A stretch of 64,000 bases of DNA from Ignavibacteriales bacterium (GCA_012517155.1 JAAYVN010000110.1:1-64000), one strand, 5' to 3'; counted from the first letter of the stretch, positions 1-64,000 are shown. Program-made: numbers and translations. The notes: a model not told the origin generated them from the letters alone.

Positions 1-763
1 GTTTTACTTGCAAATGAAGATCGACTATTTTGTTAGTCGGAGTCTTGCGAGGATCAATGAAAATGAATTTACAGTTTGGATTAGCTTTCTTTCTTTGGAC
101 CAGTCTATCAAATATAACCGGATGAGCTTCTGCCGTATTTGATCCGATAATTAAGAACAAATTGCAATGATCGATATCCTGATATGTTCCAATCGGTTCA
201 TCCGCACCGAATGTCGTTGTATATCCTCCCACTGCGCTAGCCATACAGAGTCTTGGATTACCTTCAACATTATTTGTACCGATATAGCCTTTGAAAAGTC
301 TGTTAGCGAGGTAAGTTTCTTCTGTTTGTCCTTGGCCGGAACCGTAGAATCCGAGTGCATTAGGACCATTCTTAGCAATGATATCTTTAAATTTATTAGC
401 GACCGTATTCATGGCTTCATCCCATGATACTTTAACGAGCTTGCCCTCTTTCCTAACCATTGGGGAGAGAAGACGGTTCTTTCCGGTGATCATTCTATTA
501 AGGTAAAATCCCTTTACACAAAGAAGTCCCTTGTTAATAGTATTTTCTTTATCTCCTTTAATTCCAAAAGGTTTACCACCTTTCACACCAAGCATGACTC
601 CGCATCCAACCCCACAGAACCGGCAAACTGTTTTATGCCAAGTAACACCGTCCTGAAGAGGAGCTGCAAACAATTTACTACCAAACAACGGTTGAACACC
701 GATAGCTGTAGCTGCGGCTGTTAATGCAGAAGCCTTTAAAAAATCTCTTCTTGATAATGACAT
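1..763 (-). CDS. napA: Periplasmic nitrate reductase catalytic subunit, N-terminal part
   Basis: This molybdopterin enzyme reduces nitrate to nitrite in the periplasm. Translation from the ATG at 763 gives a Tat signal (SRRDFLK), then the [4Fe-4S] motif CRFCGVGC with a fourth cysteine in LLCVKG. Further on is RLCMASAV, whose cysteine is the molybdenum ligand in the Nap family, followed by FGADEP and HPVIFDR blocks typical of NapA. The reading frame is still open at the window edge, so about 254 residues of a protein of roughly 750 or more are visible. The gene lies 16 bases downstream of a tetraheme cytochrome gene and belongs to the porin-cytochrome-napA operon. Other molybdopterin oxidoreductases are possible, but the RLCMASAV block favours Nap strongly. 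Confidence 0.93.
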   Translation of the reverse strand, partial: MSLSRRDFLKASALTAAATAIGVQPLFGSKLFAAPLQDGVTWHKTVCRFCGVGCGVMLGVKGGKPFGIKGDKENTINKGLLCVKGFYLNRMITGKNRLLSPMVRKEGKLVKVSWDEAMNTVANKFKDIIAKNGPNALGFYGSGQGQTEETYLANRLFKGYIGTNNVEGNPRLCMASAVGGYTTTFGADEPIGTYQDIDHCNLFLIIGSNTAEAHPVIFDRLVQRKKANPNCKFIFIDPRKTPTNKIVDLHLQVK

Positions 764-779
764 TTATTACTCCTGAAAA

Positions 780-1142
780 TTAGTTATGAAATTTTAATGT
801 GTGTCCTTTATGACACGTGAAACAAGTCTTTGCAACCGATTTCTTGAAATTGACCTCTTGGGCAGCATGACATCCCAGACACTGGTCGTCTTTGCCTTTC
901 TTGTAAAAGGTCTCTTGCCCATCGCCATGACAGATATAACATCCGAAATTCATATCACCGTGTTTGCTTTCTTTCCAATCTTTAAATACTTCGGGAGTCA
1001 TTTCTTCATGACATTCAGCACAGCCAATTGTCCAGTCAACATCAGGATGCTTATCCTTCTTGGGAGCTGAATTACCCACAAATCCATAAACCAGCATTGC
1101 GACTGCGAAAAATGTTGTTAAGAGATATATTTTTGATTTCAT
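780..1142 (-). CDS. napM: Periplasmic tetraheme cytochrome c, NapM-like
   Basis: A 120-residue exported cytochrome with an N-terminal signal or anchor segment (about residues 4-24) and four CxxCH heme motifs at C41, C68, C88 and C107. Its place directly before napA matches the napC-napM-napA order known from Desulfovibrio-type nap clusters, where NapM is a tetraheme electron carrier. The likely role is to pass electrons to NapA in the periplasm, which is inferred from position. No napB is seen in the visible part, and this protein could take that role. Class III cytochromes are the main alternative family assignment. The gene sits 19 bases downstream of the porin gene and should be co-transcribed with it. 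Confidence 0.75.
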   Translation of the reverse strand: MKSKIYLLTTFFAVAMLVYGFVGNSAPKKDKHPDVDWTIGCAECHEEMTPEVFKDWKESKHGDMNFGCYICHGDGQETFYKKGKDDQCLGCHAAQEVNFKKSVAKTCFTCHKGHTLKFHN

Positions 1143-1161
1143 ATTATTTCTCTTTTAGTTA

Positions 1162-2640
1162 TTAAAATACAAATGTTATTTCAGATTTTAACTCCCATGG
1201 AGCAAGTTCCCATTTGTCACTGCCATTAATTAAATACTTCGTAGCAACACCTGGTGATAAATAACCAGCTCTAAAAGTAAATGTTAAATTGGAATAAATC
1301 TTATAATCTGTTTTAAGGTCGACTTCCCATCCTAAATCCGTAGCACTCTTTGTTAAATCCGGACCTGAATTCGTCCAAGCATAGACGGGTTGCGTGGCTT
1401 TTAAATATGTAAATGAACCGAATAATTTCCACTGAGGTGTAAGTGACACAGTACCGTTAATCTGAAGAGCTGTTGTGTTCTCAAGTTCTCGATATGCTCT
1501 TACATTAGGAGCTCCGAGTCCCTGAGGTGTAATTCCTTCCTCATCCGGCATAATTGAATCTTCCCATAACTCGGTTAAGTAAAAGAAACCTGCAGTACGC
1601 AGTTTATTAACGTTTCCTTTTCCTTGAGTAGGATCATCGTCTCCAGAACCCATTCCGGCAACCAATCCAACTGTCAAAGCATCAGTAGCAGCATAGTCAA
1701 CTTTAAGGTAAGCATTATAACCCATCAAATCGCCGTTGTTCTTGTCATATTTAAGAGCATCCATCCCATTTGAAGCAGTATTTAGGCGACCAGCAAAAGT
1801 CTTATTGTCAATTTCATCCTTACCCATAAGATAATTTGCTTCATAATTGAAAGTCAGCTTATCATACTTTGTTGTACCTGCTGCACCTAAAACAGTCAAC
1901 TGAGTTACCTGAGGAGTAAAGCGAGGTCTATTGTAATATAATCCATCAATAAGGTAAGCCACTGAATCTTCGAATGAAGCGTCTTTATAGTACATACCAA
2001 ATAATTCCAAATTGGTAGCGCCAAATTTTGTAGTCCAGGCACCAGTAAATAAATTAGCATCGCTAGCATCATAATTACCTTTTGAATCCATCCCAACTCT
2101 TGCCAGGTCGGATATACTCAAAACGCCCTCAGATATTTTTGCAAATCCCAATTTGACAGCATCATCTTTCCCAACTTTTATATTGGCAAGAATACCATCA
2201 TAATTATTATCGAGAACGAGTTTGTTTCCTGCTGACCAATTGAATCTACCTACGTTGAATGCAGCATAGATTGAGGGAACGTTGAACCAAATGTAAGCCT
2301 GGTCAACATGTAGAATATAGTGGGCATCTTTGTTGTCGAAGGCACCGCTTGCACCATTGTATGTGGGTGGCTCATTATCCACACCCCACCAACCCTGACC
2401 AAGGTCAAAGCGTGTAATAGCTTTGATGTTTTCACCATAATTAAATGAAAAGTTCAGTCTGAACATCTGAACAAAATAATGGTCTCTGTATTCACTTTTA
2501 CCCATTGTAAAATCGTTTTGCATTTGACCCCAGGCATTATAAACACCGTTAAATTTTAATTCGGTTTTTGGCGGATCCTGAGCAAAAAGCATCTGGACTG
2601 CAAATAAAAATACAGCTACTGAAAATATACACTTTTTCAT
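1162..2640 (-). CDS. Outer-membrane beta-barrel porin in the nap operon
   Basis: A 492-residue protein with a clear signal peptide ending near LFAQ (about residue 21). The rest has the alternating aromatic/polar pattern of a large beta barrel and ends in a terminal phenylalanine (EITFVF), the usual outer-membrane signal. The architecture resembles bacterial porins that are about 400-500 residues long. It is the first gene of the porin-tetraheme-napA operon, behind a sigma-54-like promoter at 2702-2717. A role in letting nitrate or nitrite cross the outer membrane is inferred only from the neighbours. No catalytic or heme motifs are visible. Confidence 0.7.
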   Translation of the reverse strand: MKKCIFSVAVFLFAVQMLFAQDPPKTELKFNGVYNAWGQMQNDFTMGKSEYRDHYFVQMFRLNFSFNYGENIKAITRFDLGQGWWGVDNEPPTYNGASGAFDNKDAHYILHVDQAYIWFNVPSIYAAFNVGRFNWSAGNKLVLDNNYDGILANIKVGKDDAVKLGFAKISEGVLSISDLARVGMDSKGNYDASDANLFTGAWTTKFGATNLELFGMYYKDASFEDSVAYLIDGLYYNRPRFTPQVTQLTVLGAAGTTKYDKLTFNYEANYLMGKDEIDNKTFAGRLNTASNGMDALKYDKNNGDLMGYNAYLKVDYAATDALTVGLVAGMGSGDDDPTQGKGNVNKLRTAGFFYLTELWEDSIMPDEEGITPQGLGAPNVRAYRELENTTALQINGTVSLTPQWKLFGSFTYLKATQPVYAWTNSGPDLTKSATDLGWEVDLKTDYKIYSNLTFTFRAGYLSPGVATKYLINGSDKWELAPWELKSEITFVF

Positions 2641-2701
2641 TGAACATACTCCAAAATGATTGTTGATAATTTATTTTTAGTAATAATCATTTAAACTATG
2701 C

Positions 2702-2717
2702 TGCCAATTTTATGCCA
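2702..2717 (-). promoter_or_regulatory. Sigma-54 (-24/-12) promoter of the porin-nap operon
   Basis: On the minus strand this reads TGGCATAAAATTGGCA. The GG and GC doublets have the exact 10-base spacing of the sigma-54 consensus TGGCACG-N4-TTGCA. Predicted transcription would begin about 12 bases downstream, leaving a leader of roughly 50 bases before the porin start at 2640. The gene next door encodes a sigma-54 activator. Confidence 0.75.
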
Positions 2718-2768
2718 AAAATAAGATGGTATTATTAATAATAAACGCTGAATTCACAGAAAAGATAA

Positions 2769-2791
2769 GACGGATTCCCGTCAACTGACGG
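2769..2791. promoter_or_regulatory. Putative activator binding site: CCGTCA/TGACGG dyad
   Basis: The dyad CCGTCA-AC-TGACGG (2778-2791) has perfect 6-base arms. An extra GACGG half-site at 2769-2773 forms a second, overlapping inverted repeat. The dyad centre is about 75 bases upstream of the sigma-54 element, a usual place for an enhancer-type activator site. The same dyad recurs at 9482-9495. Confidence 0.6.
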
Positions 2792-2805
2792 AAAAACACC
2801 CAATA

Positions 2806-4155
2806 TTATTTTATATCGTATTTCAAGAGTTTATCCCTGAATGTAGTCCTTTTAATTCCAAGTAGTTGAGCTGCCTGAGATTGATTGCCTTTTGACTTTT
2901 TATAAGCCCAGCTAATTGCTGAAGCTTCAACTTCTTCAATCAGTTTATCCAAGCTAATTTTCTCACTATCACGAAAATCCATTGTCTGAAAATTTATCTT
3001 CTTTAAAAGAATGTCTTGTGGAAGCATTTCTTTGGTAATAACATTAGAATCAGAAAAAGCGATAATCCTACAAAAAGTATTCTCGAGTTGTCTTACATTA
3101 CCAGGCCAGTTATATTCCGTTAAGACATCCAATGCTTCTTTAGAAAATTTGACTTCATTTTTACCTGTTTTTTTTGCAAAATGTTCAAGTAAAAGAGGGA
3201 TATCTTCTTTTCTGTCTCTAAGAGGGGGAAGCGAAAGAGGAATAACTTTCAATCTGTAGAAAAGGTCTTCTCTGAATTCACCTTTCTCCACCTTTTCAAA
3301 CAAGTTGACTTTTGTAGCGGCAATAATCCGGACATCAGTTTTTAATGGTGATACCCCCCCTACTTTTTCAAATTCTTTTTCCTGCAATACTCTAAGAAGT
3401 TTAACTTGAAAAGACAGGGGTATATCATCAACATCATCGAGAAAAAGAGTTCCTCCGTTAGCGAGTTCAAAGCGACCTTTTTTTTCTTTAATAGCTCCGG
3501 TAAATGCCCCCTTCACATGTCCAAACAATTCACTTTCCAATAATGATTCATTTAATATTGCGCAACTTAATTTTATAAAAGGTTTATCTTTTCGCGGACT
3601 ATTATAATGAATGGCATTAGCAACAATTTCTTTTCCCGTTCCACTTTCACCTTCAATCAGGACTGCCATTTCTGTTTTTGAGATGGTATTAAGCTGTTCA
3701 AAAAGCTTTTGCATAACCCGAGATTTACCAATAATATTATGAAATGAATAAATCTGAGTGAGTTTTTCTTTCAGATTAACATTTTCCCTTTCAAGTTCCA
3801 TAATATGTTTAACTTTGCTGACAAGAAGAAGCAAATGATCCAGCGAAAAAGGTTTTGTCAGATAGTCATAAGCACCAAGTTTCATTGCTTCAACAGCTGA
3901 TTGAATAGTCCCATACCCTGTTATCATGACAACAAATGTCCCCGGACTAATATTTTTAACCTTTTGTAGCACTTCAAAACCATCCAAATGTGGCATTCGT
4001 ATGTCAGTAATTACCAGATCCGATCCAAATTTTTCGACGTGAGCCAACGCCGCAATCGGAGATTCAAATGATTCCACGTTGTAACCCGCCTTATGGAGGG
4101 CATCGGTCATCGTAATTCTTTTAATTTTCTCGTCATCAATGACAACAATTCTCAT
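2806..4155 (-). CDS. NtrC-family sigma-54-dependent response regulator
   Basis: A 449-residue three-domain activator. The receiver domain (about residues 1-120) has the acidic DDE patch and phospho-acceptor D51 in VITDIRMP. The AAA+ domain has Walker A GESGTGKE and the sigma-54 contact loop GAFTGA in ELFGHVKGAFTGA, followed by the GGTLFLDD segment. A Fis-type helix-turn-helix (QAAQLLGIKRTTFRDKL) lies at the C-terminus. Its start overlaps the stop of the kinase gene by 4 bases, so the pair is a cognate two-component system. It reads into the intergenic region carrying the sigma-54 promoter of the porin-nap operon, which makes that operon its most likely target. Confidence 0.93.
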   Translation of the reverse strand: MRIVVIDDEKIKRITMTDALHKAGYNVESFESPIAALAHVEKFGSDLVITDIRMPHLDGFEVLQKVKNISPGTFVVMITGYGTIQSAVEAMKLGAYDYLTKPFSLDHLLLLVSKVKHIMELERENVNLKEKLTQIYSFHNIIGKSRVMQKLFEQLNTISKTEMAVLIEGESGTGKEIVANAIHYNSPRKDKPFIKLSCAILNESLLESELFGHVKGAFTGAIKEKKGRFELANGGTLFLDDVDDIPLSFQVKLLRVLQEKEFEKVGGVSPLKTDVRIIAATKVNLFEKVEKGEFREDLFYRLKVIPLSLPPLRDRKEDIPLLLEHFAKKTGKNEVKFSKEALDVLTEYNWPGNVRQLENTFCRIIAFSDSNVITKEMLPQDILLKKINFQTMDFRDSEKISLDKLIEEVEASAISWAYKKSKGNQSQAAQLLGIKRTTFRDKLLKYDIK

Positions 4156-5351
4156 TGTAAAACAGACTCCAAATGTTCTTCTAAAACCTCAGAAACCTTA
4201 AGCGGTTTCAGGGGAAGTTTTACTCTAAATTCAGTTCCTTTTCCTTCATTGCTTTTTACGCTAATCTCCCCATTATGTTGTGTTACAAAACTGTAGGCAA
4301 GATAAAGCCCCAAGCCTGTTCCATTATGTTTCTGCTTAGTTGTAAAAAACGGATCAAATATTTTATCCATATTTTTTTGGGGAATACCTGTCCCCGTATC
4401 AGCCACTTTTATTTCAACCGACCCTTCTTCACTCAAACCAGTACTAACTGTCAGTTCGCCTCCATCTGGCATAGCATCAGATGCATTAAGTATTAAGTTT
4501 ACAAACACTTGTTCAAGATAATGAGCATCACCATAGATCAATGGTATCTCTTCAGCAAGTTTAGTTACAAGCCTTACATGATTTTTGCTAAGCTTTAACG
4601 ATGTAAGTGAAAGAATATCTTTAAGAATAAAATTAATATCAACATCGCTCATCGTTAATTTATGGCTTCTAGCATAACTTAAGAGCTTTCGAACTAACAT
4701 CTCAATTTTATAAGTGCTCTCCAAAGAGAGTTCAGCATATTTCTGAGTTTGTTCTCTGTTGTCCAAATCGTTAAGTATTACTTGCAGACAATTTTGTATT
4801 CCATCAAGCGGGCTATTAATTTCATGTGCAAGTCCAGAAACAAACTGACCAATAGCAGCCATTTTTTCTGATTGAATCAGCTGAGTCTGTGCAATCTTAA
4901 TCTGTTCATACGCTTTTTCAATCTCCACCGTCCTTTCTTTTACCTTCATTTCAAGTTCTTCGTTGTACTTTTTAAGCTTGTCTTCAAGTTCTTTCTTCTC
5001 AGTTATATCCTGACTGAGCAGTACCACACCAAGATAGTTTTCATTATCTTTAACAACGTTATATGTGTTATCAAAATATCTACCCGAAGTTTTAATAATT
5101 CTATGACGAGTAGCATGTGGATTAGTCCTGAACTCATTCATAACTTCAAGCACTCGGTCTTTTATTTTACCTCCATGACAATCAAGAATAGAAGTCCCTA
5201 TTCTTTCTTCGCTTTTCATTTTTCTAATATTTTCGGCAGCTTTATTGATAAAAATAATATCATTGTCATTATTAACAAATATAATCCCGACATCCAAGCT
5301 GTCCATTGTTGCCACTAAGGTTTTACGCTCACATAATGGTGAATCAGGCAT
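4152..5351 (-). CDS. PAS-domain sensor histidine kinase (NtrB-like)
   Basis: A 399-residue soluble kinase with no membrane segment. A PAS domain (about residues 10-120) carries SILDCHGGK, a DCH motif seen in a subgroup of PAS domains. A coiled-coil linker follows (about 120-160), then a HisKA domain with H-box GLAHEINSPLDG and an HATPase domain with N-box NLILNASDAM, DTGTGIP and GTGLGLYL. All catalytic boxes are intact. It should phosphorylate the NtrC-type regulator encoded by the overlapping next gene. The signal is unknown. Position next to nitrate and nitrite respiration genes suggests a redox or nitrogen-oxide cue sensed in the cytoplasm. Confidence 0.92.
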   Translation of the reverse strand: MPDSPLCERKTLVATMDSLDVGIIFVNNDNDIIFINKAAENIRKMKSEERIGTSILDCHGGKIKDRVLEVMNEFRTNPHATRHRIIKTSGRYFDNTYNVVKDNENYLGVVLLSQDITEKKELEDKLKKYNEELEMKVKERTVEIEKAYEQIKIAQTQLIQSEKMAAIGQFVSGLAHEINSPLDGIQNCLQVILNDLDNREQTQKYAELSLESTYKIEMLVRKLLSYARSHKLTMSDVDINFILKDILSLTSLKLSKNHVRLVTKLAEEIPLIYGDAHYLEQVFVNLILNASDAMPDGGELTVSTGLSEEGSVEIKVADTGTGIPQKNMDKIFDPFFTTKQKHNGTGLGLYLAYSFVTQHNGEISVKSNEGKGTEFRVKLPLKPLKVSEVLEEHLESVLQ

Positions 5352-5468
5352 TATTTCAATCCTTATTTTTGAAAAAAAAATTTATAATATAAATATAATA
5401 AATTATGGCGATTTTTCTTATACAAAACAGACAATAACATCTTTTTAACTTACATTATAAAAATGGAA

Positions 5469-5492
5469 AAGCGACTTCCGAAGAAGTCGCTT
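5469..5492 (-). terminator. Rho-independent terminator after the Rieske operon
   Basis: AAGCGACTTC and GAAGTCGCTT form a perfect 10-bp stem with a CGAA loop. A short T-rich stretch follows in the minus direction. It separates the membrane-protein gene at 5534-6145 from the kinase gene start at 5351. Confidence 0.75.
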
Positions 5493-5533
5493 GAATCAGA
5501 AATCCTTTAAGTCCAAAGACTCTTCTGCCTTAT

Positions 5534-6145
5534 TCAGGATTCATTTAGAAAACTTCTTATTTCAGAATTCGTTTTTTCTGCAAATTTTTCCGTAAAAAGC
5601 CATAAAATATAACCAGAAAAGATTCCCGCAACCACGACTAAAACTGCAAATACGAAATATGACAAGACAGGACTTGTCGTTTCTATTCCTGTTAATCCTG
5701 CGAGCATACCTTTATATATATATTCAATATAAGTATTGGGTAATGTTCCATGAAAAAGTAATCCGTGAATAAAGGTATATAAAAACAGAATTCCGCCCAA
5801 AAACATGGCTGATATTTTGCTTTGTCCTAAAAAGTAAAGTATTCCTTCTGCAATCAAAGCCTCCGAAAAGATAGCAATTATATAGTTTACACTTATACCG
5901 GAAGAAGCGGATTTGATAATTATTGTTAACAGAGCAACCAAAATCAACGATAATTTATAAGGGACAAATCTTTTGCCAAACAAAAGAACTAATACAGCAA
6001 AAAACGAGAAAACAATTCCTCTTGAGAAAAGAAGGAGTGATCCTGTTAAAGCACTTAAAGTAATTTCCAAAAGCCCCCAAATCAAGCCTACCACAAATGT
6101 GTAGACTATTTTTTCCTGAATATGCTTGAAGTTATTTTCAGCCAT
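5534..6145 (-). CDS. Polytopic membrane protein of unknown function
   Basis: A 203-residue, very hydrophobic protein with about six predicted membrane helices and short loops. I do not recognise its family. The overall look (small helical bundle with glycine-rich helices) resembles small transporter S-components, but no defining motif is visible. It is the last gene of the Rieske-cytochrome b-octaheme operon and ends at a terminator. It could be an integral subunit or assembly factor of that complex, or a separate transporter; only co-location supports the first idea. Confidence 0.6.
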   Translation of the reverse strand: MAENNFKHIQEKIVYTFVVGLIWGLLEITLSALTGSLLLFSRGIVFSFFAVLVLLFGKRFVPYKLSLILVALLTIIIKSASSGISVNYIIAIFSEALIAEGILYFLGQSKISAMFLGGILFLYTFIHGLLFHGTLPNTYIEYIYKGMLAGLTGIETTSPVLSYFVFAVLVVVAGIFSGYILWLFTEKFAEKTNSEIRSFLNES

Positions 6146-6210
6146 AAAATAATTCTCTTTCTATATTAAAATTCAGCCGTTCCATTATATACGTAACGGA
6201 TTGTATAATT

Positions 6211-7821
6211 TTACCAATTCCAGAAAGGCTTTCCAGGTAATTCCAGTTGAACAGCTTCTTTTGTAAAAGCTTTTGTGTCAATACTATCCAGATCCGTATA
6301 TTTTTTCATTACAGAATCTGCTTTGTACTTGGTACCGATATAATGTTCCTTATTTTCGAATCTCTTGATCCAAAAGGCGAATTGATTTTGTGTAAGCACA
6401 TTATTTTGATAGGCTTTTTCGACGTTTGCTTTTATCCTGTCCCAGTAATCCGGATATGCTTTATAAACATAAGGTACTGTATTTGAGAGTACATTAATTC
6501 CAAAAGCATTTCCGGGTATATCATAAAGTGCATAAGGAGCAAATTTAATAGGATCAGTTGATTCAACCCATTTCTTTGCCTCGGGATCACCATGTTCAGC
6601 AGCAAAAGTGAACATCTCAACCATATCATGTTGAAGTTCCCAGATACCATGCCATTGAGTATAATCTGCTCCCATCATTTCCGCACCATGTCTAAATCTT
6701 CTTCCTTCATGATGCCAAGCATGATACATCAAAATCTCAGGAACTTCATCCCAACCGTTTAAGAGTACATCGGAATAAAATTTGCCGTCTTTTTCGAGCC
6801 TCTTAATTATGCCCTTTTCTGTCAGCTTTTTATTCCATCCGACCATAAGTCTTCTAATTTCATTATACTGAAGATTAGTAAGATCAGCTGTTAAAAGATA
6901 GGAATCTACGAATTCAGGAGAATGACAGCTCTTACAAATATCTTCCATTCTAGATCTTTTCATTTTCCAATCACCCAACTTATCAGCCATCCAAACTGTA
7001 CGGAAACTCCAAGCTGCCTGACTCTCCCACGCCAGTCTAGCACTCACGTTATGTGTCATAGGCTGCGTTTCATTTCCGTCCATATGACAGGTCGTGCATA
7101 CGGGTATATCAATTGGGATCGGTTTACCATCTTTAGAAGAGAAATTCAAGTCGAGTTTTTTCTCCTGACTTCTAAAGATATTTCCGTGTTTTGATTCCAA
7201 GTAAATTTCTATATGAGGATGATCAGGTCCCACATGGCACTCCCCACAAGTCTCGGGCTGTCTTGCGACTGCTTTGCTAAAAGTGTGTTTGGGATGGCAG
7301 GCATCACATTCTCCCACACTTTGATCCGGCCAAACATTTCCAATTGCGTGGCACTGTTCGCATCCATGTTTTGTAGATATAGGATTCTCAAAAATTGATC
7401 TATCAGCATTCTTTATTAACCAAAATTGATGTGCATGTTTACTATCTGCGAACTCATCAACCTGTTGAGCATGACATTCAGCACAGTCTTTCGGAGTCGG
7501 GTGTTTTGCCACAAGGAAATCACTTTCAGGGCAGTAAAAAGCGTCAAAATCGCCTTTTTTTGCCGTGTGACAGTCTGTACAGGAAATGTTCTGCTGAGCG
7601 TGAAGACTTTGTTTCCAATGGTCTATAGCTTTTAGAGCGATTCCTTTTTCCGTATGACATGTTACGCATCTTTTATTATCACCGCTAATATCAACAATGA
7701 CTTCGGGTTTTCTGCTCAGCTTCATTTCGACTCCGGCTACAATAATTAGCACCACAAGCAAGAGAATGCTGAATAGACCGATTATCAATTTCTGCGTTTT
7801 CAATGAATTATTGTCACTCAT
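6211..7821 (-). CDS. Membrane-anchored octaheme cytochrome c, hydroxylamine-oxidoreductase-like
   Basis: A 536-residue protein with one N-terminal membrane anchor (about residues 11-30) and eight CxxCH heme motifs at C52, C81, C113, C154, C172, C192, C242 and C296. The segment THNVSARLAWE after heme 7 and the later block RRFRHGAEMMGADYTQWHG are like the HAO/octaheme family. Family members oxidise hydroxylamine or hydrazine, or reduce nitrite and hydroxylamine. Y387 lies in DYTQWHG, but whether it equals the HAO cross-linking tyrosine cannot be settled by eye. The gene follows a Rieske and a cytochrome b gene, so this protein probably exchanges electrons with a bc-type complex. A reductive role fits the nearby nap/nrf genes. 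Confidence 0.82.
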   Translation of the reverse strand: MSDNNSLKTQKLIIGLFSILLLVVLIIVAGVEMKLSRKPEVIVDISGDNKRCVTCHTEKGIALKAIDHWKQSLHAQQNISCTDCHTAKKGDFDAFYCPESDFLVAKHPTPKDCAECHAQQVDEFADSKHAHQFWLIKNADRSIFENPISTKHGCEQCHAIGNVWPDQSVGECDACHPKHTFSKAVARQPETCGECHVGPDHPHIEIYLESKHGNIFRSQEKKLDLNFSSKDGKPIPIDIPVCTTCHMDGNETQPMTHNVSARLAWESQAAWSFRTVWMADKLGDWKMKRSRMEDICKSCHSPEFVDSYLLTADLTNLQYNEIRRLMVGWNKKLTEKGIIKRLEKDGKFYSDVLLNGWDEVPEILMYHAWHHEGRRFRHGAEMMGADYTQWHGIWELQHDMVEMFTFAAEHGDPEAKKWVESTDPIKFAPYALYDIPGNAFGINVLSNTVPYVYKAYPDYWDRIKANVEKAYQNNVLTQNQFAFWIKRFENKEHYIGTKYKADSVMKKYTDLDSIDTKAFTKEAVQLELPGKPFWNW

Positions 7822-7848
7822 CTATTGTCTCCATTATTTTTTCAATTG

Positions 7849-8898
7849 TTAATGAACTAGAATTTCGTAAACTGTAAAAAAGAGGAATATTATTATTGTT
7901 AATGAGCCCACAACATAATGTGTTTTCAAATTTGGTTTTTTCTTTCTTATCCACTCATCAATGAATGGCCAAAAAGTAGCAGCTATCACAAGCGCCATAA
8001 TCAGGATTATACCTGCTTGTAACGGAATAAATTTCAACAAAGAATAAACAGCAAAGAAATACCATTCCGGTTTAATGTGTGCAGGCGTAACAGTTGGATC
8101 TGCGGGTTCACCCAGTCCTGGTGGAAGTATGACAGTTAATGCACTAATCAAAGTCAGCAGGAGGAACATTATTACCAAGCCATGATAAAAATGTTCAGGG
8201 AAAAAGGGATATGTTTCTTCTTTGTCGTCGTCTTCTAATTTAGCAACGCCATGCAATCTAACAAGAAGCATATGTAATCCAATAAGGACAAAAAGAAGCG
8301 CGGGCATTATTAAAATGTGCAGGTTATAAAACCTTGTAAGAGTGTTTGCTGTAACATTCTCACCTCCTCTCAGGAGTGCCAGAACCGAAGGACCAATTAA
8401 TGGAATTTCTTTAATCATGTTAGTCCCAACGGTACTCGCCCAATAAGAAAGCTGATTATTAACGAGGGAATACCCAGTAAAGCATAGAGTGAAAGTTGCT
8501 CCGAGCATCAAAATACCAAGAATCCAATTCAGTTCTCTGGGTTTTCTATAACCCCTAGTAAAAAAGACTCTGATAACGTGCAAAAAAATTGCGATCACCA
8601 TTAAGTTAGAAGCCCATCTATGAATACCTCTGATCCAAAAGCCCATACTAACTTCTTCGGTTATATACCTAACACTATCAAAAGCCTTTTCAGGTGAAGG
8701 TATATAATAGAAGGTGAGCATTATTCCGGTAACCACCATAAAGCAAAAAAGTATCAATGGTGTCACGCCTAAGGCATAGAACCAATTTTTCATGTGCTTG
8801 GGAATGGGTTCATTCAGAAGCTCTTTAGTTGTCTCTGCGGTCTTCTCACGATTGAATGGAATCCTATCTTCAAACCACATTCTTATTTTTGCGTTCAT
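7849..8898 (-). CDS. Cytochrome b subunit of a bc/b6f-type complex
   Basis: A 349-residue membrane protein with about eight helices. It combines the N-terminal cytochrome b core and the C-terminal part of the family in one chain. Heme b ligands are visible as two pairs: H93/H107 and H194/H209. The second pair has 14 intervening residues, the spacing of cytochrome b6. The quinol-site motif PEWYF occurs in KPEWYFFAVYS. Its start overlaps the Rieske stop by 4 bases (ATGA). It should oxidise quinol in the membrane and transfer electrons to the Rieske protein and, by context, on to or from the octaheme cytochrome. Confidence 0.93.
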   Translation of the reverse strand: MNAKIRMWFEDRIPFNREKTAETTKELLNEPIPKHMKNWFYALGVTPLILFCFMVVTGIMLTFYYIPSPEKAFDSVRYITEEVSMGFWIRGIHRWASNLMVIAIFLHVIRVFFTRGYRKPRELNWILGILMLGATFTLCFTGYSLVNNQLSYWASTVGTNMIKEIPLIGPSVLALLRGGENVTANTLTRFYNLHILIMPALLFVLIGLHMLLVRLHGVAKLEDDDKEETYPFFPEHFYHGLVIMFLLLTLISALTVILPPGLGEPADPTVTPAHIKPEWYFFAVYSLLKFIPLQAGIILIMALVIAATFWPFIDEWIRKKKPNLKTHYVVGSLTIIIFLFFTVYEILVH

Positions 8899-9362
8899 AC
8901 ACTGCTCCCGCTTTTATTCTCTATCCAAATATAGATGAGATTATTCTCAGCAGCCACCTTATACTCATCAAGAGCTCGTGGCGGAGGGCCTTCGATTACA
9001 TTACCGGAAGCATCAAATATTCCTTTGTGGCAGGGACAGTAGAATCTATTTCTGTGTGCTTCCCAGTTCACTTTACATCCCAGATGCGTGCAAACCGATG
9101 AAAGCACTTTAAAACCATTTTCATCTCTAACAAGATAGAGTAAATTGTCTCCGACTTGAACTTCCTTAGCCTCTCCGGATTTCAAATCACCAGTACGCCC
9201 GATTAACAGTTTTCTCATGGGCGGAGAGTCCATTGAGGGGAACACATAAGCAACCCCGTGTCTTAGTAAAAGTAACGCGCTTGCTAATAATCCTCCACCG
9301 ACAAAAAGTTTTTCAATAAACTTTCTGCGAGTTGTTTTCTGAGGATTATCTGAATTTTCCAT
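8895..9362 (-). CDS. Rieske [2Fe-2S] protein
   Basis: A 155-residue protein with a twin-arginine-like start (TTRRKFIEKLF), one N-terminal anchor helix (about residues 20-42) and a C-terminal Rieske fold. Cluster boxes are CTHLGC (91-96) and CPCHKG (109-114), giving ligands C91, H93, C109 and H112 and the C96-C111 disulfide pair. The downstream GPPPRAL loop is also typical. It leads the operon Rieske-cytochrome b-octaheme cytochrome-membrane protein. A sigma-54-like element (9404-9419) and an activator-type dyad (9482-9495) lie upstream. Confidence 0.94.
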   Translation of the reverse strand: MENSDNPQKTTRRKFIEKLFVGGGLLASALLLLRHGVAYVFPSMDSPPMRKLLIGRTGDLKSGEAKEVQVGDNLLYLVRDENGFKVLSSVCTHLGCKVNWEAHRNRFYCPCHKGIFDASGNVIEGPPPRALDEYKVAAENNLIYIWIENKSGSSV

Positions 9363-9403
9363 ATTTTACTCCTTAATAGGTTTACTATAAACATAATTTA
9401 AGA

Positions 9404-9419
9404 ATCAAGTTTTATGCCA
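9404..9419 (-). promoter_or_regulatory. Sigma-54-like promoter of the Rieske operon
   Basis: The minus strand reads TGGCATAAAACTTGAT. The first ten bases are identical to the promoter at 2702-2717. TTGA replaces the consensus TTGC, so the -12 element is weaker. It lies about 42 bases before the Rieske start. Confidence 0.5.
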
Positions 9420-9481
9420 TATAAAATTTCTGAAAATCATTTAAAAAGAGCGTTATAATGGTTGGCAGAAGTGAAATAAAT

Positions 9482-9495
9482 CCGTCAAGTTACGG
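9482..9495. promoter_or_regulatory. Second CCGTCA dyad, putative activator site
   Basis: CCGTCA-AG-TTACGG repeats the dyad of 2778-2791 with one mismatch in the second arm. Its centre is about 77 bases from the sigma-54-like element, against 75 in the nap promoter. It lies between the Rieske operon and divergent mobA and could act on either. Confidence 0.55.
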
Positions 9496-9508
9496 ATTTT
9501 CGTCACTT

Positions 9509-9540
9509 ATTGCTATAATGCTTTGGTAATCTTATATTTG
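9509..9540 (+). promoter_or_regulatory. Bacteroidota-type promoter candidate for mobA
   Basis: TATATTTG (9533-9540) matches the -7 box TAnnTTTG, and ATTG (9509-9512) stands 20 bases upstream as a partial -33 box. The mobA ATG follows at 9567. Confidence 0.4.
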
Positions 9541-9566
9541 TATTTCAAATTAATTTATATCAATAA

Positions 9567-10154
9567 ATGAACATCACAGGAATAATTCTTGCAGGGGGTA
9601 AAAGTTCCAGAATGGGACAAAACAAATCACTTTTAAAGCTGGGGAGTTTAACTTTAATTGAAGTAATATTGCAAAAAATGAAATCATTTTTTGCAGAAGT
9701 TATAATTATTACAAACACTCCTAAAGATTATGAATTTCTGCATATTCCATTATATACGGACATCTACCCTCACCTCGGTCCGCTGTCCGGAATTCATTCG
9801 GGATTGGTTAACAGTCGAACTGATGTTAATTTTTTTATTTCTTGCGATTCACCATGTTTCACGTCAGAGTTATTAAACTATGTTGTAGCAAAGTACAACG
9901 GGCAGCAAGCCCTATCAATAAGTGAAGATGACCGTGTTCACTATCTCTTCGGAATTTATACAAGAGATTCCATCCCGGTTCTTGAAAGATGTTTAAAGAA
10001 TAAAGAGCTTAGAGTATCGCAGTATTTTAATAAGATTGGGGGAGAGCTAATTTCAATTGAAAAATCAGGAATTTTTTCGGACGACTTGTTTTTTAATGTA
10101 AATACTGCAGAAGATTACGAAAAGTTAAAAAAGCTTTTTAAGGAAAGAGAATAA
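9567..10154 (+). CDS. mobA: Molybdenum cofactor guanylyltransferase
   Basis: A 195-residue nucleotidyltransferase that joins GMP to molybdopterin, giving the guanine dinucleotide form of the cofactor used by NapA. The N-terminal GTP-binding motif LAGGKSSRMGQNKS, the GPLSGI segment, the metal-binding CDSP and the C-terminal FNVNTAEDY are all typical of MobA. The length fits the family (about 190-200). It is the only plus-strand gene in the nitrogen-respiration region and converges on nrfA, with a hairpin terminator between them. Its product is needed to make the nitrate reductase encoded 9 kb away. Confidence 0.93.
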   Translation: MNITGIILAGGKSSRMGQNKSLLKLGSLTLIEVILQKMKSFFAEVIIITNTPKDYEFLHIPLYTDIYPHLGPLSGIHSGLVNSRTDVNFFISCDSPCFTSELLNYVVAKYNGQQALSISEDDRVHYLFGIYTRDSIPVLERCLKNKELRVSQYFNKIGGELISIEKSGIFSDDLFFNVNTAEDYEKLKKLFKERE

Positions 10155-10180
10155 GGAAGCGTTAACTTTGAAGAAAAAGC

Positions 10181-10201
10181 CCGGCGGGAAGCACCCGCCG
10201 G
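10181..10201 (-). terminator. Terminator between nrfA and mobA
   Basis: CCGGCGGG and CCCGCCGG form an 8-bp GC-rich stem with an AAGCA loop. In the minus direction the stem is followed by GCTTTTTC, so it mainly serves nrfA. Confidence 0.85.
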
Positions 10202-10218
10202 ATTCAAACCGAGAATTA

Positions 10219-11694
10219 TTATCGCTTATTTAGTTTTGCTTGTCTTTCAGTAGCTTTGGAATCCCATTGTGGAATTATATTTTTTAAGAAGTCATATTTT
10301 TCCATTCTTAACTTTTCCATTTGCAGACCGATAAATTGTTGTGCTTTCTCTTTTGTTGAGATATCGGGCATAGGGATAGGTTGCGGGACATTCAGTTTCG
10401 CAAAAAGTTTTGCTAATTCTACTCTGGCAAGTTCAGCCTTCTGAATGGAAAGTGCAAGCACTCTGGCACTTTCGAGCGGGGCATGGAAACTAGCGCCGTG
10501 AGAAGCTGCGACATAATCCCATCTCCATTGTGCTTGTCTGATGAGGTTAAGAATATCCTTCATTTGTACCTCGGTAGCTCCATTTTCCCATGCCACTTTT
10601 GCTTCTATATGAGCTTTAGCAACGGCGTGTTCGGAAAGATTAAGGAGTTCAGCAATCTTATCCTGACGTTCATTAACATTTTTTATAAGAGCGTCTTCCG
10701 ACTCCCTATGGCAAACCTGACAGGATCTTGAAATATTGTTTAGCGGACTTTGAATATGATGATCAGTAAATTTAATGCCTCCTTCACTCTTATAAGGCAT
10801 ATGGCAGTCTGCGCAAGATACTCCTCTCTGAGCATGAATACCCATATTAAAGACTTCATAGTCAGGATGCTGTGCTTTTAGTATCGGTGTTTTACTCAAG
10901 GAATGAACATAGTCAACATGCTGGACATCGTCATAGTATTTTTCCATTTGTTCAACACTGTGTCCATTATGCCATGGAAAAGTGAGGTACTTACCATCTC
11001 CTTTGAAATAATATTCAACATGACATTGTGCGCAAACCAGACTACGCATTTCCTGATGGGTGGCTTTTGTGAGATCTTTCCCCATATTCTTGAATGCCTC
11101 GCTGAGGGCGGGACGGGTTATTCTGAGGTTCATAGTTTTAGGATCGTGACAGTCCTGGCAACCAATATTATTGACCACTTCACTCCCAAGATCAGCCCAC
11201 TTGCCTTTATAAAATTCCGCTGTTCCCATTTCTTTCATTAACCTAGGAACATCAGTGCTTTTACAAGTCCAGCAGGTTGCCGGTTGAGGCACAGCAGTTC
11301 TGAGGGTGTTTCTGATATCCTCAATTGCATGATAATGACCTCTGCCCTGGTTATAATCCCTCGAAAAGGCATAACCTGCCCAAAGAACGACCAAGTTGGG
11401 AGATCGTTTAAGCATATCCACCATTGCAGAGCCGCCATATTTGCTTGCAAAAGTGGTTTCAGCTGTCTGAACATAAGTTTGGTACTGTCGGGGGAAGTTT
11501 TCACCCCATACTTCGTTTCTGGGTTCCCAATCAGCTATTTGCTTTACTACCTGGAACTTCTGGATTGTTTCACTTCTTCGTTCCACAATGGAAGCGGCAA
11601 AAAGCCCAATGATAAAGACAACCACTACGGTGATTCCAAAAATAAGCCAAGCTACCCATGGCTTAGTATTGATTAATTCATTTAATTTTTTCAT
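10219..11694 (-). CDS. nrfA: Ammonia-forming cytochrome c nitrite reductase, catalytic subunit
   Basis: A 491-residue pentaheme enzyme that reduces nitrite to ammonium with six electrons. The active-site heme is bound by CWTCK (141-145), where lysine replaces histidine, the hallmark of NrfA. Four further motifs are CQDCH (179), CAQCH (221), CADCH (294) and CQVCH (325). CAQCHVEYYF and KAQHPDYE contain the expected catalytic Tyr, Gln and His region. The N-terminus is a hydrophobic anchor or uncleaved signal (about 14-34). It follows nrfH by 14 bases and is the last gene of an Rrf2-controlled operon. Confidence 0.97.
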   Translation of the reverse strand: MKKLNELINTKPWVAWLIFGITVVVVFIIGLFAASIVERRSETIQKFQVVKQIADWEPRNEVWGENFPRQYQTYVQTAETTFASKYGGSAMVDMLKRSPNLVVLWAGYAFSRDYNQGRGHYHAIEDIRNTLRTAVPQPATCWTCKSTDVPRLMKEMGTAEFYKGKWADLGSEVVNNIGCQDCHDPKTMNLRITRPALSEAFKNMGKDLTKATHQEMRSLVCAQCHVEYYFKGDGKYLTFPWHNGHSVEQMEKYYDDVQHVDYVHSLSKTPILKAQHPDYEVFNMGIHAQRGVSCADCHMPYKSEGGIKFTDHHIQSPLNNISRSCQVCHRESEDALIKNVNERQDKIAELLNLSEHAVAKAHIEAKVAWENGATEVQMKDILNLIRQAQWRWDYVAASHGASFHAPLESARVLALSIQKAELARVELAKLFAKLNVPQPIPMPDISTKEKAQQFIGLQMEKLRMEKYDFLKNIIPQWDSKATERQAKLNKR

Positions 11695-11708
11695 AATAGC
11701 ATAACCTT

Positions 11709-12302
11709 CTATTTATTTTCGGATTTATTATTTTCAAACCATTCCGGAAGAGCGGGCTTAAGATCCGGAGTTCTTGCGAGAGGAACAGAAGAGAGGCTGC
11801 GAACTCTGCCGTGAGGAACTTCCCTATGGCAGTCCCAGCAAAATTTACCTTCACCATGTCGGGCCATGGAACCGGTAACACCTACGATAGAGCTTGTATT
11901 TATTAGTTCATTATGGCACCTGATACAATTTTCCTGAACGACGCTTTGTCCCGGACTTTTTATTTTAATAACCTGAGGTTCAAGGCGGAAAGTGAACATT
12001 GTTGTATGACGGCCTCCATCGGCAGCTTTGAACAAATATTTTCTTAGAAAATTATCCTGCGGCACATGGCAATCAGCACAAGTTGCGACTCGTGCATGGC
12101 TGCTTCTCTGCCAGGTGGCATACTGGGTAGTCATCACATGACAATTGATACATGCATCAGGATCGTTTGAGAGATACGAAGCAGCATTTGATATACGAAT
12201 GATCATCAATCCGACCCCGACAAAAACGCCCAATGCCAAAATCACAGGGAGTTTCCAACGCGGTGGCGGAATCAAGTTTGTAAACCACTTTTTTTTGCTC
12301 AT
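11709..12302 (-). CDS. nrfH: Cytochrome c nitrite reductase small subunit
   Basis: A 197-residue NapC/NirT-family quinol dehydrogenase with one N-terminal helix (about residues 18-38) and four CxxCH motifs at C51, C75, C126 and C155. NrfH proteins take electrons from menaquinol and pass them to NrfA. Direct adjacency to nrfA supports this member of the family rather than NapC. It might also serve the nitrate reductase, since no napC is visible in the window. The gene is 67 bases after the polyferredoxin gene, presumably in the same transcript. Confidence 0.93.
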   Translation of the reverse strand: MSKKKWFTNLIPPPRWKLPVILALGVFVGVGLMIIRISNAASYLSNDPDACINCHVMTTQYATWQRSSHARVATCADCHVPQDNFLRKYLFKAADGGRHTTMFTFRLEPQVIKIKSPGQSVVQENCIRCHNELINTSSIVGVTGSMARHGEGKFCWDCHREVPHGRVRSLSSVPLARTPDLKPALPEWFENNKSENK

Positions 12303-12369
12303 AGAGGTTTCCTTCCTTGTTAGTTATTAATGTTTTTGCCCTCATTAATCCTAAACAGAAACCACACTA

Positions 12370-13443
12370 TTATTTTAGGCTGTTTTGTTCAGCCTGTTTA
12401 TTCAAGTCTTTAATCTCCCTGGTTCCGGTTGGATGACCAAGGTTCTTAACATTCTTAAAGTTTTCTTTATAGACCTCATATTTTATGCTGTTATCCCAGT
12501 TTCCCGATGCCATACCAATGCCGGTAACAGCAACAAATAAAAGAATAATACCAAAAGCAAGTGTGGGCTTCTTATTATCTTTCTTTGTAATCCGGTTTTG
12601 GAGAGAAAGAGTATCCTTAACCGGACAGCTATCAACACAGGCAAGGCAAGAAGTACACTCATCCGAATAAACAACTTTAAGCTTATCCACCTTAATATTT
12701 GAAGGGCAAGCTTTATTGCACAAACCGCAATCAATACAGGAGGATTCATTCCTTGTTATTTTGTTAGGGCTAATCAATCCGATAATCCCTAGCAATGCTC
12801 CGTATGGACAGAGATATCTGCACCAGAAATTCCTTACAACAACTGATAAGACGAAGAGACTTCCGATAACTATTAACGAGAAACGGGAGATATCAGCAAA
12901 GAAGTAGTACATTTTAATATCCGCCATCAGGTTATAAGGAGTATCAAGGAATAAACCAATTGCTTCCACGGTCATCAAGAAAAAGATCGAATAGACAAAA
13001 AACGCAAGCAGAAGGTATTTCAGACTTCTGAGCGGGATATCGAGCCACTTGGGTAAGTTAATTTTTTTCTTAAACAGTTTTTGCCCGAAATCACCAACCA
13101 GCTCCGATAATAAACCTACCGGGCACAGCCAACTGCAAAACGATTTTGCATATACCAAAGATAATAAAATAATCGCAGATAAAATAAAAAAACCAGCTGG
13201 GTGATATGAGTGAATGGTTCCGGTGGTAAGGAAATAATATATACTCATCAAAGCACTGATAGGTAGAAATCCTTCCACTCCCGGAGGGCGGTTTACAGCA
13301 GGTTCAAGGGCAGATGATTCAAGACTTCCTATAAAGAAGTACATTTCAATGCCTATCCATATACAAAGCAGAGCAAAAAGGAGTTGAACTGTAAATCTTG
13401 TTTTTTGAATTTTTTTTAGGTTATTTTTTATATACTTAGCCAT
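12370..13443 (-). CDS. NapH-like membrane polyferredoxin
   Basis: An integral-membrane iron-sulfur protein of about 357 residues with five or six helices. It has the paired cysteine motifs CSWLCPVG and CRYLCPYG of the NapH/NosR/CcoG family, then two [4Fe-4S] ferredoxin motifs, CIDCGLCNKACP and CTSCLACVDSCP. Family members help move electrons from quinol to periplasmic reductases. I chose the ATG at 13443 (MAKYIKNN). A TTG start at 13473 would place the putative operator at 13457-13470 inside the gene. The gene lies between the Rrf2 regulator and nrfH. The final soluble tail (KYEVYKENFKNVKN...) is unusual and unassigned. Confidence 0.85.
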   Translation of the reverse strand: MAKYIKNNLKKIQKTRFTVQLLFALLCIWIGIEMYFFIGSLESSALEPAVNRPPGVEGFLPISALMSIYYFLTTGTIHSYHPAGFFILSAIILLSLVYAKSFCSWLCPVGLLSELVGDFGQKLFKKKINLPKWLDIPLRSLKYLLLAFFVYSIFFLMTVEAIGLFLDTPYNLMADIKMYYFFADISRFSLIVIGSLFVLSVVVRNFWCRYLCPYGALLGIIGLISPNKITRNESSCIDCGLCNKACPSNIKVDKLKVVYSDECTSCLACVDSCPVKDTLSLQNRITKKDNKKPTLAFGIILLFVAVTGIGMASGNWDNSIKYEVYKENFKNVKNLGHPTGTREIKDLNKQAEQNSLK

Positions 13444-13456
13444 ATCGGATATTCTT

Positions 13457-13470
13457 ATCTGATTAATCAG
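13457..13470. promoter_or_regulatory. Putative Rrf2 operator before the polyferredoxin gene
   Basis: ATCTGATTAATCAG contains the perfect 12-base palindrome CTGATTAATCAG (13459-13470), just before the chosen start at 13443. It shares TTATCTGATTAA with the region upstream of the Rrf2 gene itself. Confidence 0.5.
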
Positions 13471-13480
13471 CAAAAATTTT

Positions 13481-13915
13481 TTATTTGATCGTACTTATTT
13501 TTTTTAAGGTTCTTGTAGTGAATTTATCGATAGTCTGCTTTGTAAGCATTTCCTTTGTTTTTTTAATCAGGGAACCCCATTCATTATGCAAAGGGCAAGG
13601 AGTATCATGAGAACATGAAGGAAAACCGAGAACGCAGTTACTAAATATGCCATCTCCGTCAATAGCAAGGACGATATCAAGTAGTCTTATCTGACTGCTT
13701 TTTTTCCCCAGAAAGAATCCCCCCTTTTTTCCTTTTTTTGAGTCCACAATACCCGTTGCAGTCAGCTGCTGCAAAATTTTGGAAACGAACTCTTTTGGTA
13801 TCCTGAGGTGTTCCGAAATCTCTTCTGCAGAATAGACCTCACCCAATCCCTTTGCTGAGAGAAAGAGAACAGCTTGAAGTCCATATTCGCATTTTTTTGA
13901 AAATATTATTGACAT
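13481..13915 (-). CDS. Rrf2-family (NsrR/IscR-like) transcriptional regulator
   Basis: A 144-residue regulator with an N-terminal winged helix (YGLQAVLFLSAKG ... EEISEHLRIPKEFVSKILQQLTATGIV, in family positions). Three cysteines are placed to bind an iron-sulfur cluster: C94, C101 and C107. NsrR and IscR use a similar three-cysteine loop, spaced x5 and x5; here it is x6 and x5. NsrR-type proteins sense nitric oxide and repress nitrogen-oxide genes, which fits the downstream polyferredoxin-nrfHA genes. Palindromes sharing ATCTGATTAA lie upstream of this gene and before the next, suggesting autoregulation. NsrR function is an inference; another redox-sensing Rrf2 protein is possible. Confidence 0.85.
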   Translation of the reverse strand: MSIIFSKKCEYGLQAVLFLSAKGLGEVYSAEEISEHLRIPKEFVSKILQQLTATGIVDSKKGKKGGFFLGKKSSQIRLLDIVLAIDGDGIFSNCVLGFPSCSHDTPCPLHNEWGSLIKKTKEMLTKQTIDKFTTRTLKKISTIK

Positions 13916-13920
13916 AACTT

Positions 13921-13940
13921 ATCAGATTTAATTATCTGAT
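13921..13940. promoter_or_regulatory. Putative Rrf2 autoregulatory operator
   Basis: ATCAGAT-TTAATT-ATCTGAT is a perfect inverted repeat of 7-base arms, 5 bases upstream of the Rrf2 start codon at 13915. TTATCTGATTAA recurs at 13455-13466. Confidence 0.55.
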
Positions 13941-13979
13941 TAAAATTAACATTTTTTTTTATTTTAGCCAAATTTGCGA

Positions 13980-14720
13980 CTAATTTTTACCTGTTTTTTT
14001 TTGAAAAAATTCTGTTGCAAAATCAATAACGCAAATACTACCGTATTTTTTATGAGTCATAACCGAGACACCGGCAAGGCGGAAGTCAGAAGAAAGAAGC
14101 ATAAAGCGATGACCTCTTTCAGGAACGCCATCATCTATTAAAAGCTGGCTTACAATTTCCCTACCGGATTTAAAGCCATAACTTATACTTTCAGACACAT
14201 TACCCTTCCACACACCATATCTCTCAATCCGACTATCCACTGTGGATCTGTCTTTACCGGAATGTCCGATTTCACCTGTTTTTGACTGGTCCCTTGCATG
14301 ATCCAAGGCCGCCAGGCAAATTCCAAATGAGGGTTCAAGAGGGTTAACGGGCTTAAGATTCTTTAATACTTTAATAGCTTCGCGGAGTGGAGAAATACCC
14401 TCTTCAGTAACAGTATAATAATCCCAACCCGGTTCCTTATAATTCTTGTCTTTATAGAACCTTAGCATAGGTTCCAAAAATTCCTTAGCATATTTTGCGG
14501 GATTTGTGCGCGCCATGTTAAGGTGATAAATGACATCCTTTTCATCCTGCGAAAGATAGGTTTCATTATCAGCGGTTCCAAGAGTATGACGATCCCATCC
14601 TTTATTATCCCAAATATTTAGTTCCGTCTGAGCAAGAATACGCAGATTTAAAGAGCAGAATGTTAGCAGAAAGAATAACAAAACAAGCGTTGCATTTTTT
14701 AAGCTTTTCGGGAAAATCAT
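13980..14720 (-). CDS. Secreted CAP-domain (SCP/PR-1-like) protein
   Basis: The ATG at 14720 (MIFPKSLKN) with AAAGAA upstream is preferred over an earlier in-frame start at 14759, which would overlap a terminator. The product of about 246 residues has a signal peptide. Its CAP domain has an EKDVIYHLNMARTNP-type first helix, a GHSGKDRS segment, the ESISYG core and ERGHRFMLLS. These match the CAP1/CAP2 signatures, including the His and Glu residues of the cavity. The substrate is unknown; bacterial CAP proteins are secreted and often of unclear role. It stands alone between the Rrf2 gene and the M3 peptidase terminator. Confidence 0.8.
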   Translation of the reverse strand: MIFPKSLKNATLVLLFFLLTFCSLNLRILAQTELNIWDNKGWDRHTLGTADNETYLSQDEKDVIYHLNMARTNPAKYAKEFLEPMLRFYKDKNYKEPGWDYYTVTEEGISPLREAIKVLKNLKPVNPLEPSFGICLAALDHARDQSKTGEIGHSGKDRSTVDSRIERYGVWKGNVSESISYGFKSGREIVSQLLIDDGVPERGHRFMLLSSDFRLAGVSVMTHKKYGSICVIDFATEFFQKKTGKN

Positions 14721-14756
14721 TTCTTTATTTATTAAATATTTGGATATAGAATAAGT

Positions 14757-14780
14757 CAAGGCGGGGCAATTCCCGCCTTG
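14757..14780 (-). terminator. Terminator after the M3 peptidase gene
   Basis: CAAGGCGGG and CCCGCCTTG form a perfect 9-bp stem around GCAATT, directly after the peptidase stop codon at 14792. Confidence 0.75.
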
Positions 14781-14791
14781 GTTAATTAATT

Positions 14792-16903
14792 TTATTCTTC
14801 AATCAAGCCACGACGTTTGAGCAGTCCTTCAACATTAGGTTCTTTTCCTCTAAACCTTTTATAGAGCGTCATAGCTTCTTCAGTGCCACCCTTTGAAAGA
14901 ATGTTATTTCTGAAAGCGGCAGCGGTTTTAGAGTCAAATATCCCATTTTCTTTGAAAGCATCAAACGCGTCAGTATCAAGAACCTCTGCCCAGATATAGC
15001 TATAGTATCCGGATGAATATCCACCGGCGAAAATGTGAGAGAAAAAAGTACTTCGATATCTGACACCTATTTCGGGCATAAGACCTAGTTTTTCGAAGAG
15101 TTCATTTTCAAAGTCATCAACACTGATCGGTTTTTCCTGTGCCACAGTATGATAATTCATATCGAGCAAAGATGCAGAGAGATAAGAGACAGTAGCAAAG
15201 CCCTGGTTAAATTTTGAAACTTTTTGAATTTTTTCAATAAGTTCATCGGGCATTGGTTCGCCGGTTTCATAGTGTTTTGCAAACATCTTTAAGACTTGTG
15301 GTTCGGAGACCCAGTGTTCCATTATCTGGGAAGGAAGTTCAACAAAATCCCAAGCAACATTAGTACCACTGAGGGATGGATATGTAACTTTTGAAAGGAG
15401 ACCATGGAGTGCATGACCAAACTCGTGGAACATAGTTTCAACTTCCCCAAAAGTTATGAGAGCTGGCTTATCTTTTGTTGGTTTAGTAAAGTTACCCGTG
15501 TTAAAGACAATTGGAGAAACATATTCACCGGCAATATTAGATTGATTTCTGTAGTTATCCATCCATGCACCTGCACGTTTAGATTCTCTCGGGAAATAAT
15601 CGGTATAAATAATTCCAACATGATCGCCATTTGCCTCTTTCATTTCAAAAACCCGGACATCGGGATGATAAGTGGGAATATCCTTTCGTTCAGTAAATGT
15701 GAAGCCATAAAGTTTATTAACAACTGTAAACAAACCGTCTATTACATTCTCAATTCTGAAATAGGGTCTAAGCATTTCTTCATCAAGATCATATTTTTCT
15801 TTCTTCAGTTTTTCGGCATAGTAGCTCCAATCCCAAGGTGCAAGCGGTTCGTTGTTCCCCTCTTTTTTTGCAATTGCAGTGAGTTCCTCAAGTTCAATTT
15901 TAGCTTTTTTAAGTGCGGGTTCCCAAATTTTCATAAGAAAATCGTAAACCGTATTCGGATCTTTCGCCATATATCTTTCAAGAACGAAATCGGCGTGAGT
16001 TTTGTAACCGAGAAGATTAGCTCTCTTAAGGCGAAGAAGGACCATTTGTTCAACAATTTTTTTATTGTCAAATTCGTTATTGTTGTTTGCTTTAAGTGAG
16101 GAAGCCTTGAAGAGTTTTTCCCTAAGTTCCCGTTTATCGCTATAAAGCATTATAGGCCTCATACTCGGAGCCTGTAGAGTAAACACCCATTTATTTTCAT
16201 AGCCTCGCTTATGGGCTTCTTCCAGAGCGGCCTGAATTGCCGAAGGAGGAAGACCGGACAAGTCTTCTTCTTTATCGATAATTAGTTCAAAAGCATTGGT
16301 TTCTTTTAGCACATTTTCTCTAAACTTCAGGGAGTTCAGTGATAACTCTTCATTGATTTTCCTTAGTTTTTCCTTATCGGCCTCATTAAGATCAGCACCA
16401 CTTCTTACAAAGTTCTTGTAGTATTTATCAAGAAGAGTTTTTTGTTCTGCTGACAGATTAAGTTTATCAATCTTGTTAAAGAGTATCTTAATCCTTTCAA
16501 AGAGTTTGGGGTTAAGATTGATATCATCACTATGCTTGGAAAGCAGGGGTGAGAGTTCCTGGGAAATTTTTTGAATTTCAGGATTAGTATGCGCACCCGA
16601 GAGGTGGAAGAAAACCCCGCTGACCTTATCAAGAATCTGTCCGGTTTTTTCAAAAGCCTCAATAGTATTTGCGAATGTAGGTTCTTCAATATTATTAATA
16701 ATCGCATCTACTTCCTCCCTATGCTTTTTCATACCCTCAAGAAAAGCGGGCATAAAATGCTCATTTTTAACTAAATCAAATGGGGGTGTGCCAAAAGGAG
16801 TTTTCCACTCCACTAAAAGAGGATTTTCCACTTTTTTTTCTCCTTCGTTGTTGCTGAAAACTGCTATTGTTAAAAGAAACAGAATTACAATCAACTTTTT
16901 CAT
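14792..16903 (-). CDS. M3-family oligopeptidase (peptidyl-dipeptidase Dcp-like)
   Basis: A 703-residue zinc peptidase with an N-terminal signal peptide (about residues 1-18). The zinc motif HEFGHALHGLL is intact, preceded by FGEVETMF, and the surrounding blocks match the M3A family. The length matches Dcp/oligopeptidase A enzymes (about 680-720). It is expected to cut short peptides, here probably in the periplasm because of the signal. The stop is followed by a strong hairpin. It lies 21 bases after the rlmD-like gene and may share its transcript. Confidence 0.93.
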   Translation of the reverse strand: MKKLIVILFLLTIAVFSNNEGEKKVENPLLVEWKTPFGTPPFDLVKNEHFMPAFLEGMKKHREEVDAIINNIEEPTFANTIEAFEKTGQILDKVSGVFFHLSGAHTNPEIQKISQELSPLLSKHSDDINLNPKLFERIKILFNKIDKLNLSAEQKTLLDKYYKNFVRSGADLNEADKEKLRKINEELSLNSLKFRENVLKETNAFELIIDKEEDLSGLPPSAIQAALEEAHKRGYENKWVFTLQAPSMRPIMLYSDKRELREKLFKASSLKANNNNEFDNKKIVEQMVLLRLKRANLLGYKTHADFVLERYMAKDPNTVYDFLMKIWEPALKKAKIELEELTAIAKKEGNNEPLAPWDWSYYAEKLKKEKYDLDEEMLRPYFRIENVIDGLFTVVNKLYGFTFTERKDIPTYHPDVRVFEMKEANGDHVGIIYTDYFPRESKRAGAWMDNYRNQSNIAGEYVSPIVFNTGNFTKPTKDKPALITFGEVETMFHEFGHALHGLLSKVTYPSLSGTNVAWDFVELPSQIMEHWVSEPQVLKMFAKHYETGEPMPDELIEKIQKVSKFNQGFATVSYLSASLLDMNYHTVAQEKPISVDDFENELFEKLGLMPEIGVRYRSTFFSHIFAGGYSSGYYSYIWAEVLDTDAFDAFKENGIFDSKTAAAFRNNILSKGGTEEAMTLYKRFRGKEPNVEGLLKRRGLIEE

Positions 16904-16924
16904 TTTTATCCTTTTTATTTATTA

Positions 16925-18352
16925 CTAAGTTTTTATTAAAAGCGCAACATTTTCGATATGATATGTGTGAGGAAACATATCAACCGGTTTGATTTTAACT
17001 AGTTTATACTTCGGAGTCATTAATGTAATATCCCGCACCTGGGTTGCCGGATTGCAACTTATGTAAACAATTTTTGAAGGTGCCAATTGTAAAATATCGT
17101 CAATAGTATTTGTGTGCATTCCGTTCCTGGGGGGATCCACGACAACAACATCCGGTTTAGGGAGATTATTCTGAGTTATGTAGGGAAGGAATGATTTATA
17201 AAGATCAACATTATGCGAGGTGACATTATTTACAGAGTTAATTATTACATTTTGTTCCGCATTCTTAACAGACTCCAAGACAGATTCAAAACCATGAATT
17301 TCTTTAGTAAAAGAAGACATGTATACAGCAATGGTTCCGGCTCCCGAATAAAGATCATACAGTATTTCATTTCCGGATAAGTCAGCAAAGTTAAGGGCTG
17401 TATCGTAAAGTTTCAATGCCTGGGAAGTATTTGTCTGGAAAAAAGAATTTGCACTAATTCTAAATTTATAATTACCTATTGTATCGTAAATAAAACCTTC
17501 CCCATACAGAACCACTTCCCTTTCCCCCACAGCGACACCACTTTTGCTTGCGGTAATATTATTTACAACGGTGGTTATGGAAGGAAAAAGTTTAATCAAT
17601 TTGTCAGTGTATTCCTCAAGAAGGGAAGAATTTTCTTCAGAAGTAACGAGATTTACCATTAAATCCTTAGTATTATAAGAATGACGAATGGCGAGGTTCC
17701 TCAGAAAACCGGTGTGGGTTTTTGTGGAATAGACAGTAGTTTGTTTGTCTAGAAAAAACTTATAAGTAAAGTTAAGAATTCCGTTACTTTTATGAGACTG
17801 AAGAAAACACTCGTCAATATTAAGCACGCGATCAAAGCGACCTGGGACGTGTAATCCGAGTGCATAGTCAGTCCTGATTAGTGCCGGAATATCTATTTCC
17901 TCTTTAAGCAACCATCTCCTATCACCAAATGAAAATTCCATTTTATTCCGATAGAAAAACGTTTCTTTTGAGGGAACGATTTCTTCGATCCGGAAATTTT
18001 CGAACCCTCCCAGTTGAGTAAAGGTTTCAGTAACCTGAAGTTGTTTATATTTTAACTGAGCAGAATAATCCATGTCCTGCTGTTTACATCCACCGCAGGT
18101 CCCAAAGAATTTACATTTTGGAGTAATTCTTTCGGAAGAAGGGGTTAAAATTTCAAGTATTTGAGCATTTGCGTAGTTTTTTTTCTTTTTAGTAATCTGA
18201 ATACGAGCAAGATCTCCGGGATATCCTTTCTCGACAAAAATAACGAAGTTTTGGAGGTCCTGCTCAGGATCATCCAAATTGACCCTGGCAATCCCCTTTC
18301 CCTCAAAAGCGTAGGAAGTAATCCCTACTTCCAATATATCCTTCACTTTCAT
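16925..18352 (-). CDS. rlmD: 23S rRNA (uracil-5-)-methyltransferase, RlmD/RumA family
   Basis: A 475-residue SAM-dependent RNA methyltransferase. An N-terminal TRAM-like domain (about residues 1-65) is followed by CKFFGTCGGCKQQ, the [4Fe-4S] binding motif of RumA enzymes. The catalytic domain has DLYSGAGTIAVYMS (SAM site), VVVDPPRNGM, and YISCNPATQ with the nucleophilic cysteine. Target assignment (U1939 or U747 type) cannot be settled by eye. The start codon overlaps the upstream stop (TAATG), indicating translational coupling with the methyltransferase-like gene. Confidence 0.9.
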   Translation of the reverse strand: MKVKDILEVGITSYAFEGKGIARVNLDDPEQDLQNFVIFVEKGYPGDLARIQITKKKKNYANAQILEILTPSSERITPKCKFFGTCGGCKQQDMDYSAQLKYKQLQVTETFTQLGGFENFRIEEIVPSKETFFYRNKMEFSFGDRRWLLKEEIDIPALIRTDYALGLHVPGRFDRVLNIDECFLQSHKSNGILNFTYKFFLDKQTTVYSTKTHTGFLRNLAIRHSYNTKDLMVNLVTSEENSSLLEEYTDKLIKLFPSITTVVNNITASKSGVAVGEREVVLYGEGFIYDTIGNYKFRISANSFFQTNTSQALKLYDTALNFADLSGNEILYDLYSGAGTIAVYMSSFTKEIHGFESVLESVKNAEQNVIINSVNNVTSHNVDLYKSFLPYITQNNLPKPDVVVVDPPRNGMHTNTIDDILQLAPSKIVYISCNPATQVRDITLMTPKYKLVKIKPVDMFPHTYHIENVALLIKT

Positions 18353-19065
18353 TACGGAGACCTCTTTAGCAAAAGTGCCTTAAAACCAATATATTTATCA
18401 CCACCGAGTTTAAGATATGCGTGGACTTCATGTTTAATCTGTCCAAACAATTTTCTGAACTGGCGGTTCTTTTCCTCCTCATCATCCTGTTTTCTGGTAT
18501 TAAGACTTCTTTGATAATAAGTATAATAATTTTTTAAAGTGGAAGAAAGGTCCTCCTCATCAACAATCTGGAAATTTCTTTCATTATAGTATGAAGCCAC
18601 TTTATCGGCATCAAGAGGGACAATACCAGTACGATCCCAAATATCTTTGACAAAAGCCGGGACATTTTCTCTTAGAGAAGTAACCTCTCCAACAGAGAGA
18701 AGCCCATCGGGAGTGAGAACACGTTTAATATCTTTTAATATTTTCCCTCGTTTCTTTTTTGATATAGCTCCCTGAGAATAAACGAGGGAGACTGAAGAAT
18801 CCTTAAGATCGAGCGAATCAAATTCCATGTTTCGAATTTTAACATTAGGAATATCACCGAGAAGAATCCGAGACCAAAGAAGAGCCTCTTCATTCTCAAC
18901 AGCATACCAGACAGTTCCCACTCCAGGCGAAGAAGCGTTAATTCTGACCAATTCTTCAAGTCCATATCCAATAAACAGAGAACTACCCTGGAAGTTTTGG
19001 GTATGTTTCAGAAGCATCTTATATTGCTTTTCCAGTCCGGGGAGTTTAATCTTGGGTTCTTGCAT
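18352..19065 (-). CDS. SAM-methyltransferase-like protein of unknown target
   Basis: A 237-residue protein with a class I methyltransferase outline: a degenerate glycine loop (LFIGYGLEELV) and the motif KRVLTPDGLLSVGEV, like the post-II region of Methyltransf_11 proteins. A charged, arginine-rich linker (RSLNTRKQDDEEEKNRQ) leads to a short C-terminal part. The weak SAM motif leaves activity uncertain. It is translationally coupled to rlmD, so a role in RNA modification is possible but unproven. Confidence 0.55.
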   Translation of the reverse strand: MQEPKIKLPGLEKQYKMLLKHTQNFQGSSLFIGYGLEELVRINASSPGVGTVWYAVENEEALLWSRILLGDIPNVKIRNMEFDSLDLKDSSVSLVYSQGAISKKKRGKILKDIKRVLTPDGLLSVGEVTSLRENVPAFVKDIWDRTGIVPLDADKVASYYNERNFQIVDEEDLSSTLKNYYTYYQRSLNTRKQDDEEEKNRQFRKLFGQIKHEVHAYLKLGGDKYIGFKALLLKRSP

Positions 19066-19076
19066 TAGTTATTTCC

Positions 19077-19913
19077 TTAACCGAGTTCAAAAGTAGTTAC
19101 ACCGAAGACTCTATCCGGATTATCTTTTGGTGTACCATTATTATACATCCGAGCTGTTTCGAAGACATATTTCATATTATACTTATCTTTCAGCAAATTA
19201 GCAGGAGAATTAACCTCGGGAATATCGAGATAAACCTCTGCGCCATCGGCAAAATCAATTAACGAGAGGAAAATCTTTTCAGCTGATAAAGCATCATCAG
19301 CAAACAAGGGACCAATTTTATAACCCCTGATGCATTTCCTAATCATACCATAACCCAGGATTTGATTATCTCTGATTGCAATTTTAGTTAAAGATTCCGG
19401 TTGATTAATCCAGTTATGTAAAAAGGATTCTCTTCTTGCCGGGAACACAGAAGCGTCATAGTCAAGAAGGGATGTAATCGAAATATCTTTAAGATCCAAG
19501 AGTGAAGAATCTGTTTTCCCTCTAAGTCCAATTCCTTCAAATCTATTTTGTCTATAAGCAAGTTTATAGCCGGATTTCATATAATTCGATTGCTGAGCGA
19601 CAACACCATCCATTCCACTAACAAGGTCATTAAGATAGTTATACGCATGTTTCCAGATCCGGAAACCATAACCGCCGCCCCTGAATTTCTCTTTAACGAT
19701 ATAGAATCCCATAAACCCAAATTGGTCAGAATAGCGAACTGCAGACTTAACCGCGATAATTTCGCCATCGAGTTCTCCGACAAAGAATCCTGATGGGTCT
19801 GTATTATAGAAGCAGTGTGCGTCATATAAACCGGGATTCCAGCCCTCAACAGCAGCCCATTGAACTGCGAGTGCAATTTCTTCCGGTCTCATATTTCTGA
19901 TTGTATATGACAT
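19077..19913 (-). CDS. GNAT-family N-acetyltransferase
   Basis: About 278 residues from the ATG at 19913 (MSYTIRNMRPEE); a TTG start four codons earlier is possible. The N-terminal GNAT fold has FYIVKEKFRGGGYGFRIWKHA, matching the acetyl-CoA-binding R/Q-x-x-G-x-G/A motif. The second half (YKIGPLFADDALSAEKIFLSLI) resembles the C-terminal extension found with some GNAT proteins (Acetyltransf_18-like). The substrate is unknown. It follows the aldo/keto reductase gene closely. Confidence 0.8.
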   Translation of the reverse strand: MSYTIRNMRPEEIALAVQWAAVEGWNPGLYDAHCFYNTDPSGFFVGELDGEIIAVKSAVRYSDQFGFMGFYIVKEKFRGGGYGFRIWKHAYNYLNDLVSGMDGVVAQQSNYMKSGYKLAYRQNRFEGIGLRGKTDSSLLDLKDISITSLLDYDASVFPARRESFLHNWINQPESLTKIAIRDNQILGYGMIRKCIRGYKIGPLFADDALSAEKIFLSLIDFADGAEVYLDIPEVNSPANLLKDKYNMKYVFETARMYNNGTPKDNPDRVFGVTTFELG

Positions 19914-19921
19914 ATTGAATT

Positions 19922-20890
19922 TCAAGCAAATATTGACTTGGCAAGTTCAAATTCATCGTGTGACAGGGGTTTTTCGGCCGCATCTACATTCATCTTAACC
20001 TGTCTGAGATTACGGAAGCCCGGGATCACAGCGCCAACTACGTTAAAATGAAGAACAAACTGAAGTGCAACACGTACGAGATCCTCGGTTGTGCTTCCAA
20101 AGTGTTTTTTCAGCAATTCAATTTTGGGTTCGACTTCAGAAAGTTTTTCAGCTGAGAAGCGGGGATTACCACGACGATTATCACCCGGTTCGAATTGCGG
20201 AGGATTATTCTTAGAATATTTTCCGAGAAGTACTCCCTGATTGAGAGGACTAAATGCAACAAAAGACATTTTATACTCTTCAAGCAATTTGCGTGTAGGG
20301 GTATTATCCTGAATAAATCTGTAGTCCATCAGATGAGCGAAACTCTGAAGAGCGTCCGGCTTGACTTTAGGAACGAGCTTAGTAAAATCCTCGTGAGAAT
20401 AAGCCGACTGTCCAATGTGTTTTATTTTCCCTTCATCCCTGAGGCGATACATAACTTCAACCGCGTCATCGAGATACATGTCATTTTCACCGAAGTAGCC
20501 ATGATGAAAATAATAGAGATCAATGTATTCACGTTTGAGATTGAATAATGATTGTTCGCATTGCTGACGAATGTGGAGTGGTTCGTAAGCATGTGCGGCA
20601 GTTCCTTTAAACCAGCCAACTTTAGTAGCTATAGTCACATTTTTTGTTCGGGGTCCAAGAATTCGTGCAAGCATTCGTTCAGCATTTCCGTTTCCATAAA
20701 CATCGGCATTATCGAAATGATTAACTCCTTTATCCAGAGCATAGAAAACACCTTCGCGTGCTTCATTTTCATCCACGTTAGCCCAACCATTTGGACTGCC
20801 ATCATTCCAGTTGAGACCACCGAGTGTCCAGCAACCAAGACTAATTTCGCTTATTTGAATACCGGTTTTACCAAGTTCTCTGTATTTCAT
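19922..20890 (-). CDS. Aldo/keto reductase
   Basis: A 322-residue NADPH-dependent oxidoreductase of the AKR superfamily. Signature elements are FDNADVYGNGNAE near the N-terminus (catalytic Asp and Tyr), the catalytic Lys in IATKVGW, the YFHHG segment, and VVGAVIPGFRNLRQVKMN (cofactor-binding end). The length fits the AKR family. It heads a group with the GNAT, methyltransferase-like and rlmD genes, all on the minus strand with small gaps. The substrate cannot be predicted. Confidence 0.92.
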   Translation of the reverse strand: MKYRELGKTGIQISEISLGCWTLGGLNWNDGSPNGWANVDENEAREGVFYALDKGVNHFDNADVYGNGNAERMLARILGPRTKNVTIATKVGWFKGTAAHAYEPLHIRQQCEQSLFNLKREYIDLYYFHHGYFGENDMYLDDAVEVMYRLRDEGKIKHIGQSAYSHEDFTKLVPKVKPDALQSFAHLMDYRFIQDNTPTRKLLEEYKMSFVAFSPLNQGVLLGKYSKNNPPQFEPGDNRRGNPRFSAEKLSEVEPKIELLKKHFGSTTEDLVRVALQFVLHFNVVGAVIPGFRNLRQVKMNVDAAEKPLSHDEFELAKSIFA

Positions 20891-21000
20891 AGTAATTCCT
20901 TTTTAGAAAATTTTAATATATAATTTAACATTTTGAGAGGGAAAATTAAAGGTAATAATGGGAAGTGCTTTTGAATTTAAAGGAAAGAAAGAAATTTTGA

Positions 21001-21022
21001 GGGAGCCATGTGACAGGCTCCC
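21001..21022 (-). terminator. Hairpin after the T9SS protein gene
   Basis: GGGAGCC and GGCTCCC form a 7-bp GC-rich stem with an 8-base loop, ten bases after the stop at 21032. Confidence 0.6.
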
Positions 21023-21031
21023 AGAAAACAT

Positions 21032-23308
21032 TTATTTTATCAGGACCATTTTACGTGCTGAGACACGAGAACCGGATTCGAGAGTGTAGAAGTAAATACC
21101 GGACGCAAATGAGCGGGCATCGAACAAGACGCGATGGTATCCCTGATCCAAAACGTCATCAATAAGAGTAGCAATCAGTTCGCCAAGAATATTAAAGACT
21201 TTGAGAGTTACTTTCTGCTGAAGCGGGAGATTAAATCCGATAGTTGTTGAGGGATTAAAGGGATTCGGATAATTCTGGTGGAGAGAAAATTCCTCCGGTA
21301 AATAGTTGTCGTCTGCACTGTTTATTATGTAGGCTTTGTTTGTTACAAAAGTAAAGACATCGTCTTTTTTAATAGGGCGTTTGGTCAGTACAAAATTTGT
21401 ATCTCCGGGGGCAGGCAAAATCACAGGAGAAGTTGGCAGCAATGAGTTTATCTGTGCATGAGTATTTGTCGGGACCTGCTGAAATGGAGGCGGAGTTAAG
21501 AATGCGATTTCCTCCTTAGGATCCCACTTGTCATTTTTAGTAGATGTCTGTTCGCGTACTATCAGAGTGAGTTTATTACCTGACATCAAATTAATTGCTT
21601 TAAAAGGTACTTTAACAGTTCTTTGACCGGTTACACCAAGTGCAGTATCGAGAGGAGAAGAGTACTGACCATTGGCAAGCGTATCGGTACTTCCCCAAAC
21701 AAGCGCAATATCAATGGGGGCGAGAAGACGTGTGCCAACTGTGGGGATCACATAGTTAAAAATAAGATTTGTACCTGAATTGTTGATCATGTAGGAGCCG
21801 GTCATGTCCAACTCAAGTTTGAAAACCGGTTTAAACTCAACTGAGATACCATCAAATGTTTCCGTCCGATAAAAATTATTAACACCTTTATTGAGAGGAA
21901 AACGATTAATTTTGAGGGTAGAATTATTAATATCTCTAATATTTGCAAAGACGGTATCCAAGGACTGGGTAGTATCGAATTTAATTTCGTAAGTATGTCC
22001 GGTCATAGCAGTTGAATCAATAGAATGGACCATGAACTTTGCAGTGGTAGAGCCCTGATTGTGGTTAAGAATTGAGGGATTAAGAATACCCTGAGATTTT
22101 TCGGGTTTGATTTTTCGAGCGATTATTTCGTAATCCTTGTTATATTGTCCCCAGCTTGCCCAGACAACGAGGATTTCATCCTGTCCGGTTACGATGAAAT
22201 CGGGTTCCCACTGGAATGAGGAGGAGTATTGATTCACCTGAGTTTCGAAAGTATAATTACGGTTATTCTGATCAAAAAAGATTGTGTAGACTCCTTCCCT
22301 ATCGCCATCCTGCCGCCAGCTTGACCAGACGAAAGCAAGGTTTCCATTTCCGAGATTTCTTACTTTGGGAAGCCATTGATAAAGGTTAGTGGTTTTGTTT
22401 ACCAAAACTTCTCCCCCAATACGAGTTGCGAAGTTATCAAAGCGTTGATAAATTATAGAACCATCTGAACCGTCCTGCCGCCAGCTGCACCAGGTTACGA
22501 CGAAACCGTTTTCCAGCGGAGTAATGTCACCATACCATTGATAATCGTTCACGTATGAGTTTATTTGAAGATCACCAGAGGCAACTATAGGAGACCAGTT
22601 TGCGTCGTAGAGACGTGCAAAGACGCCGTACCCAGAGGGTGTTGCTTCATCCTGCCGCCATGATTCCCAAATGATAACTTTGTTTCCATTGGAAAGATAG
22701 CGAACAGCAGGTCTGGTCTGGCTGAATTGAGTGGTTACATTTACGCGAAATTCAGTCCCCACTTTATTACCATCAGCATCAAAGCGCTGAGCATATACAC
22801 CCCTATCACTTCCATCCTGGAACCAGGAATCCCAGACGACAACGAAATTTCCCGCATCATCAATTGCGACATCGGGGTTAGTCTGAGTTCCTTCGGTAAA
22901 GGTATTAACCAGAATTTCGTTAGACACAGGGAGGTTATTTTTGTAGAGTTTAACCTTAACATCATAAATTGAGTTGAAGCCAGAATGGGAAGCCCATGCA
23001 ATAACAAAAGTACCGGATGAATTCATAGCGAGGGCAGGTTTTTCCTGATTGCCATCAGAAATATCATTTACATGGGTTTCTGTTCCTGATTTTGTCAGGT
23101 CGGCATTAAAACGCTGAAAGTAAATATCCCCACCATTGCCTGAGCCCTGCTGACCAAAGGAATTCCAGGCGATAACGAAAGCACCATCAGAGGCGCGAGC
23201 GATTTGTGGATCGCGCTGGACAGAGTCAAGGTAAGTGTTTACAAGAAATTCATTTTGAGCAAAAAGGGAAAAATAAAAGATGCACAGAAGTAGAATTAAT
23301 TTTTTCAT
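21032..23308 (-). CDS. Secreted T9SS cargo protein with repeat propeller domain
   Basis: About 758 residues from the ATG at 23308, which is preceded by a GAGG ribosome site. A signal peptide (MKKLILLLCIFYFSLFAQ) leads to repeated units of about 50 residues containing WxSWxQDG-type motifs, likely a beta propeller. The last ~85 residues are a type IX secretion sorting domain with LHQNYPNPFNPST and the KMVLIK end. The protein should be exported by T9SS to the surface or outside. A VanX-like gene ends 8 bases upstream. Confidence 0.85.
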   Translation of the reverse strand: MKKLILLLCIFYFSLFAQNEFLVNTYLDSVQRDPQIARASDGAFVIAWNSFGQQGSGNGGDIYFQRFNADLTKSGTETHVNDISDGNQEKPALAMNSSGTFVIAWASHSGFNSIYDVKVKLYKNNLPVSNEILVNTFTEGTQTNPDVAIDDAGNFVVVWDSWFQDGSDRGVYAQRFDADGNKVGTEFRVNVTTQFSQTRPAVRYLSNGNKVIIWESWRQDEATPSGYGVFARLYDANWSPIVASGDLQINSYVNDYQWYGDITPLENGFVVTWCSWRQDGSDGSIIYQRFDNFATRIGGEVLVNKTTNLYQWLPKVRNLGNGNLAFVWSSWRQDGDREGVYTIFFDQNNRNYTFETQVNQYSSSFQWEPDFIVTGQDEILVVWASWGQYNKDYEIIARKIKPEKSQGILNPSILNHNQGSTTAKFMVHSIDSTAMTGHTYEIKFDTTQSLDTVFANIRDINNSTLKINRFPLNKGVNNFYRTETFDGISVEFKPVFKLELDMTGSYMINNSGTNLIFNYVIPTVGTRLLAPIDIALVWGSTDTLANGQYSSPLDTALGVTGQRTVKVPFKAINLMSGNKLTLIVREQTSTKNDKWDPKEEIAFLTPPPFQQVPTNTHAQINSLLPTSPVILPAPGDTNFVLTKRPIKKDDVFTFVTNKAYIINSADDNYLPEEFSLHQNYPNPFNPSTTIGFNLPLQQKVTLKVFNILGELIATLIDDVLDQGYHRVLFDARSFASGIYFYTLESGSRVSARKMVLIK

Positions 23309-23316
23309 AATAAACC

Positions 23317-23973
23317 TCACTTAACCTGAAAGTCTAATAATGGATAACTGCTGGCGTAGGGGATTTCATAATGCCACCATTCAGCTTCGTACTCTGAAAA
23401 GCCAGCATAGTTCATAACCGTTTTCAAGAGAGTACGATTTGCAAGAATGTCAGGAGGAAGGTTAGTGTAACTATGCGAAGCCTGGTCACTAAAGTCATCA
23501 AAAAGGGTTGGCATGGGGAGTTCCTGCCCGGTAGCCAAATCGACAAGGGTGAGGTCTATGGCACCTCCGCGGTTATGTTTAGAGCCAGAGGAGGGGTCGG
23601 CAATATATGTTGAATTGGGGAATATTTCCCAGAAAAGCCATTGAACAGCGCGAGGCCGATAGCCATCCCAAATTTTAATACCAATCCCCTGAGGATAGCT
23701 CTGGCTGTTATGAGTACGGATTTTGCGTAGGGAATCCTGAGCAGTTTTCAGCCTGACTGCCGCACTTGACAGGATTAGACACTCGTTAGTTGCATAAAAT
23801 TTAGGAAGGGGCATATCGCCCTGGGGAAGATTAAGGAATTTGTGGTCCTTTGTTGAATACCTTAGATCAATAACAATATCCGGAATAAGATCCTTGGGAT
23901 TAACCAATTCATCCACTGCGGATTGGCAAAACGCTACAATCGGGAGAAGGATAATGAGAAATAACTTTTTCAT
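23317..23973 (-). CDS. VanX/DdpX-like D-Ala-D-Ala dipeptidase (M15D)
   Basis: A 218-residue zinc peptidase with a signal peptide (MKKLFLIILLPIVAFC). The zinc-binding motif SKHNRGGAIDLTL and the C-terminal EWWHYE (catalytic Glu and zinc His) are intact and typical of peptidase M15D. Family enzymes cleave D-alanyl-D-alanine. Here, with no other vancomycin-type genes nearby, a role in peptidoglycan recycling or turnover is more likely than resistance. It is co-directional with the T9SS gene. Confidence 0.9.
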   Translation of the reverse strand: MKKLFLIILLPIVAFCQSAVDELVNPKDLIPDIVIDLRYSTKDHKFLNLPQGDMPLPKFYATNECLILSSAAVRLKTAQDSLRKIRTHNSQSYPQGIGIKIWDGYRPRAVQWLFWEIFPNSTYIADPSSGSKHNRGGAIDLTLVDLATGQELPMPTLFDDFSDQASHSYTNLPPDILANRTLLKTVMNYAGFSEYEAEWWHYEIPYASSYPLLDFQVK

Positions 23974-24039
23974 GGGTATGCCTATTAAATAGTCTTAAAT
24001 AAAGTTACTTATTTTAATTACTAATATAAAAAATATTTT

Positions 24040-24047
24040 TATATTTG
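24040..24047 (+). promoter_or_regulatory. Promoter -7 box candidate before the CapA-like gene
   Basis: TATATTTG matches the Bacteroidota -7 box TAnnTTTG, 33 bases before the ATG at 24081. No clear TTTG -33 box is visible. Confidence 0.35.
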
Positions 24048-24080
24048 CAGGAGGCAAGTGAGGAAAAAGAAGTAAGAAGT

Positions 24081-25106
24081 ATGAGACTTAAAATAATTGC
24101 ACTAATAATTTTGATAAGCGGAATAGTATACCCGCAGATAAGAATAAAAGCTGTAGGAGATATTATGCCGGGCTCCATAACGCCTAAAAGAGTTATACCA
24201 CTGGATTCGGGAAAAGTGTTTGTGGATTCGCTTGCCAGGTTTTTTACCGGAGCTGATATTACAATGGGAAATCTGGAGGGAGCATTAATTGAACCGGGAA
24301 TGAAAGCCAATAAATGCAGCGACACATCGAGAGCGCTGGGCAGATGTTATGAGTTTGGGATACCTTCGTATGTAGCAAAATCGTTAAAGCGAATCGGATT
24401 TAATCTGCTTAGTAATGATAATAACCACTATAAAGATTATTCTTCTGAGGGGGTAAGGAATACGGAAAAAGTGGTTACGCAGCTTGGAATGAAATATTTA
24501 GGAGTAAAGGGGGTAACATTTTTTACCAAGGGAACCAGCAAAATTGCGATACTTCCCTTCTCGACGAACAAGGAGAGTAATTACATTCCCGATTATGATG
24601 GGGGGAAGAAATTAGTAAAAGCCTATTCTGACTCAGGATATATAGTAATAATAACTTTCCATGGAGGTAGGGAGGGGAAATCGGCACAAAACGTACGAAA
24701 CGAAGAGGAGATTTTCCTAGGGGAAAAGAGGGGGAATATGATAAAGTTTGCAAGAGGATTAGTTGATGCGGGGGCATCATTAATTGTTGGGCACGGACCA
24801 CATGTTTTGCGGGGAATGGAGTTGTATAAGGGAAAACTGATAGCATATTCACTTGGTAATTTTTTAACATATGGAAATGTGAATATACAGGGAGTTTCGG
24901 GGATATCTGTAATGCTGGATGTGACAATTGATGAGAAGAACGGGGATTTTGTAAAGGGAGAGTTGGTCCCTTTCAGGCAGAAGTCACCCGGAATTGCTTA
25001 CTATGACAAGAGCAGGGAGGGAATTAAGGTGATACAGAAACTTATAAGAGAGGATTTCCCAAACGGAAAACTGGTGATAACGGAAGAGGGGAAGATAATT
25101 CGATAA
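24081..25106 (+). CDS. CapA-like metallophosphatase-fold protein
   Basis: About 341 residues from the ATG at 24081; an earlier in-frame start lacks a signal peptide. The signal peptide (MRLKIIALIILISGIVYPQ) precedes a PGA_cap/CapA domain with AVGDIMPGS (metal site), GNLEGAL, LLSNDNNHYKDY, ITFHGGREG, VGHGPHVLRG and YSLGNFLTYG. CapA proteins take part in poly-gamma-glutamate synthesis, but many relatives act as secreted phosphoesterase-like enzymes of unknown substrate. No capB/capC genes are nearby, so capsule synthesis is not supported. The codons are very G-rich. Confidence 0.85.
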   Translation: MRLKIIALIILISGIVYPQIRIKAVGDIMPGSITPKRVIPLDSGKVFVDSLARFFTGADITMGNLEGALIEPGMKANKCSDTSRALGRCYEFGIPSYVAKSLKRIGFNLLSNDNNHYKDYSSEGVRNTEKVVTQLGMKYLGVKGVTFFTKGTSKIAILPFSTNKESNYIPDYDGGKKLVKAYSDSGYIVIITFHGGREGKSAQNVRNEEEIFLGEKRGNMIKFARGLVDAGASLIVGHGPHVLRGMELYKGKLIAYSLGNFLTYGNVNIQGVSGISVMLDVTIDEKNGDFVKGELVPFRQKSPGIAYYDKSREGIKVIQKLIREDFPNGKLVITEEGKIIR

Positions 25107-25168
25107 ACAGAAAGTTTTAGTGTTTTAATGTTAAATATCTTCAGCAAAGAATAAAAAGGAGCAGTAAA

Positions 25169-25639
25169 ATGCGTGGGAGTGTAAAAGGCAATTTATTAGT
25201 AGCCGTAATTAACAGTAAAAATGATTTGAACGTATTATTAAATAAGAAAGTTTATCGTATTCCGGTGGCAAGTTTTAATAAATACCTTAAGAATAAATGG
25301 GTGCCAGAATTCATATGTTTCTATCAAACGCTACTTTTTAAGGAAGAGGGTTACAGAATTAACTATATAGCAAGGGTGCTCTCTTTTCAGGAGGTGAAAC
25401 GTCAGGAAATATTTCCTGATGAAATGCCTGACGCACCTAAATTTGACAAAAAATATTATCTTTTTTCTGTAGATAAAATTCAGAAACTAGATTCGTCCAT
25501 TATTAGCAGACGAAGACGAAGGATTAACTTCATAATATCAAATACTTATCTATTTGAGAGTGCCAAGGAAATTAACGATCTTTATATAGGGAACAGGATG
25601 GAAAACAAACTTTGGAGTGCTCAAAAAAAAATAAAATAA
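25169..25639 (+). CDS. N-terminal part of a split DUF559 nuclease-like protein
   Basis: A 156-residue frame with no recognised domain in most of its length. It is basic toward its end (ISRRRRRINFIIS) and finishes with MENKLWSAQKK, which looks like the LW..LK/RR start of a DUF559 domain. The frame then stops within a run of nine A residues, and the rest of the DUF559 domain continues in the -1 frame at 25612-25926. The two parts therefore probably represent one gene of about 250 residues, either mutated, affected by an indel error, or joined by -1 frameshifting. Confidence 0.6.
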   Translation: MRGSVKGNLLVAVINSKNDLNVLLNKKVYRIPVASFNKYLKNKWVPEFICFYQTLLFKEEGYRINYIARVLSFQEVKRQEIFPDEMPDAPKFDKKYYLFSVDKIQKLDSSIISRRRRRINFIISNTYLFESAKEINDLYIGNRMENKLWSAQKKIK

Positions 25640-25926
25640 TCGCAGAAAGAGAGGAATTTGTAAGAGCAAGAGGAAAGTACTACGCGATAGACTTTTCCGT
25701 GTACTGCAATAAAGGGAAAATTGCTATTGAAACTGATGGAGATTTCTGGCATATTTCCAAAGAAAAAGCGAGAGAAGATAATAACAGGGACAATGATTTG
25801 AAGACTGCCGGATGGCAGGTTTTGAGATTTTCGGAAGAGCAAGTATTGAAACATATGAACAAAGAGTGCATGCCAATAATTAAGGAAAATGTTAAAAATT
25901 ATGGAGGTGTGGAGAGCTTAAAATAA
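25612..25926 (+). CDS. C-terminal DUF559 (Vsr-like endonuclease fold) part
   Basis: The frame contains the core of DUF559: KYYAIDFSVYCNKGKIAIETDGDFWH, then DNNRDNDLKTAGWQVLRFSEEQV (family signature D-x-R-x3-L-x2-GW-x-VLRF). The acidic residues D, E and D fit a PD-(D/E)XK-type active site. There is no good independent start (a TTG without a ribosome site), so it is best read as the continuation of the frame ending at 25639. The target is unknown; DUF559 proteins are often linked to DNA repair or defence. Confidence 0.65.
   Translation: MECSKKNKIIAEREEFVRARGKYYAIDFSVYCNKGKIAIETDGDFWHISKEKAREDNNRDNDLKTAGWQVLRFSEEQVLKHMNKECMPIIKENVKNYGGVESLK
25623..25631 (+). other. A9 slippery run at the DUF559 frame junction
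   Basis: In the upstream frame the run reads cAA-AAA-AAA, giving an A-AAA-AAA slippery heptamer. A -1 shift here joins LWSAQKK to NKIIAEREEF and restores a complete DUF559 domain. One missing A in the sequence would explain it equally well. Confidence 0.55.
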
Positions 25927-25938
25927 ATAAGGGGGTGG

Positions 25939-25968
25939 TTTGATAATTTAATTTTTTTTGTATATTTG
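25939..25968 (+). promoter_or_regulatory. Bacteroidota-type promoter
   Basis: TTTG (25939-25942), an 18-base spacer, and TATATTTG (25961-25968) match the TTTG/TAnnTTTG promoter. It precedes the T9SS protein gene at 26089 with a leader of about 115 bases. Confidence 0.6.
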
Positions 25969-26088
25969 AAAGTGTTCTTAAGATAAAATTGTGTGAGATA
26001 AAAAGGGGAAGATCTAATTTCCTAATTGCGGACTATGTGAATACGAACAGTAAATAATTGTATTTATAAAACATATAAAGGAGTGCGC

Positions 26089-27849
26089 ATGAAAAGATCG
26101 ATACTTTTGGTGGTGTTTATTTTACTTGCCGGATCATTATTCAGTCAAGTAAAAACAAATTTTGAACAGATCCTTATTGATAAAGAGAAGGATCCGACTA
26201 TTGTTTTAAAAGCCTACGAGACAGCAGGGGCCACAGGTCATCCGGTTGAAATCTATATACCCAATCAGGCACTTATGGAGGCTGTTTCAGTAGAGGACGG
26301 AAAAATTGTTTATGCAGTTATAACTAATTTTCTTCATCCATTCAAAGACGGCTACTGTACGACATGGGATGAGATACAGAAGAAATTCAATACTACAAAA
26401 GCCAGGCTTACATTTGCGGACGGGCATGTAAGCGATAATACGGGGGAAGTTCTGCAATTATCACCAAGACCGAAGGGGAGTAAATTACTGCTGGTGCCTT
26501 CTCCCACAACTTCAAGAAGAAACGTGTTTGCGTTTGATTATAATACGGGAGATCTTGTTGATACGGCATTCGTACCTTATTCATATCCAACACTCAGCAC
26601 ACCGAGGAAAGCCTTACAAATAGCAGCTGACAAAATAATAGTAGCCGATCAGGTAACAGACGGGGCTTATTTGTTTGATACGAGTGGAACGTATATTGGG
26701 ATATTCGCTCCGGCTGGAGGAGTGAACAATGCAATACTGGATAATGTGAGGGATGTGGTAATGAGGGAGAACGGCAATTTCTTAATCACGAATGCATCGG
26801 GGGCAGCACAGAACACAGTGCAGCAATTTGACGCAAACGGCGCTTACTTAAATTCATTTGCCACTCAGACGATTAACAGTCCATATTGTCTACTTTTTGT
26901 AGGAAATGAAATGTTTCTTTCAAATTCAAGCGGGACAGATGATGTTACGAGGTATGACAGGACAACCGGGGCATATAAGAATAATTTTCTTACCGGTTCG
27001 CTGAATTTCCCACAGCAGATGATACTAACTTCGGGTAATAAAGTGGCAATATGTGAATTCAGTGGCACGCTGTCGGGACTTAGGTTTTATGATGTTAACG
27101 GAGTTTTGACAGATTCAATGAAAAACGTAACGGGATTAAGAGGATGCTGGGAACTTCCGAACGGGAATTTCATTGTTACCAACAGTACCGGTATTTATGA
27201 GATTGATAAAACAACAGGAGCATTGATAAGAACTATTGTTACGGGAGTAGGTTTTTCGCTGGTTTCGGATTTTGATCCCAATTACAACATTCCAGTTGAA
27301 ATGACTTCGTTCAGGTCGAGTGTTAGCGGAAACAGTGTAACTTTAAGCTGGACAACAGCAACTGAGAAGAATAACAGAGGGTTTGAGTTACAAAGAGAGG
27401 AAAATGGAATATGGACGACTGCAGGTTTTGTTGAGGGGAATGGGACGACAGTATCGGTATCGGAATACTTATTTACCGATATCAACTTAAAGCCAGGTTC
27501 TTATTCCTACAGACTAAAACAGTCAGATTTCGACGGGGCGTTTAGGTTTTATAATCTAAATGAGACTGTGGAAGTGGGATTACCGGTTCAATTTGAACTA
27601 TCGCAGAATTATCCAAATCCATTCAATCCTTCAACTTCTATAAGATATCAATTAGCAACAAGCGGAAAGGTTAGTTTGAGGGTTTTTGATATGTTAGGGA
27701 AAGAAGTTGCGGTGCTGGTTGACGAGATTCAAGAAGCCGGGTATTATGAAATCTCATTCCGTGGTGAGAATCTTTCATCCGGCGTGTATTTCTACAGAAT
27801 TGAGGCGGGTAACTTCAGCGACATAAAGAAACTGGTGCTAGTTAAATAG
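26089..27849 (+). CDS. Secreted T9SS cargo protein with propeller-like and Ig-like domains
   Basis: About 586 residues from the ATG at 26089, with AAAGGAG 6 bases upstream. A signal peptide (MKRSILLVVFILLAGSLFSQ) is followed by a region of repeats resembling an NHL/WD-type propeller (LFDTSGTYIG, QFDANGAYLN, RYDRTTGAYK). A fibronectin-like module is marked by VTLSWTTATEKNNRGFEL, a common block in this phylum. The end is a T9SS sorting domain (LSQNYPNPFNPST ... KKLVLVK). Function beyond secretion is unknown. A strong terminator follows. Confidence 0.85.
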   Translation: MKRSILLVVFILLAGSLFSQVKTNFEQILIDKEKDPTIVLKAYETAGATGHPVEIYIPNQALMEAVSVEDGKIVYAVITNFLHPFKDGYCTTWDEIQKKFNTTKARLTFADGHVSDNTGEVLQLSPRPKGSKLLLVPSPTTSRRNVFAFDYNTGDLVDTAFVPYSYPTLSTPRKALQIAADKIIVADQVTDGAYLFDTSGTYIGIFAPAGGVNNAILDNVRDVVMRENGNFLITNASGAAQNTVQQFDANGAYLNSFATQTINSPYCLLFVGNEMFLSNSSGTDDVTRYDRTTGAYKNNFLTGSLNFPQQMILTSGNKVAICEFSGTLSGLRFYDVNGVLTDSMKNVTGLRGCWELPNGNFIVTNSTGIYEIDKTTGALIRTIVTGVGFSLVSDFDPNYNIPVEMTSFRSSVSGNSVTLSWTTATEKNNRGFELQREENGIWTTAGFVEGNGTTVSVSEYLFTDINLKPGSYSYRLKQSDFDGAFRFYNLNETVEVGLPVQFELSQNYPNPFNPSTSIRYQLATSGKVSLRVFDMLGKEVAVLVDEIQEAGYYEISFRGENLSSGVYFYRIEAGNFSDIKKLVLVK

Positions 27850-27872
27850 CAGTTTACTGAAATTGATTTAAT

Positions 27873-27900
27873 AAATGGCGACTCAGGTCGCCATTTTTTT
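27873..27900 (+). terminator. Rho-independent terminator
   Basis: AAATGGCGAC and GTCGCCATTT form a 10-bp stem with a TCAG loop. It is followed by a T run, 23 bases after the stop at 27849. Confidence 0.9.
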
Positions 27901-27978
27901 ATAATTTAATGAGAGTGGTTAAAGTTGTGTTGAATTATTCAACATAAAAGGAGAAGAGATTGGATTCTGATCGAGTTA

Positions 27979-28044
27979 AGTACGTATTCAGTACGTATTC
28001 AGTACGTATTCACCACGTATTCAGTACGTATTCACTACGTATTC
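27979..28044. repeat. 11-bp tandem repeat, six units
   Basis: Six head-to-tail copies of AGTACGTATTC. Units 1, 2, 3 and 5 are identical; unit 4 begins ACC and unit 6 begins ACT. Each unit keeps ACGTATTC. Most units contain TACGTA, a short palindrome. The array lies between the terminator of the T9SS gene and a G-rich tract. Confidence 0.9.
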
Positions 28045-28074
28045 ATATCGAAGGGAGAGGGGGGTTATAGCGGT

Positions 28075-28097
28075 GGGAAGGGGAGGGAAAGGAGGGG
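28075..28097 (+). other. Putative G-quadruplex tract
   Basis: Four G runs (GGG, GGGG, GGG, GGGG) with loops of 2, 1 and 6 bases fit the G3+N1-7 pattern. The flanking 28051-28100 is almost all purine, which is unusual in this AT-rich sequence. Confidence 0.5.
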
Positions 28098-28108
28098 CAT
28101 TGGTTGTG

Positions 28109-28131
28109 AATAGCCTCTAAATGAGGCTATT
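28109..28131 (-). terminator. Hairpin at the end of the kinase gene
   Basis: AATAGCCTC and GAGGCTATT form a perfect 9-bp stem with a TAAAT loop, overlapping the stop codon at 28130. No clear T run follows. Confidence 0.55.
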
Positions 28132-29224
28132 ATTTGGCTGATGGGATTAGGATGCTAAATTTGCTTCCTTTTCCGAATTCGGTTTCAACCTCGATAGTAC
28201 CTCCATTTTTTTCTACAAATTCTTTGCAAAGGAGCAATCCGAGACCGCTGCTGGGTTCTCCCTCAGTGCCATTATAACCGATTCGCTCGTCAATTTTAAA
28301 GAGTTTGTTTTTATATTCCTCGGTCATTCCGGTGCCATTATCGCTAACCGATATTTGAATTATTCCGGGATTTTTCATTTTTGCAGAGATTTTTACGTTA
28401 CCTCCTTTATTAGTAAATTTCACGCCATTGCTGAGAAAGTTTCTGATGACTGAGTTTATCATTTTTTCATCGGCATAAATTTTGAGATTAGGGGGTATGT
28501 CCAGGTCCAGAGAAATATTTTTCTGTGCAGCAACGGGACGAATAGTTTCAACATTTTTTTCGGCAATTTGCAAGATGTTCAATGATTTTGGAGCGAAATC
28601 AAATGAACCCCTTTGCATCTGCGACCATTCGAGGAGGTTGACAAGTAATTCATAAAGAACGGTAGCTGATTTATTAATTGACCGACTGATGTCATTTAAT
28701 TCTCTGAGTGTTAAAGAGCCGGAGTCTTCGACCATAATTTCTGTAAGCCCCAGCAATCCCTGGAAGGGGCTTCTAAGATCGTGAGCGATAATAGAAAAGA
28801 ATTTATCTTTCTGGGAGTTAATCTGGGCAAGTTTTTCGTTGGTGAGTCTGATCTCTTTTTCAGCAAATTTGCGTTCAGTAATATCCCTGAAGATGGAGAG
28901 GAGGAAGTGTTCGCCATCATGAAGATCAATGGATGAATTAGAGAGTTCGACCCACAATTCCTTGCCATTCCAAAGTTTAATCTGGCGCTCAAGATAAGGC
29001 TCGATAATATTATCCCGAAATCTGCGGACTGCGGATTCCCTAATTCTTTGAGCTTCTTCGGGGTCAAACATGATGTCGAGGAACTGACCTTCCAAGTCTG
29101 TGCGTGATTTTCCTATCAAAGAGCATAGTGCGGGATTAACCATAACGATGCGACCGTCTTTATCGAGCAATCTCATTCCATCGAATGATTTATCCCATAT
29201 TTCACGGAAGCGGAGTTCGGACAT
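28130..29224 (-). CDS. PAS-histidine kinase, probable C-terminal part of a split hybrid kinase
   Basis: A 364-residue frame with one PAS domain (about residues 1-115, ending DITERK), a HisKA domain with H-box FFSIIAHDLRSPF and an HATPase domain (NFLSNGVKF, DNGTGM, GLGLLLCKE). All kinase boxes are present. It starts in the middle of a PAS linker (SELRFREIWDKS), and the upstream frame (29173-32139) runs out at the same place after DITDRKK. A -1 shift at 29242-29248 would join them. An AGGAAG ribosome-like site 8 bases before the ATG means independent initiation is also possible. Confidence 0.85.
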   Translation of the reverse strand: MSELRFREIWDKSFDGMRLLDKDGRIVMVNPALCSLIGKSRTDLEGQFLDIMFDPEEAQRIRESAVRRFRDNIIEPYLERQIKLWNGKELWVELSNSSIDLHDGEHFLLSIFRDITERKFAEKEIRLTNEKLAQINSQKDKFFSIIAHDLRSPFQGLLGLTEIMVEDSGSLTLRELNDISRSINKSATVLYELLVNLLEWSQMQRGSFDFAPKSLNILQIAEKNVETIRPVAAQKNISLDLDIPPNLKIYADEKMINSVIRNFLSNGVKFTNKGGNVKISAKMKNPGIIQISVSDNGTGMTEEYKNKLFKIDERIGYNGTEGEPSSGLGLLLCKEFVEKNGGTIEVETEFGKGSKFSILIPSAK

Positions 29225-32139
29225 ACTGACTGCTTCCTGGGCTTTTTTCTGTCTGTAATATCTAACATAACGACTATGACCCTGGAGAAGGAATCTTTTT
29301 CTGATTCGGGGATGAAAATTCTCATAAAGACGTGGCGTAATTCTCCGGACAGGGTTTTTTGGGAAAATTCGGCTTCAAAAATAGACTGATGATTGATCAG
29401 GATATTGAGTTCATTTTTGAAGACATCGGTAGATTCTTTAGTAAAAGTACGGGGGAGATTTTTTATAAGTTCTTCGGAGTCAGATGCACCATAGAAAGAG
29501 AGGGCTGTGGTATTGACTGCAAGTACTTTTATCAGCGAAAGACAATGTTCCAACTCATGGGGATTATTATCGAAGTAATCGTTAATATCAGAAATTCCTT
29601 TTGCGGACAGTTCATCGAGATAAAGTTTTATGGCTGACAAATCTTCTTCCCAAACAACGAATGGTGCTTCGTTGAAGAGAGTGCGATATCTGGTTTCGCT
29701 TTTTACAAGTTCCTGTTTGGTCAATTCCTGTTCGATATAGATGGTGAGTTGATTAGCGATAGATTCAAGTACTTCAAGACTTTCGCGAGTATAGGCATTA
29801 TTATTCACGTAGCTTTGAATGACAATAGCCCCCAAAACCTTACCTTCATGTTCAAGGGGAACACCCAGCCAGCTTTCAGCTCTTGCACCAATAAGAGAAA
29901 TAGCACCTGAATCAGCAAGGTTCTGAATATCGTTTTTATTCAGAAGCATGGATTTTTTTTGTCTAATGACATAACCCGAAAGGGAATCGGAACAACTCCA
30001 TGAAGGGAAATCGTCCTTTTCATCTTTATCAAATGGAGCAGAAAGGAGGTCGGTTTTGGGATCGTAGAGGGCAATGAAGAAGTTAGTAGTATCAAAGAGA
30101 GCGCTGAGTTCGTTGCGAATAGTTGCACATAATTCTTCCAAAGATTTTGCAGTAACCATAGCCTCAGCGATATTAAACTGAATGTTCCTAATCAGTTCGG
30201 AATGCTTGCGATCGGTTATATCGAGCAAGGAAGTAAGCAAATGATTAAATGAACCATCATCGTTACGCTGACAGGAAACATTCATAGTGGTATAGAGGAT
30301 TGACCCGTCTTTACGAATAAAGCGTTTATCCATCTGGTAATTATCCAAATCACCAGAGAGGACACGGTTGAACAGAGCGACATCCGGAGCGAGATCGTCA
30401 GGATGGGTTAGTTCGGACCAAGTCAGTTTACGCAATTCATCTTTTGAGTAACCGAGCATTCTGCAAAGTTTGTCGTTTACTTCCACCCAGCCCTTTTCCT
30501 GGGAGGTAACGCACATACCAATAGAGCCCATCTCGAAATAGTTTCGAAATTCCTCTCTGCTTTTTTTAAGTTGTTCCTCAGTATTTTTCCTATCGGTAAT
30601 ATCGTAAATAATGCCATACCAAAGGACACTATTATCCTCAAGGAGTTCGGGCACAGCATCGGAGTAACGCCATCTTAAACCTTGATTTGGGAGGAGGACT
30701 TTGAACTCACAAAAGAAGTGAGAAAGATTCCGAGCGGACTCGAAGATAAGATCGCGAACACGCTTAGCATCGTCAGGATGAAGGCGAGTAAAAACTTTGG
30801 AGGCATCCTCACGCACCTCCTCGGGGGAGACTTCGTAAATATCTTTTATGCCGTTGCTTGCGAAGGGGAAACAAGAGTGACCATCGGGATATAATCTATA
30901 CTGATAGATAACACCGGGGACGCGCTCTGAAAGTTTATTGAGCATTTCGTGGCTTGTTGCCAATGCTTTGTTAACATTTATCCTCTCGGTAATGTTTCGA
31001 GCTAAACCGGTAGCGCCGATTATCTCAAGTTTGTCGTTTAAAATGGGATTGAAGAAGCTTTCGTACCAGTCAAGGTGCGCATCACCATAAATGCGGATAT
31101 TGTTATGAGACTCACCATTAAAAGCCCGGTCGTAATTTTGTTTTGCAACAATACGGTCTTCCTCGTTTGTAATACAATCGAGGATGTTCATTCCTAACCG
31201 GACATCCATATTGTAGGCATATTTCATTGCGTCAGAATGGGCTTTATTGAAGTAAAGGTAATGGTAATTTGTGTCAATTGAAAAAAGTATGGTATCCTTT
31301 TGTGACTCGATGCTTGATTTAAGAAGGAGTTCGGATTTGGCGATTGATTCTTCAGAAAGTTTACGTTTGGAAATATCGCGGACAATAACTAAAACCCCAT
31401 TAAGATTAACGGAGTTAAAGGATGATCCACTTACCTCAGCCCAGAAGAGGGAACCATCGTTCCTTTTTAACTGAATCTGTAAATCTTTTATTTTATAATT
31501 GTTTTTAATAGCACTTTGAAAATCGTTCATTGCAGAAGTCAGATCCGGCTCATTAATAAATTCAGAGAAATGCCTCCCCAGCATTTTTTCAGAGGAATAG
31601 CCAAAGACAGTGAGAGAAGAAGAAGAAGCATAAGTAATTATACCATCAGTATCCGTAATGGCTATAAAGTCATCAGTTTTTTCAGCAATAGCTTTAAGAA
31701 TGTTATCTGACTCATCATTATTATTCGGATTATCAGTGTGATTTTTCTTACGACCGGAATAAAAAAGACGGAATGCTGTTTTTATAGATGCATTAAGGAT
31801 ATCAATGCCGGAGTTTTTTATTACGATACCATAAGAATTAATTTTTTCTGTTTTGGAAAGTAATTCGGTTTCGCTGTGAGCTGTCAAGAAAATCAGTGGT
31901 ACTTCATGTTTTGCAATGATTTGAGCTGCGGCTTCGATACCGTCGATTCCGAATCCAAGGTTAATATCCATAAGAACGAGGTCAATATTGTCTATGGTAT
32001 TCATCATATTTATGGCGCTTTCGCCAGTGCGAGCAAGTAAAACGAAATAGCCGAGTTTTTCAAGAGAGAGTTTCTCAAGATGAGCTATATGATCATCGTC
32101 TTCGACAAGCAGCAGAGTTTTTCTGAAGTCTGTTATCAT
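29173..32139 (-). CDS. Receiver-PAS-GAF multidomain sensor, probable N-terminal part of a hybrid kinase
   Basis: A 988-residue cytoplasmic sensor. The receiver domain (about residues 7-125) has VEDDD and phospho-acceptor LVMDINLG. Four PAS domains follow (about 148-650), each ending in DI(S/T)(K/D/E)RK-type linkers. A GAF domain (about 665-815) and a fifth PAS (about 815-960) complete it. The frame ends with an out-of-context tail after DITDRKK. The frame beginning at 29224 supplies a sixth PAS and the kinase core. The receiver at the N-terminus suggests it takes a phosphate from another kinase before relaying. Confidence 0.85.
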   Translation of the reverse strand: MITDFRKTLLLVEDDDHIAHLEKLSLEKLGYFVLLARTGESAINMMNTIDNIDLVLMDINLGFGIDGIEAAAQIIAKHEVPLIFLTAHSETELLSKTEKINSYGIVIKNSGIDILNASIKTAFRLFYSGRKKNHTDNPNNNDESDNILKAIAEKTDDFIAITDTDGIITYASSSSLTVFGYSSEKMLGRHFSEFINEPDLTSAMNDFQSAIKNNYKIKDLQIQLKRNDGSLFWAEVSGSSFNSVNLNGVLVIVRDISKRKLSEESIAKSELLLKSSIESQKDTILFSIDTNYHYLYFNKAHSDAMKYAYNMDVRLGMNILDCITNEEDRIVAKQNYDRAFNGESHNNIRIYGDAHLDWYESFFNPILNDKLEIIGATGLARNITERINVNKALATSHEMLNKLSERVPGVIYQYRLYPDGHSCFPFASNGIKDIYEVSPEEVREDASKVFTRLHPDDAKRVRDLIFESARNLSHFFCEFKVLLPNQGLRWRYSDAVPELLEDNSVLWYGIIYDITDRKNTEEQLKKSREEFRNYFEMGSIGMCVTSQEKGWVEVNDKLCRMLGYSKDELRKLTWSELTHPDDLAPDVALFNRVLSGDLDNYQMDKRFIRKDGSILYTTMNVSCQRNDDGSFNHLLTSLLDITDRKHSELIRNIQFNIAEAMVTAKSLEELCATIRNELSALFDTTNFFIALYDPKTDLLSAPFDKDEKDDFPSWSCSDSLSGYVIRQKKSMLLNKNDIQNLADSGAISLIGARAESWLGVPLEHEGKVLGAIVIQSYVNNNAYTRESLEVLESIANQLTIYIEQELTKQELVKSETRYRTLFNEAPFVVWEEDLSAIKLYLDELSAKGISDINDYFDNNPHELEHCLSLIKVLAVNTTALSFYGASDSEELIKNLPRTFTKESTDVFKNELNILINHQSIFEAEFSQKTLSGELRHVFMRIFIPESEKDSFSRVIVVMLDITDRKKPRKQSVCPNSASVKYGINHSME
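29242..29248 (-). other. A-AAA-AAG slippery heptamer at the frame junction
   Basis: On the minus strand the frame reads AGA-AAA-AAG-CCC. The heptamer A-AAA-AAG is in the correct register for -1 frameshifting, as in dnaX. A -1 shift gives DRKK-AQEAVSMSELRFRE, the normal PAS linker. GGAAGC and GCTTCC downstream could pair around a 20-base loop. Confidence 0.5.
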
Positions 32140-32253
32140 AAATTAATGTGTATTAAATTTCGATTTTTTCGGTATTATTATTAAGTTACGAGGTAATTTT
32201 GATTGAGAAACAAATTGCTTTTTTTCAACAATAAACATGTTTCAATACTCAAA

Positions 32254-34131
32254 TCATACTCCGGGTAGTGTAAAGACAAAATCGGTACCCTTCCCTTTTT
32301 CGCTGAACACTTGAATACTACCTCCATGTTTCTCGACAACCTCTTTACAAAGCGTAAGTCCCAATCCAGTTCCTTTTTCCTTATTAGTTCCTTCTGTAGT
32401 GAACCTAACGCCAAGGTCGAACAGTTTTCCGATATCCTCCTTTGGGATACCAACTCCTGTGTCTGAGACTGTAACTTTAACAAATTCATTTTCCTTTTCG
32501 CCCCTTAACGAAATACTACCTCCCGCATTAGTAAACTTGACTGCGTTTGAAATAAGATTTCTTATTACCAGTTTAACCATATTAGTATCAGCCGAAATAT
32601 ACAAATTATCAGGAATTTCATTTTTTAACTCAATTCCCTTATTATTAGCTACCAAAGTCAATGGTTCAAATACTTTTTCTGTTAATTTTTTAAGAGATAT
32701 TAACTCCAAAGCTAAATTGTAGCTTTCATTTTGGAGTCTTGCCCAGTTAAGTAAATCGTCCAACATTTCAAATTGCTTCCTGAGAGCGGTATTTAACTCA
32801 GAACTAAAGAACTTGATCTCTTCCTTGCTTAAAGACTCATAATCAGTTGCAAGAATTTCGGATAATCCCAGGAAACCATCAAACGGACCTCTTAAATCGT
32901 GTGCGATTATCGAGAAGAACTTATTTTTCATGTCGTTTGCATGTTTCAGTTCCCCGGTATATTTTTCCAGTTGTATTTCACTTCTCTTTCTTTCGGTAAT
33001 ATCCGTAAAAATACTAAGGAGAAATAACTTTTCTCCCTCTTCATCAATATAGGAATTGGCTACATGGACCCAAATTTTCCTACCGTTCCACAACTCCATT
33101 TCACGTTCAAAATGTGCATCTATTTTTTTATTTTTGAATCGTTCATAATACCTTTTCTGAATATGCTCTCTCTCACTTTCGGAATAAATATCGCAAAGAG
33201 AATTCCCCTCCATTTCCTCCTTAGTTTTTCCGACCAAATCGCAAAAAGCCTTATTGACTTTTATGACTACATCATTAGCATCGGTAATCCGCATTCCACT
33301 AGCGGAGTTCTCCCAAACACCTCTGAATTCCATTTCTGAAATCTTTTGTGCTTTCTCTGCAAGTTTCCAGGCAGTAATATCTTCGACCGCACCTTCATAG
33401 AATAAAATTTTCCCCTCAGCATCTCTTACTACCCTGGCACTTTCCCTAACGTATAAAACTGATTTATCTTTTGTAAGCCATTCCGATTCAAATCCCTTTA
33501 TTTCTCCGTTTTTCTCCAGAGTCTCTTTAAAATCCTTTCTTCTATAAACCCTTTCCTCGTGCTCATCTTCAAGGTTTAATTTTGCGACTTCTTCAAATGA
33601 GTCATATCCGAGCAAATTTATTAATTTGGGATTTGCCAGCAGAATTTTTCCGTCAGGTGTGGTTCTGTATAATCCGACGACACTTTTTTCAAATATGGTT
33701 CTGAACTGCTCCTCTGCATGTCTTAACTTTAATTCAGTTTCTCTTTTTTCCCGAAGTTGAATGATTTTTTTAATTGCACTTTGTATTGCCGGTTGAATTC
33801 TTCTGAGGCTATCCTTCAGGATATAATCATCAGCACCCGCTTTTATGCATTCGACTGCTGTCATTTCATTAATTGAGCCGGTAATAAGGATAAATGGGGT
33901 GTCAGGATACTTTTCATTTCTGACCTTCAACGCTTCCAACCCACTAAAACCGTGCAAAGTATAGTCAGACAAAATGACATCCGGCACATTGATTTTTAAA
34001 GCTGATATATATTCATCCTCAAGTTCAACCAACTTAATATCGGCATCATAATGTTTTTTAATTTCAATTGATATAAGCTTGGCATCACTTGGATTATCCT
34101 CTATCAACAAAACTTTTAATTTTTCTTTCAT
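32254..34131 (-). CDS. Receiver-PAS-PAS histidine kinase
   Basis: A 625-residue cytoplasmic protein. The receiver domain (about 1-125) has LLIEDNPSD and VILSDYTLHGF; two PAS domains follow (about 134-260 and 265-390). The HisKA domain has FFSIIAHDLRGPFDG, and the HATPase domain has NLISNAVKF, DTGVGIP and GTGLGLTLCKE. All boxes are intact. It is 14 bases after the degenerate membrane kinase gene and is likely co-transcribed with it. Its PAS-kinase half closely resembles the split kinase at 28130-32139, suggesting duplication. Confidence 0.92.
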   Translation of the reverse strand: MKEKLKVLLIEDNPSDAKLISIEIKKHYDADIKLVELEDEYISALKINVPDVILSDYTLHGFSGLEALKVRNEKYPDTPFILITGSINEMTAVECIKAGADDYILKDSLRRIQPAIQSAIKKIIQLREKRETELKLRHAEEQFRTIFEKSVVGLYRTTPDGKILLANPKLINLLGYDSFEEVAKLNLEDEHEERVYRRKDFKETLEKNGEIKGFESEWLTKDKSVLYVRESARVVRDAEGKILFYEGAVEDITAWKLAEKAQKISEMEFRGVWENSASGMRITDANDVVIKVNKAFCDLVGKTKEEMEGNSLCDIYSESEREHIQKRYYERFKNKKIDAHFEREMELWNGRKIWVHVANSYIDEEGEKLFLLSIFTDITERKRSEIQLEKYTGELKHANDMKNKFFSIIAHDLRGPFDGFLGLSEILATDYESLSKEEIKFFSSELNTALRKQFEMLDDLLNWARLQNESYNLALELISLKKLTEKVFEPLTLVANNKGIELKNEIPDNLYISADTNMVKLVIRNLISNAVKFTNAGGSISLRGEKENEFVKVTVSDTGVGIPKEDIGKLFDLGVRFTTEGTNKEKGTGLGLTLCKEVVEKHGGSIQVFSEKGKGTDFVFTLPGV

Positions 34132-34145
34132 ACTATTTTAGGTTT

Positions 34146-35897
34146 TTAATAATTCCTTTCTGAGTCAGGCACAGAAAACACTATCTTGTTTTGCTTTCCT
34201 GATGAGCTTTCGAACCACATCTTTCCCCCCTGTTTTTTAATTATTTCTCTGGAAAGAGTTAATCCAATTCGTTCTTTATTATCAGTTTGTTGTGCCTCCA
34301 AAAAACTCTTTACTCCTTTACGGATTTCCCCGGAAGTTTCTTTCAAATTATCGTGTTCACAATCAGTTACCGAAATCTCCACGAAATCTCTTTTTCGAAT
34401 AGCGTTGACGTTAATATTTTCCCCTGACGCTGCATACTTAATACTATTTGATACAAGATTCCTGAGGACTACTTTTATCAAATTATAATCCCCCTTTATT
34501 TCAAAGTTCTTAATTACATTACTGTTTAATCCAATTCCTTTCCGTATGGCTGCTAATTCAAAATCCCTTAAAACACCCGAAGTAAGTTCTTCCAGATTTA
34601 TTATCTCCACCCTCATTTTGAAATCCTCACTTTGAATATTAACCCACTGGAGCATCTCATCAAGGAGATTATACTGTGCATTAAGTTCCGTATTGAGTTC
34701 TGATAATAATTTCTTTACGTCCTCACCTCTATGTATTTCATTGTTTTGATTTAACTCTGAGGTTTTTTTTAGCATACTATCATAAGGGAATCTCAGATCA
34801 TTCGCAATTATCGCAAAAAGTTTATTCTTTGTTTCATTTGTTTTTTTAAGTTCGTCTGATTGCACCTTTAATTTTCTTTCCTGATCCTTTAACTTCGAAA
34901 TATCTTCCAGTGCAGTAATAATGTGGGGTATTCCATTTAAATTGACCAGTTTACTAGAAGCCAAAGTAATAATAGGTTCGCCGTTTTTTTTCTTCAGCCA
35001 CATTTCCCGTTTTTCAATTACCTTCTCCTTTCTAACCTGCTCAATCATCTCTTTTCTTTGCTCAGGGAATGCCCATAACTCTCTTTCAACTGACGTTTTG
35101 CCAATACATTCTTCCCTGTTATAACCAAGCAATTCCGTAAAACCAGTATTAATATCAATTATCAATCCATCCCATAAGCGTGATATTGCAACTGCATTCG
35201 GACTAGTATAAAAAACCGACTCAAAATGCTCCTTTGTCTCGTTTAAATCGCTTATCAACCTTTGATTTATAAGGACAATAAATCCGTAGGTCCAAAGCAA
35301 TCCAAAGATAAATGTAAGTATATATGGTGAAATATTAAAGAAATCCGTTGCACCGATATTACCCTCTAATCCGGAAAGGATTCCAATTGATCTCAGTACA
35401 TACATAAATCCATAAAAGAGATAATTTGCAATCATTAAATTGCCGGCAGATTTTATAGACTCCAGATTAAACTTATGAAACAAAAATGCGCAATAGAATG
35501 AATAGAAAAACATTACTAAAGAAAAAATGAATGCACGTAAAGACATATTGTCTTCAACGAATAGGAAATAAGATATTAATAAAGTGGCAATCAAGGAAAC
35601 GAAATAGACAGTTCGGGGAGATTCATTTCTATCAAAAAATCTTAAAATACCAATAATCATGAAAATGAATGCAAGAAACGATGTTATGTTTTGGAACAAA
35701 ATGGCAACCTGTGCCACGGAAGGGAGAGCACGGAGAATATTGAAGAATAATACAAGAACCATCGTGGCTGCAACAAGAAGCCACCAGCCTAATCCTGAGA
35801 ACCGTCTATTGATTATAAACTGCTGGAACAACACCAAAAATTGGATCATATGTGTTATTCCCATGATTATAAGCAGTACAAAATAGGAATTGTCCAA
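34146..35897 (-). CDS. Membrane PAS pseudo-histidine kinase
   Basis: A 583-residue protein with about seven N-terminal membrane helices (residues 1-215), a PAS domain (about 220-345) and a kinase-like core. The H-box reads LFAIIANDLRFPYD, so asparagine stands where the phospho-acceptor histidine should be. The N-box NLVSNSIKY is kept, but the G1 region reads TDCEHDN rather than DxGxG, and G2 reads RIGLTLSRE. It probably cannot phosphorylate itself. It could act as a membrane sensor that controls the intact kinase encoded next in the operon. Confidence 0.85.
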   Translation of the reverse strand: MDNSYFVLLIIMGITHMIQFLVLFQQFIINRRFSGLGWWLLVAATMVLVLFFNILRALPSVAQVAILFQNITSFLAFIFMIIGILRFFDRNESPRTVYFVSLIATLLISYFLFVEDNMSLRAFIFSLVMFFYSFYCAFLFHKFNLESIKSAGNLMIANYLFYGFMYVLRSIGILSGLEGNIGATDFFNISPYILTFIFGLLWTYGFIVLINQRLISDLNETKEHFESVFYTSPNAVAISRLWDGLIIDINTGFTELLGYNREECIGKTSVERELWAFPEQRKEMIEQVRKEKVIEKREMWLKKKNGEPIITLASSKLVNLNGIPHIITALEDISKLKDQERKLKVQSDELKKTNETKNKLFAIIANDLRFPYDSMLKKTSELNQNNEIHRGEDVKKLLSELNTELNAQYNLLDEMLQWVNIQSEDFKMRVEIINLEELTSGVLRDFELAAIRKGIGLNSNVIKNFEIKGDYNLIKVVLRNLVSNSIKYAASGENINVNAIRKRDFVEISVTDCEHDNLKETSGEIRKGVKSFLEAQQTDNKERIGLTLSREIIKKQGGKMWFESSSGKQNKIVFSVPDSERNY

Positions 35898-36230
35898 CTA
35901 AACTCCTTATATTTTATGAAATAGCTCTTTCGCTTTCAAGACGAAAAACCACTAAATGCAAATGATAATATAATAAAAAAAAACTTTTCTACCCCTCCCT
36001 TTTTTTGACGTTATAAATTTTGGGAATTCCTGAAAATACTATTAAATATTTTTATCATATTTCTCAATCCGGTTGAAAAACATCAGAACCCGGTTTCGTC
36101 AAGGTCCAAAACCCCAGGATATTCAGACAGATCTTTTATATTATCTAATTTTCAATTTAATATGCCTCACATCCATTTTTTGGCTCTTGATTAAGTTTTC
36201 ACTATATTATATTTAATAAATTAGGAAAAA
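35898..36230. other. AT-rich divergent intergenic region
   Basis: This region separates the minus-strand membrane kinase gene from the plus-strand VirK-like/B12-sensor operon. TTG (36187-36189), an 18-base spacer and TATATTTA (36208-36215) give a near-consensus promoter for the plus strand. I see no riboswitch motif, small gene or repeat in the rest. Confidence 0.5.
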
Positions 36231-36698
36231 ATGAAAAAAACGGTTGTATTTCTAATCATTTCTTTCATCTCTACGGTAAGTATTGGGAATCCTGAGAGGA
36301 TAAACTCCATTTCCGAGCTCCTAAATAAACTCAAAGACGGATATACTCCCCGAATAATAATTAATTATTCATTATGTATATCTGACAATCAAGATTCTGA
36401 AGTAACGAAAGAAATAATTGGAGGAATGACTCTGGATAATTTTGAATATTTTTCTCCCGGTTCAATAAATAATCCTAATGGTTATATAGCGACCTCAGAA
36501 TCACATCTAATTCAACACAATAAATATGGTAATGTTCTTAACTATATTAAAATAAGATTTTTTGATAACGAGAAAGTCGAGATAATCGCCAGGTATCTTA
36601 ATCCTGAGACATTTGAAGTTATAATGGATCAAACTTATAATTCAATAATAAATAATTCAAAAAATAACGGTGGCGTTTCTTTATTTTTAACTCAATAA
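36231..36698 (+). CDS. Small secreted VirK-like protein
   Basis: A 155-residue protein with a signal peptide (about 1-19). The pattern LLNKLKDGYTPRIIINYSLC, GGMTLDNFEYF, SESHLI and NYIKIRFFDNEKVEIIARYL resembles the VirK family of small secreted proteins (ALKxGKxVRVxxDxxxC and GGxxIDAF blocks). The match is by eye and tentative. It is 14 bases before the B12-binding protein gene and behind its own promoter, so the two are probably one operon. Function is unknown. Confidence 0.5.
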   Translation: MKKTVVFLIISFISTVSIGNPERINSISELLNKLKDGYTPRIIINYSLCISDNQDSEVTKEIIGGMTLDNFEYFSPGSINNPNGYIATSESHLIQHNKYGNVLNYIKIRFFDNEKVEIIARYLNPETFEVIMDQTYNSIINNSKNNGGVSLFLTQ

Positions 36699-36712
36699 TT
36701 AAAGATATTTAA

Positions 36713-37780
36713 ATGGATAATCTGTACAATTCTACGGCAGTTAAAATCAAGGCAATGAGAAGCACCCTCCCCGACTTGCTCCTCGAAAAGCATTTTGAAT
36801 TGCAACCCTCTCTGAAAGAAAAATATAGTGAGCGTCAAACAGCACTTTATAAAGAAGATACAGCCTACCATTTAAGCTATTTATCGGAGGCAATTTCTGC
36901 AAATGAACCACTTCTTTTTAACGAGTATCTTTCCTGGGCGAAATCCTTTTTTGCTAATCTTCCCGTAACAGATGAGGAAATAATCCTGAATCTGGAATTG
37001 CTTCGGGATGAGGCTGCATCAAAGCTTTCTGATGGGGAAATTAATATTCTGAAATCATTTGTCAATAAGGGAATTGAACACTACAAGACATTTGATCCGG
37101 AGATTCCTTCCTTTATTGATGATAAAAAACCTCTTGCTTCCATTGCAAAAAGTTATCTTGATCACCTGATTAAGGGAGATAAGAATCCTGCGCAGGAATC
37201 AATCCTCAATTGTGTAAAAAACAGTGTTCCAATCAAAGATATTTATCTGCATGTTTTCCAAGTTACACAAAGAGAAACCGGGCGTCTCTGGCAAATTAAT
37301 CGTCTAAGTGTTGCCCAGGAACATTATATAACGGCAGCAACACAGTTCATAATGTCGAGGTTGTACCCCTATCTTTTCTCATCGACTCAGAAAAAACAAA
37401 AGATCATAATTTCCTGCACAGCCGGAGAACTGCATGAACTTGGTGCGCGGATGGTTGCGGACTTCTTTGAAATGGATGGATGGGATAGCTATTACTTCGG
37501 TGCGAATACACCGCCAGCATCGCTGATTAATGCAATTCAAACATACAAACCGGCTGTTGTTGCTCTGTCGGTAAGCATGACTTTCAATCTCTCATCATTA
37601 ACAGAACTAATTTCTGAAATCCGCAGGAATCCGGCTCTGAATGAGATAAAAATTATTGTCGGGGGTTTTCCTTTTCTGATCTCTCCCAATTTATGGCAAC
37701 ATGTAGGTGCGGATGGATGTGCTTCTGATGCTTTGGCGGCAATTAATTTAGCTTCTCAACTAACAAACACCAACAAATAA
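36713..37780 (+). CDS. B12-binding photoreceptor-like protein (CarH-type sensor domain without DNA-binding domain)
   Basis: A 355-residue cytoplasmic protein. The C-terminal half has a four-helix B12-binding-2 module followed by a Rossmann B12-binding domain. W193-x9-E203-H204 equals the W-x9-EH motif of CarH, where it caps adenosylcobalamin. E239-L-H241-E-L-G244 equals the E/D-x-H-x2-G motif whose histidine ligates cobalt. SVSM, VGGFPF and GADGCASDA complete the fold. There is no MerR-type DNA-binding domain; residues 1-140 are helical and unassigned. The stop overlaps the kinase start by one base (TAATG). It is inferred to sense light or cobalamin and signal to that kinase. Confidence 0.85.
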   Translation: MDNLYNSTAVKIKAMRSTLPDLLLEKHFELQPSLKEKYSERQTALYKEDTAYHLSYLSEAISANEPLLFNEYLSWAKSFFANLPVTDEEIILNLELLRDEAASKLSDGEINILKSFVNKGIEHYKTFDPEIPSFIDDKKPLASIAKSYLDHLIKGDKNPAQESILNCVKNSVPIKDIYLHVFQVTQRETGRLWQINRLSVAQEHYITAATQFIMSRLYPYLFSSTQKKQKIIISCTAGELHELGARMVADFFEMDGWDSYYFGANTPPASLINAIQTYKPAVVALSVSMTFNLSSLTELISEIRRNPALNEIKIIVGGFPFLISPNLWQHVGADGCASDALAAINLASQLTNTNK

Positions 37781-38988
37781 TGAATACATCAAACGAAGGT
37801 ATTCTGTTAATGCTGGATAGCAACGGATATATCAGTCAAATCCTATTCAATAATTTAAGCATTAGTAATAGTAATAATCAGATGAGTATATCTCCGAAAG
37901 CCGGTTCGCTATTCAGTTCGCTATTCAGAGATGAAGATTTGCAAAGAGTCCTCTCTTTCCTAGTTGACATTAAGAGTAAATCGGCCTCTTTCGGGTGGGA
38001 ACTTTTTTTAAAGGAGAACTACTGTTCATTACCAGTATCATTTGGTGGTGCAATACTTGAAAATAGAATCATGGTATTCGGCTCTTTTTCAACGGTTGAT
38101 TTTTCACGATTCTTTTCCGGCATGATGGTGATAAACAATGAACAAACGGAGCATATCCGGAAACTCGAGAAAGAACGTTTAAAATCTCTAAACTCAAAAT
38201 CCGCGGATTCGGTTTTGATGTTCGATGAGTTAACAAGACTTAATAATGATCTGGTTAATATGCAGAGGGAACTTTCCAAAAAGAATCATGAACTTGCAGA
38301 ATTAAACAAACTTAAGAACCAGTTTATCGGAATGGCTGCCCACGATCTTCGCAGTCCCCTTGGAAACATTCTTAATTTTTGTGAGTTTATTGAAGAAGAA
38401 CCGGAGAATCTTTCATCAGACCAGAAAGAATTTATCTCCACAATTGATAGTTTGGCAACCTTTATGCTAAATATGGTAAATGAACTCCTTGATGTCACTT
38501 CCATTGAGCAGGGAGAGATAAATTTATCAAAAAATGACTATGATCTGATTACCTGTATAAACAGAGTCGTTTATCTTAATAAATCACTTGCGGACAGGAA
38601 AAATATCAAGATCAATACACCCACATTTCCGCAACAACTTATTGTCAATATTGATAAGAGCAAAATAGAACAAGTACTAACGAATTTATTAACAAACGCA
38701 ATAAAATACTCTTTTCCCGAGAGTATTGTAGACATCTTAATCCACCAGCAAGCGGATGAAGTTGCAGTTTCTATCCGGGATCATGGTCAGGGAATTAAAT
38801 CCGACGAACTAAGACTCCTATTCAAACCATTTCAAAAAACCAGTACTCAGGCAACGGCAGGGGAAAAAAGTATAGGCCTGGGGCTTTTTATAGTTAAAAG
38901 AATAGTGGAAGCACATGGTGGGAAAATTACCGCCGAAAGTATTTTAAATTCGGGCACCACATTTACTTTTACCCTCCCCACAAAATGA
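37780..38988 (+). CDS. Histidine kinase paired with the B12-binding sensor
   Basis: A 402-residue soluble kinase. The N-terminal domain (about 1-115) is PAS-like but divergent (GILLMLDSNGYISQILFNN ... IMVFGSFSTVDF). A coiled coil follows (about 120-180), then HisKA with GMAAHDLRSPLGN and HATPase with NLLTNAIKY, DHGQGIK and GLGLFIVKR. The catalytic boxes are intact. Translational coupling to the B12-binding protein suggests the two act together. No response regulator is directly attached, so the partner may be one of the receivers at 43-45 kb. Confidence 0.9.
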   Translation: MNTSNEGILLMLDSNGYISQILFNNLSISNSNNQMSISPKAGSLFSSLFRDEDLQRVLSFLVDIKSKSASFGWELFLKENYCSLPVSFGGAILENRIMVFGSFSTVDFSRFFSGMMVINNEQTEHIRKLEKERLKSLNSKSADSVLMFDELTRLNNDLVNMQRELSKKNHELAELNKLKNQFIGMAAHDLRSPLGNILNFCEFIEEEPENLSSDQKEFISTIDSLATFMLNMVNELLDVTSIEQGEINLSKNDYDLITCINRVVYLNKSLADRKNIKINTPTFPQQLIVNIDKSKIEQVLTNLLTNAIKYSFPESIVDILIHQQADEVAVSIRDHGQGIKSDELRLLFKPFQKTSTQATAGEKSIGLGLFIVKRIVEAHGGKITAESILNSGTTFTFTLPTK

Positions 38989-39148
38989 ATAGCCATAAAT
39001 TTTTTTCTTGTATATTTTCTCCTGTTTGTTTATTTTTCTATTCTAGTTTTAGAAAGCATTTGTAAATTCAGACACCTGATAATTTGCTTTATGTAAAAAG
39101 GTTATTTAACATCTAAATGCTTAAACAAAAACCCCTTAGGCAAAGTTT

Positions 39149-42100
39149 ATGAATAACGAAAAGAATAATGAAACCAGAACCGATTCGTCTTCAATGACGA
39201 ATTTGGATTACACCACGATTGAGAAAATCCTAATCAATTCTCCAATTATTACAGCCCTTCATGATAAGGATCTGAACATGATTTGGGCAAATAAAGCCTA
39301 CCAAGAAGCGACCGGATTGTCACTTGAAGAAATTAAAGGGAAAAAATGCTATTCGGTCTGGAATCTATCTAAGCCATGTAACAATTGCCCCGTCCTCGTT
39401 GCCGCCCAAACAGGAAAGCCCTACGAAACCGAACTGACCCCCGAAAATCAGGATCACTGGCCGGAGTCCCAAGGTTATTGGTTATCTAAAGCTGCTCCTA
39501 TTTTTGATGATAACGGTCAGCTAATTGGAGTTGTTGAGAATGCTATAAGTACTACAGATCAGAGAGAAAAAGAAAAGTTAGTCAATTTTCAAGCTCACAT
39601 TCTAAACGAAATTCGCGAATCCATTATTGCTACTGATCTTCAAGGTAATATAACTTATTGGAATAAGGGAGCGGAAAGAAACTTCGGTTATACAAGTGAT
39701 GAAGTACTTGGGAAAAATGTAGTGGAAATCACTCCAACTACAATGACTGTTAAGCAGGCTGAGGAAATTTTGTCAAAACTCAGACTGGGTGAAACCTGGA
39801 GAGGTGAATTTAAACTTCGCCGCAAAGATGGGAGTGAATTCTGGGGTTATGTTTATGATAATCCTATACTTAATAATAAGAACGAGTTAACGGGTATAGT
39901 GGGAATTTCCTATGACCTTACTCAAATAAAGGAAGCTGAATATGCCCTAAAGCATTCCTCCGATTTAATGAATTATATCATTGAACACAACCGGAGTGCC
40001 GTAGCTGTTCTTGATAAAAATTTAAATTATATCTATGTAAGTAAAAAATATTTGGATGATTATGGAATAAAAGAAGAATCTATAATAGGTAAAAACCATT
40101 ATGATATATTTCACGACATTCCTCAAAAATGGAAAGAAATACATAAGAAGGTGCTTATTGGAGAAATATTCAGTGCAGAGGATGATCCTTACGAGCGAGA
40201 AGATGGAACAGTTTACTGGACACGATGGGAATGCCGCCCCTGGCATGAAGCCGATGGTTCAATAGGTGGAATTATTATTTACAACGAAATTACTAACAGA
40301 CAAAAAGCTTTAGAAAACCAGCTACGCTTTTACAATGAGAGACTTAAGTTGCTAACTTCCATAACCGAACAAGTAATAGGGAAAAAACCGATTGACATTG
40401 CGGCAAATAAAATGCTGAGCGAGATAGTAAAAGCGTTTAAGGCTGACGCGGGGGTAATCCGGATTATTAAAGGGGAGAAATTGCAACTGCTAACAAAGTA
40501 CAATGTTCCGGACGATAGTGTTGTAGCTGAGTTGCCGATTAATTTTGGTATAGCCCACACAATTCTTACAACCATGTCACCTCAGGCTATTATTGACACC
40601 CAAATAAATGAAACCACAAAAAATATTACAAGTTATCATGCAAATGCATTTCAATTCAAATCATATGCGGGAGCTCCTTTGCTGGTCCACAATGAAGCAA
40701 TCGGAATTATCGGGATTTATGTTACTAATGAAATGCGAGAAATTACAGACGAAGACCTAACCCATCTACAGATTGTGGCAAACCATTTAGCTGCTGCAAT
40801 CCAAAATGAATTCCTTTACAAGGAAGTAATGTCCCAAAAAACGGAACTTGAATCCGAAATAACCGCCCGAATAAAAACAGAAGAAAACCTATCGGAGAGG
40901 GAAAAACAGCTTAATATGATTGCTGAAACAACCGGAGCAGTTTTTTACCGCTTAAGATATTCGGATATGAAATATGATTATATGCATCCTGCGATTGAGC
41001 AACTTACCGGTTATTCGGTTGAAGAAATAACAGAAATGGGTTTCAAACCTATTGTTCTTGCTATTGAGCAAGCAGGTGGTGAGGAAATAGATGCAGATAA
41101 ACTTGAATTAAACAGAGACAAACTCAAGTACCAGTTTCATGCTGATTATCAGATTCGCAAACGTAATGGTGATGTAAGATGGATCTCAGATCAATCCAAT
41201 CCATGGTGTAGTCATGATGGCAACCTTTTAGGCTCTGTTGGAATTCTTAATGATATTACTCAAAGAAAAATTACCGAAAAGGAGGTTCAAAGAGCCAGAG
41301 AAAAAGCAGAAGAGTTAGTGGCAATTAAATCCAACTTTTTCTCTAATATGAGTCACGAGCTAAGAACTCCACTCGTGGGCATCCTGGGTTTTTCAGAAAT
41401 TCTTCAGGATGAACTGAGCGGAGATTCAGAATTAAATGAAATTGCAGGATTTATTAATGTAAGTGGTAAACGTCTTTTAGAAACACTTAACCTACTACTT
41501 GACAGTTCAAAACTTGAAGCAGGAAAGGTAGAAGTAAATATTGCAGATGCAAATATTGTTCCTATTCTGAACGATGTATATAATCTCTACTTCCCAATTG
41601 CATTAAAAAAGGGACTTTCTTTTAACTTTAAATGCGAAAAAGATTTTATTCTTGCAAAAATTGATGAAATTCTAACAAGATCTATATTGGACAATCTTGT
41701 CAACAATGCCATCAAGTTTACAAATCAAGGAAACGTGACTATAGCAATTGAGAGTAACTCCCGATCAGTTGAAATCAATATTATTGATACGGGTATTGGA
41801 ATCCCAGAAGACAAACAAGACATTATTTGGGAAGAATTCCGCCAAGTAAGCGAAGGAGTAAACAGAAGTTTTGAAGGAAGCGGATTAGGACTTTCAATAT
41901 CAAAACATTATGCTGATCTTATGGGGGGAAAGATTTCAGTTGAAAGCAATATAGGGAAAGGATCTACATTCAGACTTATCCTGCCTGCTGTAGAAAAAGA
42001 AATTCCCCATGCCCATGATGATACTCAGCTTTCAATTAATATTCATAGAACCGAGATAATGGAAATCAAGATCAAACCTAATATCCTATATGTTGAGGAT

Positions 42101-42442
42101 GATAAAGTTTCAGCGGAAGTTCTAGTTTATGCGACAAAGAATTTGTATGAAATAGATGTTGCCGAATCCGGAGAAGATGCTATACCTATGCTCCAAACTA
42201 AAAAATATGATGCCATTCTTATGGATATAAACCTAAGAAAAGGACTGGATGGAGTCCAAGTTACTAAAATGATCAGACAACTTCCTTCTTACAAAAAAAC
42301 CCCCATAATTGCGATAACTGCTTACGCATCTACCGGAGATCGGGAGGAGTTTCTTGCAAATGGTATGGATTTCTACATCTCCAAACCATATAAAAAACAT
42401 GAAATACTTAAATTACTTAAGGAAGCAATTCCGGAGAAATAA
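39149..42442 (+). CDS. Hybrid sensor kinase with PAS, GAF and receiver domains
   Basis: A 1,097-residue cytoplasmic protein. Approximate order: PAS (24-130) with a CNNCP cysteine pair, PAS (140-265), PAS (267-390), GAF (400-560), PAS (570-710), HisKA with FFSNMSHELRTPL, HATPase with NLVNNAIKF, DTGIGIP and GSGLGLSISK, then a C-terminal receiver (970-1090) with VEDD and AILMDINLRKG. The PAS cysteines could be redox-active or bind a metal; that is a guess. It is separated from the B12 operon by 160 bases and ends at a terminator. Confidence 0.92.
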   Translation: MNNEKNNETRTDSSSMTNLDYTTIEKILINSPIITALHDKDLNMIWANKAYQEATGLSLEEIKGKKCYSVWNLSKPCNNCPVLVAAQTGKPYETELTPENQDHWPESQGYWLSKAAPIFDDNGQLIGVVENAISTTDQREKEKLVNFQAHILNEIRESIIATDLQGNITYWNKGAERNFGYTSDEVLGKNVVEITPTTMTVKQAEEILSKLRLGETWRGEFKLRRKDGSEFWGYVYDNPILNNKNELTGIVGISYDLTQIKEAEYALKHSSDLMNYIIEHNRSAVAVLDKNLNYIYVSKKYLDDYGIKEESIIGKNHYDIFHDIPQKWKEIHKKVLIGEIFSAEDDPYEREDGTVYWTRWECRPWHEADGSIGGIIIYNEITNRQKALENQLRFYNERLKLLTSITEQVIGKKPIDIAANKMLSEIVKAFKADAGVIRIIKGEKLQLLTKYNVPDDSVVAELPINFGIAHTILTTMSPQAIIDTQINETTKNITSYHANAFQFKSYAGAPLLVHNEAIGIIGIYVTNEMREITDEDLTHLQIVANHLAAAIQNEFLYKEVMSQKTELESEITARIKTEENLSEREKQLNMIAETTGAVFYRLRYSDMKYDYMHPAIEQLTGYSVEEITEMGFKPIVLAIEQAGGEEIDADKLELNRDKLKYQFHADYQIRKRNGDVRWISDQSNPWCSHDGNLLGSVGILNDITQRKITEKEVQRAREKAEELVAIKSNFFSNMSHELRTPLVGILGFSEILQDELSGDSELNEIAGFINVSGKRLLETLNLLLDSSKLEAGKVEVNIADANIVPILNDVYNLYFPIALKKGLSFNFKCEKDFILAKIDEILTRSILDNLVNNAIKFTNQGNVTIAIESNSRSVEINIIDTGIGIPEDKQDIIWEEFRQVSEGVNRSFEGSGLGLSISKHYADLMGGKISVESNIGKGSTFRLILPAVEKEIPHAHDDTQLSINIHRTEIMEIKIKPNILYVEDDKVSAEVLVYATKNLYEIDVAESGEDAIPMLQTKKYDAILMDINLRKGLDGVQVTKMIRQLPSYKKTPIIAITAYASTGDREEFLANGMDFYISKPYKKHEILKLLKEAIPEK

Positions 42443-42458
42443 TTCAGACCAAACAAAA

Positions 42459-42479
42459 AAGGCAGCACTAAGCTGCCTT
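42459..42479. terminator. Bidirectional terminator
   Basis: AAGGCAGC and GCTGCCTT form an 8-bp stem with an ACTAA loop between two convergent genes. In the minus direction a T-rich run follows. Confidence 0.8.
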
Positions 42480-42485
42480 CCAATA

Positions 42486-42842
42486 TTAACTTCCGTAATA
42501 AATCCGGCTTGCCGAATAATTTCCTTGTCTGTTGTTCAGTATCTCCATTCTTAAAGGTGGTTGAATTAGTAAGTTGGTCTGACTAATCTGTCCATCTTCA
42601 AAATCTCTTAATTCCCGGGGCTGATGCTCTTCAAAATTTGATATCTGATGAGAATATGCTCCGGTATTCACAGCTTTGATTTCAATCTGTCTTTTATTGA
42701 AAGCCTTGTATCCACTCGCCCCTGCATGTTGGACAACTTTTGTTGATTTTCGCCTGTAGCGCAAGAAACTGTAAATAAGCATTACTCCTACTACCGACAC
42801 AAACCCGGCTAAGGCTATACCCATAATAGCTGAAAGACTCAT
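42486..42842 (-). CDS. Small single-helix membrane protein, unknown
   Basis: A 118-residue protein with one N-terminal membrane helix (about residues 5-27), then a basic RYRRKS segment and a polar, probably disordered tail. I recognise no family. It converges on the hybrid kinase gene and ends at the shared terminator. The start has no strong ribosome site. It could be a membrane anchor or adaptor, but nothing shows this. Confidence 0.5.
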   Translation of the reverse strand: MSLSAIMGIALAGFVSVVGVMLIYSFLRYRRKSTKVVQHAGASGYKAFNKRQIEIKAVNTGAYSHQISNFEEHQPRELRDFEDGQISQTNLLIQPPLRMEILNNRQGNYSASRIYYGS

Positions 42843-43019
42843 CCTAACTCTCTTTTCAATCTTTTCATACGTATCCTAACGAATTTCTTAAACCTAAAGT
42901 TCTAATTTACATCATTTCTGTATATATGATGTGATTTGAATCAATAATACAAGATTCATAAAAACCTTAGATATTTCAAAAAAAAATTCTGAGTGATTTC
43001 GAACTTAGAAGGAAAAGTC

Positions 43020-43046
43020 GGACGCAAGGGGTATTTGCTTGCGTCC
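43020..43046. terminator. GC-rich hairpin, probable terminator
   Basis: GGACGCAAG and CTTGCGTCC form a perfect 9-bp stem with a 9-base loop. The 352-base gap between the genes at 42842 and 43195 holds this hairpin, a TG-repeat stretch near 43120-43136 and the palindrome at 43160-43192. Confidence 0.6.
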
Positions 43047-43159
43047 AAACCCTGATTAATAACCTATCTTGCCTGTATACCCAAATTTTTTCGGCTTTTC
43101 CTCACCCCTGTTGTGTTCTTTATTGTGTGTGTGTGTTTATTTTGAGAGGGCATATTTCA

Positions 43160-43192
43160 GTATATCGAAATTATATTATAATTTCAATATAC
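43160..43192. repeat. Long AT-rich palindrome
   Basis: GTATAT-C-GAAATTATA-T-TATAATTTC-A-ATATAC: 15 of 16 arm positions pair around a single central base. It begins 3 bases after the receiver gene's stop codon. It may terminate transcription or bind a protein. Confidence 0.75.
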
Positions 43193-43194
43193 GG

Positions 43195-43623
43195 TCATAT
43201 CCCATTCAAATTCTTTCTAAAAATCTGTCCCTGTTTCTTATACCAAAACACTTGCTGGCGACCACTCTCTTTTTTTTGTTTTATGACATCAATTACTTTA
43301 TAAAACTCGTCTGTTTTGTCGAAAAAGAAGTCTGCTTTAGCCTGTTCACCACGTTTTCTATTCACATCCGTAGCGTAGTTGGTCAATAGTATTACTGTCG
43401 TTTTTCTTTCTCTTTTCTGAACTTCTCTTAAAACATCAAAACCATCGCCCCCCGGCATTGTCAAATCCAAAACTATGAGGTCAGGATTTTGTTCGCAAAT
43501 TTTGTTTATTGCATCCCTTACATTAACCGCATTAGTAATTACAGCTTCCGGATTATTTCTCGAAATTAACTTTCCAAGACTTTCCCTTATTATTGATGAA
43601 TCATCAGCAATTAGTATTTTCAT
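43195..43623 (-). CDS. Stand-alone response regulator receiver
   Basis: A 142-residue CheY-like protein: IADDSS at the N-terminus, phospho-acceptor in LIVLDLTMPGGDGF, LLTNYA and the usual Lys position in FFDKTDEF. The C-terminal ~20 residues (KKESGRQQVFWYKK...) add a short basic tail with no known DNA-binding fold. It lies 122 bases downstream of the LuxR-type regulator gene. The output is unknown; it may relay phosphate within the signalling island. Confidence 0.85.
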   Translation of the reverse strand: MKILIADDSSIIRESLGKLISRNNPEAVITNAVNVRDAINKICEQNPDLIVLDLTMPGGDGFDVLREVQKRERKTTVILLTNYATDVNRKRGEQAKADFFFDKTDEFYKVIDVIKQKKESGRQQVFWYKKQGQIFRKNLNGI

Positions 43624-43745
43624 CTTTCCGGATTTTCATTTTTCACTATCCAAAAATCGTAAGATGTTAGAAAGAAATTTGTAATCGGATCGATATTTAT
43701 TTGTAGTCATTTTGACTACAAAAAGAGGGGGGTATAATGATAGAT

Positions 43746-44375
43746 TTACAGAAGTTTATTGCAAATAGCGTAATGTATTAATTCTGCTGTAGAATTGATA
43801 TTCATTTTTTCCATTATTCGTGCACGATAGGATCTGACTGTATTCGGACTTATAAATAGTTTTTCTGCTATCTGGTTAACATTTTTTCCTTCTCCAATGA
43901 GAACCAGAATTTCAAGTTCCCGCTCGGAAAGTTTTTTATGAAGTAATTTTTCAAGTTGACCATCAAAGTCAGCTGCTATGGAATCAGCCAGTTCTTCACT
44001 AATATATTTTTTTCCCATGCTCACCTTATTTATCGCTTTTATAAGCTCTGCCGGAGTACTGTCCTTCGTCAAATAACCCTTTGCACCCAGCCTAAGAGAT
44101 TTCAGCGCATATCTCTCTTCGGGTGAAATACTTAGAATCAGAATTTTTAATGCCGGATTTATTTTCAGCAATTCGTCAATAATATCAAGTCCATTTCTAT
44201 CCGGCAAATTAATATCAAGAGTCAGAATATCACATTCATTTTCTCCTAAAAACTCTATTACCCCCGCAGCTGTTTCGAGTTCAGCGATTATTTTGATATC
44301 GTTATCCCGTTCAAGAATTTTTCTTAATCCTGCACGTATAATGGGATGGTCATCAGCAATAGCTACTTTTTTCAT
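43746..44375 (-). CDS. NarL/LuxR-type response regulator
   Basis: A 209-residue regulator. The receiver has IADDHPIIRAG, phospho-acceptor in ILTLDINLPDRNG, and the Lys in LTKDST. A LuxR-type helix-turn-helix follows (LSERELEILVLIGEGKNVNQIAEKLFISPNTVRSYRARIMEKM in family positions). It is 38 bases after a HisKA_3-type kinase gene, the usual partner class of NarL regulators. It is the only clear DNA-binding output between 28 and 46 kb. Confidence 0.93.
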   Translation of the reverse strand: MKKVAIADDHPIIRAGLRKILERDNDIKIIAELETAAGVIEFLGENECDILTLDINLPDRNGLDIIDELLKINPALKILILSISPEERYALKSLRLGAKGYLTKDSTPAELIKAINKVSMGKKYISEELADSIAADFDGQLEKLLHKKLSERELEILVLIGEGKNVNQIAEKLFISPNTVRSYRARIMEKMNINSTAELIHYAICNKLL

Positions 44376-44413
44376 TTTTCGGAAAAGAAAATTTATTTAA
44401 TTATTAAATATAA

Positions 44414-45580
44414 TCACTCAAGTGGGACTGAAAGAACTATTTTAGTTCCATTTCCGGGTTTAGAAATGATTTCAACTTCTCCTTCCAATAGAATTGCTCT
44501 TTCTTTCATACTTATTAGTCCAAATGAATCTCTATCATTTAGATTTTGTTCCACAAAACCGATTCCGTCATCAACTATTTCCATTCTCATAATTTGATTG
44601 ATTTTTGTTATAGACACTTCTACAACAGAAGCCTTTGAATGTTTATGGATATTATGCAATGATTCCTGCAGAATCCTAAAAATTGCTGTTGACTTATCTT
44701 TGCTAAATTGAAGTTCACCCGGTTCGCCGTTAAAATTCCATTGAATACTTTTGTTTCCTTTGGCAAACTCTTCTAAAATCCACTTAATGGCATCAATCAA
44801 TGAAAGATTATCCAAGATCTCAGGTCGCAAACTTCTGACAAGTTTTCGTACATTTTTCACCGTATTCTCTATTATCGACATCATTGCGTCTATTCCTTCA
44901 GTTATCGAAGCCGGAATTGCAAGATTGAGATCAGTGATATCATTCCTTAGCATCGTAAGTTCAATTTTCAGTCCAGTAAGCGCTTGTCCAATATCATCAT
45001 GAATATCCCTTGATATAATCCGTCTTTCATCCTCCCGGATATCCTGAAGGTGTGCAGCAAGATTTCTGAGTCTTTCAAGATAGAACGTAAGTTTTTCTTC
45101 TGCTTCGATTCTCTCCGATATTTCCTTTTCCAATTGAAGATTCCGGTTCTTTATTTGAATTTGTAATTGCCTTAATGTGAGGTGAGTTCTAACACGTGCA
45201 ATTACTTCTCTTATCTTAAATGGTTTGCTTACATAATCAACTGCCCCGGCCTCAAAGCCCTTGATAATTGATTCCGGTTCATTTAATGCGCTAATAAATA
45301 TTATCGGGATTTCTTTTGTTGACTCGTTATGCTTGATCTGACGGCAAATATCTAAACCATTTACTTTAGGCATCATGATATCAAGCAAAACCAATGTGGG
45401 GGGATTTTGTTCAATCATATTCAAAGCTTTAATTCCATCTGATGCCTGACACACACTAAAACCCTCTAAAGTGAACATTTTTACAAGATATTGTAAATTC
45501 ACTTCAGTATCGTCGACAATAAGAATATCGTACTCTTGCCCAACAATGCATTCCGGATTCAATTTATTTTCATCCACCAT
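44414..45580 (-). CDS. Receiver-HisKA_3 histidine kinase (NarX/UhpB class)
   Basis: A 388-residue cytoplasmic protein. An N-terminal receiver (about 13-130; VDDTEVN, LVLLDIMMPKVNG, PIIFISA, SKPF) is joined by a coiled coil to a HisKA_3 dimerisation domain with the histidine in RDIHDDIGQALTG. The HATPase part has LQESLHNIHKHS, DDGIGF and GLISMKERA. It has no input domain other than the receiver, so it is probably driven by phosphate from another kinase. It should phosphorylate the LuxR-type regulator encoded next. Confidence 0.92.
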   Translation of the reverse strand: MVDENKLNPECIVGQEYDILIVDDTEVNLQYLVKMFTLEGFSVCQASDGIKALNMIEQNPPTLVLLDIMMPKVNGLDICRQIKHNESTKEIPIIFISALNEPESIIKGFEAGAVDYVSKPFKIREVIARVRTHLTLRQLQIQIKNRNLQLEKEISERIEAEEKLTFYLERLRNLAAHLQDIREDERRIISRDIHDDIGQALTGLKIELTMLRNDITDLNLAIPASITEGIDAMMSIIENTVKNVRKLVRSLRPEILDNLSLIDAIKWILEEFAKGNKSIQWNFNGEPGELQFSKDKSTAIFRILQESLHNIHKHSKASVVEVSITKINQIMRMEIVDDGIGFVEQNLNDRDSFGLISMKERAILLEGEVEIISKPGNGTKIVLSVPLE

Positions 45581-45760
45581 TTTTAATTGTCTATTACCAT
45601 TAAAAGTATTAATTTATATTTCTTAAACATCCATTTTCACGTCAACAGTTCAAAGTATTTAAAACTTATCGGTTAAGTTAAGTAAATTCAGTGATTTTAA
45701 GCGAAACAGATAAATGTCCTATGCTTAGTCTTTTTTCCATTTTTACATAATTATCATATA

Positions 45761-46546
45761 TTATAACAGGTTTTTATTTCCCATTTTTTTACCATTCTTG
45801 GATAAAAATGTTCTGTACAGCAAATAGGCTGTCCCAGGAATTATAACCACCAAAAGTTTGAATAAGTGAGTTTCCTTTAAATATTTTGGATTGTAAACGT
45901 AAAAGATGACAAATAAAATAGTGATAAATAGAAAAGCAACCGCGACAATTTTCCCCCATATGGACTCATAGAAGCTTATTTTCCTCTTAATCAGTGGTTT
46001 GTGTTCGGACCGGAAGTCCAAATATTTCCCAGAAGTTTTTGATTGCGGATTTGCTTCAATTGGCATTTCCCGCGGGGTAATATTAGAGTTTATTTCCCCA
46101 ATCTTACTTACCACAATCACTTTGAATCTAGAAAAATCATCTGCTGTTTCTCTCTTCGATACAATTTTCCAAGTTGTCGCATCATCAAACCACAATTTCA
46201 GATACTCATAAGTTTCATAACTTCTGTTTAAATCTTTTCCTTCCAGGAAAGATTTTATCTGATTAATATTTTTTCTTTCAACCGGAGGTATCCCAATAAA
46301 GGGTATTCCTTTAATAACCGGAACTGCAGTCTTCACAATTTGCTGCCCATCTGTCTGATACACAACGTGCACAGATAATGCCAAAATCATAAACACAATT
46401 ATCCCTAGGAAAATAATCATCACAACAATCCAGTGCAATCCGATAATTATTCCGCCCATCATTATCATAAAAGCCAATTGCGAGATACCAATAATGAGTG
46501 CAACAGGATTCTGCCCTCGTAATTCCTTGGTTCTAAATGTGACCAT
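45761..46546 (-). CDS. Membrane protein of unknown function
   Basis: A 261-residue protein with two N-terminal helices (about residues 17-62), a hydrophilic central domain (about 75-195) and two C-terminal helices (about 200-245). I do not recognise a family. It is isolated between the signalling island and tmRNA. The 180 bases between it and the kinase start at 45580 show no clear motif. Confidence 0.6.
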   Translation of the reverse strand: MVTFRTKELRGQNPVALIIGISQLAFMIMMGGIIIGLHWIVVMIIFLGIIVFMILALSVHVVYQTDGQQIVKTAVPVIKGIPFIGIPPVERKNINQIKSFLEGKDLNRSYETYEYLKLWFDDATTWKIVSKRETADDFSRFKVIVVSKIGEINSNITPREMPIEANPQSKTSGKYLDFRSEHKPLIKRKISFYESIWGKIVAVAFLFITILFVIFYVYNPKYLKETHLFKLLVVIIPGTAYLLYRTFLSKNGKKMGNKNLL

Positions 46547-46673
46547 ACCTAATAATTTGAAATATGATAAATAATATATAAGAATAAATAGAAATGAAAA
46601 AGCATTATTTTACATTTCTTATTAATTTGGCAAGTCTGTTCGGAAGGGTAAATTATGCCCTATCTATATGAAT

Positions 46674-47030
<357 letters not shown>

Positions 47031-47064
47031 AATTTACAACATGTTTTCAAGAGTCAATATTATA

Positions 47065-47607
47065 TTATTTTTCCCATCTTATATCAGATTTACCAGCCAA
47101 TTTGTTCTCATATCGGGCTAAAACGAACAAAAGATCAGAAATCCTGTTAATAAATATAACTATATTTTCGTTGATTTCTTCTCCCTTTTTCAATGCCACA
47201 ACGCGTCTCTCTGCTCTTCTACAGACGGTTCGCGCCACATGTAATAATGCGGCACTTTTACATCCTCCCGGAAGTATAAAATACCGGAGTTCTTCTATTT
47301 GTTCTGTGACTAAATCTATAAATCCCTCAATCTCCTGGATGTCCTTCTGCTTAATTCTGGGGACTTCGAATCCTTTTACATCTGATGGAGAAGCCAGATC
47401 ACCTCCTGAAACAAATAGTAGATTTTGAATTTTAATCAGTTGATTTCTTACTATTTCCCCTTTAACTTCTGTAAGCGCTAATCCAATAGACGAGTTTAAT
47501 TCATCAATTGTTCCGTATGCTTCAATTCTTATGGAATCCTTTGTAACTCTTCCGCCGCCAAAAAGCCCAGTTTCCCCCTTATCTCCCGTTTTTGTATAAA
47601 TTTTCAT
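47065..47607 (-). CDS. Cob(I)alamin adenosyltransferase, PduO type
   Basis: About 180 residues from the ATG at 47607 (MKIYTKTGDKGETGLFGGGRV), which overlaps the upstream stop by 4 bases (ATGA). KTGDKGETGLFGG is the ATP-binding signature, and ARTVCRRAERRVV plus the NRISDLLFVLARYEN end are typical of PduO/MMAB enzymes. It makes adenosylcobalamin from ATP and cob(I)alamin. That cofactor is the chromophore expected for the CarH-like protein at 36713-37780, although other B12 enzymes may be the main users. Confidence 0.93.
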   Translation of the reverse strand: MKIYTKTGDKGETGLFGGGRVTKDSIRIEAYGTIDELNSSIGLALTEVKGEIVRNQLIKIQNLLFVSGGDLASPSDVKGFEVPRIKQKDIQEIEGFIDLVTEQIEELRYFILPGGCKSAALLHVARTVCRRAERRVVALKKGEEINENIVIFINRISDLLFVLARYENKLAGKSDIRWEK

Positions 47608-48578
47608 GTTTTTTCTCTCCATTCTCCCTTGATTGTGATTTTAGATCTTTCTTCTATGTCACTTCCTTTCGTTTCATAAGTGGCACCGTCGATATTAAAC
47701 TCTTTCCTTATCACTCCCAATCCTTTTGTTTTTCCGTCAATGGGGGATTTAATTAAGGTTGTAACTTTTCCGATTTCAATATTGTTATGGAGAATCATTA
47801 AAGCATCATCGCTAATCGTTTCCATGTCCGACTCAATTCTTATGAGAGACTTCTGAACTTTGTTATATGTATCCAATCTTGCTATGACTTCCTGACCAAT
47901 GTAACATCCCTTCTTAAAATCAACTGCGTTCAGCAGATTAATTTCATGAGGATTAAAGCTATCCTTTATCTCGTTCTTACCGGGCTTCCCCATTTCGATC
48001 ATTAAACCATTATACTCCTCACCAGTTATTATTTGAGGGAAATTTTCATCCCCATCAAGTTTAAGAACCGTTGATAAAAATAAAATATCTTCCTTACTCC
48101 CAACAATTATGATTTCAGAATACTTACCTGTTTTTTCACCCTTGATAATCAAGAACTTTTTATTATTATAAATAAATTCAATAGCCTCATCCGGTGCTGA
48201 TTCCGATATATCTACTGCATACCTGGCAAAAATATATCTCTCGACACAGTTCCCAATTAACTTAATTGTTGCATATTTCTCAGTAATGTCTTCTACAAAT
48301 ACATCATCTCCAACTATAAATCGCTCAATCCATCTTCGAAATTTCTCCCGATTCGATATTGTCCCCACCAGGAGTTGATATTCTCCCAAATTTATATAGC
48401 GACAAAGATCTATTATTCTCCCTTTCTCGTTTGTAAAAATCGTCAAACGGGTTCTCATAAAACCTGTTTCTCTAATTCTGTTTGTTGAGATTCGATGAAT
48501 ATATTCCGGAACATCTCTCCCTTTCAACTTAAAAATGGAACTATCTTGCCCCAGTGTTGCTATCACACCATCATACAA
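47604..48578 (-). CDS. ygfZ: YgfZ/GcvT-like folate-binding protein
   Basis: A 324-residue GcvT-fold protein with the YgfZ signature KGCYIGQEVIARLD (K-G-C-x-x-G-Q-E). Family members help iron-sulfur enzyme maintenance using tetrahydrofolate. The open frame from the TTG at 48578 continues upstream for about 30 codons without ATG, GTG or TTG. An excellent ribosome site (AGAGGTGAG, 48672-48680) lies just before an in-frame ATA at 48666-48668, so the true start may be there. The stop overlaps the adenosyltransferase ATG. Confidence 0.85.
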   Translation of the reverse strand: MYDGVIATLGQDSSIFKLKGRDVPEYIHRISTNRIRETGFMRTRLTIFTNEKGRIIDLCRYINLGEYQLLVGTISNREKFRRWIERFIVGDDVFVEDITEKYATIKLIGNCVERYIFARYAVDISESAPDEAIEFIYNNKKFLIIKGEKTGKYSEIIIVGSKEDILFLSTVLKLDGDENFPQIITGEEYNGLMIEMGKPGKNEIKDSFNPHEINLLNAVDFKKGCYIGQEVIARLDTYNKVQKSLIRIESDMETISDDALMILHNNIEIGKVTTLIKSPIDGKTKGLGVIRKEFNIDGATYETKGSDIEERSKITIKGEWREKT

Positions 48579-48693
48579 TGCTCTAATCAGGTTTTTTTCT
48601 ATTCTGTTTTCCTCGTAGCTAAAACATGAATCTTCTGTTCGGTTTTTATTAATATCAATATAGTTTATTTTCTCACCTCTTTTTGTCTATCAC

Positions 48694-49575
48694 TTAATAT
48701 TTTGTGGTTTTATTCTTGTCTCTTATGCTGTAATAAAGACTGTCGCGCCATACAAATCCCACACTATCGTACTTTACAATTCTATCTCCTGTATCCAAAT
48801 AAAAGTTTTCATAATAGTCCGGGTATTTATCTCCATTAATGTCCGCCATAGATCTTTTTCTGTTAATCGTCTCAATTGTTAAAAGTAAATGTGGCGGTTT
48901 TGTAAGACTATCAATCATAAAGAAGTTGTATTCAAGTCTTCCTATTCCTCTGGCGTAATGAAAATATGCCTCTACATAAGGGGTATTTTTCCATTTCTTC
49001 ATGGTAAGAGTATTAAACCCACCATGGTTGGGCAATGTACTCTCCCATAATGTTGTAAATGAACTATCTGTGCATCTAAAAAGGGTCAGATAAAAGAAAG
49101 CTGTACCAAGTTTTGTACTGTCGAGATCAATAAAACTAGCATCATAGCCAATTAAATTCTTTGGTTCCACAAGTCGTTCACCTGCCCTTGATTTTGCAAC
49201 CAATGCATAAACATAAGTTCCGCCCAGCGCTTTTTGGTATATCACAGCTGACTGGGGAATTGAATATGTGTATCTTGGATCCAAATCAACCAAATATGTT
49301 CCTGGAGGATATGTCCTCAGAATGTGTTCCATTAATGCAATTGTATCACAGGGTGTTCTTACAACAGCTCTCTTTTTTCTTTCTTCTATGTTATATGCGA
49401 AAATATTCTGAGCTTTCTCAACCTGATACCCAACCGGATCTGTATTCTCCCCTTGCGCTTCAGGCATAAATTCTTCCTGCTCACTTTTCTTGTCTTCTTC
49501 GCATCCGGAACAACCCGTTATCATTAAGACTGATGTCATAAAAAACAGAAACAGAACCACTATTTCTTTTTTCAT
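48694..49575 (-). CDS. Lipoprotein of unknown function
   Basis: A 293-residue protein with a lipoprotein signal: hydrophobic segment, then the lipobox ITGC at about residue 19-22, followed by an acidic, cysteine-containing stretch (SGCEEDKKSEQEE). The rest is a mixed soluble domain rich in aromatic residues and I cannot assign it. It is 18 bases after the M20 peptidase gene and could be co-transcribed. Confidence 0.65.
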   Translation of the reverse strand: MKKEIVVLFLFFMTSVLMITGCSGCEEDKKSEQEEFMPEAQGENTDPVGYQVEKAQNIFAYNIEERKKRAVVRTPCDTIALMEHILRTYPPGTYLVDLDPRYTYSIPQSAVIYQKALGGTYVYALVAKSRAGERLVEPKNLIGYDASFIDLDSTKLGTAFFYLTLFRCTDSSFTTLWESTLPNHGGFNTLTMKKWKNTPYVEAYFHYARGIGRLEYNFFMIDSLTKPPHLLLTIETINRKRSMADINGDKYPDYYENFYLDTGDRIVKYDSVGFVWRDSLYYSIRDKNKTTKY

Positions 49576-49592
49576 TTTTTTACTCTATTTAA

Positions 49593-50969
49593 TTACTTTG
49601 AAAATTCATCCATAAAATAGGCTGAACTTAGTATCCCTAAATGAAAATGCTTTAGATCAAAATGTTCATTTGGCGAATGCAGATTTTCACTATTTAGTCC
49701 TAACCCCATCATAACTGATGGCACTTTTAATATTGTGGCAAAGGTTGCGATAACAGGGATGCTTCCCCCTTCTCTTATAAAAACAGTCTTTTTCTTAAAA
49801 GCTTTTTCCATAGCTTTTGCAGCTGTTTTAGTTGCCTTATGCTCCAGTGGTGTAATTACCGGATACCCACCGTGTAAATTTGTAACTTTGACTTTGACCC
49901 CTTTCGGTGCAATTGACATCAGATAATCACACACCAGCTTGGCAATTTTCTTAGGTTCTTGGTTGGGCACTAATCTCATACTGAATTTCGCACTTGCCTT
50001 ACTCGGTATAATTGTCTTAGCCCCCTTTCCTGTAAAACCTCCCCAGATTCCATTTACGTCAAGCGTAGGTCTTGCCCAGATTCTTTCAAGAGTTGTAAAT
50101 CCCTTCTCGCCAGTCAGTTCCTTCACTCCCACTTCTTTAGCAAAAGCCTTATCCGAAAGTTTTAGCTTTTTGAAGTTTTCTCTTTCCTGATTCGTTAATT
50201 TCAAGACATCATCATAAAAATGAGGAATCATTATTTTATTATTCTTATCATGCAATTTGGCTATCATCTCTATTAACACATTTGCCGGATTTGCAACTGC
50301 ACCGCCATATGACCCCGAATGTAAATCTCTGTCCGGTCCAGTTACCTCGACCTCCAGATAACTTAATCCCCTCAAACCATATGTCAATGTCGGAATTCCC
50401 GGTTGGAATAATGAAGTGTCTGAAATAACTACCGTATCACATTTAAGAAGATTTTTATTTGTACTTATAAATTTACCCAAACTCGGACTACCGATTTCTT
50501 CCTCCCCTTCTATCAAAAACTTAACGTTTAAAGGTAGTTCACCTGTTTCTTTTAAATACGCCTCCACACTCTTTATATGCACGAATAATTGACCTTTATC
50601 GTCTGTGGCACCTCTTGCCCATATCTTTCCATCTTTCACTACGGGTTCAAAAGGAGGAGTCTGCCATAATTCGATTGGATCAACCGGCTGCACATCATAG
50701 TGTCCGTAAAACAAAACGGTTGGTTTGCCTTTTGCTCCTAACCACTCTCCATAAACTATCGGATGGCCCTCCGTTTGGAAGACTTTTGTCTTACTCAGAC
50801 CTGCTTCCCTCATTTTCCGCTCTACATAATCAGCACATTTCTGCATATCCCCTTTATTTTCTTCATTTGTGCTGATACTTGGTATCCTTAAAAATTCTTT
50901 CAGCTCGATAACATAATTGTCTTTGTTTTCATTTATATGATTAATAATTCTTTCCATTTTTTTCTCCAA
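49593..50969 (-). CDS. M20-family dipeptidase/carboxypeptidase
   Basis: A 458-residue zinc peptidase. FYGHYDVQPVD supplies the first metal His and catalytic Asp, GATDDKGQ the bridging Asp, EGEEEIGSPS the catalytic and metal Glu residues, and a late LHSPNEHFD the final His. A dimerisation lid domain lies between. The arrangement fits the CPG2/CNDP subgroup of dipeptidases. There is no signal peptide, so it acts in the cytoplasm on short peptides. It is 11 bases after the upstream lipoprotein gene. Confidence 0.93.
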   Translation of the reverse strand: MEKKMERIINHINENKDNYVIELKEFLRIPSISTNEENKGDMQKCADYVERKMREAGLSKTKVFQTEGHPIVYGEWLGAKGKPTVLFYGHYDVQPVDPIELWQTPPFEPVVKDGKIWARGATDDKGQLFVHIKSVEAYLKETGELPLNVKFLIEGEEEIGSPSLGKFISTNKNLLKCDTVVISDTSLFQPGIPTLTYGLRGLSYLEVEVTGPDRDLHSGSYGGAVANPANVLIEMIAKLHDKNNKIMIPHFYDDVLKLTNQERENFKKLKLSDKAFAKEVGVKELTGEKGFTTLERIWARPTLDVNGIWGGFTGKGAKTIIPSKASAKFSMRLVPNQEPKKIAKLVCDYLMSIAPKGVKVKVTNLHGGYPVITPLEHKATKTAAKAMEKAFKKKTVFIREGGSIPVIATFATILKVPSVMMGLGLNSENLHSPNEHFDLKHFHLGILSSAYFMDEFSK

Positions 50970-50980
50970 ATAATCTTTAT

Positions 50981-52021
50981 TTAATAAGAAATATTATATT
51001 TATAAATCACGGGTGTATAATTCTTAAAATTATTCTTTGTTTTTTCATCAAGTCTATCATAAATCGCCTGGGGTGGGATGAACACTTTTGTGTAAGGATC
51101 ATCAACCAAATAGAGGTTATCGTTATTATCAACCGTAATTGATTCTAAAGCTGCAATATATGGTAAACTTTTATAGCCGGGTATAGCAGGAACAAAGTCG
51201 AAGTACCTTTTCCCGATAATATTCAGTTTGTTATCAAAAAATAAGTGAAAAATTGTCATCCTGTTCCGGTCTATTCCCCACAATGAATTACTCTTATCAG
51301 AATAAAGTCCACAAATTGTCCCTATTCCCAGTTCAAACGTATTTATCACCTTTTTGACTTCCAAATCCTGCTTCTCGACTATTATTAGCAGGGTACTGTC
51401 AGCAAAATTGTCTTTACTCGAAAAACCTTCCAAACCTAAGTAAATGTAATTTTCATCCGCAGCCATTCCCTCGTATCCAATATTCAACTTAACATGCTTT
51501 AAAATAGTTTCACTCGGCTTAATTTCAACTTTCCTTATACTGATAATCGAATCTGTGAATATATCATTATTATAAAATCCCAACTCATAGATTCCCACAT
51601 AATTCAGATAGTTTTTACCATTTCCCTCAATAGAAATATATACTTTCCCTGTATATTTATCAAAAACCAGCTCCTCAAAATCTTTCTTTGGGAAATCCTT
51701 TAAATACTCAATCACTTCCTGGGCAAATGCGATTTTTTTTAATCTAAATATGGTGTCATTTTCAATCGTAAGTCTGTGAATATCTCCAATATCATCAGCC
51801 AGAAGAAAATCCTTTTCTCCATTTTTGGTCCCTCTTACGAAGCAAATTCCGGATGTCTGCTTTGTATGATATTTGCCATCCTTTAACCATCGCGGATATT
51901 TCTCATCCAGGGTTAGTGTTATTGTTTCATTACAGCCTGAAATGTGAAATACTCCAAGTAAAATAATCAAAGAAATCAGTATGGTTCTGACTGCTGATGG
52001 ATTAATAAGAATTATTGCCAA
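50981..52021 (-). CDS. Lipoprotein with propeller-like fold, unknown
   Basis: A 346-residue protein whose N-terminal hydrophobic stretch ends in the lipobox ISGC (about residue 27-30). Repeated short strands with IHRLTI, VYISIEG, YIYLGLEG and LYLVDDP resemble a beta propeller, possibly of the SdiA-regulated/phytase-like type. No catalytic motif is clear. The gene diverges from lptF; the 157 bases between are AT-rich with no motif I can defend. Confidence 0.6.
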   Translation of the reverse strand: MAIILINPSAVRTILISLIILLGVFHISGCNETITLTLDEKYPRWLKDGKYHTKQTSGICFVRGTKNGEKDFLLADDIGDIHRLTIENDTIFRLKKIAFAQEVIEYLKDFPKKDFEELVFDKYTGKVYISIEGNGKNYLNYVGIYELGFYNNDIFTDSIISIRKVEIKPSETILKHVKLNIGYEGMAADENYIYLGLEGFSSKDNFADSTLLIIVEKQDLEVKKVINTFELGIGTICGLYSDKSNSLWGIDRNRMTIFHLFFDNKLNIIGKRYFDFVPAIPGYKSLPYIAALESITVDNNDNLYLVDDPYTKVFIPPQAIYDRLDEKTKNNFKNYTPVIYKYNISY

Positions 52022-52178
52022 ATATCTTCTCTTTTGCGTTTGTTTTTTGGTTGTTTTGCCAAATTAATATTATTTAGAGTTAAATACTAAATAAATATTT
52101 TTAATAATCCAACTGATTTTTTAATACATTTCCCTAATCTTTTTGTAAATTTACGTTTATTAAATTATTAAATTAAGG

Positions 52179-53558
52179 ATGATTTTAGCACTTTACATAC
52201 TTAGAAACCACTTAGCCCCTTTTCTCTTTTCTATTTTTACACTAATTTTCATCTTTTTGTTCCAGTTTCTTATGAAATTTGCAGACAGGCTGGTGGGAAA
52301 GGGTCTTGACACTTGGGTTATTATTCAATTAATTATGTATAATCTTGCATGGATGGTTGTCCTCGTTGTTCCAATGGCGGTTCTTGTCGCCACATTAATG
52401 GCTTTCGGTTCAATGTCACAGAATAATGAAGTTACTATTATGAAATCATCCGGTGTTTCTCTCTATCGAATGCTTTCCGCCCCATTTCTTGCCAGTATTC
52501 TTATAACCTATGGCCTCATCGTATTTAACAATGATATCCTTCCGGATGCCAACCATATGGCAAAAATCCTTATGGAAGATATTTCCAGGAAGAAACCCAC
52601 ACTTTCTCTTGAGTCTGGTGTTTTCTCGCAAGAAGTTTCCGGTTATGCTATTCTTGTACGTGAGGTCGATTCTGAATCAAATAAGATAAAAGGAATAACT
52701 ATCTACGATTATACAAACCCATCAAAAGTAAATATCGTGACCGCCGCTGAGGGAAAACTCTTCTTTGCACAAAACCAGGCCAAACTCATTATGGACCTCA
52801 CCAATGGTGAGATACACGAATCCAATGCCGGAAACACCACACTCTATCGAAAGGTCCTCTTCAACCATCATAAAATTGCCATGAATGCTGATCAGTTTTC
52901 ATTTCAGCAGTCCACTCCGGGAGGGCAGAGGGGCGACAGGGAACTCAGTGCACAGGATATGTCGGTTATTGTTGATAGTCTAAATTTAATTAAAAGTGAT
53001 ATATCCTCCTCTCTTTCAGTCCTGATTTCTCGCTATTTCTCTGGTGACAGTCTTGCCACACCCTTGCCGCAAATAGTCTCCCGTCCTTTTTCAGGTCAGT
53101 TTTATAATCAGGGTATTATTGAAAAAATTAGAAATATTAGAAACGGAATACTCTCTGAATATGTCAGACTCGATTATTTTGAAAAGGAAATTAATAAATA
53201 TTTCGTTGAAATTCACAAAAAGTATTCTATCCCGGTAGCCTGTATCGTTTTTATCTTCCTGGGGGCTCCCTTAGGAGTAATGACCCGAAAAGGTGGATTT
53301 GGAATGGCGGGTAGTATTAGTCTTTTCTTCTTCCTCATCTATTGGGCTTCCCTTATAGGAGGCGAAAAACTTGCCGACCGGGCAATTATTAGTCCTTTCT
53401 GGGGAATGTGGTTCGCTAATTTTCTTATTGCTGCGCTTGGTATCATTCTTACTCTTAGAGTTGCAAAAGAGACAGTTACTCTTGATTTCTCATTTTTTAA
53501 AAAATTCATTCCCAAAAACTGGCTAGCCCCTCAGGAGTCAACTAATGAAACTGCTTGA
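52179..53558 (+). CDS. lptF: LptF/LptG-family permease (first subunit)
   Basis: A 459-residue YjgP/YjgQ-family membrane protein: three N-terminal helices, a large periplasmic beta-jellyroll domain (about 130-330) and three C-terminal helices. It works with LptB to extract lipopolysaccharide from the inner membrane. Family features are LYILRNHLAPFLFS at the N-terminus, the MKSSGVSLYRM coupling segment and FIFLGAPLGVMTRKGG near the end. It is about 90 residues longer than E. coli LptF because of an insert in the periplasmic part (about 260-300). It overlaps the next gene by 14 bases. Confidence 0.9.
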   Translation: MILALYILRNHLAPFLFSIFTLIFIFLFQFLMKFADRLVGKGLDTWVIIQLIMYNLAWMVVLVVPMAVLVATLMAFGSMSQNNEVTIMKSSGVSLYRMLSAPFLASILITYGLIVFNNDILPDANHMAKILMEDISRKKPTLSLESGVFSQEVSGYAILVREVDSESNKIKGITIYDYTNPSKVNIVTAAEGKLFFAQNQAKLIMDLTNGEIHESNAGNTTLYRKVLFNHHKIAMNADQFSFQQSTPGGQRGDRELSAQDMSVIVDSLNLIKSDISSSLSVLISRYFSGDSLATPLPQIVSRPFSGQFYNQGIIEKIRNIRNGILSEYVRLDYFEKEINKYFVEIHKKYSIPVACIVFIFLGAPLGVMTRKGGFGMAGSISLFFFLIYWASLIGGEKLADRAIISPFWGMWFANFLIAALGIILTLRVAKETVTLDFSFFKKFIPKNWLAPQESTNETA

Positions 53559-54627
53559 TAAATATCTGATCAAACAGTTCCTTCAGACTGTCTTTTTCGG
53601 TTTGGCTGCTTTTACTCTTATTTTCGTCGTCATCGATATGATGGAGAATCTTGATGACTTTATTGACCAAAATGTTCCGTTTTTAATAATTTTACAGTAT
53701 TATATCTATTTTACTCCTGAAATTATTCGTCTGATTACTCCCGTAGCTGTTCTCTTTGCGGGGCTCTTTACTACAGGCAAGATGGCTAATCTTAATGAGA
53801 TCACAGCAATTAAATCAAGTGGGATAAGCATGTACCGCTTTATGGCGCCCATTGTTATTGTTACAGTCTTGATTTCGATATTCTCTGTTTGGTTTGGTGG
53901 TTATCTTGTTCCTGGTGCAAATAAACTTAAAATGGAAATTGAGGTTAATCGACTTAAAAAAGGTTTAACTTTCGCAGGTAGTAACTACTTCTTCCAGGAT
54001 TCTCCAAACAGAATTATCAATATCTCATATTTTGATAATAATCAGTTAAGCGCTATGAGAGTTTCAATACAGGAGTTTCATCCTAAACATCCCACAAAAA
54101 TCACAAGAAGAATAGACGCTACTCGTCTGACGTTTGATACACTCTCCTCAACATGGACCGCGGTTGATGGAATGGATCGGGTATTTCAAGATACTACTGA
54201 ATCACTGGAATACTTTGATGCGAAAAAAATTCCCGAAATTAACTTCCGACCCGGTGACCTTGAATTTAAACAAAAAAGACCCGAACAAATGAATTTATCT
54301 GAATTAAACAGATTGATAAATGACCAGATTAAGGCAGGTATGGACCCCAAAAGTATGATAATTGACTTCCATTCGAGATTTGCTTTTGCTCTGGCAAGCC
54401 TCGTCTCAATTCTTTTTGGCCTCCCAATTTCAGCCAACAAGCGTAAAAGTGGTCTTGCCCTTCAGTTCGGTATCAATATTCTGATAACTTTTATATACCT
54501 GGGTTTAATGAAGATATTCGAAGCTTTCGGCAAAAACGGGGCAATGCACCCGATTCTGACAGCTTATATTGTAAATATAGTCTTTTTTATTGCCGCAATC
54601 TTTAATATTTCTCGAATTAAACAATAA
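53545..54627 (+). CDS. lptG: LptF/LptG-family permease (second subunit)
   Basis: A 360-residue paralogue of the preceding gene with the same topology: LLDKYLIKQFLQTVFFG start, the coupling segment IKSSGISMYRFM, a periplasmic domain, and the end block LFGLPISANKRKSGLALQFG. The length matches LptG. The 14-base overlap with the first permease shows translational coupling, and the pair should form the LptFG heterodimer for lipopolysaccharide export. Which is F and which is G is set here by order and length only. Confidence 0.9.
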   Translation: MKLLDKYLIKQFLQTVFFGLAAFTLIFVVIDMMENLDDFIDQNVPFLIILQYYIYFTPEIIRLITPVAVLFAGLFTTGKMANLNEITAIKSSGISMYRFMAPIVIVTVLISIFSVWFGGYLVPGANKLKMEIEVNRLKKGLTFAGSNYFFQDSPNRIINISYFDNNQLSAMRVSIQEFHPKHPTKITRRIDATRLTFDTLSSTWTAVDGMDRVFQDTTESLEYFDAKKIPEINFRPGDLEFKQKRPEQMNLSELNRLINDQIKAGMDPKSMIIDFHSRFAFALASLVSILFGLPISANKRKSGLALQFGINILITFIYLGLMKIFEAFGKNGAMHPILTAYIVNIVFFIAAIFNISRIKQ

Positions 54628-54629
54628 AA

Positions 54630-54656
54630 AAAAGAGCAGTTCGAAACCGCTCTTTT
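54630..54656. terminator. Bidirectional terminator after lptG
   Basis: AAAAGAGC and GCTCTTTT pair, with a further GTT/AAC inside the loop. A-rich and T-rich flanks let it work for both convergent genes. Confidence 0.85.
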
Positions 54657-54675
54657 ACAATGTAAATCCATTCCT

Positions 54676-56106
54676 CTAAAACTTCCACTTTGACCCAATA
54701 GATACCGAAACTCGTTTACTGCTATTAGGAGAAAATGCAGTTTCCATATTCGTTGAAGCAATATCCAAATCCATAACTCCCATGTTAATTCCTAACCCGA
54801 ATGCCCAGCCAAAACCATTCGCACCTCCGAATGAGAACCCCGTTCTTATAAATGGAATCCAATCCATTGGTTTCCACTCACTACCTATCGAAAATCTTGG
54901 CGTCGTGCTGTTTCCGGGTAAATTATTAAATCCTTGATTATAATCCAATGCCACAATTAAAACACCCGGTACACCACTGTTCTCTTTTGTGAATTTGTAT
55001 GCTGCTCCCATTCTCAGCGTGGTAGGAAGACTCGTGCTAAATTCTCCGGTTTTAGTCGCTATTGTATCAAACATTTCTTTTAACGAATCAAGCTGACTCT
55101 TTTTCCCCTCTTCTGATTCCGTTTCGAATGTTTCAATATAATAATCAACATCTGTTGCAAATTTTGCATTATTTCCGGTCCAGTTAATACTCCCTATATC
55201 AGTGAACGCAAGTGAAAACGTCCAATTTTTTTTCCATACTGCAGTAAATCCGATATCAATTCCAAATCCACTCCCTGCCGGAGTCATAAATGGAGATGGC
55301 TTTGGATCGGTTTCGACAGAATCAAAATCATATTTCACACCCAGGTCCGGACTGAACGAACTATATGCAAGCAACTTTGATTTTGTATTCACTCCCAGAT
55401 TATTATCAAGTTCTACACTCGAATTTACTTGATCAGTTCCCGCATACGCGAAACCACTGTAAATTTTGAATGAGATTCCGGCAGCGATTTTGTCAAAAAC
55501 CTTTTGTTTCCACTCCACTATTTCCCTTGCATACGACAGCGAGTAACTCCTGATATACATTGCCTTTACATCCGCATCACTTAAGTCATGAACTTTACCT
55601 AACGTGTTCCCGTATAAAACAAGATTTGATACTGCTCCGGGAATCTGGAAATACCATCCGGCGTAATCTTTTATTGAAAAACCAAATGCACCTACCTTGG
55701 GTGTACTTACATAACTTGCACTAAAAATTTCCAATCCAAGATCAAATGATATTTTACCACCATCCTCAAACAAGCCATTTAATCTCTCTTTATCTGAGTC
55801 TGTTAAAAGTCTCGGTTTACCGTCTACCCCTCCAAAGAAATAATTAATGTCTTCTATCGTTATAAAGTCAGTTCCTCCTCTCACACCAAGTGACGGGAAA
55901 GGAAATGGTATAGACATCTCAAAATCAGTATTATTTCCATGTACCAGATTTGCCGGATTAATTCCTAATGTATATATTCCTTTTGCCGTTGTATTATATG
56001 TACTTCCCATTCCCGAACTCTTCGCATCCATTAATGCTGAAGAACCAAATTGGGCATACAAATTAATACTTATTATTACCGCTATTATTAAAGTTGTTAT
56101 TTTCAT
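54676..56106 (-). CDS. Outer-membrane beta-barrel protein, DUF5723-like
   Basis: A 476-residue protein with a signal peptide (MKITTLIIAVIISINLYAQ) and a long beta-barrel region ending in phenylalanine (SIGSKWKF). The motifs MGSTYNTTAKGIYTLGINPANL and the glycine-rich FGWAFGLGINMG resemble FadL/DUF5723-type proteins common in Bacteroidota. The ligand is unknown. It lies 14 bases after a lipoprotein gene, suggesting an operon of envelope proteins. Confidence 0.75.
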   Translation of the reverse strand: MKITTLIIAVIISINLYAQFGSSALMDAKSSGMGSTYNTTAKGIYTLGINPANLVHGNNTDFEMSIPFPFPSLGVRGGTDFITIEDINYFFGGVDGKPRLLTDSDKERLNGLFEDGGKISFDLGLEIFSASYVSTPKVGAFGFSIKDYAGWYFQIPGAVSNLVLYGNTLGKVHDLSDADVKAMYIRSYSLSYAREIVEWKQKVFDKIAAGISFKIYSGFAYAGTDQVNSSVELDNNLGVNTKSKLLAYSSFSPDLGVKYDFDSVETDPKPSPFMTPAGSGFGIDIGFTAVWKKNWTFSLAFTDIGSINWTGNNAKFATDVDYYIETFETESEEGKKSQLDSLKEMFDTIATKTGEFSTSLPTTLRMGAAYKFTKENSGVPGVLIVALDYNQGFNNLPGNSTTPRFSIGSEWKPMDWIPFIRTGFSFGGANGFGWAFGLGINMGVMDLDIASTNMETAFSPNSSKRVSVSIGSKWKF

Positions 56107-56120
56107 ACTGATTTTCCCTG

Positions 56121-57713
56121 TTAGTCTTTGTTTTCTTCAGGTTTCATTCTGTAGTTTACTCCACCGTGTACTCTTACCTCAATCATATCCGATCCCCTTA
56201 TCATAACAAATGGTGGTGGTGAAACCCCATTTGGATTTGTTGTTTCAACAAGTACACGATAAATCACATAATAGGCTCTTGCAAGTTTACTTATTTCCTC
56301 ACCCGTCAACTCAATTTCAGTAGTTGTTATAGTGGGTGCAGTAACTCTTCCGTCGGGTCCTATGCTGGCTCCGGCAATACTTATTGAATCTGTTCCATTT
56401 GTGTTTTTAGTTACAGTAAAAAGGTAATTATAAGATGAGTCATACAAGTCTGCTTTTAACCAGCTTGACATTGCAATCCCGTTCTTCATCTCAACTTTTA
56501 AAAATGCGGAGTTGGCATCAACTATTCTGTCTCTGTCGTCTTTATCAATTTCAATATCCGTTGTATCCGTCAAACTTGCTCTGACGATTCCAAAAATACT
56601 CCTCGTCGAAAAGTCAGTCTCAAAGATTACACTGTCCTCATCCGTCACTGTTCGGGATGTCTTGCTGTCATTTGGATTTATAATAAATTCCCCCTCAATA
56701 ATTACGGAATCCGGTAGAAATGACATAAACTCCGTGATATTACTGTTTTGTTCGGTAAATACTGTGTCAAATGCACCTCCGGAAAAATCTATATTAAAAT
56801 TGGGTTGTCCATTAATCAGCAATTGTTTCTCCACTCCGCTCTTTTTCCATGCCGTAATTTGTAAATCCTTTATTAATATCTCAAACGGATTTAAATCCGG
56901 CGAAACATACTTGGCTAATAAATTTATCCTCGCTTCTTTTAATCTGACTTTCCCTTCAAAATCCTTTGCATCTGATAAATCAATCTCGAAACTTGTTCTC
57001 TTCGAACCTAATGACTTCCTTGGAATATATCCCTTGGCGTATTTTAAATTCATATCAGATGAATATGCGCTAACTATTACAGAATCCGTCGGATTTTGAG
57101 TAATTGCCTTTGCCTGTATCCATATTTGTCCCTTAAATAAAAATAATTGATTTGACGGTTCCTTATATTTATATCCGGCTAAATCATATATTATCGAATC
57201 TGTTCCAAATGCCCCTATTGTTCTTTTGAGTGAAAACTGCTGTCCTGATGGATTCGTAATTCCTGGAATTGATACCTGAAAATCTATATTATCCACCGAC
57301 ATATTCTTCACTGCAAAGGCTAGAGTCCCCTTTGTAAACTCCGCTTCATCTAACTTTGCACCTTCGGGGAACTCAAGATATATTGTTTTGTTTTGGTCTT
57401 CAACCTTTACTACTTGATTAACTACACTTGCGGCTGTTGTAATCTTCACAAACTCCTTTATGTCCGATCCTAAAGTATCCTTTTCCGACTGAATATAATA
57501 CAGACTGTCATCTGCCGGATTCAACTTTATATACTTCTGATCCTCAGATTTAATAATCTCTTCCAGTTTGAAACTCTTCTTTATCATGGGAATTGTTAAA
57601 TCCACATCCCATTCCGGTAGGATGAACTCCTCCGGAATATCCAGGCAACCACTTAGGTGAATTGTCGACATTAATAATAATGCCAAAATTAAACCACGAA
57701 CTGTTTTCTTCAT
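56121..57713 (-). CDS. Large lipoprotein with beta-sandwich repeats, unknown
   Basis: A 530-residue protein with a signal and lipobox LSGC (about residue 20-23). The body is rich in beta strands and in segments such as LKEARINLLAKYVSP and VIIEGEFIINPND, which suggest stacked beta-sandwich domains. I do not recognise a family. It is probably transcribed with the barrel protein that follows and could be its surface partner; that is only inferred from adjacency. Confidence 0.65.
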   Translation of the reverse strand: MKKTVRGLILALLLMSTIHLSGCLDIPEEFILPEWDVDLTIPMIKKSFKLEEIIKSEDQKYIKLNPADDSLYYIQSEKDTLGSDIKEFVKITTAASVVNQVVKVEDQNKTIYLEFPEGAKLDEAEFTKGTLAFAVKNMSVDNIDFQVSIPGITNPSGQQFSLKRTIGAFGTDSIIYDLAGYKYKEPSNQLFLFKGQIWIQAKAITQNPTDSVIVSAYSSDMNLKYAKGYIPRKSLGSKRTSFEIDLSDAKDFEGKVRLKEARINLLAKYVSPDLNPFEILIKDLQITAWKKSGVEKQLLINGQPNFNIDFSGGAFDTVFTEQNSNITEFMSFLPDSVIIEGEFIINPNDSKTSRTVTDEDSVIFETDFSTRSIFGIVRASLTDTTDIEIDKDDRDRIVDANSAFLKVEMKNGIAMSSWLKADLYDSSYNYLFTVTKNTNGTDSISIAGASIGPDGRVTAPTITTTEIELTGEEISKLARAYYVIYRVLVETTNPNGVSPPPFVMIRGSDMIEVRVHGGVNYRMKPEENKD

Positions 57714-57781
57714 ATTTCCTCGGATATTTTTTTCTATAAGCCCTGTTTGGTTTTTCCTAAAGATGATTAGATATATTCTGC

Positions 57782-57799
57782 GCCGGCATTGTCACCGGC
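57782..57799 (-). terminator. Hairpin after the T9SS gene
   Basis: GCCGG and CCGGC pair around an 8-base loop, 20 bases after the stop at 57820. No long T run follows, so terminator activity is uncertain. Confidence 0.4.
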
Positions 57800-57819
57800 A
57801 CAGTCAAAGTTAATTCGTT

Positions 57820-58755
57820 TTATTTTAATAAAATCATCTTCTTAAACTCTGTAAACTTACTTGTCTTTATCTTATACAGATAAACACCGCTGGTTAGTTT
57901 ACTTGCATCAAATGTTACATTGTGCATTCCGGCTTCCTGAGTTGAGTTAACCAAAGTTGCAACTTCCTTTCCTAAGATATTAAAGATCTTTAGCTCCACA
58001 AATGTTCGTTCAGGAAGTCCATACTCTATCGTAGTTGATGGGTTAAATGGATTTGGATAGTTTTGCCTTAAACTGAATTGAGTCGGAATACTGCTCTCTT
58101 GATCCTCGCTGCTCAGGATACTATATAGCGCTTTATCTCCACCAAGAATCTGTGAAAAGTGACTGGCTTCAAATACTACAGTGGTGTCCGTCTGGAACGA
58201 ATTCAATCCCAATGTGTCTCCAGACATTCCATTTGCGAACATAAAAACCAATGCGCTATCCGGATTAATTCCGTTCATAATAAGCAATGAGTCAAACTTC
58301 TCTGACTTGGGAATTGTGAATCTTGCCACTTTGCCATTTGCAAAATTATATTGATTCGGACTATTATTTACAACATAATACCCGTTAAAAAACAAATTAT
58401 TTCCACCAAATGTTATAAAAGTTCCGTTTGAGCAATCAATATTCCAGAAAAACCAATCAATCGTAATATTCTCATTCAGAGCGCCGTCCTCAATTACAAA
58501 TTTAGACCCCGCAACCGCATCTATAAAAGGTTGGGCATTTACAAATCTCGGGTCCGTAATAACTGTATTCTTAATCGTATAAACCTCACCTTCAAGCACT
58601 ATGTCCTCCCTTAAATCCATAGTCCCAATTCCTTGACAGTTAATCCACAACTTCAAGAAAACCGTATCGCCCATTACGGTATTGGTACTTGCAAGTATAT
58701 TACTCATCATACCTGCAGAAAACAAGAAAACAAAAACGTAGATCAGTCGCTTCAT
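57820..58755 (-). CDS. Secreted T9SS cargo protein
   Basis: A 311-residue protein with a signal peptide (MKRLIYVFVFLFSAGMMSNILA), an unassigned beta-rich domain with several aromatic and cysteine residues (INCQGIGTMD, WNIDCSNGT), and a T9SS sorting domain at the end (LRQNYPNPFNPST ... KKMILLK). AAGGAG lies before the start. Export by T9SS is well supported; function is not known. Confidence 0.83.
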   Translation of the reverse strand: MKRLIYVFVFLFSAGMMSNILASTNTVMGDTVFLKLWINCQGIGTMDLREDIVLEGEVYTIKNTVITDPRFVNAQPFIDAVAGSKFVIEDGALNENITIDWFFWNIDCSNGTFITFGGNNLFFNGYYVVNNSPNQYNFANGKVARFTIPKSEKFDSLLIMNGINPDSALVFMFANGMSGDTLGLNSFQTDTTVVFEASHFSQILGGDKALYSILSSEDQESSIPTQFSLRQNYPNPFNPSTTIEYGLPERTFVELKIFNILGKEVATLVNSTQEAGMHNVTFDASKLTSGVYLYKIKTSKFTEFKKMILLK

Positions 58756-59067
58756 ATTATGCTCCTTATATAAATAAATAAATCTCTGCCTAAAAGTTAT
58801 CTTATTTTTATCTCATTGTCAATATCACATTTTATCTTAGTGATACAAATCAACACCTCTCGCTTTTAAAACAAAGTAAACATTCAATAAATTCACTTTT
58901 TTCAGCTTGTAAATAGCAAAATCAAATTGTGTGCGTTTCGTCACAGTTAATACCTGAATCTTAATCTCAGTCTTCGGAGATTGATATGATGTTCGGAAGG
59001 AACCTATTACCTCCCCGTATGAAATTACGGGGAGGTGTCCACAATATTATTTTTGAATGGGAGAAAT
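58756..59067. other. Intergenic region with hairpin
   Basis: ACCTCCCCGT and ACGGGGAGGT (59009-59036) form a perfect 10-bp stem with an 8-base loop, a probable terminator for the DUF3467 gene. TATCAC-N11-GTGATA (58823-58845) is a weak dyad in the region upstream of the T9SS gene. I see nothing else. Confidence 0.55.
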
Positions 59068-59397
59068 CTAATTGATTTTCTCTGCTTTGGTGTTCGGTAC
59101 AAATCCAAAGTGCTGCTCGCTGCTTTGATCTACCTTTATTTCGCCAAATCGCGATTCATATCTTTCAATATTCTCCTTAAGCGCCCTCAGAAACATCTTT
59201 GCGTGCTGTGGAGTTGTTATTATTCTCGAAAGCACCTTTGCTTTTGGTACTCCCGGTACAATCCTTGTGAAATCTATGATAAACTCAGCCGGGGAATGTG
59301 TTATTATTGCTAGATTTGAATACAGCCCTTCGGCTTCTTTCTCACCCAACTCAATATTTATCTGCTGTCCTTGTGGAGGAACATTTTCATTTGCCAT
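59068..59397 (-). CDS. DUF3467 protein
   Basis: A 109-residue soluble protein with YSNLAIITHSPAEFIIDFTRIVPG and KVLSRIITTPQHAKMFLRALKENI, which match the DUF3467 pattern. Length is typical of the family. Its function is unknown. It follows the TPR protein gene by 5 bases and ends before a strong hairpin, so the two are likely one transcript. Confidence 0.85.
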   Translation of the reverse strand: MANENVPPQGQQINIELGEKEAEGLYSNLAIITHSPAEFIIDFTRIVPGVPKAKVLSRIITTPQHAKMFLRALKENIERYESRFGEIKVDQSSEQHFGFVPNTKAEKIN

Positions 59398-59402
59398 TAT
59401 TA

Positions 59403-60542
59403 TTACCTTAAATCATCTATTTTTTTGTAAATTTCCTCTGCCTTCTTTGAATCTCCCAGTATAGCATACACCTTCGCTAATAACTCAAGCGCTGGCACAT
59501 CATTTCCTTTAAGCTCGGTATACTTTACCAGGTATGGTAGTCCTTCCTTATATTTCTCCTTGGCTGCAGTTATATCCTCCCCCTTATCCTCTGCTTCTTT
59601 TGCCAGCCTGGCACCCCATTTAACATATGTTACTGCAAGATTATAGGCAGCATTCTCATAATCCGGATCAATATTCAGCGCTTCCTTAAACTGAATTGAC
59701 GCCTCATCAAACTTGTTTGCCCCCAGTAACAAAACACCATAATTATACCTGTAGTACTTATTGCCTGGTTCCTTCTCAACCCCTGACTTGAATGCATCAA
59801 TTGCCACATCTATTTTATTTGCTCCGATATATGAATTTGAAAGCGTCAGAAGCAATTCTGAACTATCCGGATATACCTTTCTTCCTGCTTCAAGTATCTC
59901 TATGGCCTTGTTATACTTTCCGACGGCAGCTAGAGAATCAGTATCAACTAAATTTGCTCCTTGCGTATAATAAATCTCACCCAAATATCTGTAACCCTCG
60001 TAAGATTTCTTCAGATCTACCGTTTTCTGGAATACCGGAATAGCGCTATCTAGATCCTGTAGATTTAAATACACAAACCCTAATGTTTTGTACGTATCTG
60101 CTGAATCTGGCTCCGCAGCAATTGCTTGCTTGAACGAGAATATTGCTTTGTCAAAATTTAGTTTGATCGTGTCTTCCGATGTTGATTGCAATGCTCGGTT
60201 ATAAAAACCCACTGCTTTATTGTAATTATTTGCCCAATAAGATTTTTTCGCACCTTTTATATCTTTCTCAAATTTATTACTTACAGACAAAGACTTACCA
60301 AATGCCTCTAACATCTTATCAGTTTCTTCCTTCTCTCCGTAAATATATCCCATTAAATAATACCCCTCATCTGATTTGGGATTTTTTGCTACTTCTTTTT
60401 CAAGCGCATCAAGTGCCTTATCCAAATTTTTCTGCTGGATATAAAGCTTTGCACTCGTCAACTCCGTTGACGAACACTGATAACCTGAAAAAATCATTAC
60501 CGATATTAATGCAAATATTACAACACCATATATTTTTTTCAT
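59403..60542 (-). CDS. TPR-repeat exported protein
   Basis: A 379-residue protein with a signal segment (about 1-22) that ends in SGYQCSS, a poor lipobox, so lipidation is uncertain. At least seven tetratricopeptide repeats follow (LDKALDALEKEVAKNPKSDEGYYLMGYIYG, and similar blocks about 34 residues apart). TPR proteins are protein-interaction scaffolds; the partner is unknown. A glutamate/aspartate-rich insert lies near residue 315-330. Confidence 0.85.
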   Translation of the reverse strand: MKKIYGVVIFALISVMIFSGYQCSSTELTSAKLYIQQKNLDKALDALEKEVAKNPKSDEGYYLMGYIYGEKEETDKMLEAFGKSLSVSNKFEKDIKGAKKSYWANNYNKAVGFYNRALQSTSEDTIKLNFDKAIFSFKQAIAAEPDSADTYKTLGFVYLNLQDLDSAIPVFQKTVDLKKSYEGYRYLGEIYYTQGANLVDTDSLAAVGKYNKAIEILEAGRKVYPDSSELLLTLSNSYIGANKIDVAIDAFKSGVEKEPGNKYYRYNYGVLLLGANKFDEASIQFKEALNIDPDYENAAYNLAVTYVKWGARLAKEAEDKGEDITAAKEKYKEGLPYLVKYTELKGNDVPALELLAKVYAILGDSKKAEEIYKKIDDLR

Positions 60543-60918
60543 CTTAACTCCATTAAATTTCTTTTTTAGATTGTAAATTTAATTGTAAAAAAAACAAATT
60601 ACAAGTAATATTTCTCAACTTTCCCCCTCTCTTCTTCAGACAATTCACTACTCTACTCCAACCCCAAAACAACTTCATTTCACTCCCCCTGAAAATCTCT
60701 CTAAACATTACCTGAATTCAATATAGAACCGTTATAAAGCCGTTGAAGATCCGTTGTAGATCCGTTGAAAACTCCATTACATCAGGACTATAACAATTCT
60801 TCCTGCTCTTACAAGATCATTCTCTTTACAACTCTCTGACCCTATGATAATTTAAGATTTTCCTTGCTTTTACAGAATAATTTGGATATTTTACATTATT
60901 TAATTTAAAGGTGATTTT
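60543..60918. other. Divergent intergenic region with repeat array
   Basis: This stretch between the TPR and adenosine deaminase genes has a pyrimidine-rich block (about 60615-60705; G/A-rich on the minus strand) and the 11-bp tandem repeat at 60729-60772. A ribosome site AAAGGTGA (60907-60914) precedes the deaminase start. Confidence 0.7.
60729..60772. repeat. 11-bp tandem repeat, four units
   Basis: Four head-to-tail units begin CCGTT: CCGTTATAAAG, CCGTTGAAGAT, CCGTTGTAGAT and CCGTTGAAAAC. The sequence is unrelated to the array at 27979-28044, but the period is the same. Confidence 0.85.
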
Positions 60919-62007
60919 TTGACAACAAATGAAATAATTAAAACAGTCCCCAAAGTCCTCCTTCATGACCATCTCGATGGCGGTCTCAGGACTACTACTA
61001 TAATTGAACTCGCAAAAGAACTGAAATACAATAAACTCCCGACTACTGACCCCGGTGAACTGGCAGATTGGTTTCATCGTGGTGCGAATAAAGGTAATCT
61101 CGTCGAGTACCTTCAGGGATTTGAGCACACATGCGCTCTCATGCAGACCAAAGAAGCTTTGACACGCGTAGCCTACGAAATGATGGAAGATATGAAAAAA
61201 GACAACGTTTGTTATGTCGAAACCCGCTTCGCACCGGTTTTTCATACCCAGAAAGGACTTTGGTATGATCAGATTGTCCAGGCTGTTATTGATGGTTTGA
61301 ATAAGGGGAAAGAGGATTTTGGAGTAGGCTATGGCTTGATTATATGCGGTATGAGAAATATGAAAAATACTCTCGAATTCGCAGAACTCGCCCTTAATTG
61401 GAAAAACAAAGGCGTCGTTGGATTCGATCTCGCCGGTGAAGAAGGTGGTTATCCTCCCAAAAAACACATAGAAGCCTTTCAAACCATCCAGCGTGCTAAT
61501 TTTAATATCACTATTCATGCAGGTGAAGCCTTTGGTAAAGAATCCATTTGGCAGGCAATTCAATGGTGTGGTGCTCATAGGATTGGGCATGGTACTCGAA
61601 TTCTCGACGACCTGGTTACTGATAAAGATGGTAATGTTATAGGAATGGGTGATCTTGCTAACTATATCCTGGATAAACGAATTCCTATAGAAATTTGCCT
61701 CCTAAGTAATGTTCACACAGGAGCTATTGACCGTATTGAAAATCACCCATTTGCTAAACTATATAAAAATAAATTCCGTGTCACAATCAATACCGATGAC
61801 CGTCTTATGAGTGATACAACCATGACTAAGGAATTCCTGACAGCAATCGAGCATTTTAACCTAACTCTTGAGGATGTCGAAAAAATCACTATAAATTCAA
61901 TGAAATCAGCTTTCATTCCATATAATGACAGAATTGGATATATCTATAATGTAATTAAACCCGGTTATCAGAATATTAGGGAAAAACTACTTTCACTCAA
62001 AATCTAA
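60919..62007 (+). CDS. add: Adenosine deaminase
   Basis: A 362-residue amidohydrolase-fold enzyme that converts adenosine to inosine. The start is a TTG, supported by AAAGGTGA 5 bases upstream and by the short distance to the motif LHDHLDGGLR, which carries the first zinc histidines. Other marks are ITIHAGEAFG (catalytic His and Glu), HRIGHGTR, and INTDDRLMS (zinc Asp pair). The length fits the family. It is followed after 8 bases by a small unknown gene and then urocanase. Confidence 0.92.
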   Translation: MTTNEIIKTVPKVLLHDHLDGGLRTTTIIELAKELKYNKLPTTDPGELADWFHRGANKGNLVEYLQGFEHTCALMQTKEALTRVAYEMMEDMKKDNVCYVETRFAPVFHTQKGLWYDQIVQAVIDGLNKGKEDFGVGYGLIICGMRNMKNTLEFAELALNWKNKGVVGFDLAGEEGGYPPKKHIEAFQTIQRANFNITIHAGEAFGKESIWQAIQWCGAHRIGHGTRILDDLVTDKDGNVIGMGDLANYILDKRIPIEICLLSNVHTGAIDRIENHPFAKLYKNKFRVTINTDDRLMSDTTMTKEFLTAIEHFNLTLEDVEKITINSMKSAFIPYNDRIGYIYNVIKPGYQNIREKLLSLKI

Positions 62008-62015
62008 ACCAAAAA

Positions 62016-62351
62016 ATGAAAAAACTATTCAGAAACTACAATCTCGATCTCGATAAAAACGAACGTAAACTTCTGCTTACTTTCGCTAAACAAGTAATCA
62101 AACAGATACAGGGAAATCAACAATATTTCCCCGTGGAAAAAGCTTTTTCTACAATAGCAGATAAACTTTCCTCTGGAGATGACCAGATCAAATTAACAAA
62201 AGATGAATACACTAAGTTGAAACTGCAATTAACCGAGAATAATAATCAAATGAAAAAACAAATCAAATCAAGCTGGTTTATTAAACGTTGGTTATATCGT
62301 TCAATGACCAGGCAATATTCATCATTAATAGATAAACACTTTCAAGATTAA
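62016..62351 (+). CDS. Small basic protein, unknown
   Basis: A 111-residue, lysine-rich, helical protein ([22 protein letters not shown], then [27 protein letters not shown], and a basic end with [15 protein letters not shown]). I recognise no family. It fits between adenosine deaminase and urocanase with gaps of 8 and 1 bases, so it is almost surely expressed with them. Confidence 0.65.
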
Positions 62352-62352
62352 C

Positions 62353-64000
62353 ATGACTAAAACAATAATCAAATCCCCAACCGGCAATACCCTTTCTTGC
62401 AAAGGATGGATTCAGGAAGCAGCTCTTAGAATGCTGATGAATAACCTAGATCCAGATGTCGCTGAAAATCCGGATGAATTAATAGTTTACGGCGGAAAGG
62501 GCAAAGCTGCTCGTAACTGGGACGCATTTAACTCCATCGTATATTCACTCACTAACCTGAATAACGATGAAACTCTTCTAGTTCAATCCGGTAAACCGGT
62601 TGGAATATTTAAAACTCATTCAGACGCTCCGCGTGTTATTATTTCCAATTCAATGCTCGTTCCAAGATGGGCAAACTGGGATGAATTTAGACGCCTTGAA
62701 GCACTTGGTTTAACTATGTACGGTCAGATGACCGCTGGTAGCTGGATTTATATCGGTACACAGGGAATACTCCAGGGGACTTACGAAACTTTCGCCGAAT
62801 GTGGCAGAAAGCACTTTAATAGTGACCTATCTGGAAAATTCCTTCTGACTGCAGGACTTGGGGGTATGGGTGGTGCTCAACCCCTCGCGGCAACCATGAA
62901 CGGAGCAGCTTTCCTCGGAATAGACGTCGATGAATCTCGAATTCAAAAAAGAATTAGCACAGGCTATATTGATCGCTTGACTCATAGTCTCGATGAAGCA
63001 ATTTCTCTTGTCCTGGACGCTAAAAACCAAAGAATACCACTTTCAGTTGGGTTGGTGGGGAATGCTGCTGAAGTGCTCCCTGAAATGCTCGAACGAAATG
63101 TCATTCCTGATATTTTAACTGATCAGACTTCTGCACACGATACTCTCAATGGATACGTCCCCTCAGGTATGTCTTTGCCCGAAGCTCTTGAACTCCGTAA
63201 ATCAAATCCTGGAAAATACATCGCCCAGGCAAAAGCAACTATAGTTACTCATCTCAAGGCAATGCTTGAATTCCAAAAACGTGGGACTATAACTTTTGAC
63301 TATGGTAATAATATTCGCGGTGAAGCCCATGCAAATGGCCTAAAAAATGCCTTCGATATACCGGGTTTCGTACCTGAGTATATTCGCCCTCTCTTCTGTG
63401 ATGGGAAAGGTCCATTCAGATGGGCTGCTCTCTCTGGTAAACCGGAAGATATCTATACAACCGATGAAGCTGTCATTCAGACTTTTCCCGAAAATCATTC
63501 CCTAATCAATTGGATTAACAAAGCAAAAGAAAAAGTTCACTTCCAGGGACTTCCATCTAGAATATGCTGGCTTGGTTACGGAGAACGCGCTCTAATGGGA
63601 AAGATATTTAATGACCTGGTTGCTTCTGGTAAGGTTTCCGCTCCAATCGTAATCGGTCGCGATCATCTCGATTGCGGTTCAGTTGCCTCCCCATATCGGG
63701 AAACTGAAGCAATGAAGGACGGAAGTGATGCAATCGCTGATTGGCCTATCCTGAATGCCCTGTTAAATGCTATCGGAGGAGCTAGTTGGGTCTCAGTTCA
63801 TCATGGAGGTGGAGTCGGAATTGGAAATAGTATACATGCGGGAATGGTCGTTGTCGCTGATGGAACACCCGAAGCAGAAAAAAGACTTCATCGTGTGCTT
63901 ACTTATGATCCCGGAATGGGTATAGTTCGACACGTTGATGCCGGATATGAAAGAGCGATATCTAATGCCGGCAAATTTCAGATTAAGATACCTATGCTAA
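62353..64000 (+). CDS. hutU: Urocanate hydratase (nearly complete at the right edge)
   Basis: Translation from the ATG at 62353 gives 549 residues and is still open at the window end, against a usual length of about 555. It begins [19 protein letters not shown] and has [49 protein letters not shown], the [15 protein letters not shown] block (catalytic region) and [13 protein letters not shown]. These are diagnostic of urocanase. The enzyme uses NAD+ to convert urocanate to imidazolone propionate in histidine breakdown. No other hut gene is visible. Confidence 0.96.

Follow-up and report, generated by a model that had tools for sequence, protein, structure and literature searches.

What does a protein with a CarH-like cobalamin domain sense and control when its gene lies directly before that of a histidine kinase? 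We studied such a gene pair, P0001 and P0002, in a DNA stretch of 64,000 nucleotides from an Ignavibacteriales bacterium (hereafter the window), for which a sequence-only reading had proposed a light- or B12-sensing two-component module. The features of the locus are collected in Table 1. The three open reading frames of the presumed operon have exactly the limits and the strand claimed for them, and the claimed one-base overlap is present as TAATG, the stop codon TAA of P0001 (37778-37780) and the start codon ATG of P0002 (37780-37782) having one base in common. Our reading, to which we give a probability of about two in three, is that P0001 is a photocobilin with its domains running from globin to B12, which acts as a detachable sensor of the adjacent histidine kinase P0002.

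Table 1. Positions of the features of the P0001-P0002 locus in the window, and of ABM genes at related loci (locus coordinates)
Feature	Position	Strand	Basis
VirK-like protein, apparent signal peptide (by eye)	36231..36698	+	PF06903, borderline
P0001, photocobilin-type protein, 355 aa; N-terminal globin-like domain, four-helix bundle, Rossmann B12 domain	36713..37780	+	Pfam, PDB sequence search, AlphaFold2, Foldseek
Globin/phycobiliprotein-like domain of P0001, residues 1-135	36713..37117	+	Profile vs PDB, PF00502, conservation
Y46 of P0001, at phycobiliprotein chromophore-Cys position	36848-36850	+	Alignment
D49 of P0001, at bilin Asp of CXRD motif	36857-36859	+	Alignment
W75 of P0001, at SasPcob Trp296	36935-36937	+	Alignment
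Cobalamin-binding domain of P0001, residues 142-355; motifs G190xxW193, E203-H204, G238xxH241, G263xxxP267	37136..37777	+	Pfam; motif counts in 63 relatives
TAATG stop/start overlap of P0001 and P0002, one base	37778..37782	+	Sequence
P0002, soluble histidine kinase, 402 aa	37780..38988	+	Pfam, alignment A2, AlphaFold2, Foldseek
P2N adapter of P0002: PAS-like domain (1-107), coiled coil (108-175)	37780..38304	+	Conservation, model
Kinase core of P0002: HisKA (179-245), HATPase_c (292-401)	38314..38982	+	Pfam
H188 of P0002, predicted phospho-acceptor	38341-38343	+	Invariant in 40 relatives
PAS/GAF-rich hybrid histidine kinase, C-terminal receiver	39149..42442	+	Pfam
Cobalamin adenosyltransferase, PduO type, outside the operon	47065..47622	-	PF01923, E 4e-60
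ABM gene, L036	5612-5917		
ABM gene, L039	5599-5898		
ABM gene, L044	5642-5938		
ABM gene, L047	5692-5991		
ABM gene, L051	5510-5872		
ABM gene, L053	5568-5873		
ABM gene, L057	192-491		
ABM gene, L061	5645-5941		
Further ABM genes, L063, L067, L086, L038, L050, L060, L094			

P0001 carries both CarH-type motifs ascribed to it, W193-x9-E203-H204 and E239-x-H241-x2-G244, and Pfam detects B12-binding_2 at residues 146-217 (E 2.4e-11) and B12-binding at residues 230-344 (E 7e-21). Neither a MerR domain, whose absence had been claimed, nor an HTH is found by Pfam in the whole protein. As W193, E203, H204 and H241 are invariant in the alignment of 63 full-length relatives, the motifs are not due to chance. 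The published signature of light-responsive cobalamin domains (SignatureFinder) consists of GxxW, EH, GxxH and GxxxP (PMC11796333); all four are present in P0001, and among the relatives they occur in 63/63, 63/63, 38/63 and 62/63, respectively. By phmmer the closest relatives in the PDB are the photocobilins 8j2w, 8j2x and 8j2y (E 8e-24 to 2e-17), and the AlphaFold2 model (mean pLDDT 95.8, pTM 0.90) is matched by Foldseek to 8j2w, 8j2y, CtMerR and CarH via its B12 part, which overlays 8j2w at about 2 A. Gln194 stands in for His132 of CarH, a Gln being also found in SasPcob, and therefore P0001 is not expected to form a bis-His light state like that of CarH; this replacement of the second His ligand of CarH speaks against our reading. 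In public annotation, P0001-type proteins are merely called 'cobalamin-dependent protein'. Stand-alone B12 proteins of 211-228 aa with the light signature (L020, L024, L030), having neither a DNA-binding domain nor a kinase, are also conserved in relatives of the window, flanked on one side by a membrane protein resembling PAP2 phosphatases and on the other by a protein of about 440 aa that is lipoprotein-like or secreted.

A rival reading is that P0001 carries methyl groups as the corrinoid protein of a methyltransferase system, neighbouring a kinase by chance, and its best partial match in NCBIfam is MtgC (E 1e-20, far under the cut-off). However, in a tree of 24 domains, where the CarH and Streptomyces rows are on long branches, CarH, the Streptomyces photocobilin and the P0001 group are separated from the corrinoid/MetH proteins with support of 99/98. 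P0001 thus lies outside the clade of methyltransferase corrinoid proteins, and a placement among these was what the sequence-only reading had named as a refutation of its own proposal. The alignment shows that the corrinoid/MetH proteins are without the Trp and Glu-His of P0001, no methyltransferase adjoins the pair, and the pairing with a kinase is conserved across many phyla. An internal negative control for the motifs is given by the second B12-domain protein of the same genome (L002, contig C90), which adjoins a methionine-synthase-like sequence and has neither the Trp nor the Glu-His. Motifs and tree together lead us to reject the identity as a corrinoid methyltransferase protein, and we consider a methyl carrier very improbable.

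The description of P0001 as a CarH-like domain holds for its B12 photoreceptor signature, but it overlooked residues 1-135, which form a globin of the photocobilin type. The profile built from 35 N-termini of P0001-type proteins (A5) has only phycobiliproteins (allophycocyanins and phycocyanins) and photocobilins as its best PDB matches, with E 1.4e-8 for allophycocyanin and 8e-6 for three photocobilin chains. Phycobilisome (PF00502) scores weakly on P0001 itself (E 0.0015) and matches 30 of the 63 full-length relatives (best E 1.3e-10) and 22 of the 35 members of the profile set, for which no other Pfam family matches. Asp49 is kept in 58/63 relatives and Trp75 in 63/63; in the phmmer alignment (SasPcob numbering by an offset of chain + 5, anchored on W61, E71 and H72) they align with Asp270 and Trp296 of SasPcob, which are described as bilin and corrin contacts (PMC10979010). 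Given this globin-type N-terminus with D49 and W75 retained, P0001 is by its sequence a photocobilin, that is, a member of the B12 and bilin photoreceptor class, with domains in globin-B12 order and both ligands predicted, and a mere head-less CarH domain is ruled out by the PDB profile matches and PF00502. The globin-first order is mentioned among predicted photocobilin relatives (PMC10979010). In layout, the combination of a helical, globin-like fold with a partner kinase also recalls globin-coupled sensors, so that one may think of a gas sensor in which heme bound by the globin would detect O2 or NO and B12 would be an additional input. Against this, Phycobilisome is the sole matching Pfam family, the profile matches phycobiliproteins and not hemoglobins, and the most conserved positions, D49 and W75, are bilin/corrin contacts, which leaves heme sensing very improbable.

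Variants of the photocobilin gene are seen in several relatives. A split form, with a B12-domain gene and then a separate globin gene of 150 residues, is present at L025 (1486-2590), L031 (1474-2590), L026 and L029, followed at L025 and L031 by a PAS-like kinase whose coiled coil is similar. Within one genus, two genomes (L015/L121 of G149 and L127 of G410) have a stop or a change of frame that splits the photocobilin gene between its globin and B12 parts, with the kinase intact, while the gene is whole in a third member of the genus (L122).

The partner P0002 proves to be a histidine kinase, as had been proposed, with HisKA (E 9e-14) and HATPase_c (E 3e-27) found by Pfam and with little or no variation at H188, N302, N306, D334, G336, G338, G366 and G368; Foldseek matches it to HK853 and LOV-kinase chimeras. 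Its N-terminus of roughly 170 residues, here called P2N, is unnamed in Pfam, and none of 41 members has a credible Pfam match, PAS included. The AlphaFold2 model of P2N shows, with moderate confidence, five strands around a helix in a PAS-like topology, and its coiled coil contains the motifs NNEQxNxxR and LNNELVxxQREL.

How widely the pair is conserved can be judged from 74 full-length globin-B12 proteins at distinct loci, 73 of which have enough downstream DNA. On the whole, 63 of these 73 loci have a P2N protein downstream of the photocobilin or fused to it, always close. The P2N proteins are HisKA kinases at 48 of the 63 loci, hybrid kinases with a receiver at 4 and GGDEF proteins at 6, the remainder being 3 truncated and 2 fused; natural fusions of the B12 protein with a kinase are seen at L050 and L109. 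Since these loci had been picked by P0001, the search was also run in reverse and genome-wide, with a P2N profile built from photocobilin neighbours. The 146 genomes of the order gave 17 strong P2N matches, every one adjoining a P0001-type gene, and of the 43 P2N genes in 50 genomes from other groups, 42 adjoin a photocobilin gene; the sole P2N protein with no photocobilin gene within about 3 kb is L221:3119-4141, in the genome of L035. The pair, suggested for a search in other Ignavibacteria, thus recurs well beyond them, and P2N is nearly exclusive to photocobilin neighbourhoods. Because the outputs swap between kinase, hybrid kinase and GGDEF while P2N stays, we regard P2N as an input adapter. 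Over 36 pairs, and with shared ancestry not corrected for, the distances of globin and P2N correlate with r 0.72, compared with 0.73 for the globin and the B12 domain of the same chain and 0.57 for the globin and the kinase core.

Carriers of the photocobilin are found in Chloroflexota, Bacteroidota, Balneolota, Paenibacillus, Azospirillum, Fusobacteria, where Ilyobacter pairs it with a GGDEF output, and methanogenic archaea. Seven globin-B12 photocobilin genes belong to methanogens (L048, L069, L072, L073, L082, L091 and L111), some with a P2N kinase, and the bilin Asp is mostly kept despite the strictly anaerobic life of these organisms. One Geobacteraceae bin has at least five such B12-domain genes (L098, L100, L101, L105 and L109), several of them adjacent to P2N kinases or fused with them. 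The photocobilin gene of Marinimicrobia (L081:6004-7035, L088:5953-6981) directly follows that of a protein of roughly 1130 residues with an internal B12 domain, probably a methionine synthase.

As to the neighbourhood, the VirK-like gene, which was said to lead the operon, does precede the pair here, ending 14 nt upstream of P0001, and also in some relatives, but it follows the pair in others and is usually unlinked. Its protein scores 23.6 bits with PF06903 against a cut-off of 23.7, while the relative at L041 passes with 26.8 bits; the gene adjoins the pair in the window, L147, L155, L157 and L041. The VirK-like protein (window and L158-L183) occurs in 14 of 17 pair-carrying genomes of the order and in 4 of 129 others (p 1.6e-13, ancestry uncorrected), mostly in unlinked and unrelated places. 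A fixed membership in the operon is therefore ruled out despite the strong co-occurrence at the genome level. Downstream, the hybrid kinase starts 160 nt after P0002 and is a candidate phosphorelay partner of it. Among the relatives, Pfam often detects a receiver or receiver-kinase as the next gene after the P2N kinase, with a receiver directly after the kinase at L147, receiver proteins at L148, L153, L077 and L085, and receiver-kinases at L033, L034 (after the VirK-like gene), L036, L041, L062, L064 and L154. From this frequent adjacency, a phosphorelay output of P0002 appears likely. The pair lies within a dense signalling cluster (window 32254-45580) including several PAS kinases and hybrid kinases, a lone receiver (43195-43623) and a NarL-type regulator (43746-44375). 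No riboswitch is found near the operon, the Rfam search over the window giving only tmRNA.

Which chromophores P0001 may carry can be considered from the enzymes encoded in these genomes. Supply of adenosylcobalamin (AdoCbl) is plausible, as the genome encodes a PduO-type adenosyltransferase; an AdoCbl gene cluster beside the operon was looked for and rejected, this gene being a lone one, 9 kb off and among unrelated genes. As for bilin, heme oxygenase (PF01126) is found in none of 44 Ignavibacteria-class genomes, this one included, of which 18 have the pair or its CBD-only form, and in only 6 of 50 photocobilin genomes of other groups; hence the bilin half of P0001 may be empty or filled with another ligand. 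Anaerobic heme cleavage of the HutW type is discarded, since its two matches are far under the family cut-off, as in nearly all control genomes. One version of our reading is accordingly a green-light sensor using AdoCbl only, with the globin as a structural remnant without bilin. It agrees with the missing heme oxygenase and ABM-type genes of this genome, with Tyr46 at the chromophore-Cys position, with CBD-only versions also paired with P2N kinases (L083, L084, L016 and L103) and with AbDPcob being light-responsive although it binds biliverdin poorly (PMC10979010). On the other side, 58 of the 63 relatives retain D49, which touches the bilin in SasPcob and phycobiliproteins, and biliverdin is bound by SasPcob with no Cys involved. 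We give this version somewhat less than even odds; with D49 and W75 kept and SasPcob needing no Cys, a bilin in the globin pocket of P0001 is possible.

In other phyla, an ABM-fold gene (IsdG/HmoB-like, PF03992) lies directly upstream of the photocobilin gene at about 15 loci. The nearest solved relatives of the Paenibacillus member include HmoB, MhuD and IsdI. Trp65 and His75 are invariant in these ABM proteins and Ser6 is in place of the usual Asn, the catalytic triad of IsdG-type heme oxygenases consisting of Asn, Trp and His. In 50 genomes, all 13 strong matches of this subfamily sit at photocobilin operons and nowhere else, and a Cys at the phycobiliprotein attachment position is found in 10 of 12 loci with the ABM gene versus 8 of 51 without it (Fisher p 1.7e-5, ancestry uncorrected). 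The ABM gene product is a candidate chromophore supplier; no such enzyme is found in the genome of the window, whose lineage has Tyr46 and no ABM gene. As a speculation that we hold rather doubtful, photocobilin and P2N might form a portable light-input cassette for kinases and diguanylate cyclases in bacteria and archaea, with the ABM enzyme of the same operon making, in part of the family, a bilin, possibly not biliverdin, that is loaded on a Cys of the globin, and with another ligand or none in the globin of the window's lineage, which lacks heme oxygenase.

In the mechanism we propose for P0001 as the sensor of P0002, where light as the signal, the contact with P2N, the direction of control and the receiver partner are what we infer, P0001 would bind AdoCbl in the dark, with His241 as the lower Co ligand and Trp193, Glu203 and His204 surrounding the adenosyl group, and would self-associate in this state as CarH and SasPcob do. 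Light would break the Co-C bond, the adenosyl group would leave, and the helix with E203/H204 would move. The altered P0001 would then change its contact with the P2N of P0002, which via the coiled coil would shift the kinase/phosphatase balance, and the phosphate would pass to receiver domains encoded nearby. Loss of the adenosyl group in the light is known to alter the assembly of photocobilins and CarH, and in vitro a photocobilin can regulate a cyclase supplied in trans (PMC10979010). Against light as the signal, many carriers are anaerobes or sediment organisms, methanogens included, for which light may be scarce. P0001 could instead be a chemical B12 sensor that reports the amount or form of AdoCbl, or the redox state, to the kinase, photolysis being incidental. 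Strict anaerobes and methanogens among the carriers would suit such a sensor, as would the two Marinimicrobia genes (L081, L088) just downstream of a long B12-domain protein, methionine-synthase-like by length, and AdoCbl binding alone alters the activity of a photocobilin-cyclase fusion (PMC10979010). But the Trp/Glu-His pocket around the photolabile adenosyl group does not vary among 63 relatives, and a globin pocket of the bilin type is kept, features superfluous for a plain B12-level sensor, so we hold this explanation unlikely, at odds of roughly one to four.

Overall, photoreceptors that combine B12 and globin domains, and roles for them in signalling, are already known or predicted. Photoglobins, reported by Schneider et al. 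in 2022, are said to be fusions of globin and B12 domains for which a role in signal transduction, as regulatory bundles that sense light, has been proposed; as far as they are described in citing papers, they share with P0001 the globin-B12 fusion. Neither a conserved kinase partner encoded separately and equipped with an adapter of its own nor the ABM gene is found in the literature surveyed; the 2022 photoglobin paper may mention such neighbourhoods. The different use of the CarH photoreceptor foreseen by the sequence-only reading stands as a conserved coupling to a kinase, but a non-DNA output is already published, namely a photocobilin fused to a diguanylate cyclase (PMC10979010). In the literature surveyed, the control by photocobilins shown in vitro is limited to a diguanylate cyclase, either fused or added, and a conserved kinase partner with its own adapter gives them a natural, assayable downstream pathway and, for optogenetics, a modular switch made of two proteins. 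Questions arising from it are the role of such a sensor in anaerobes and methanogens and the bilin source without heme oxygenase.

Among the known systems, SasPcob (8J2W/8J2X) and AbDPcob (8J2Y) are like P0001 in their CarH-type B12 domain and five-helix bilin-type globin (PMC10979010), with W-x9-EH, ExH, the bilin Asp and the Trp in common and, in SasPcob, the same Gln at CarH H132. The domain order of P0001 is reversed with the globin first, and its output is a separate histidine kinase, whereas theirs is a fused cyclase or none. CarH and LitR (5C8D, 3WHP) have the AdoCbl-binding light-sensor core and signature motifs in common with P0001, which lacks their MerR domain and second His ligand and has an extra globin and a kinase partner. 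The BBAG-2 systems likewise link a bilin-binding globin with a B12-binding protein, but as two separate genes accompanied by heme oxygenase and bilin reductase (PMC10151467), while P0001 is one protein with a kinase and neither enzyme. Finally, LOV-histidine kinases such as the chimera YF1 (4GCZ) resemble P0002 by Foldseek in the order of soluble PAS-type N-terminus, coiled coil, HisKA and HATPase; P2N differs from LOV in having no chromophore motif, and the light input of P0002 would come from a separate protein.
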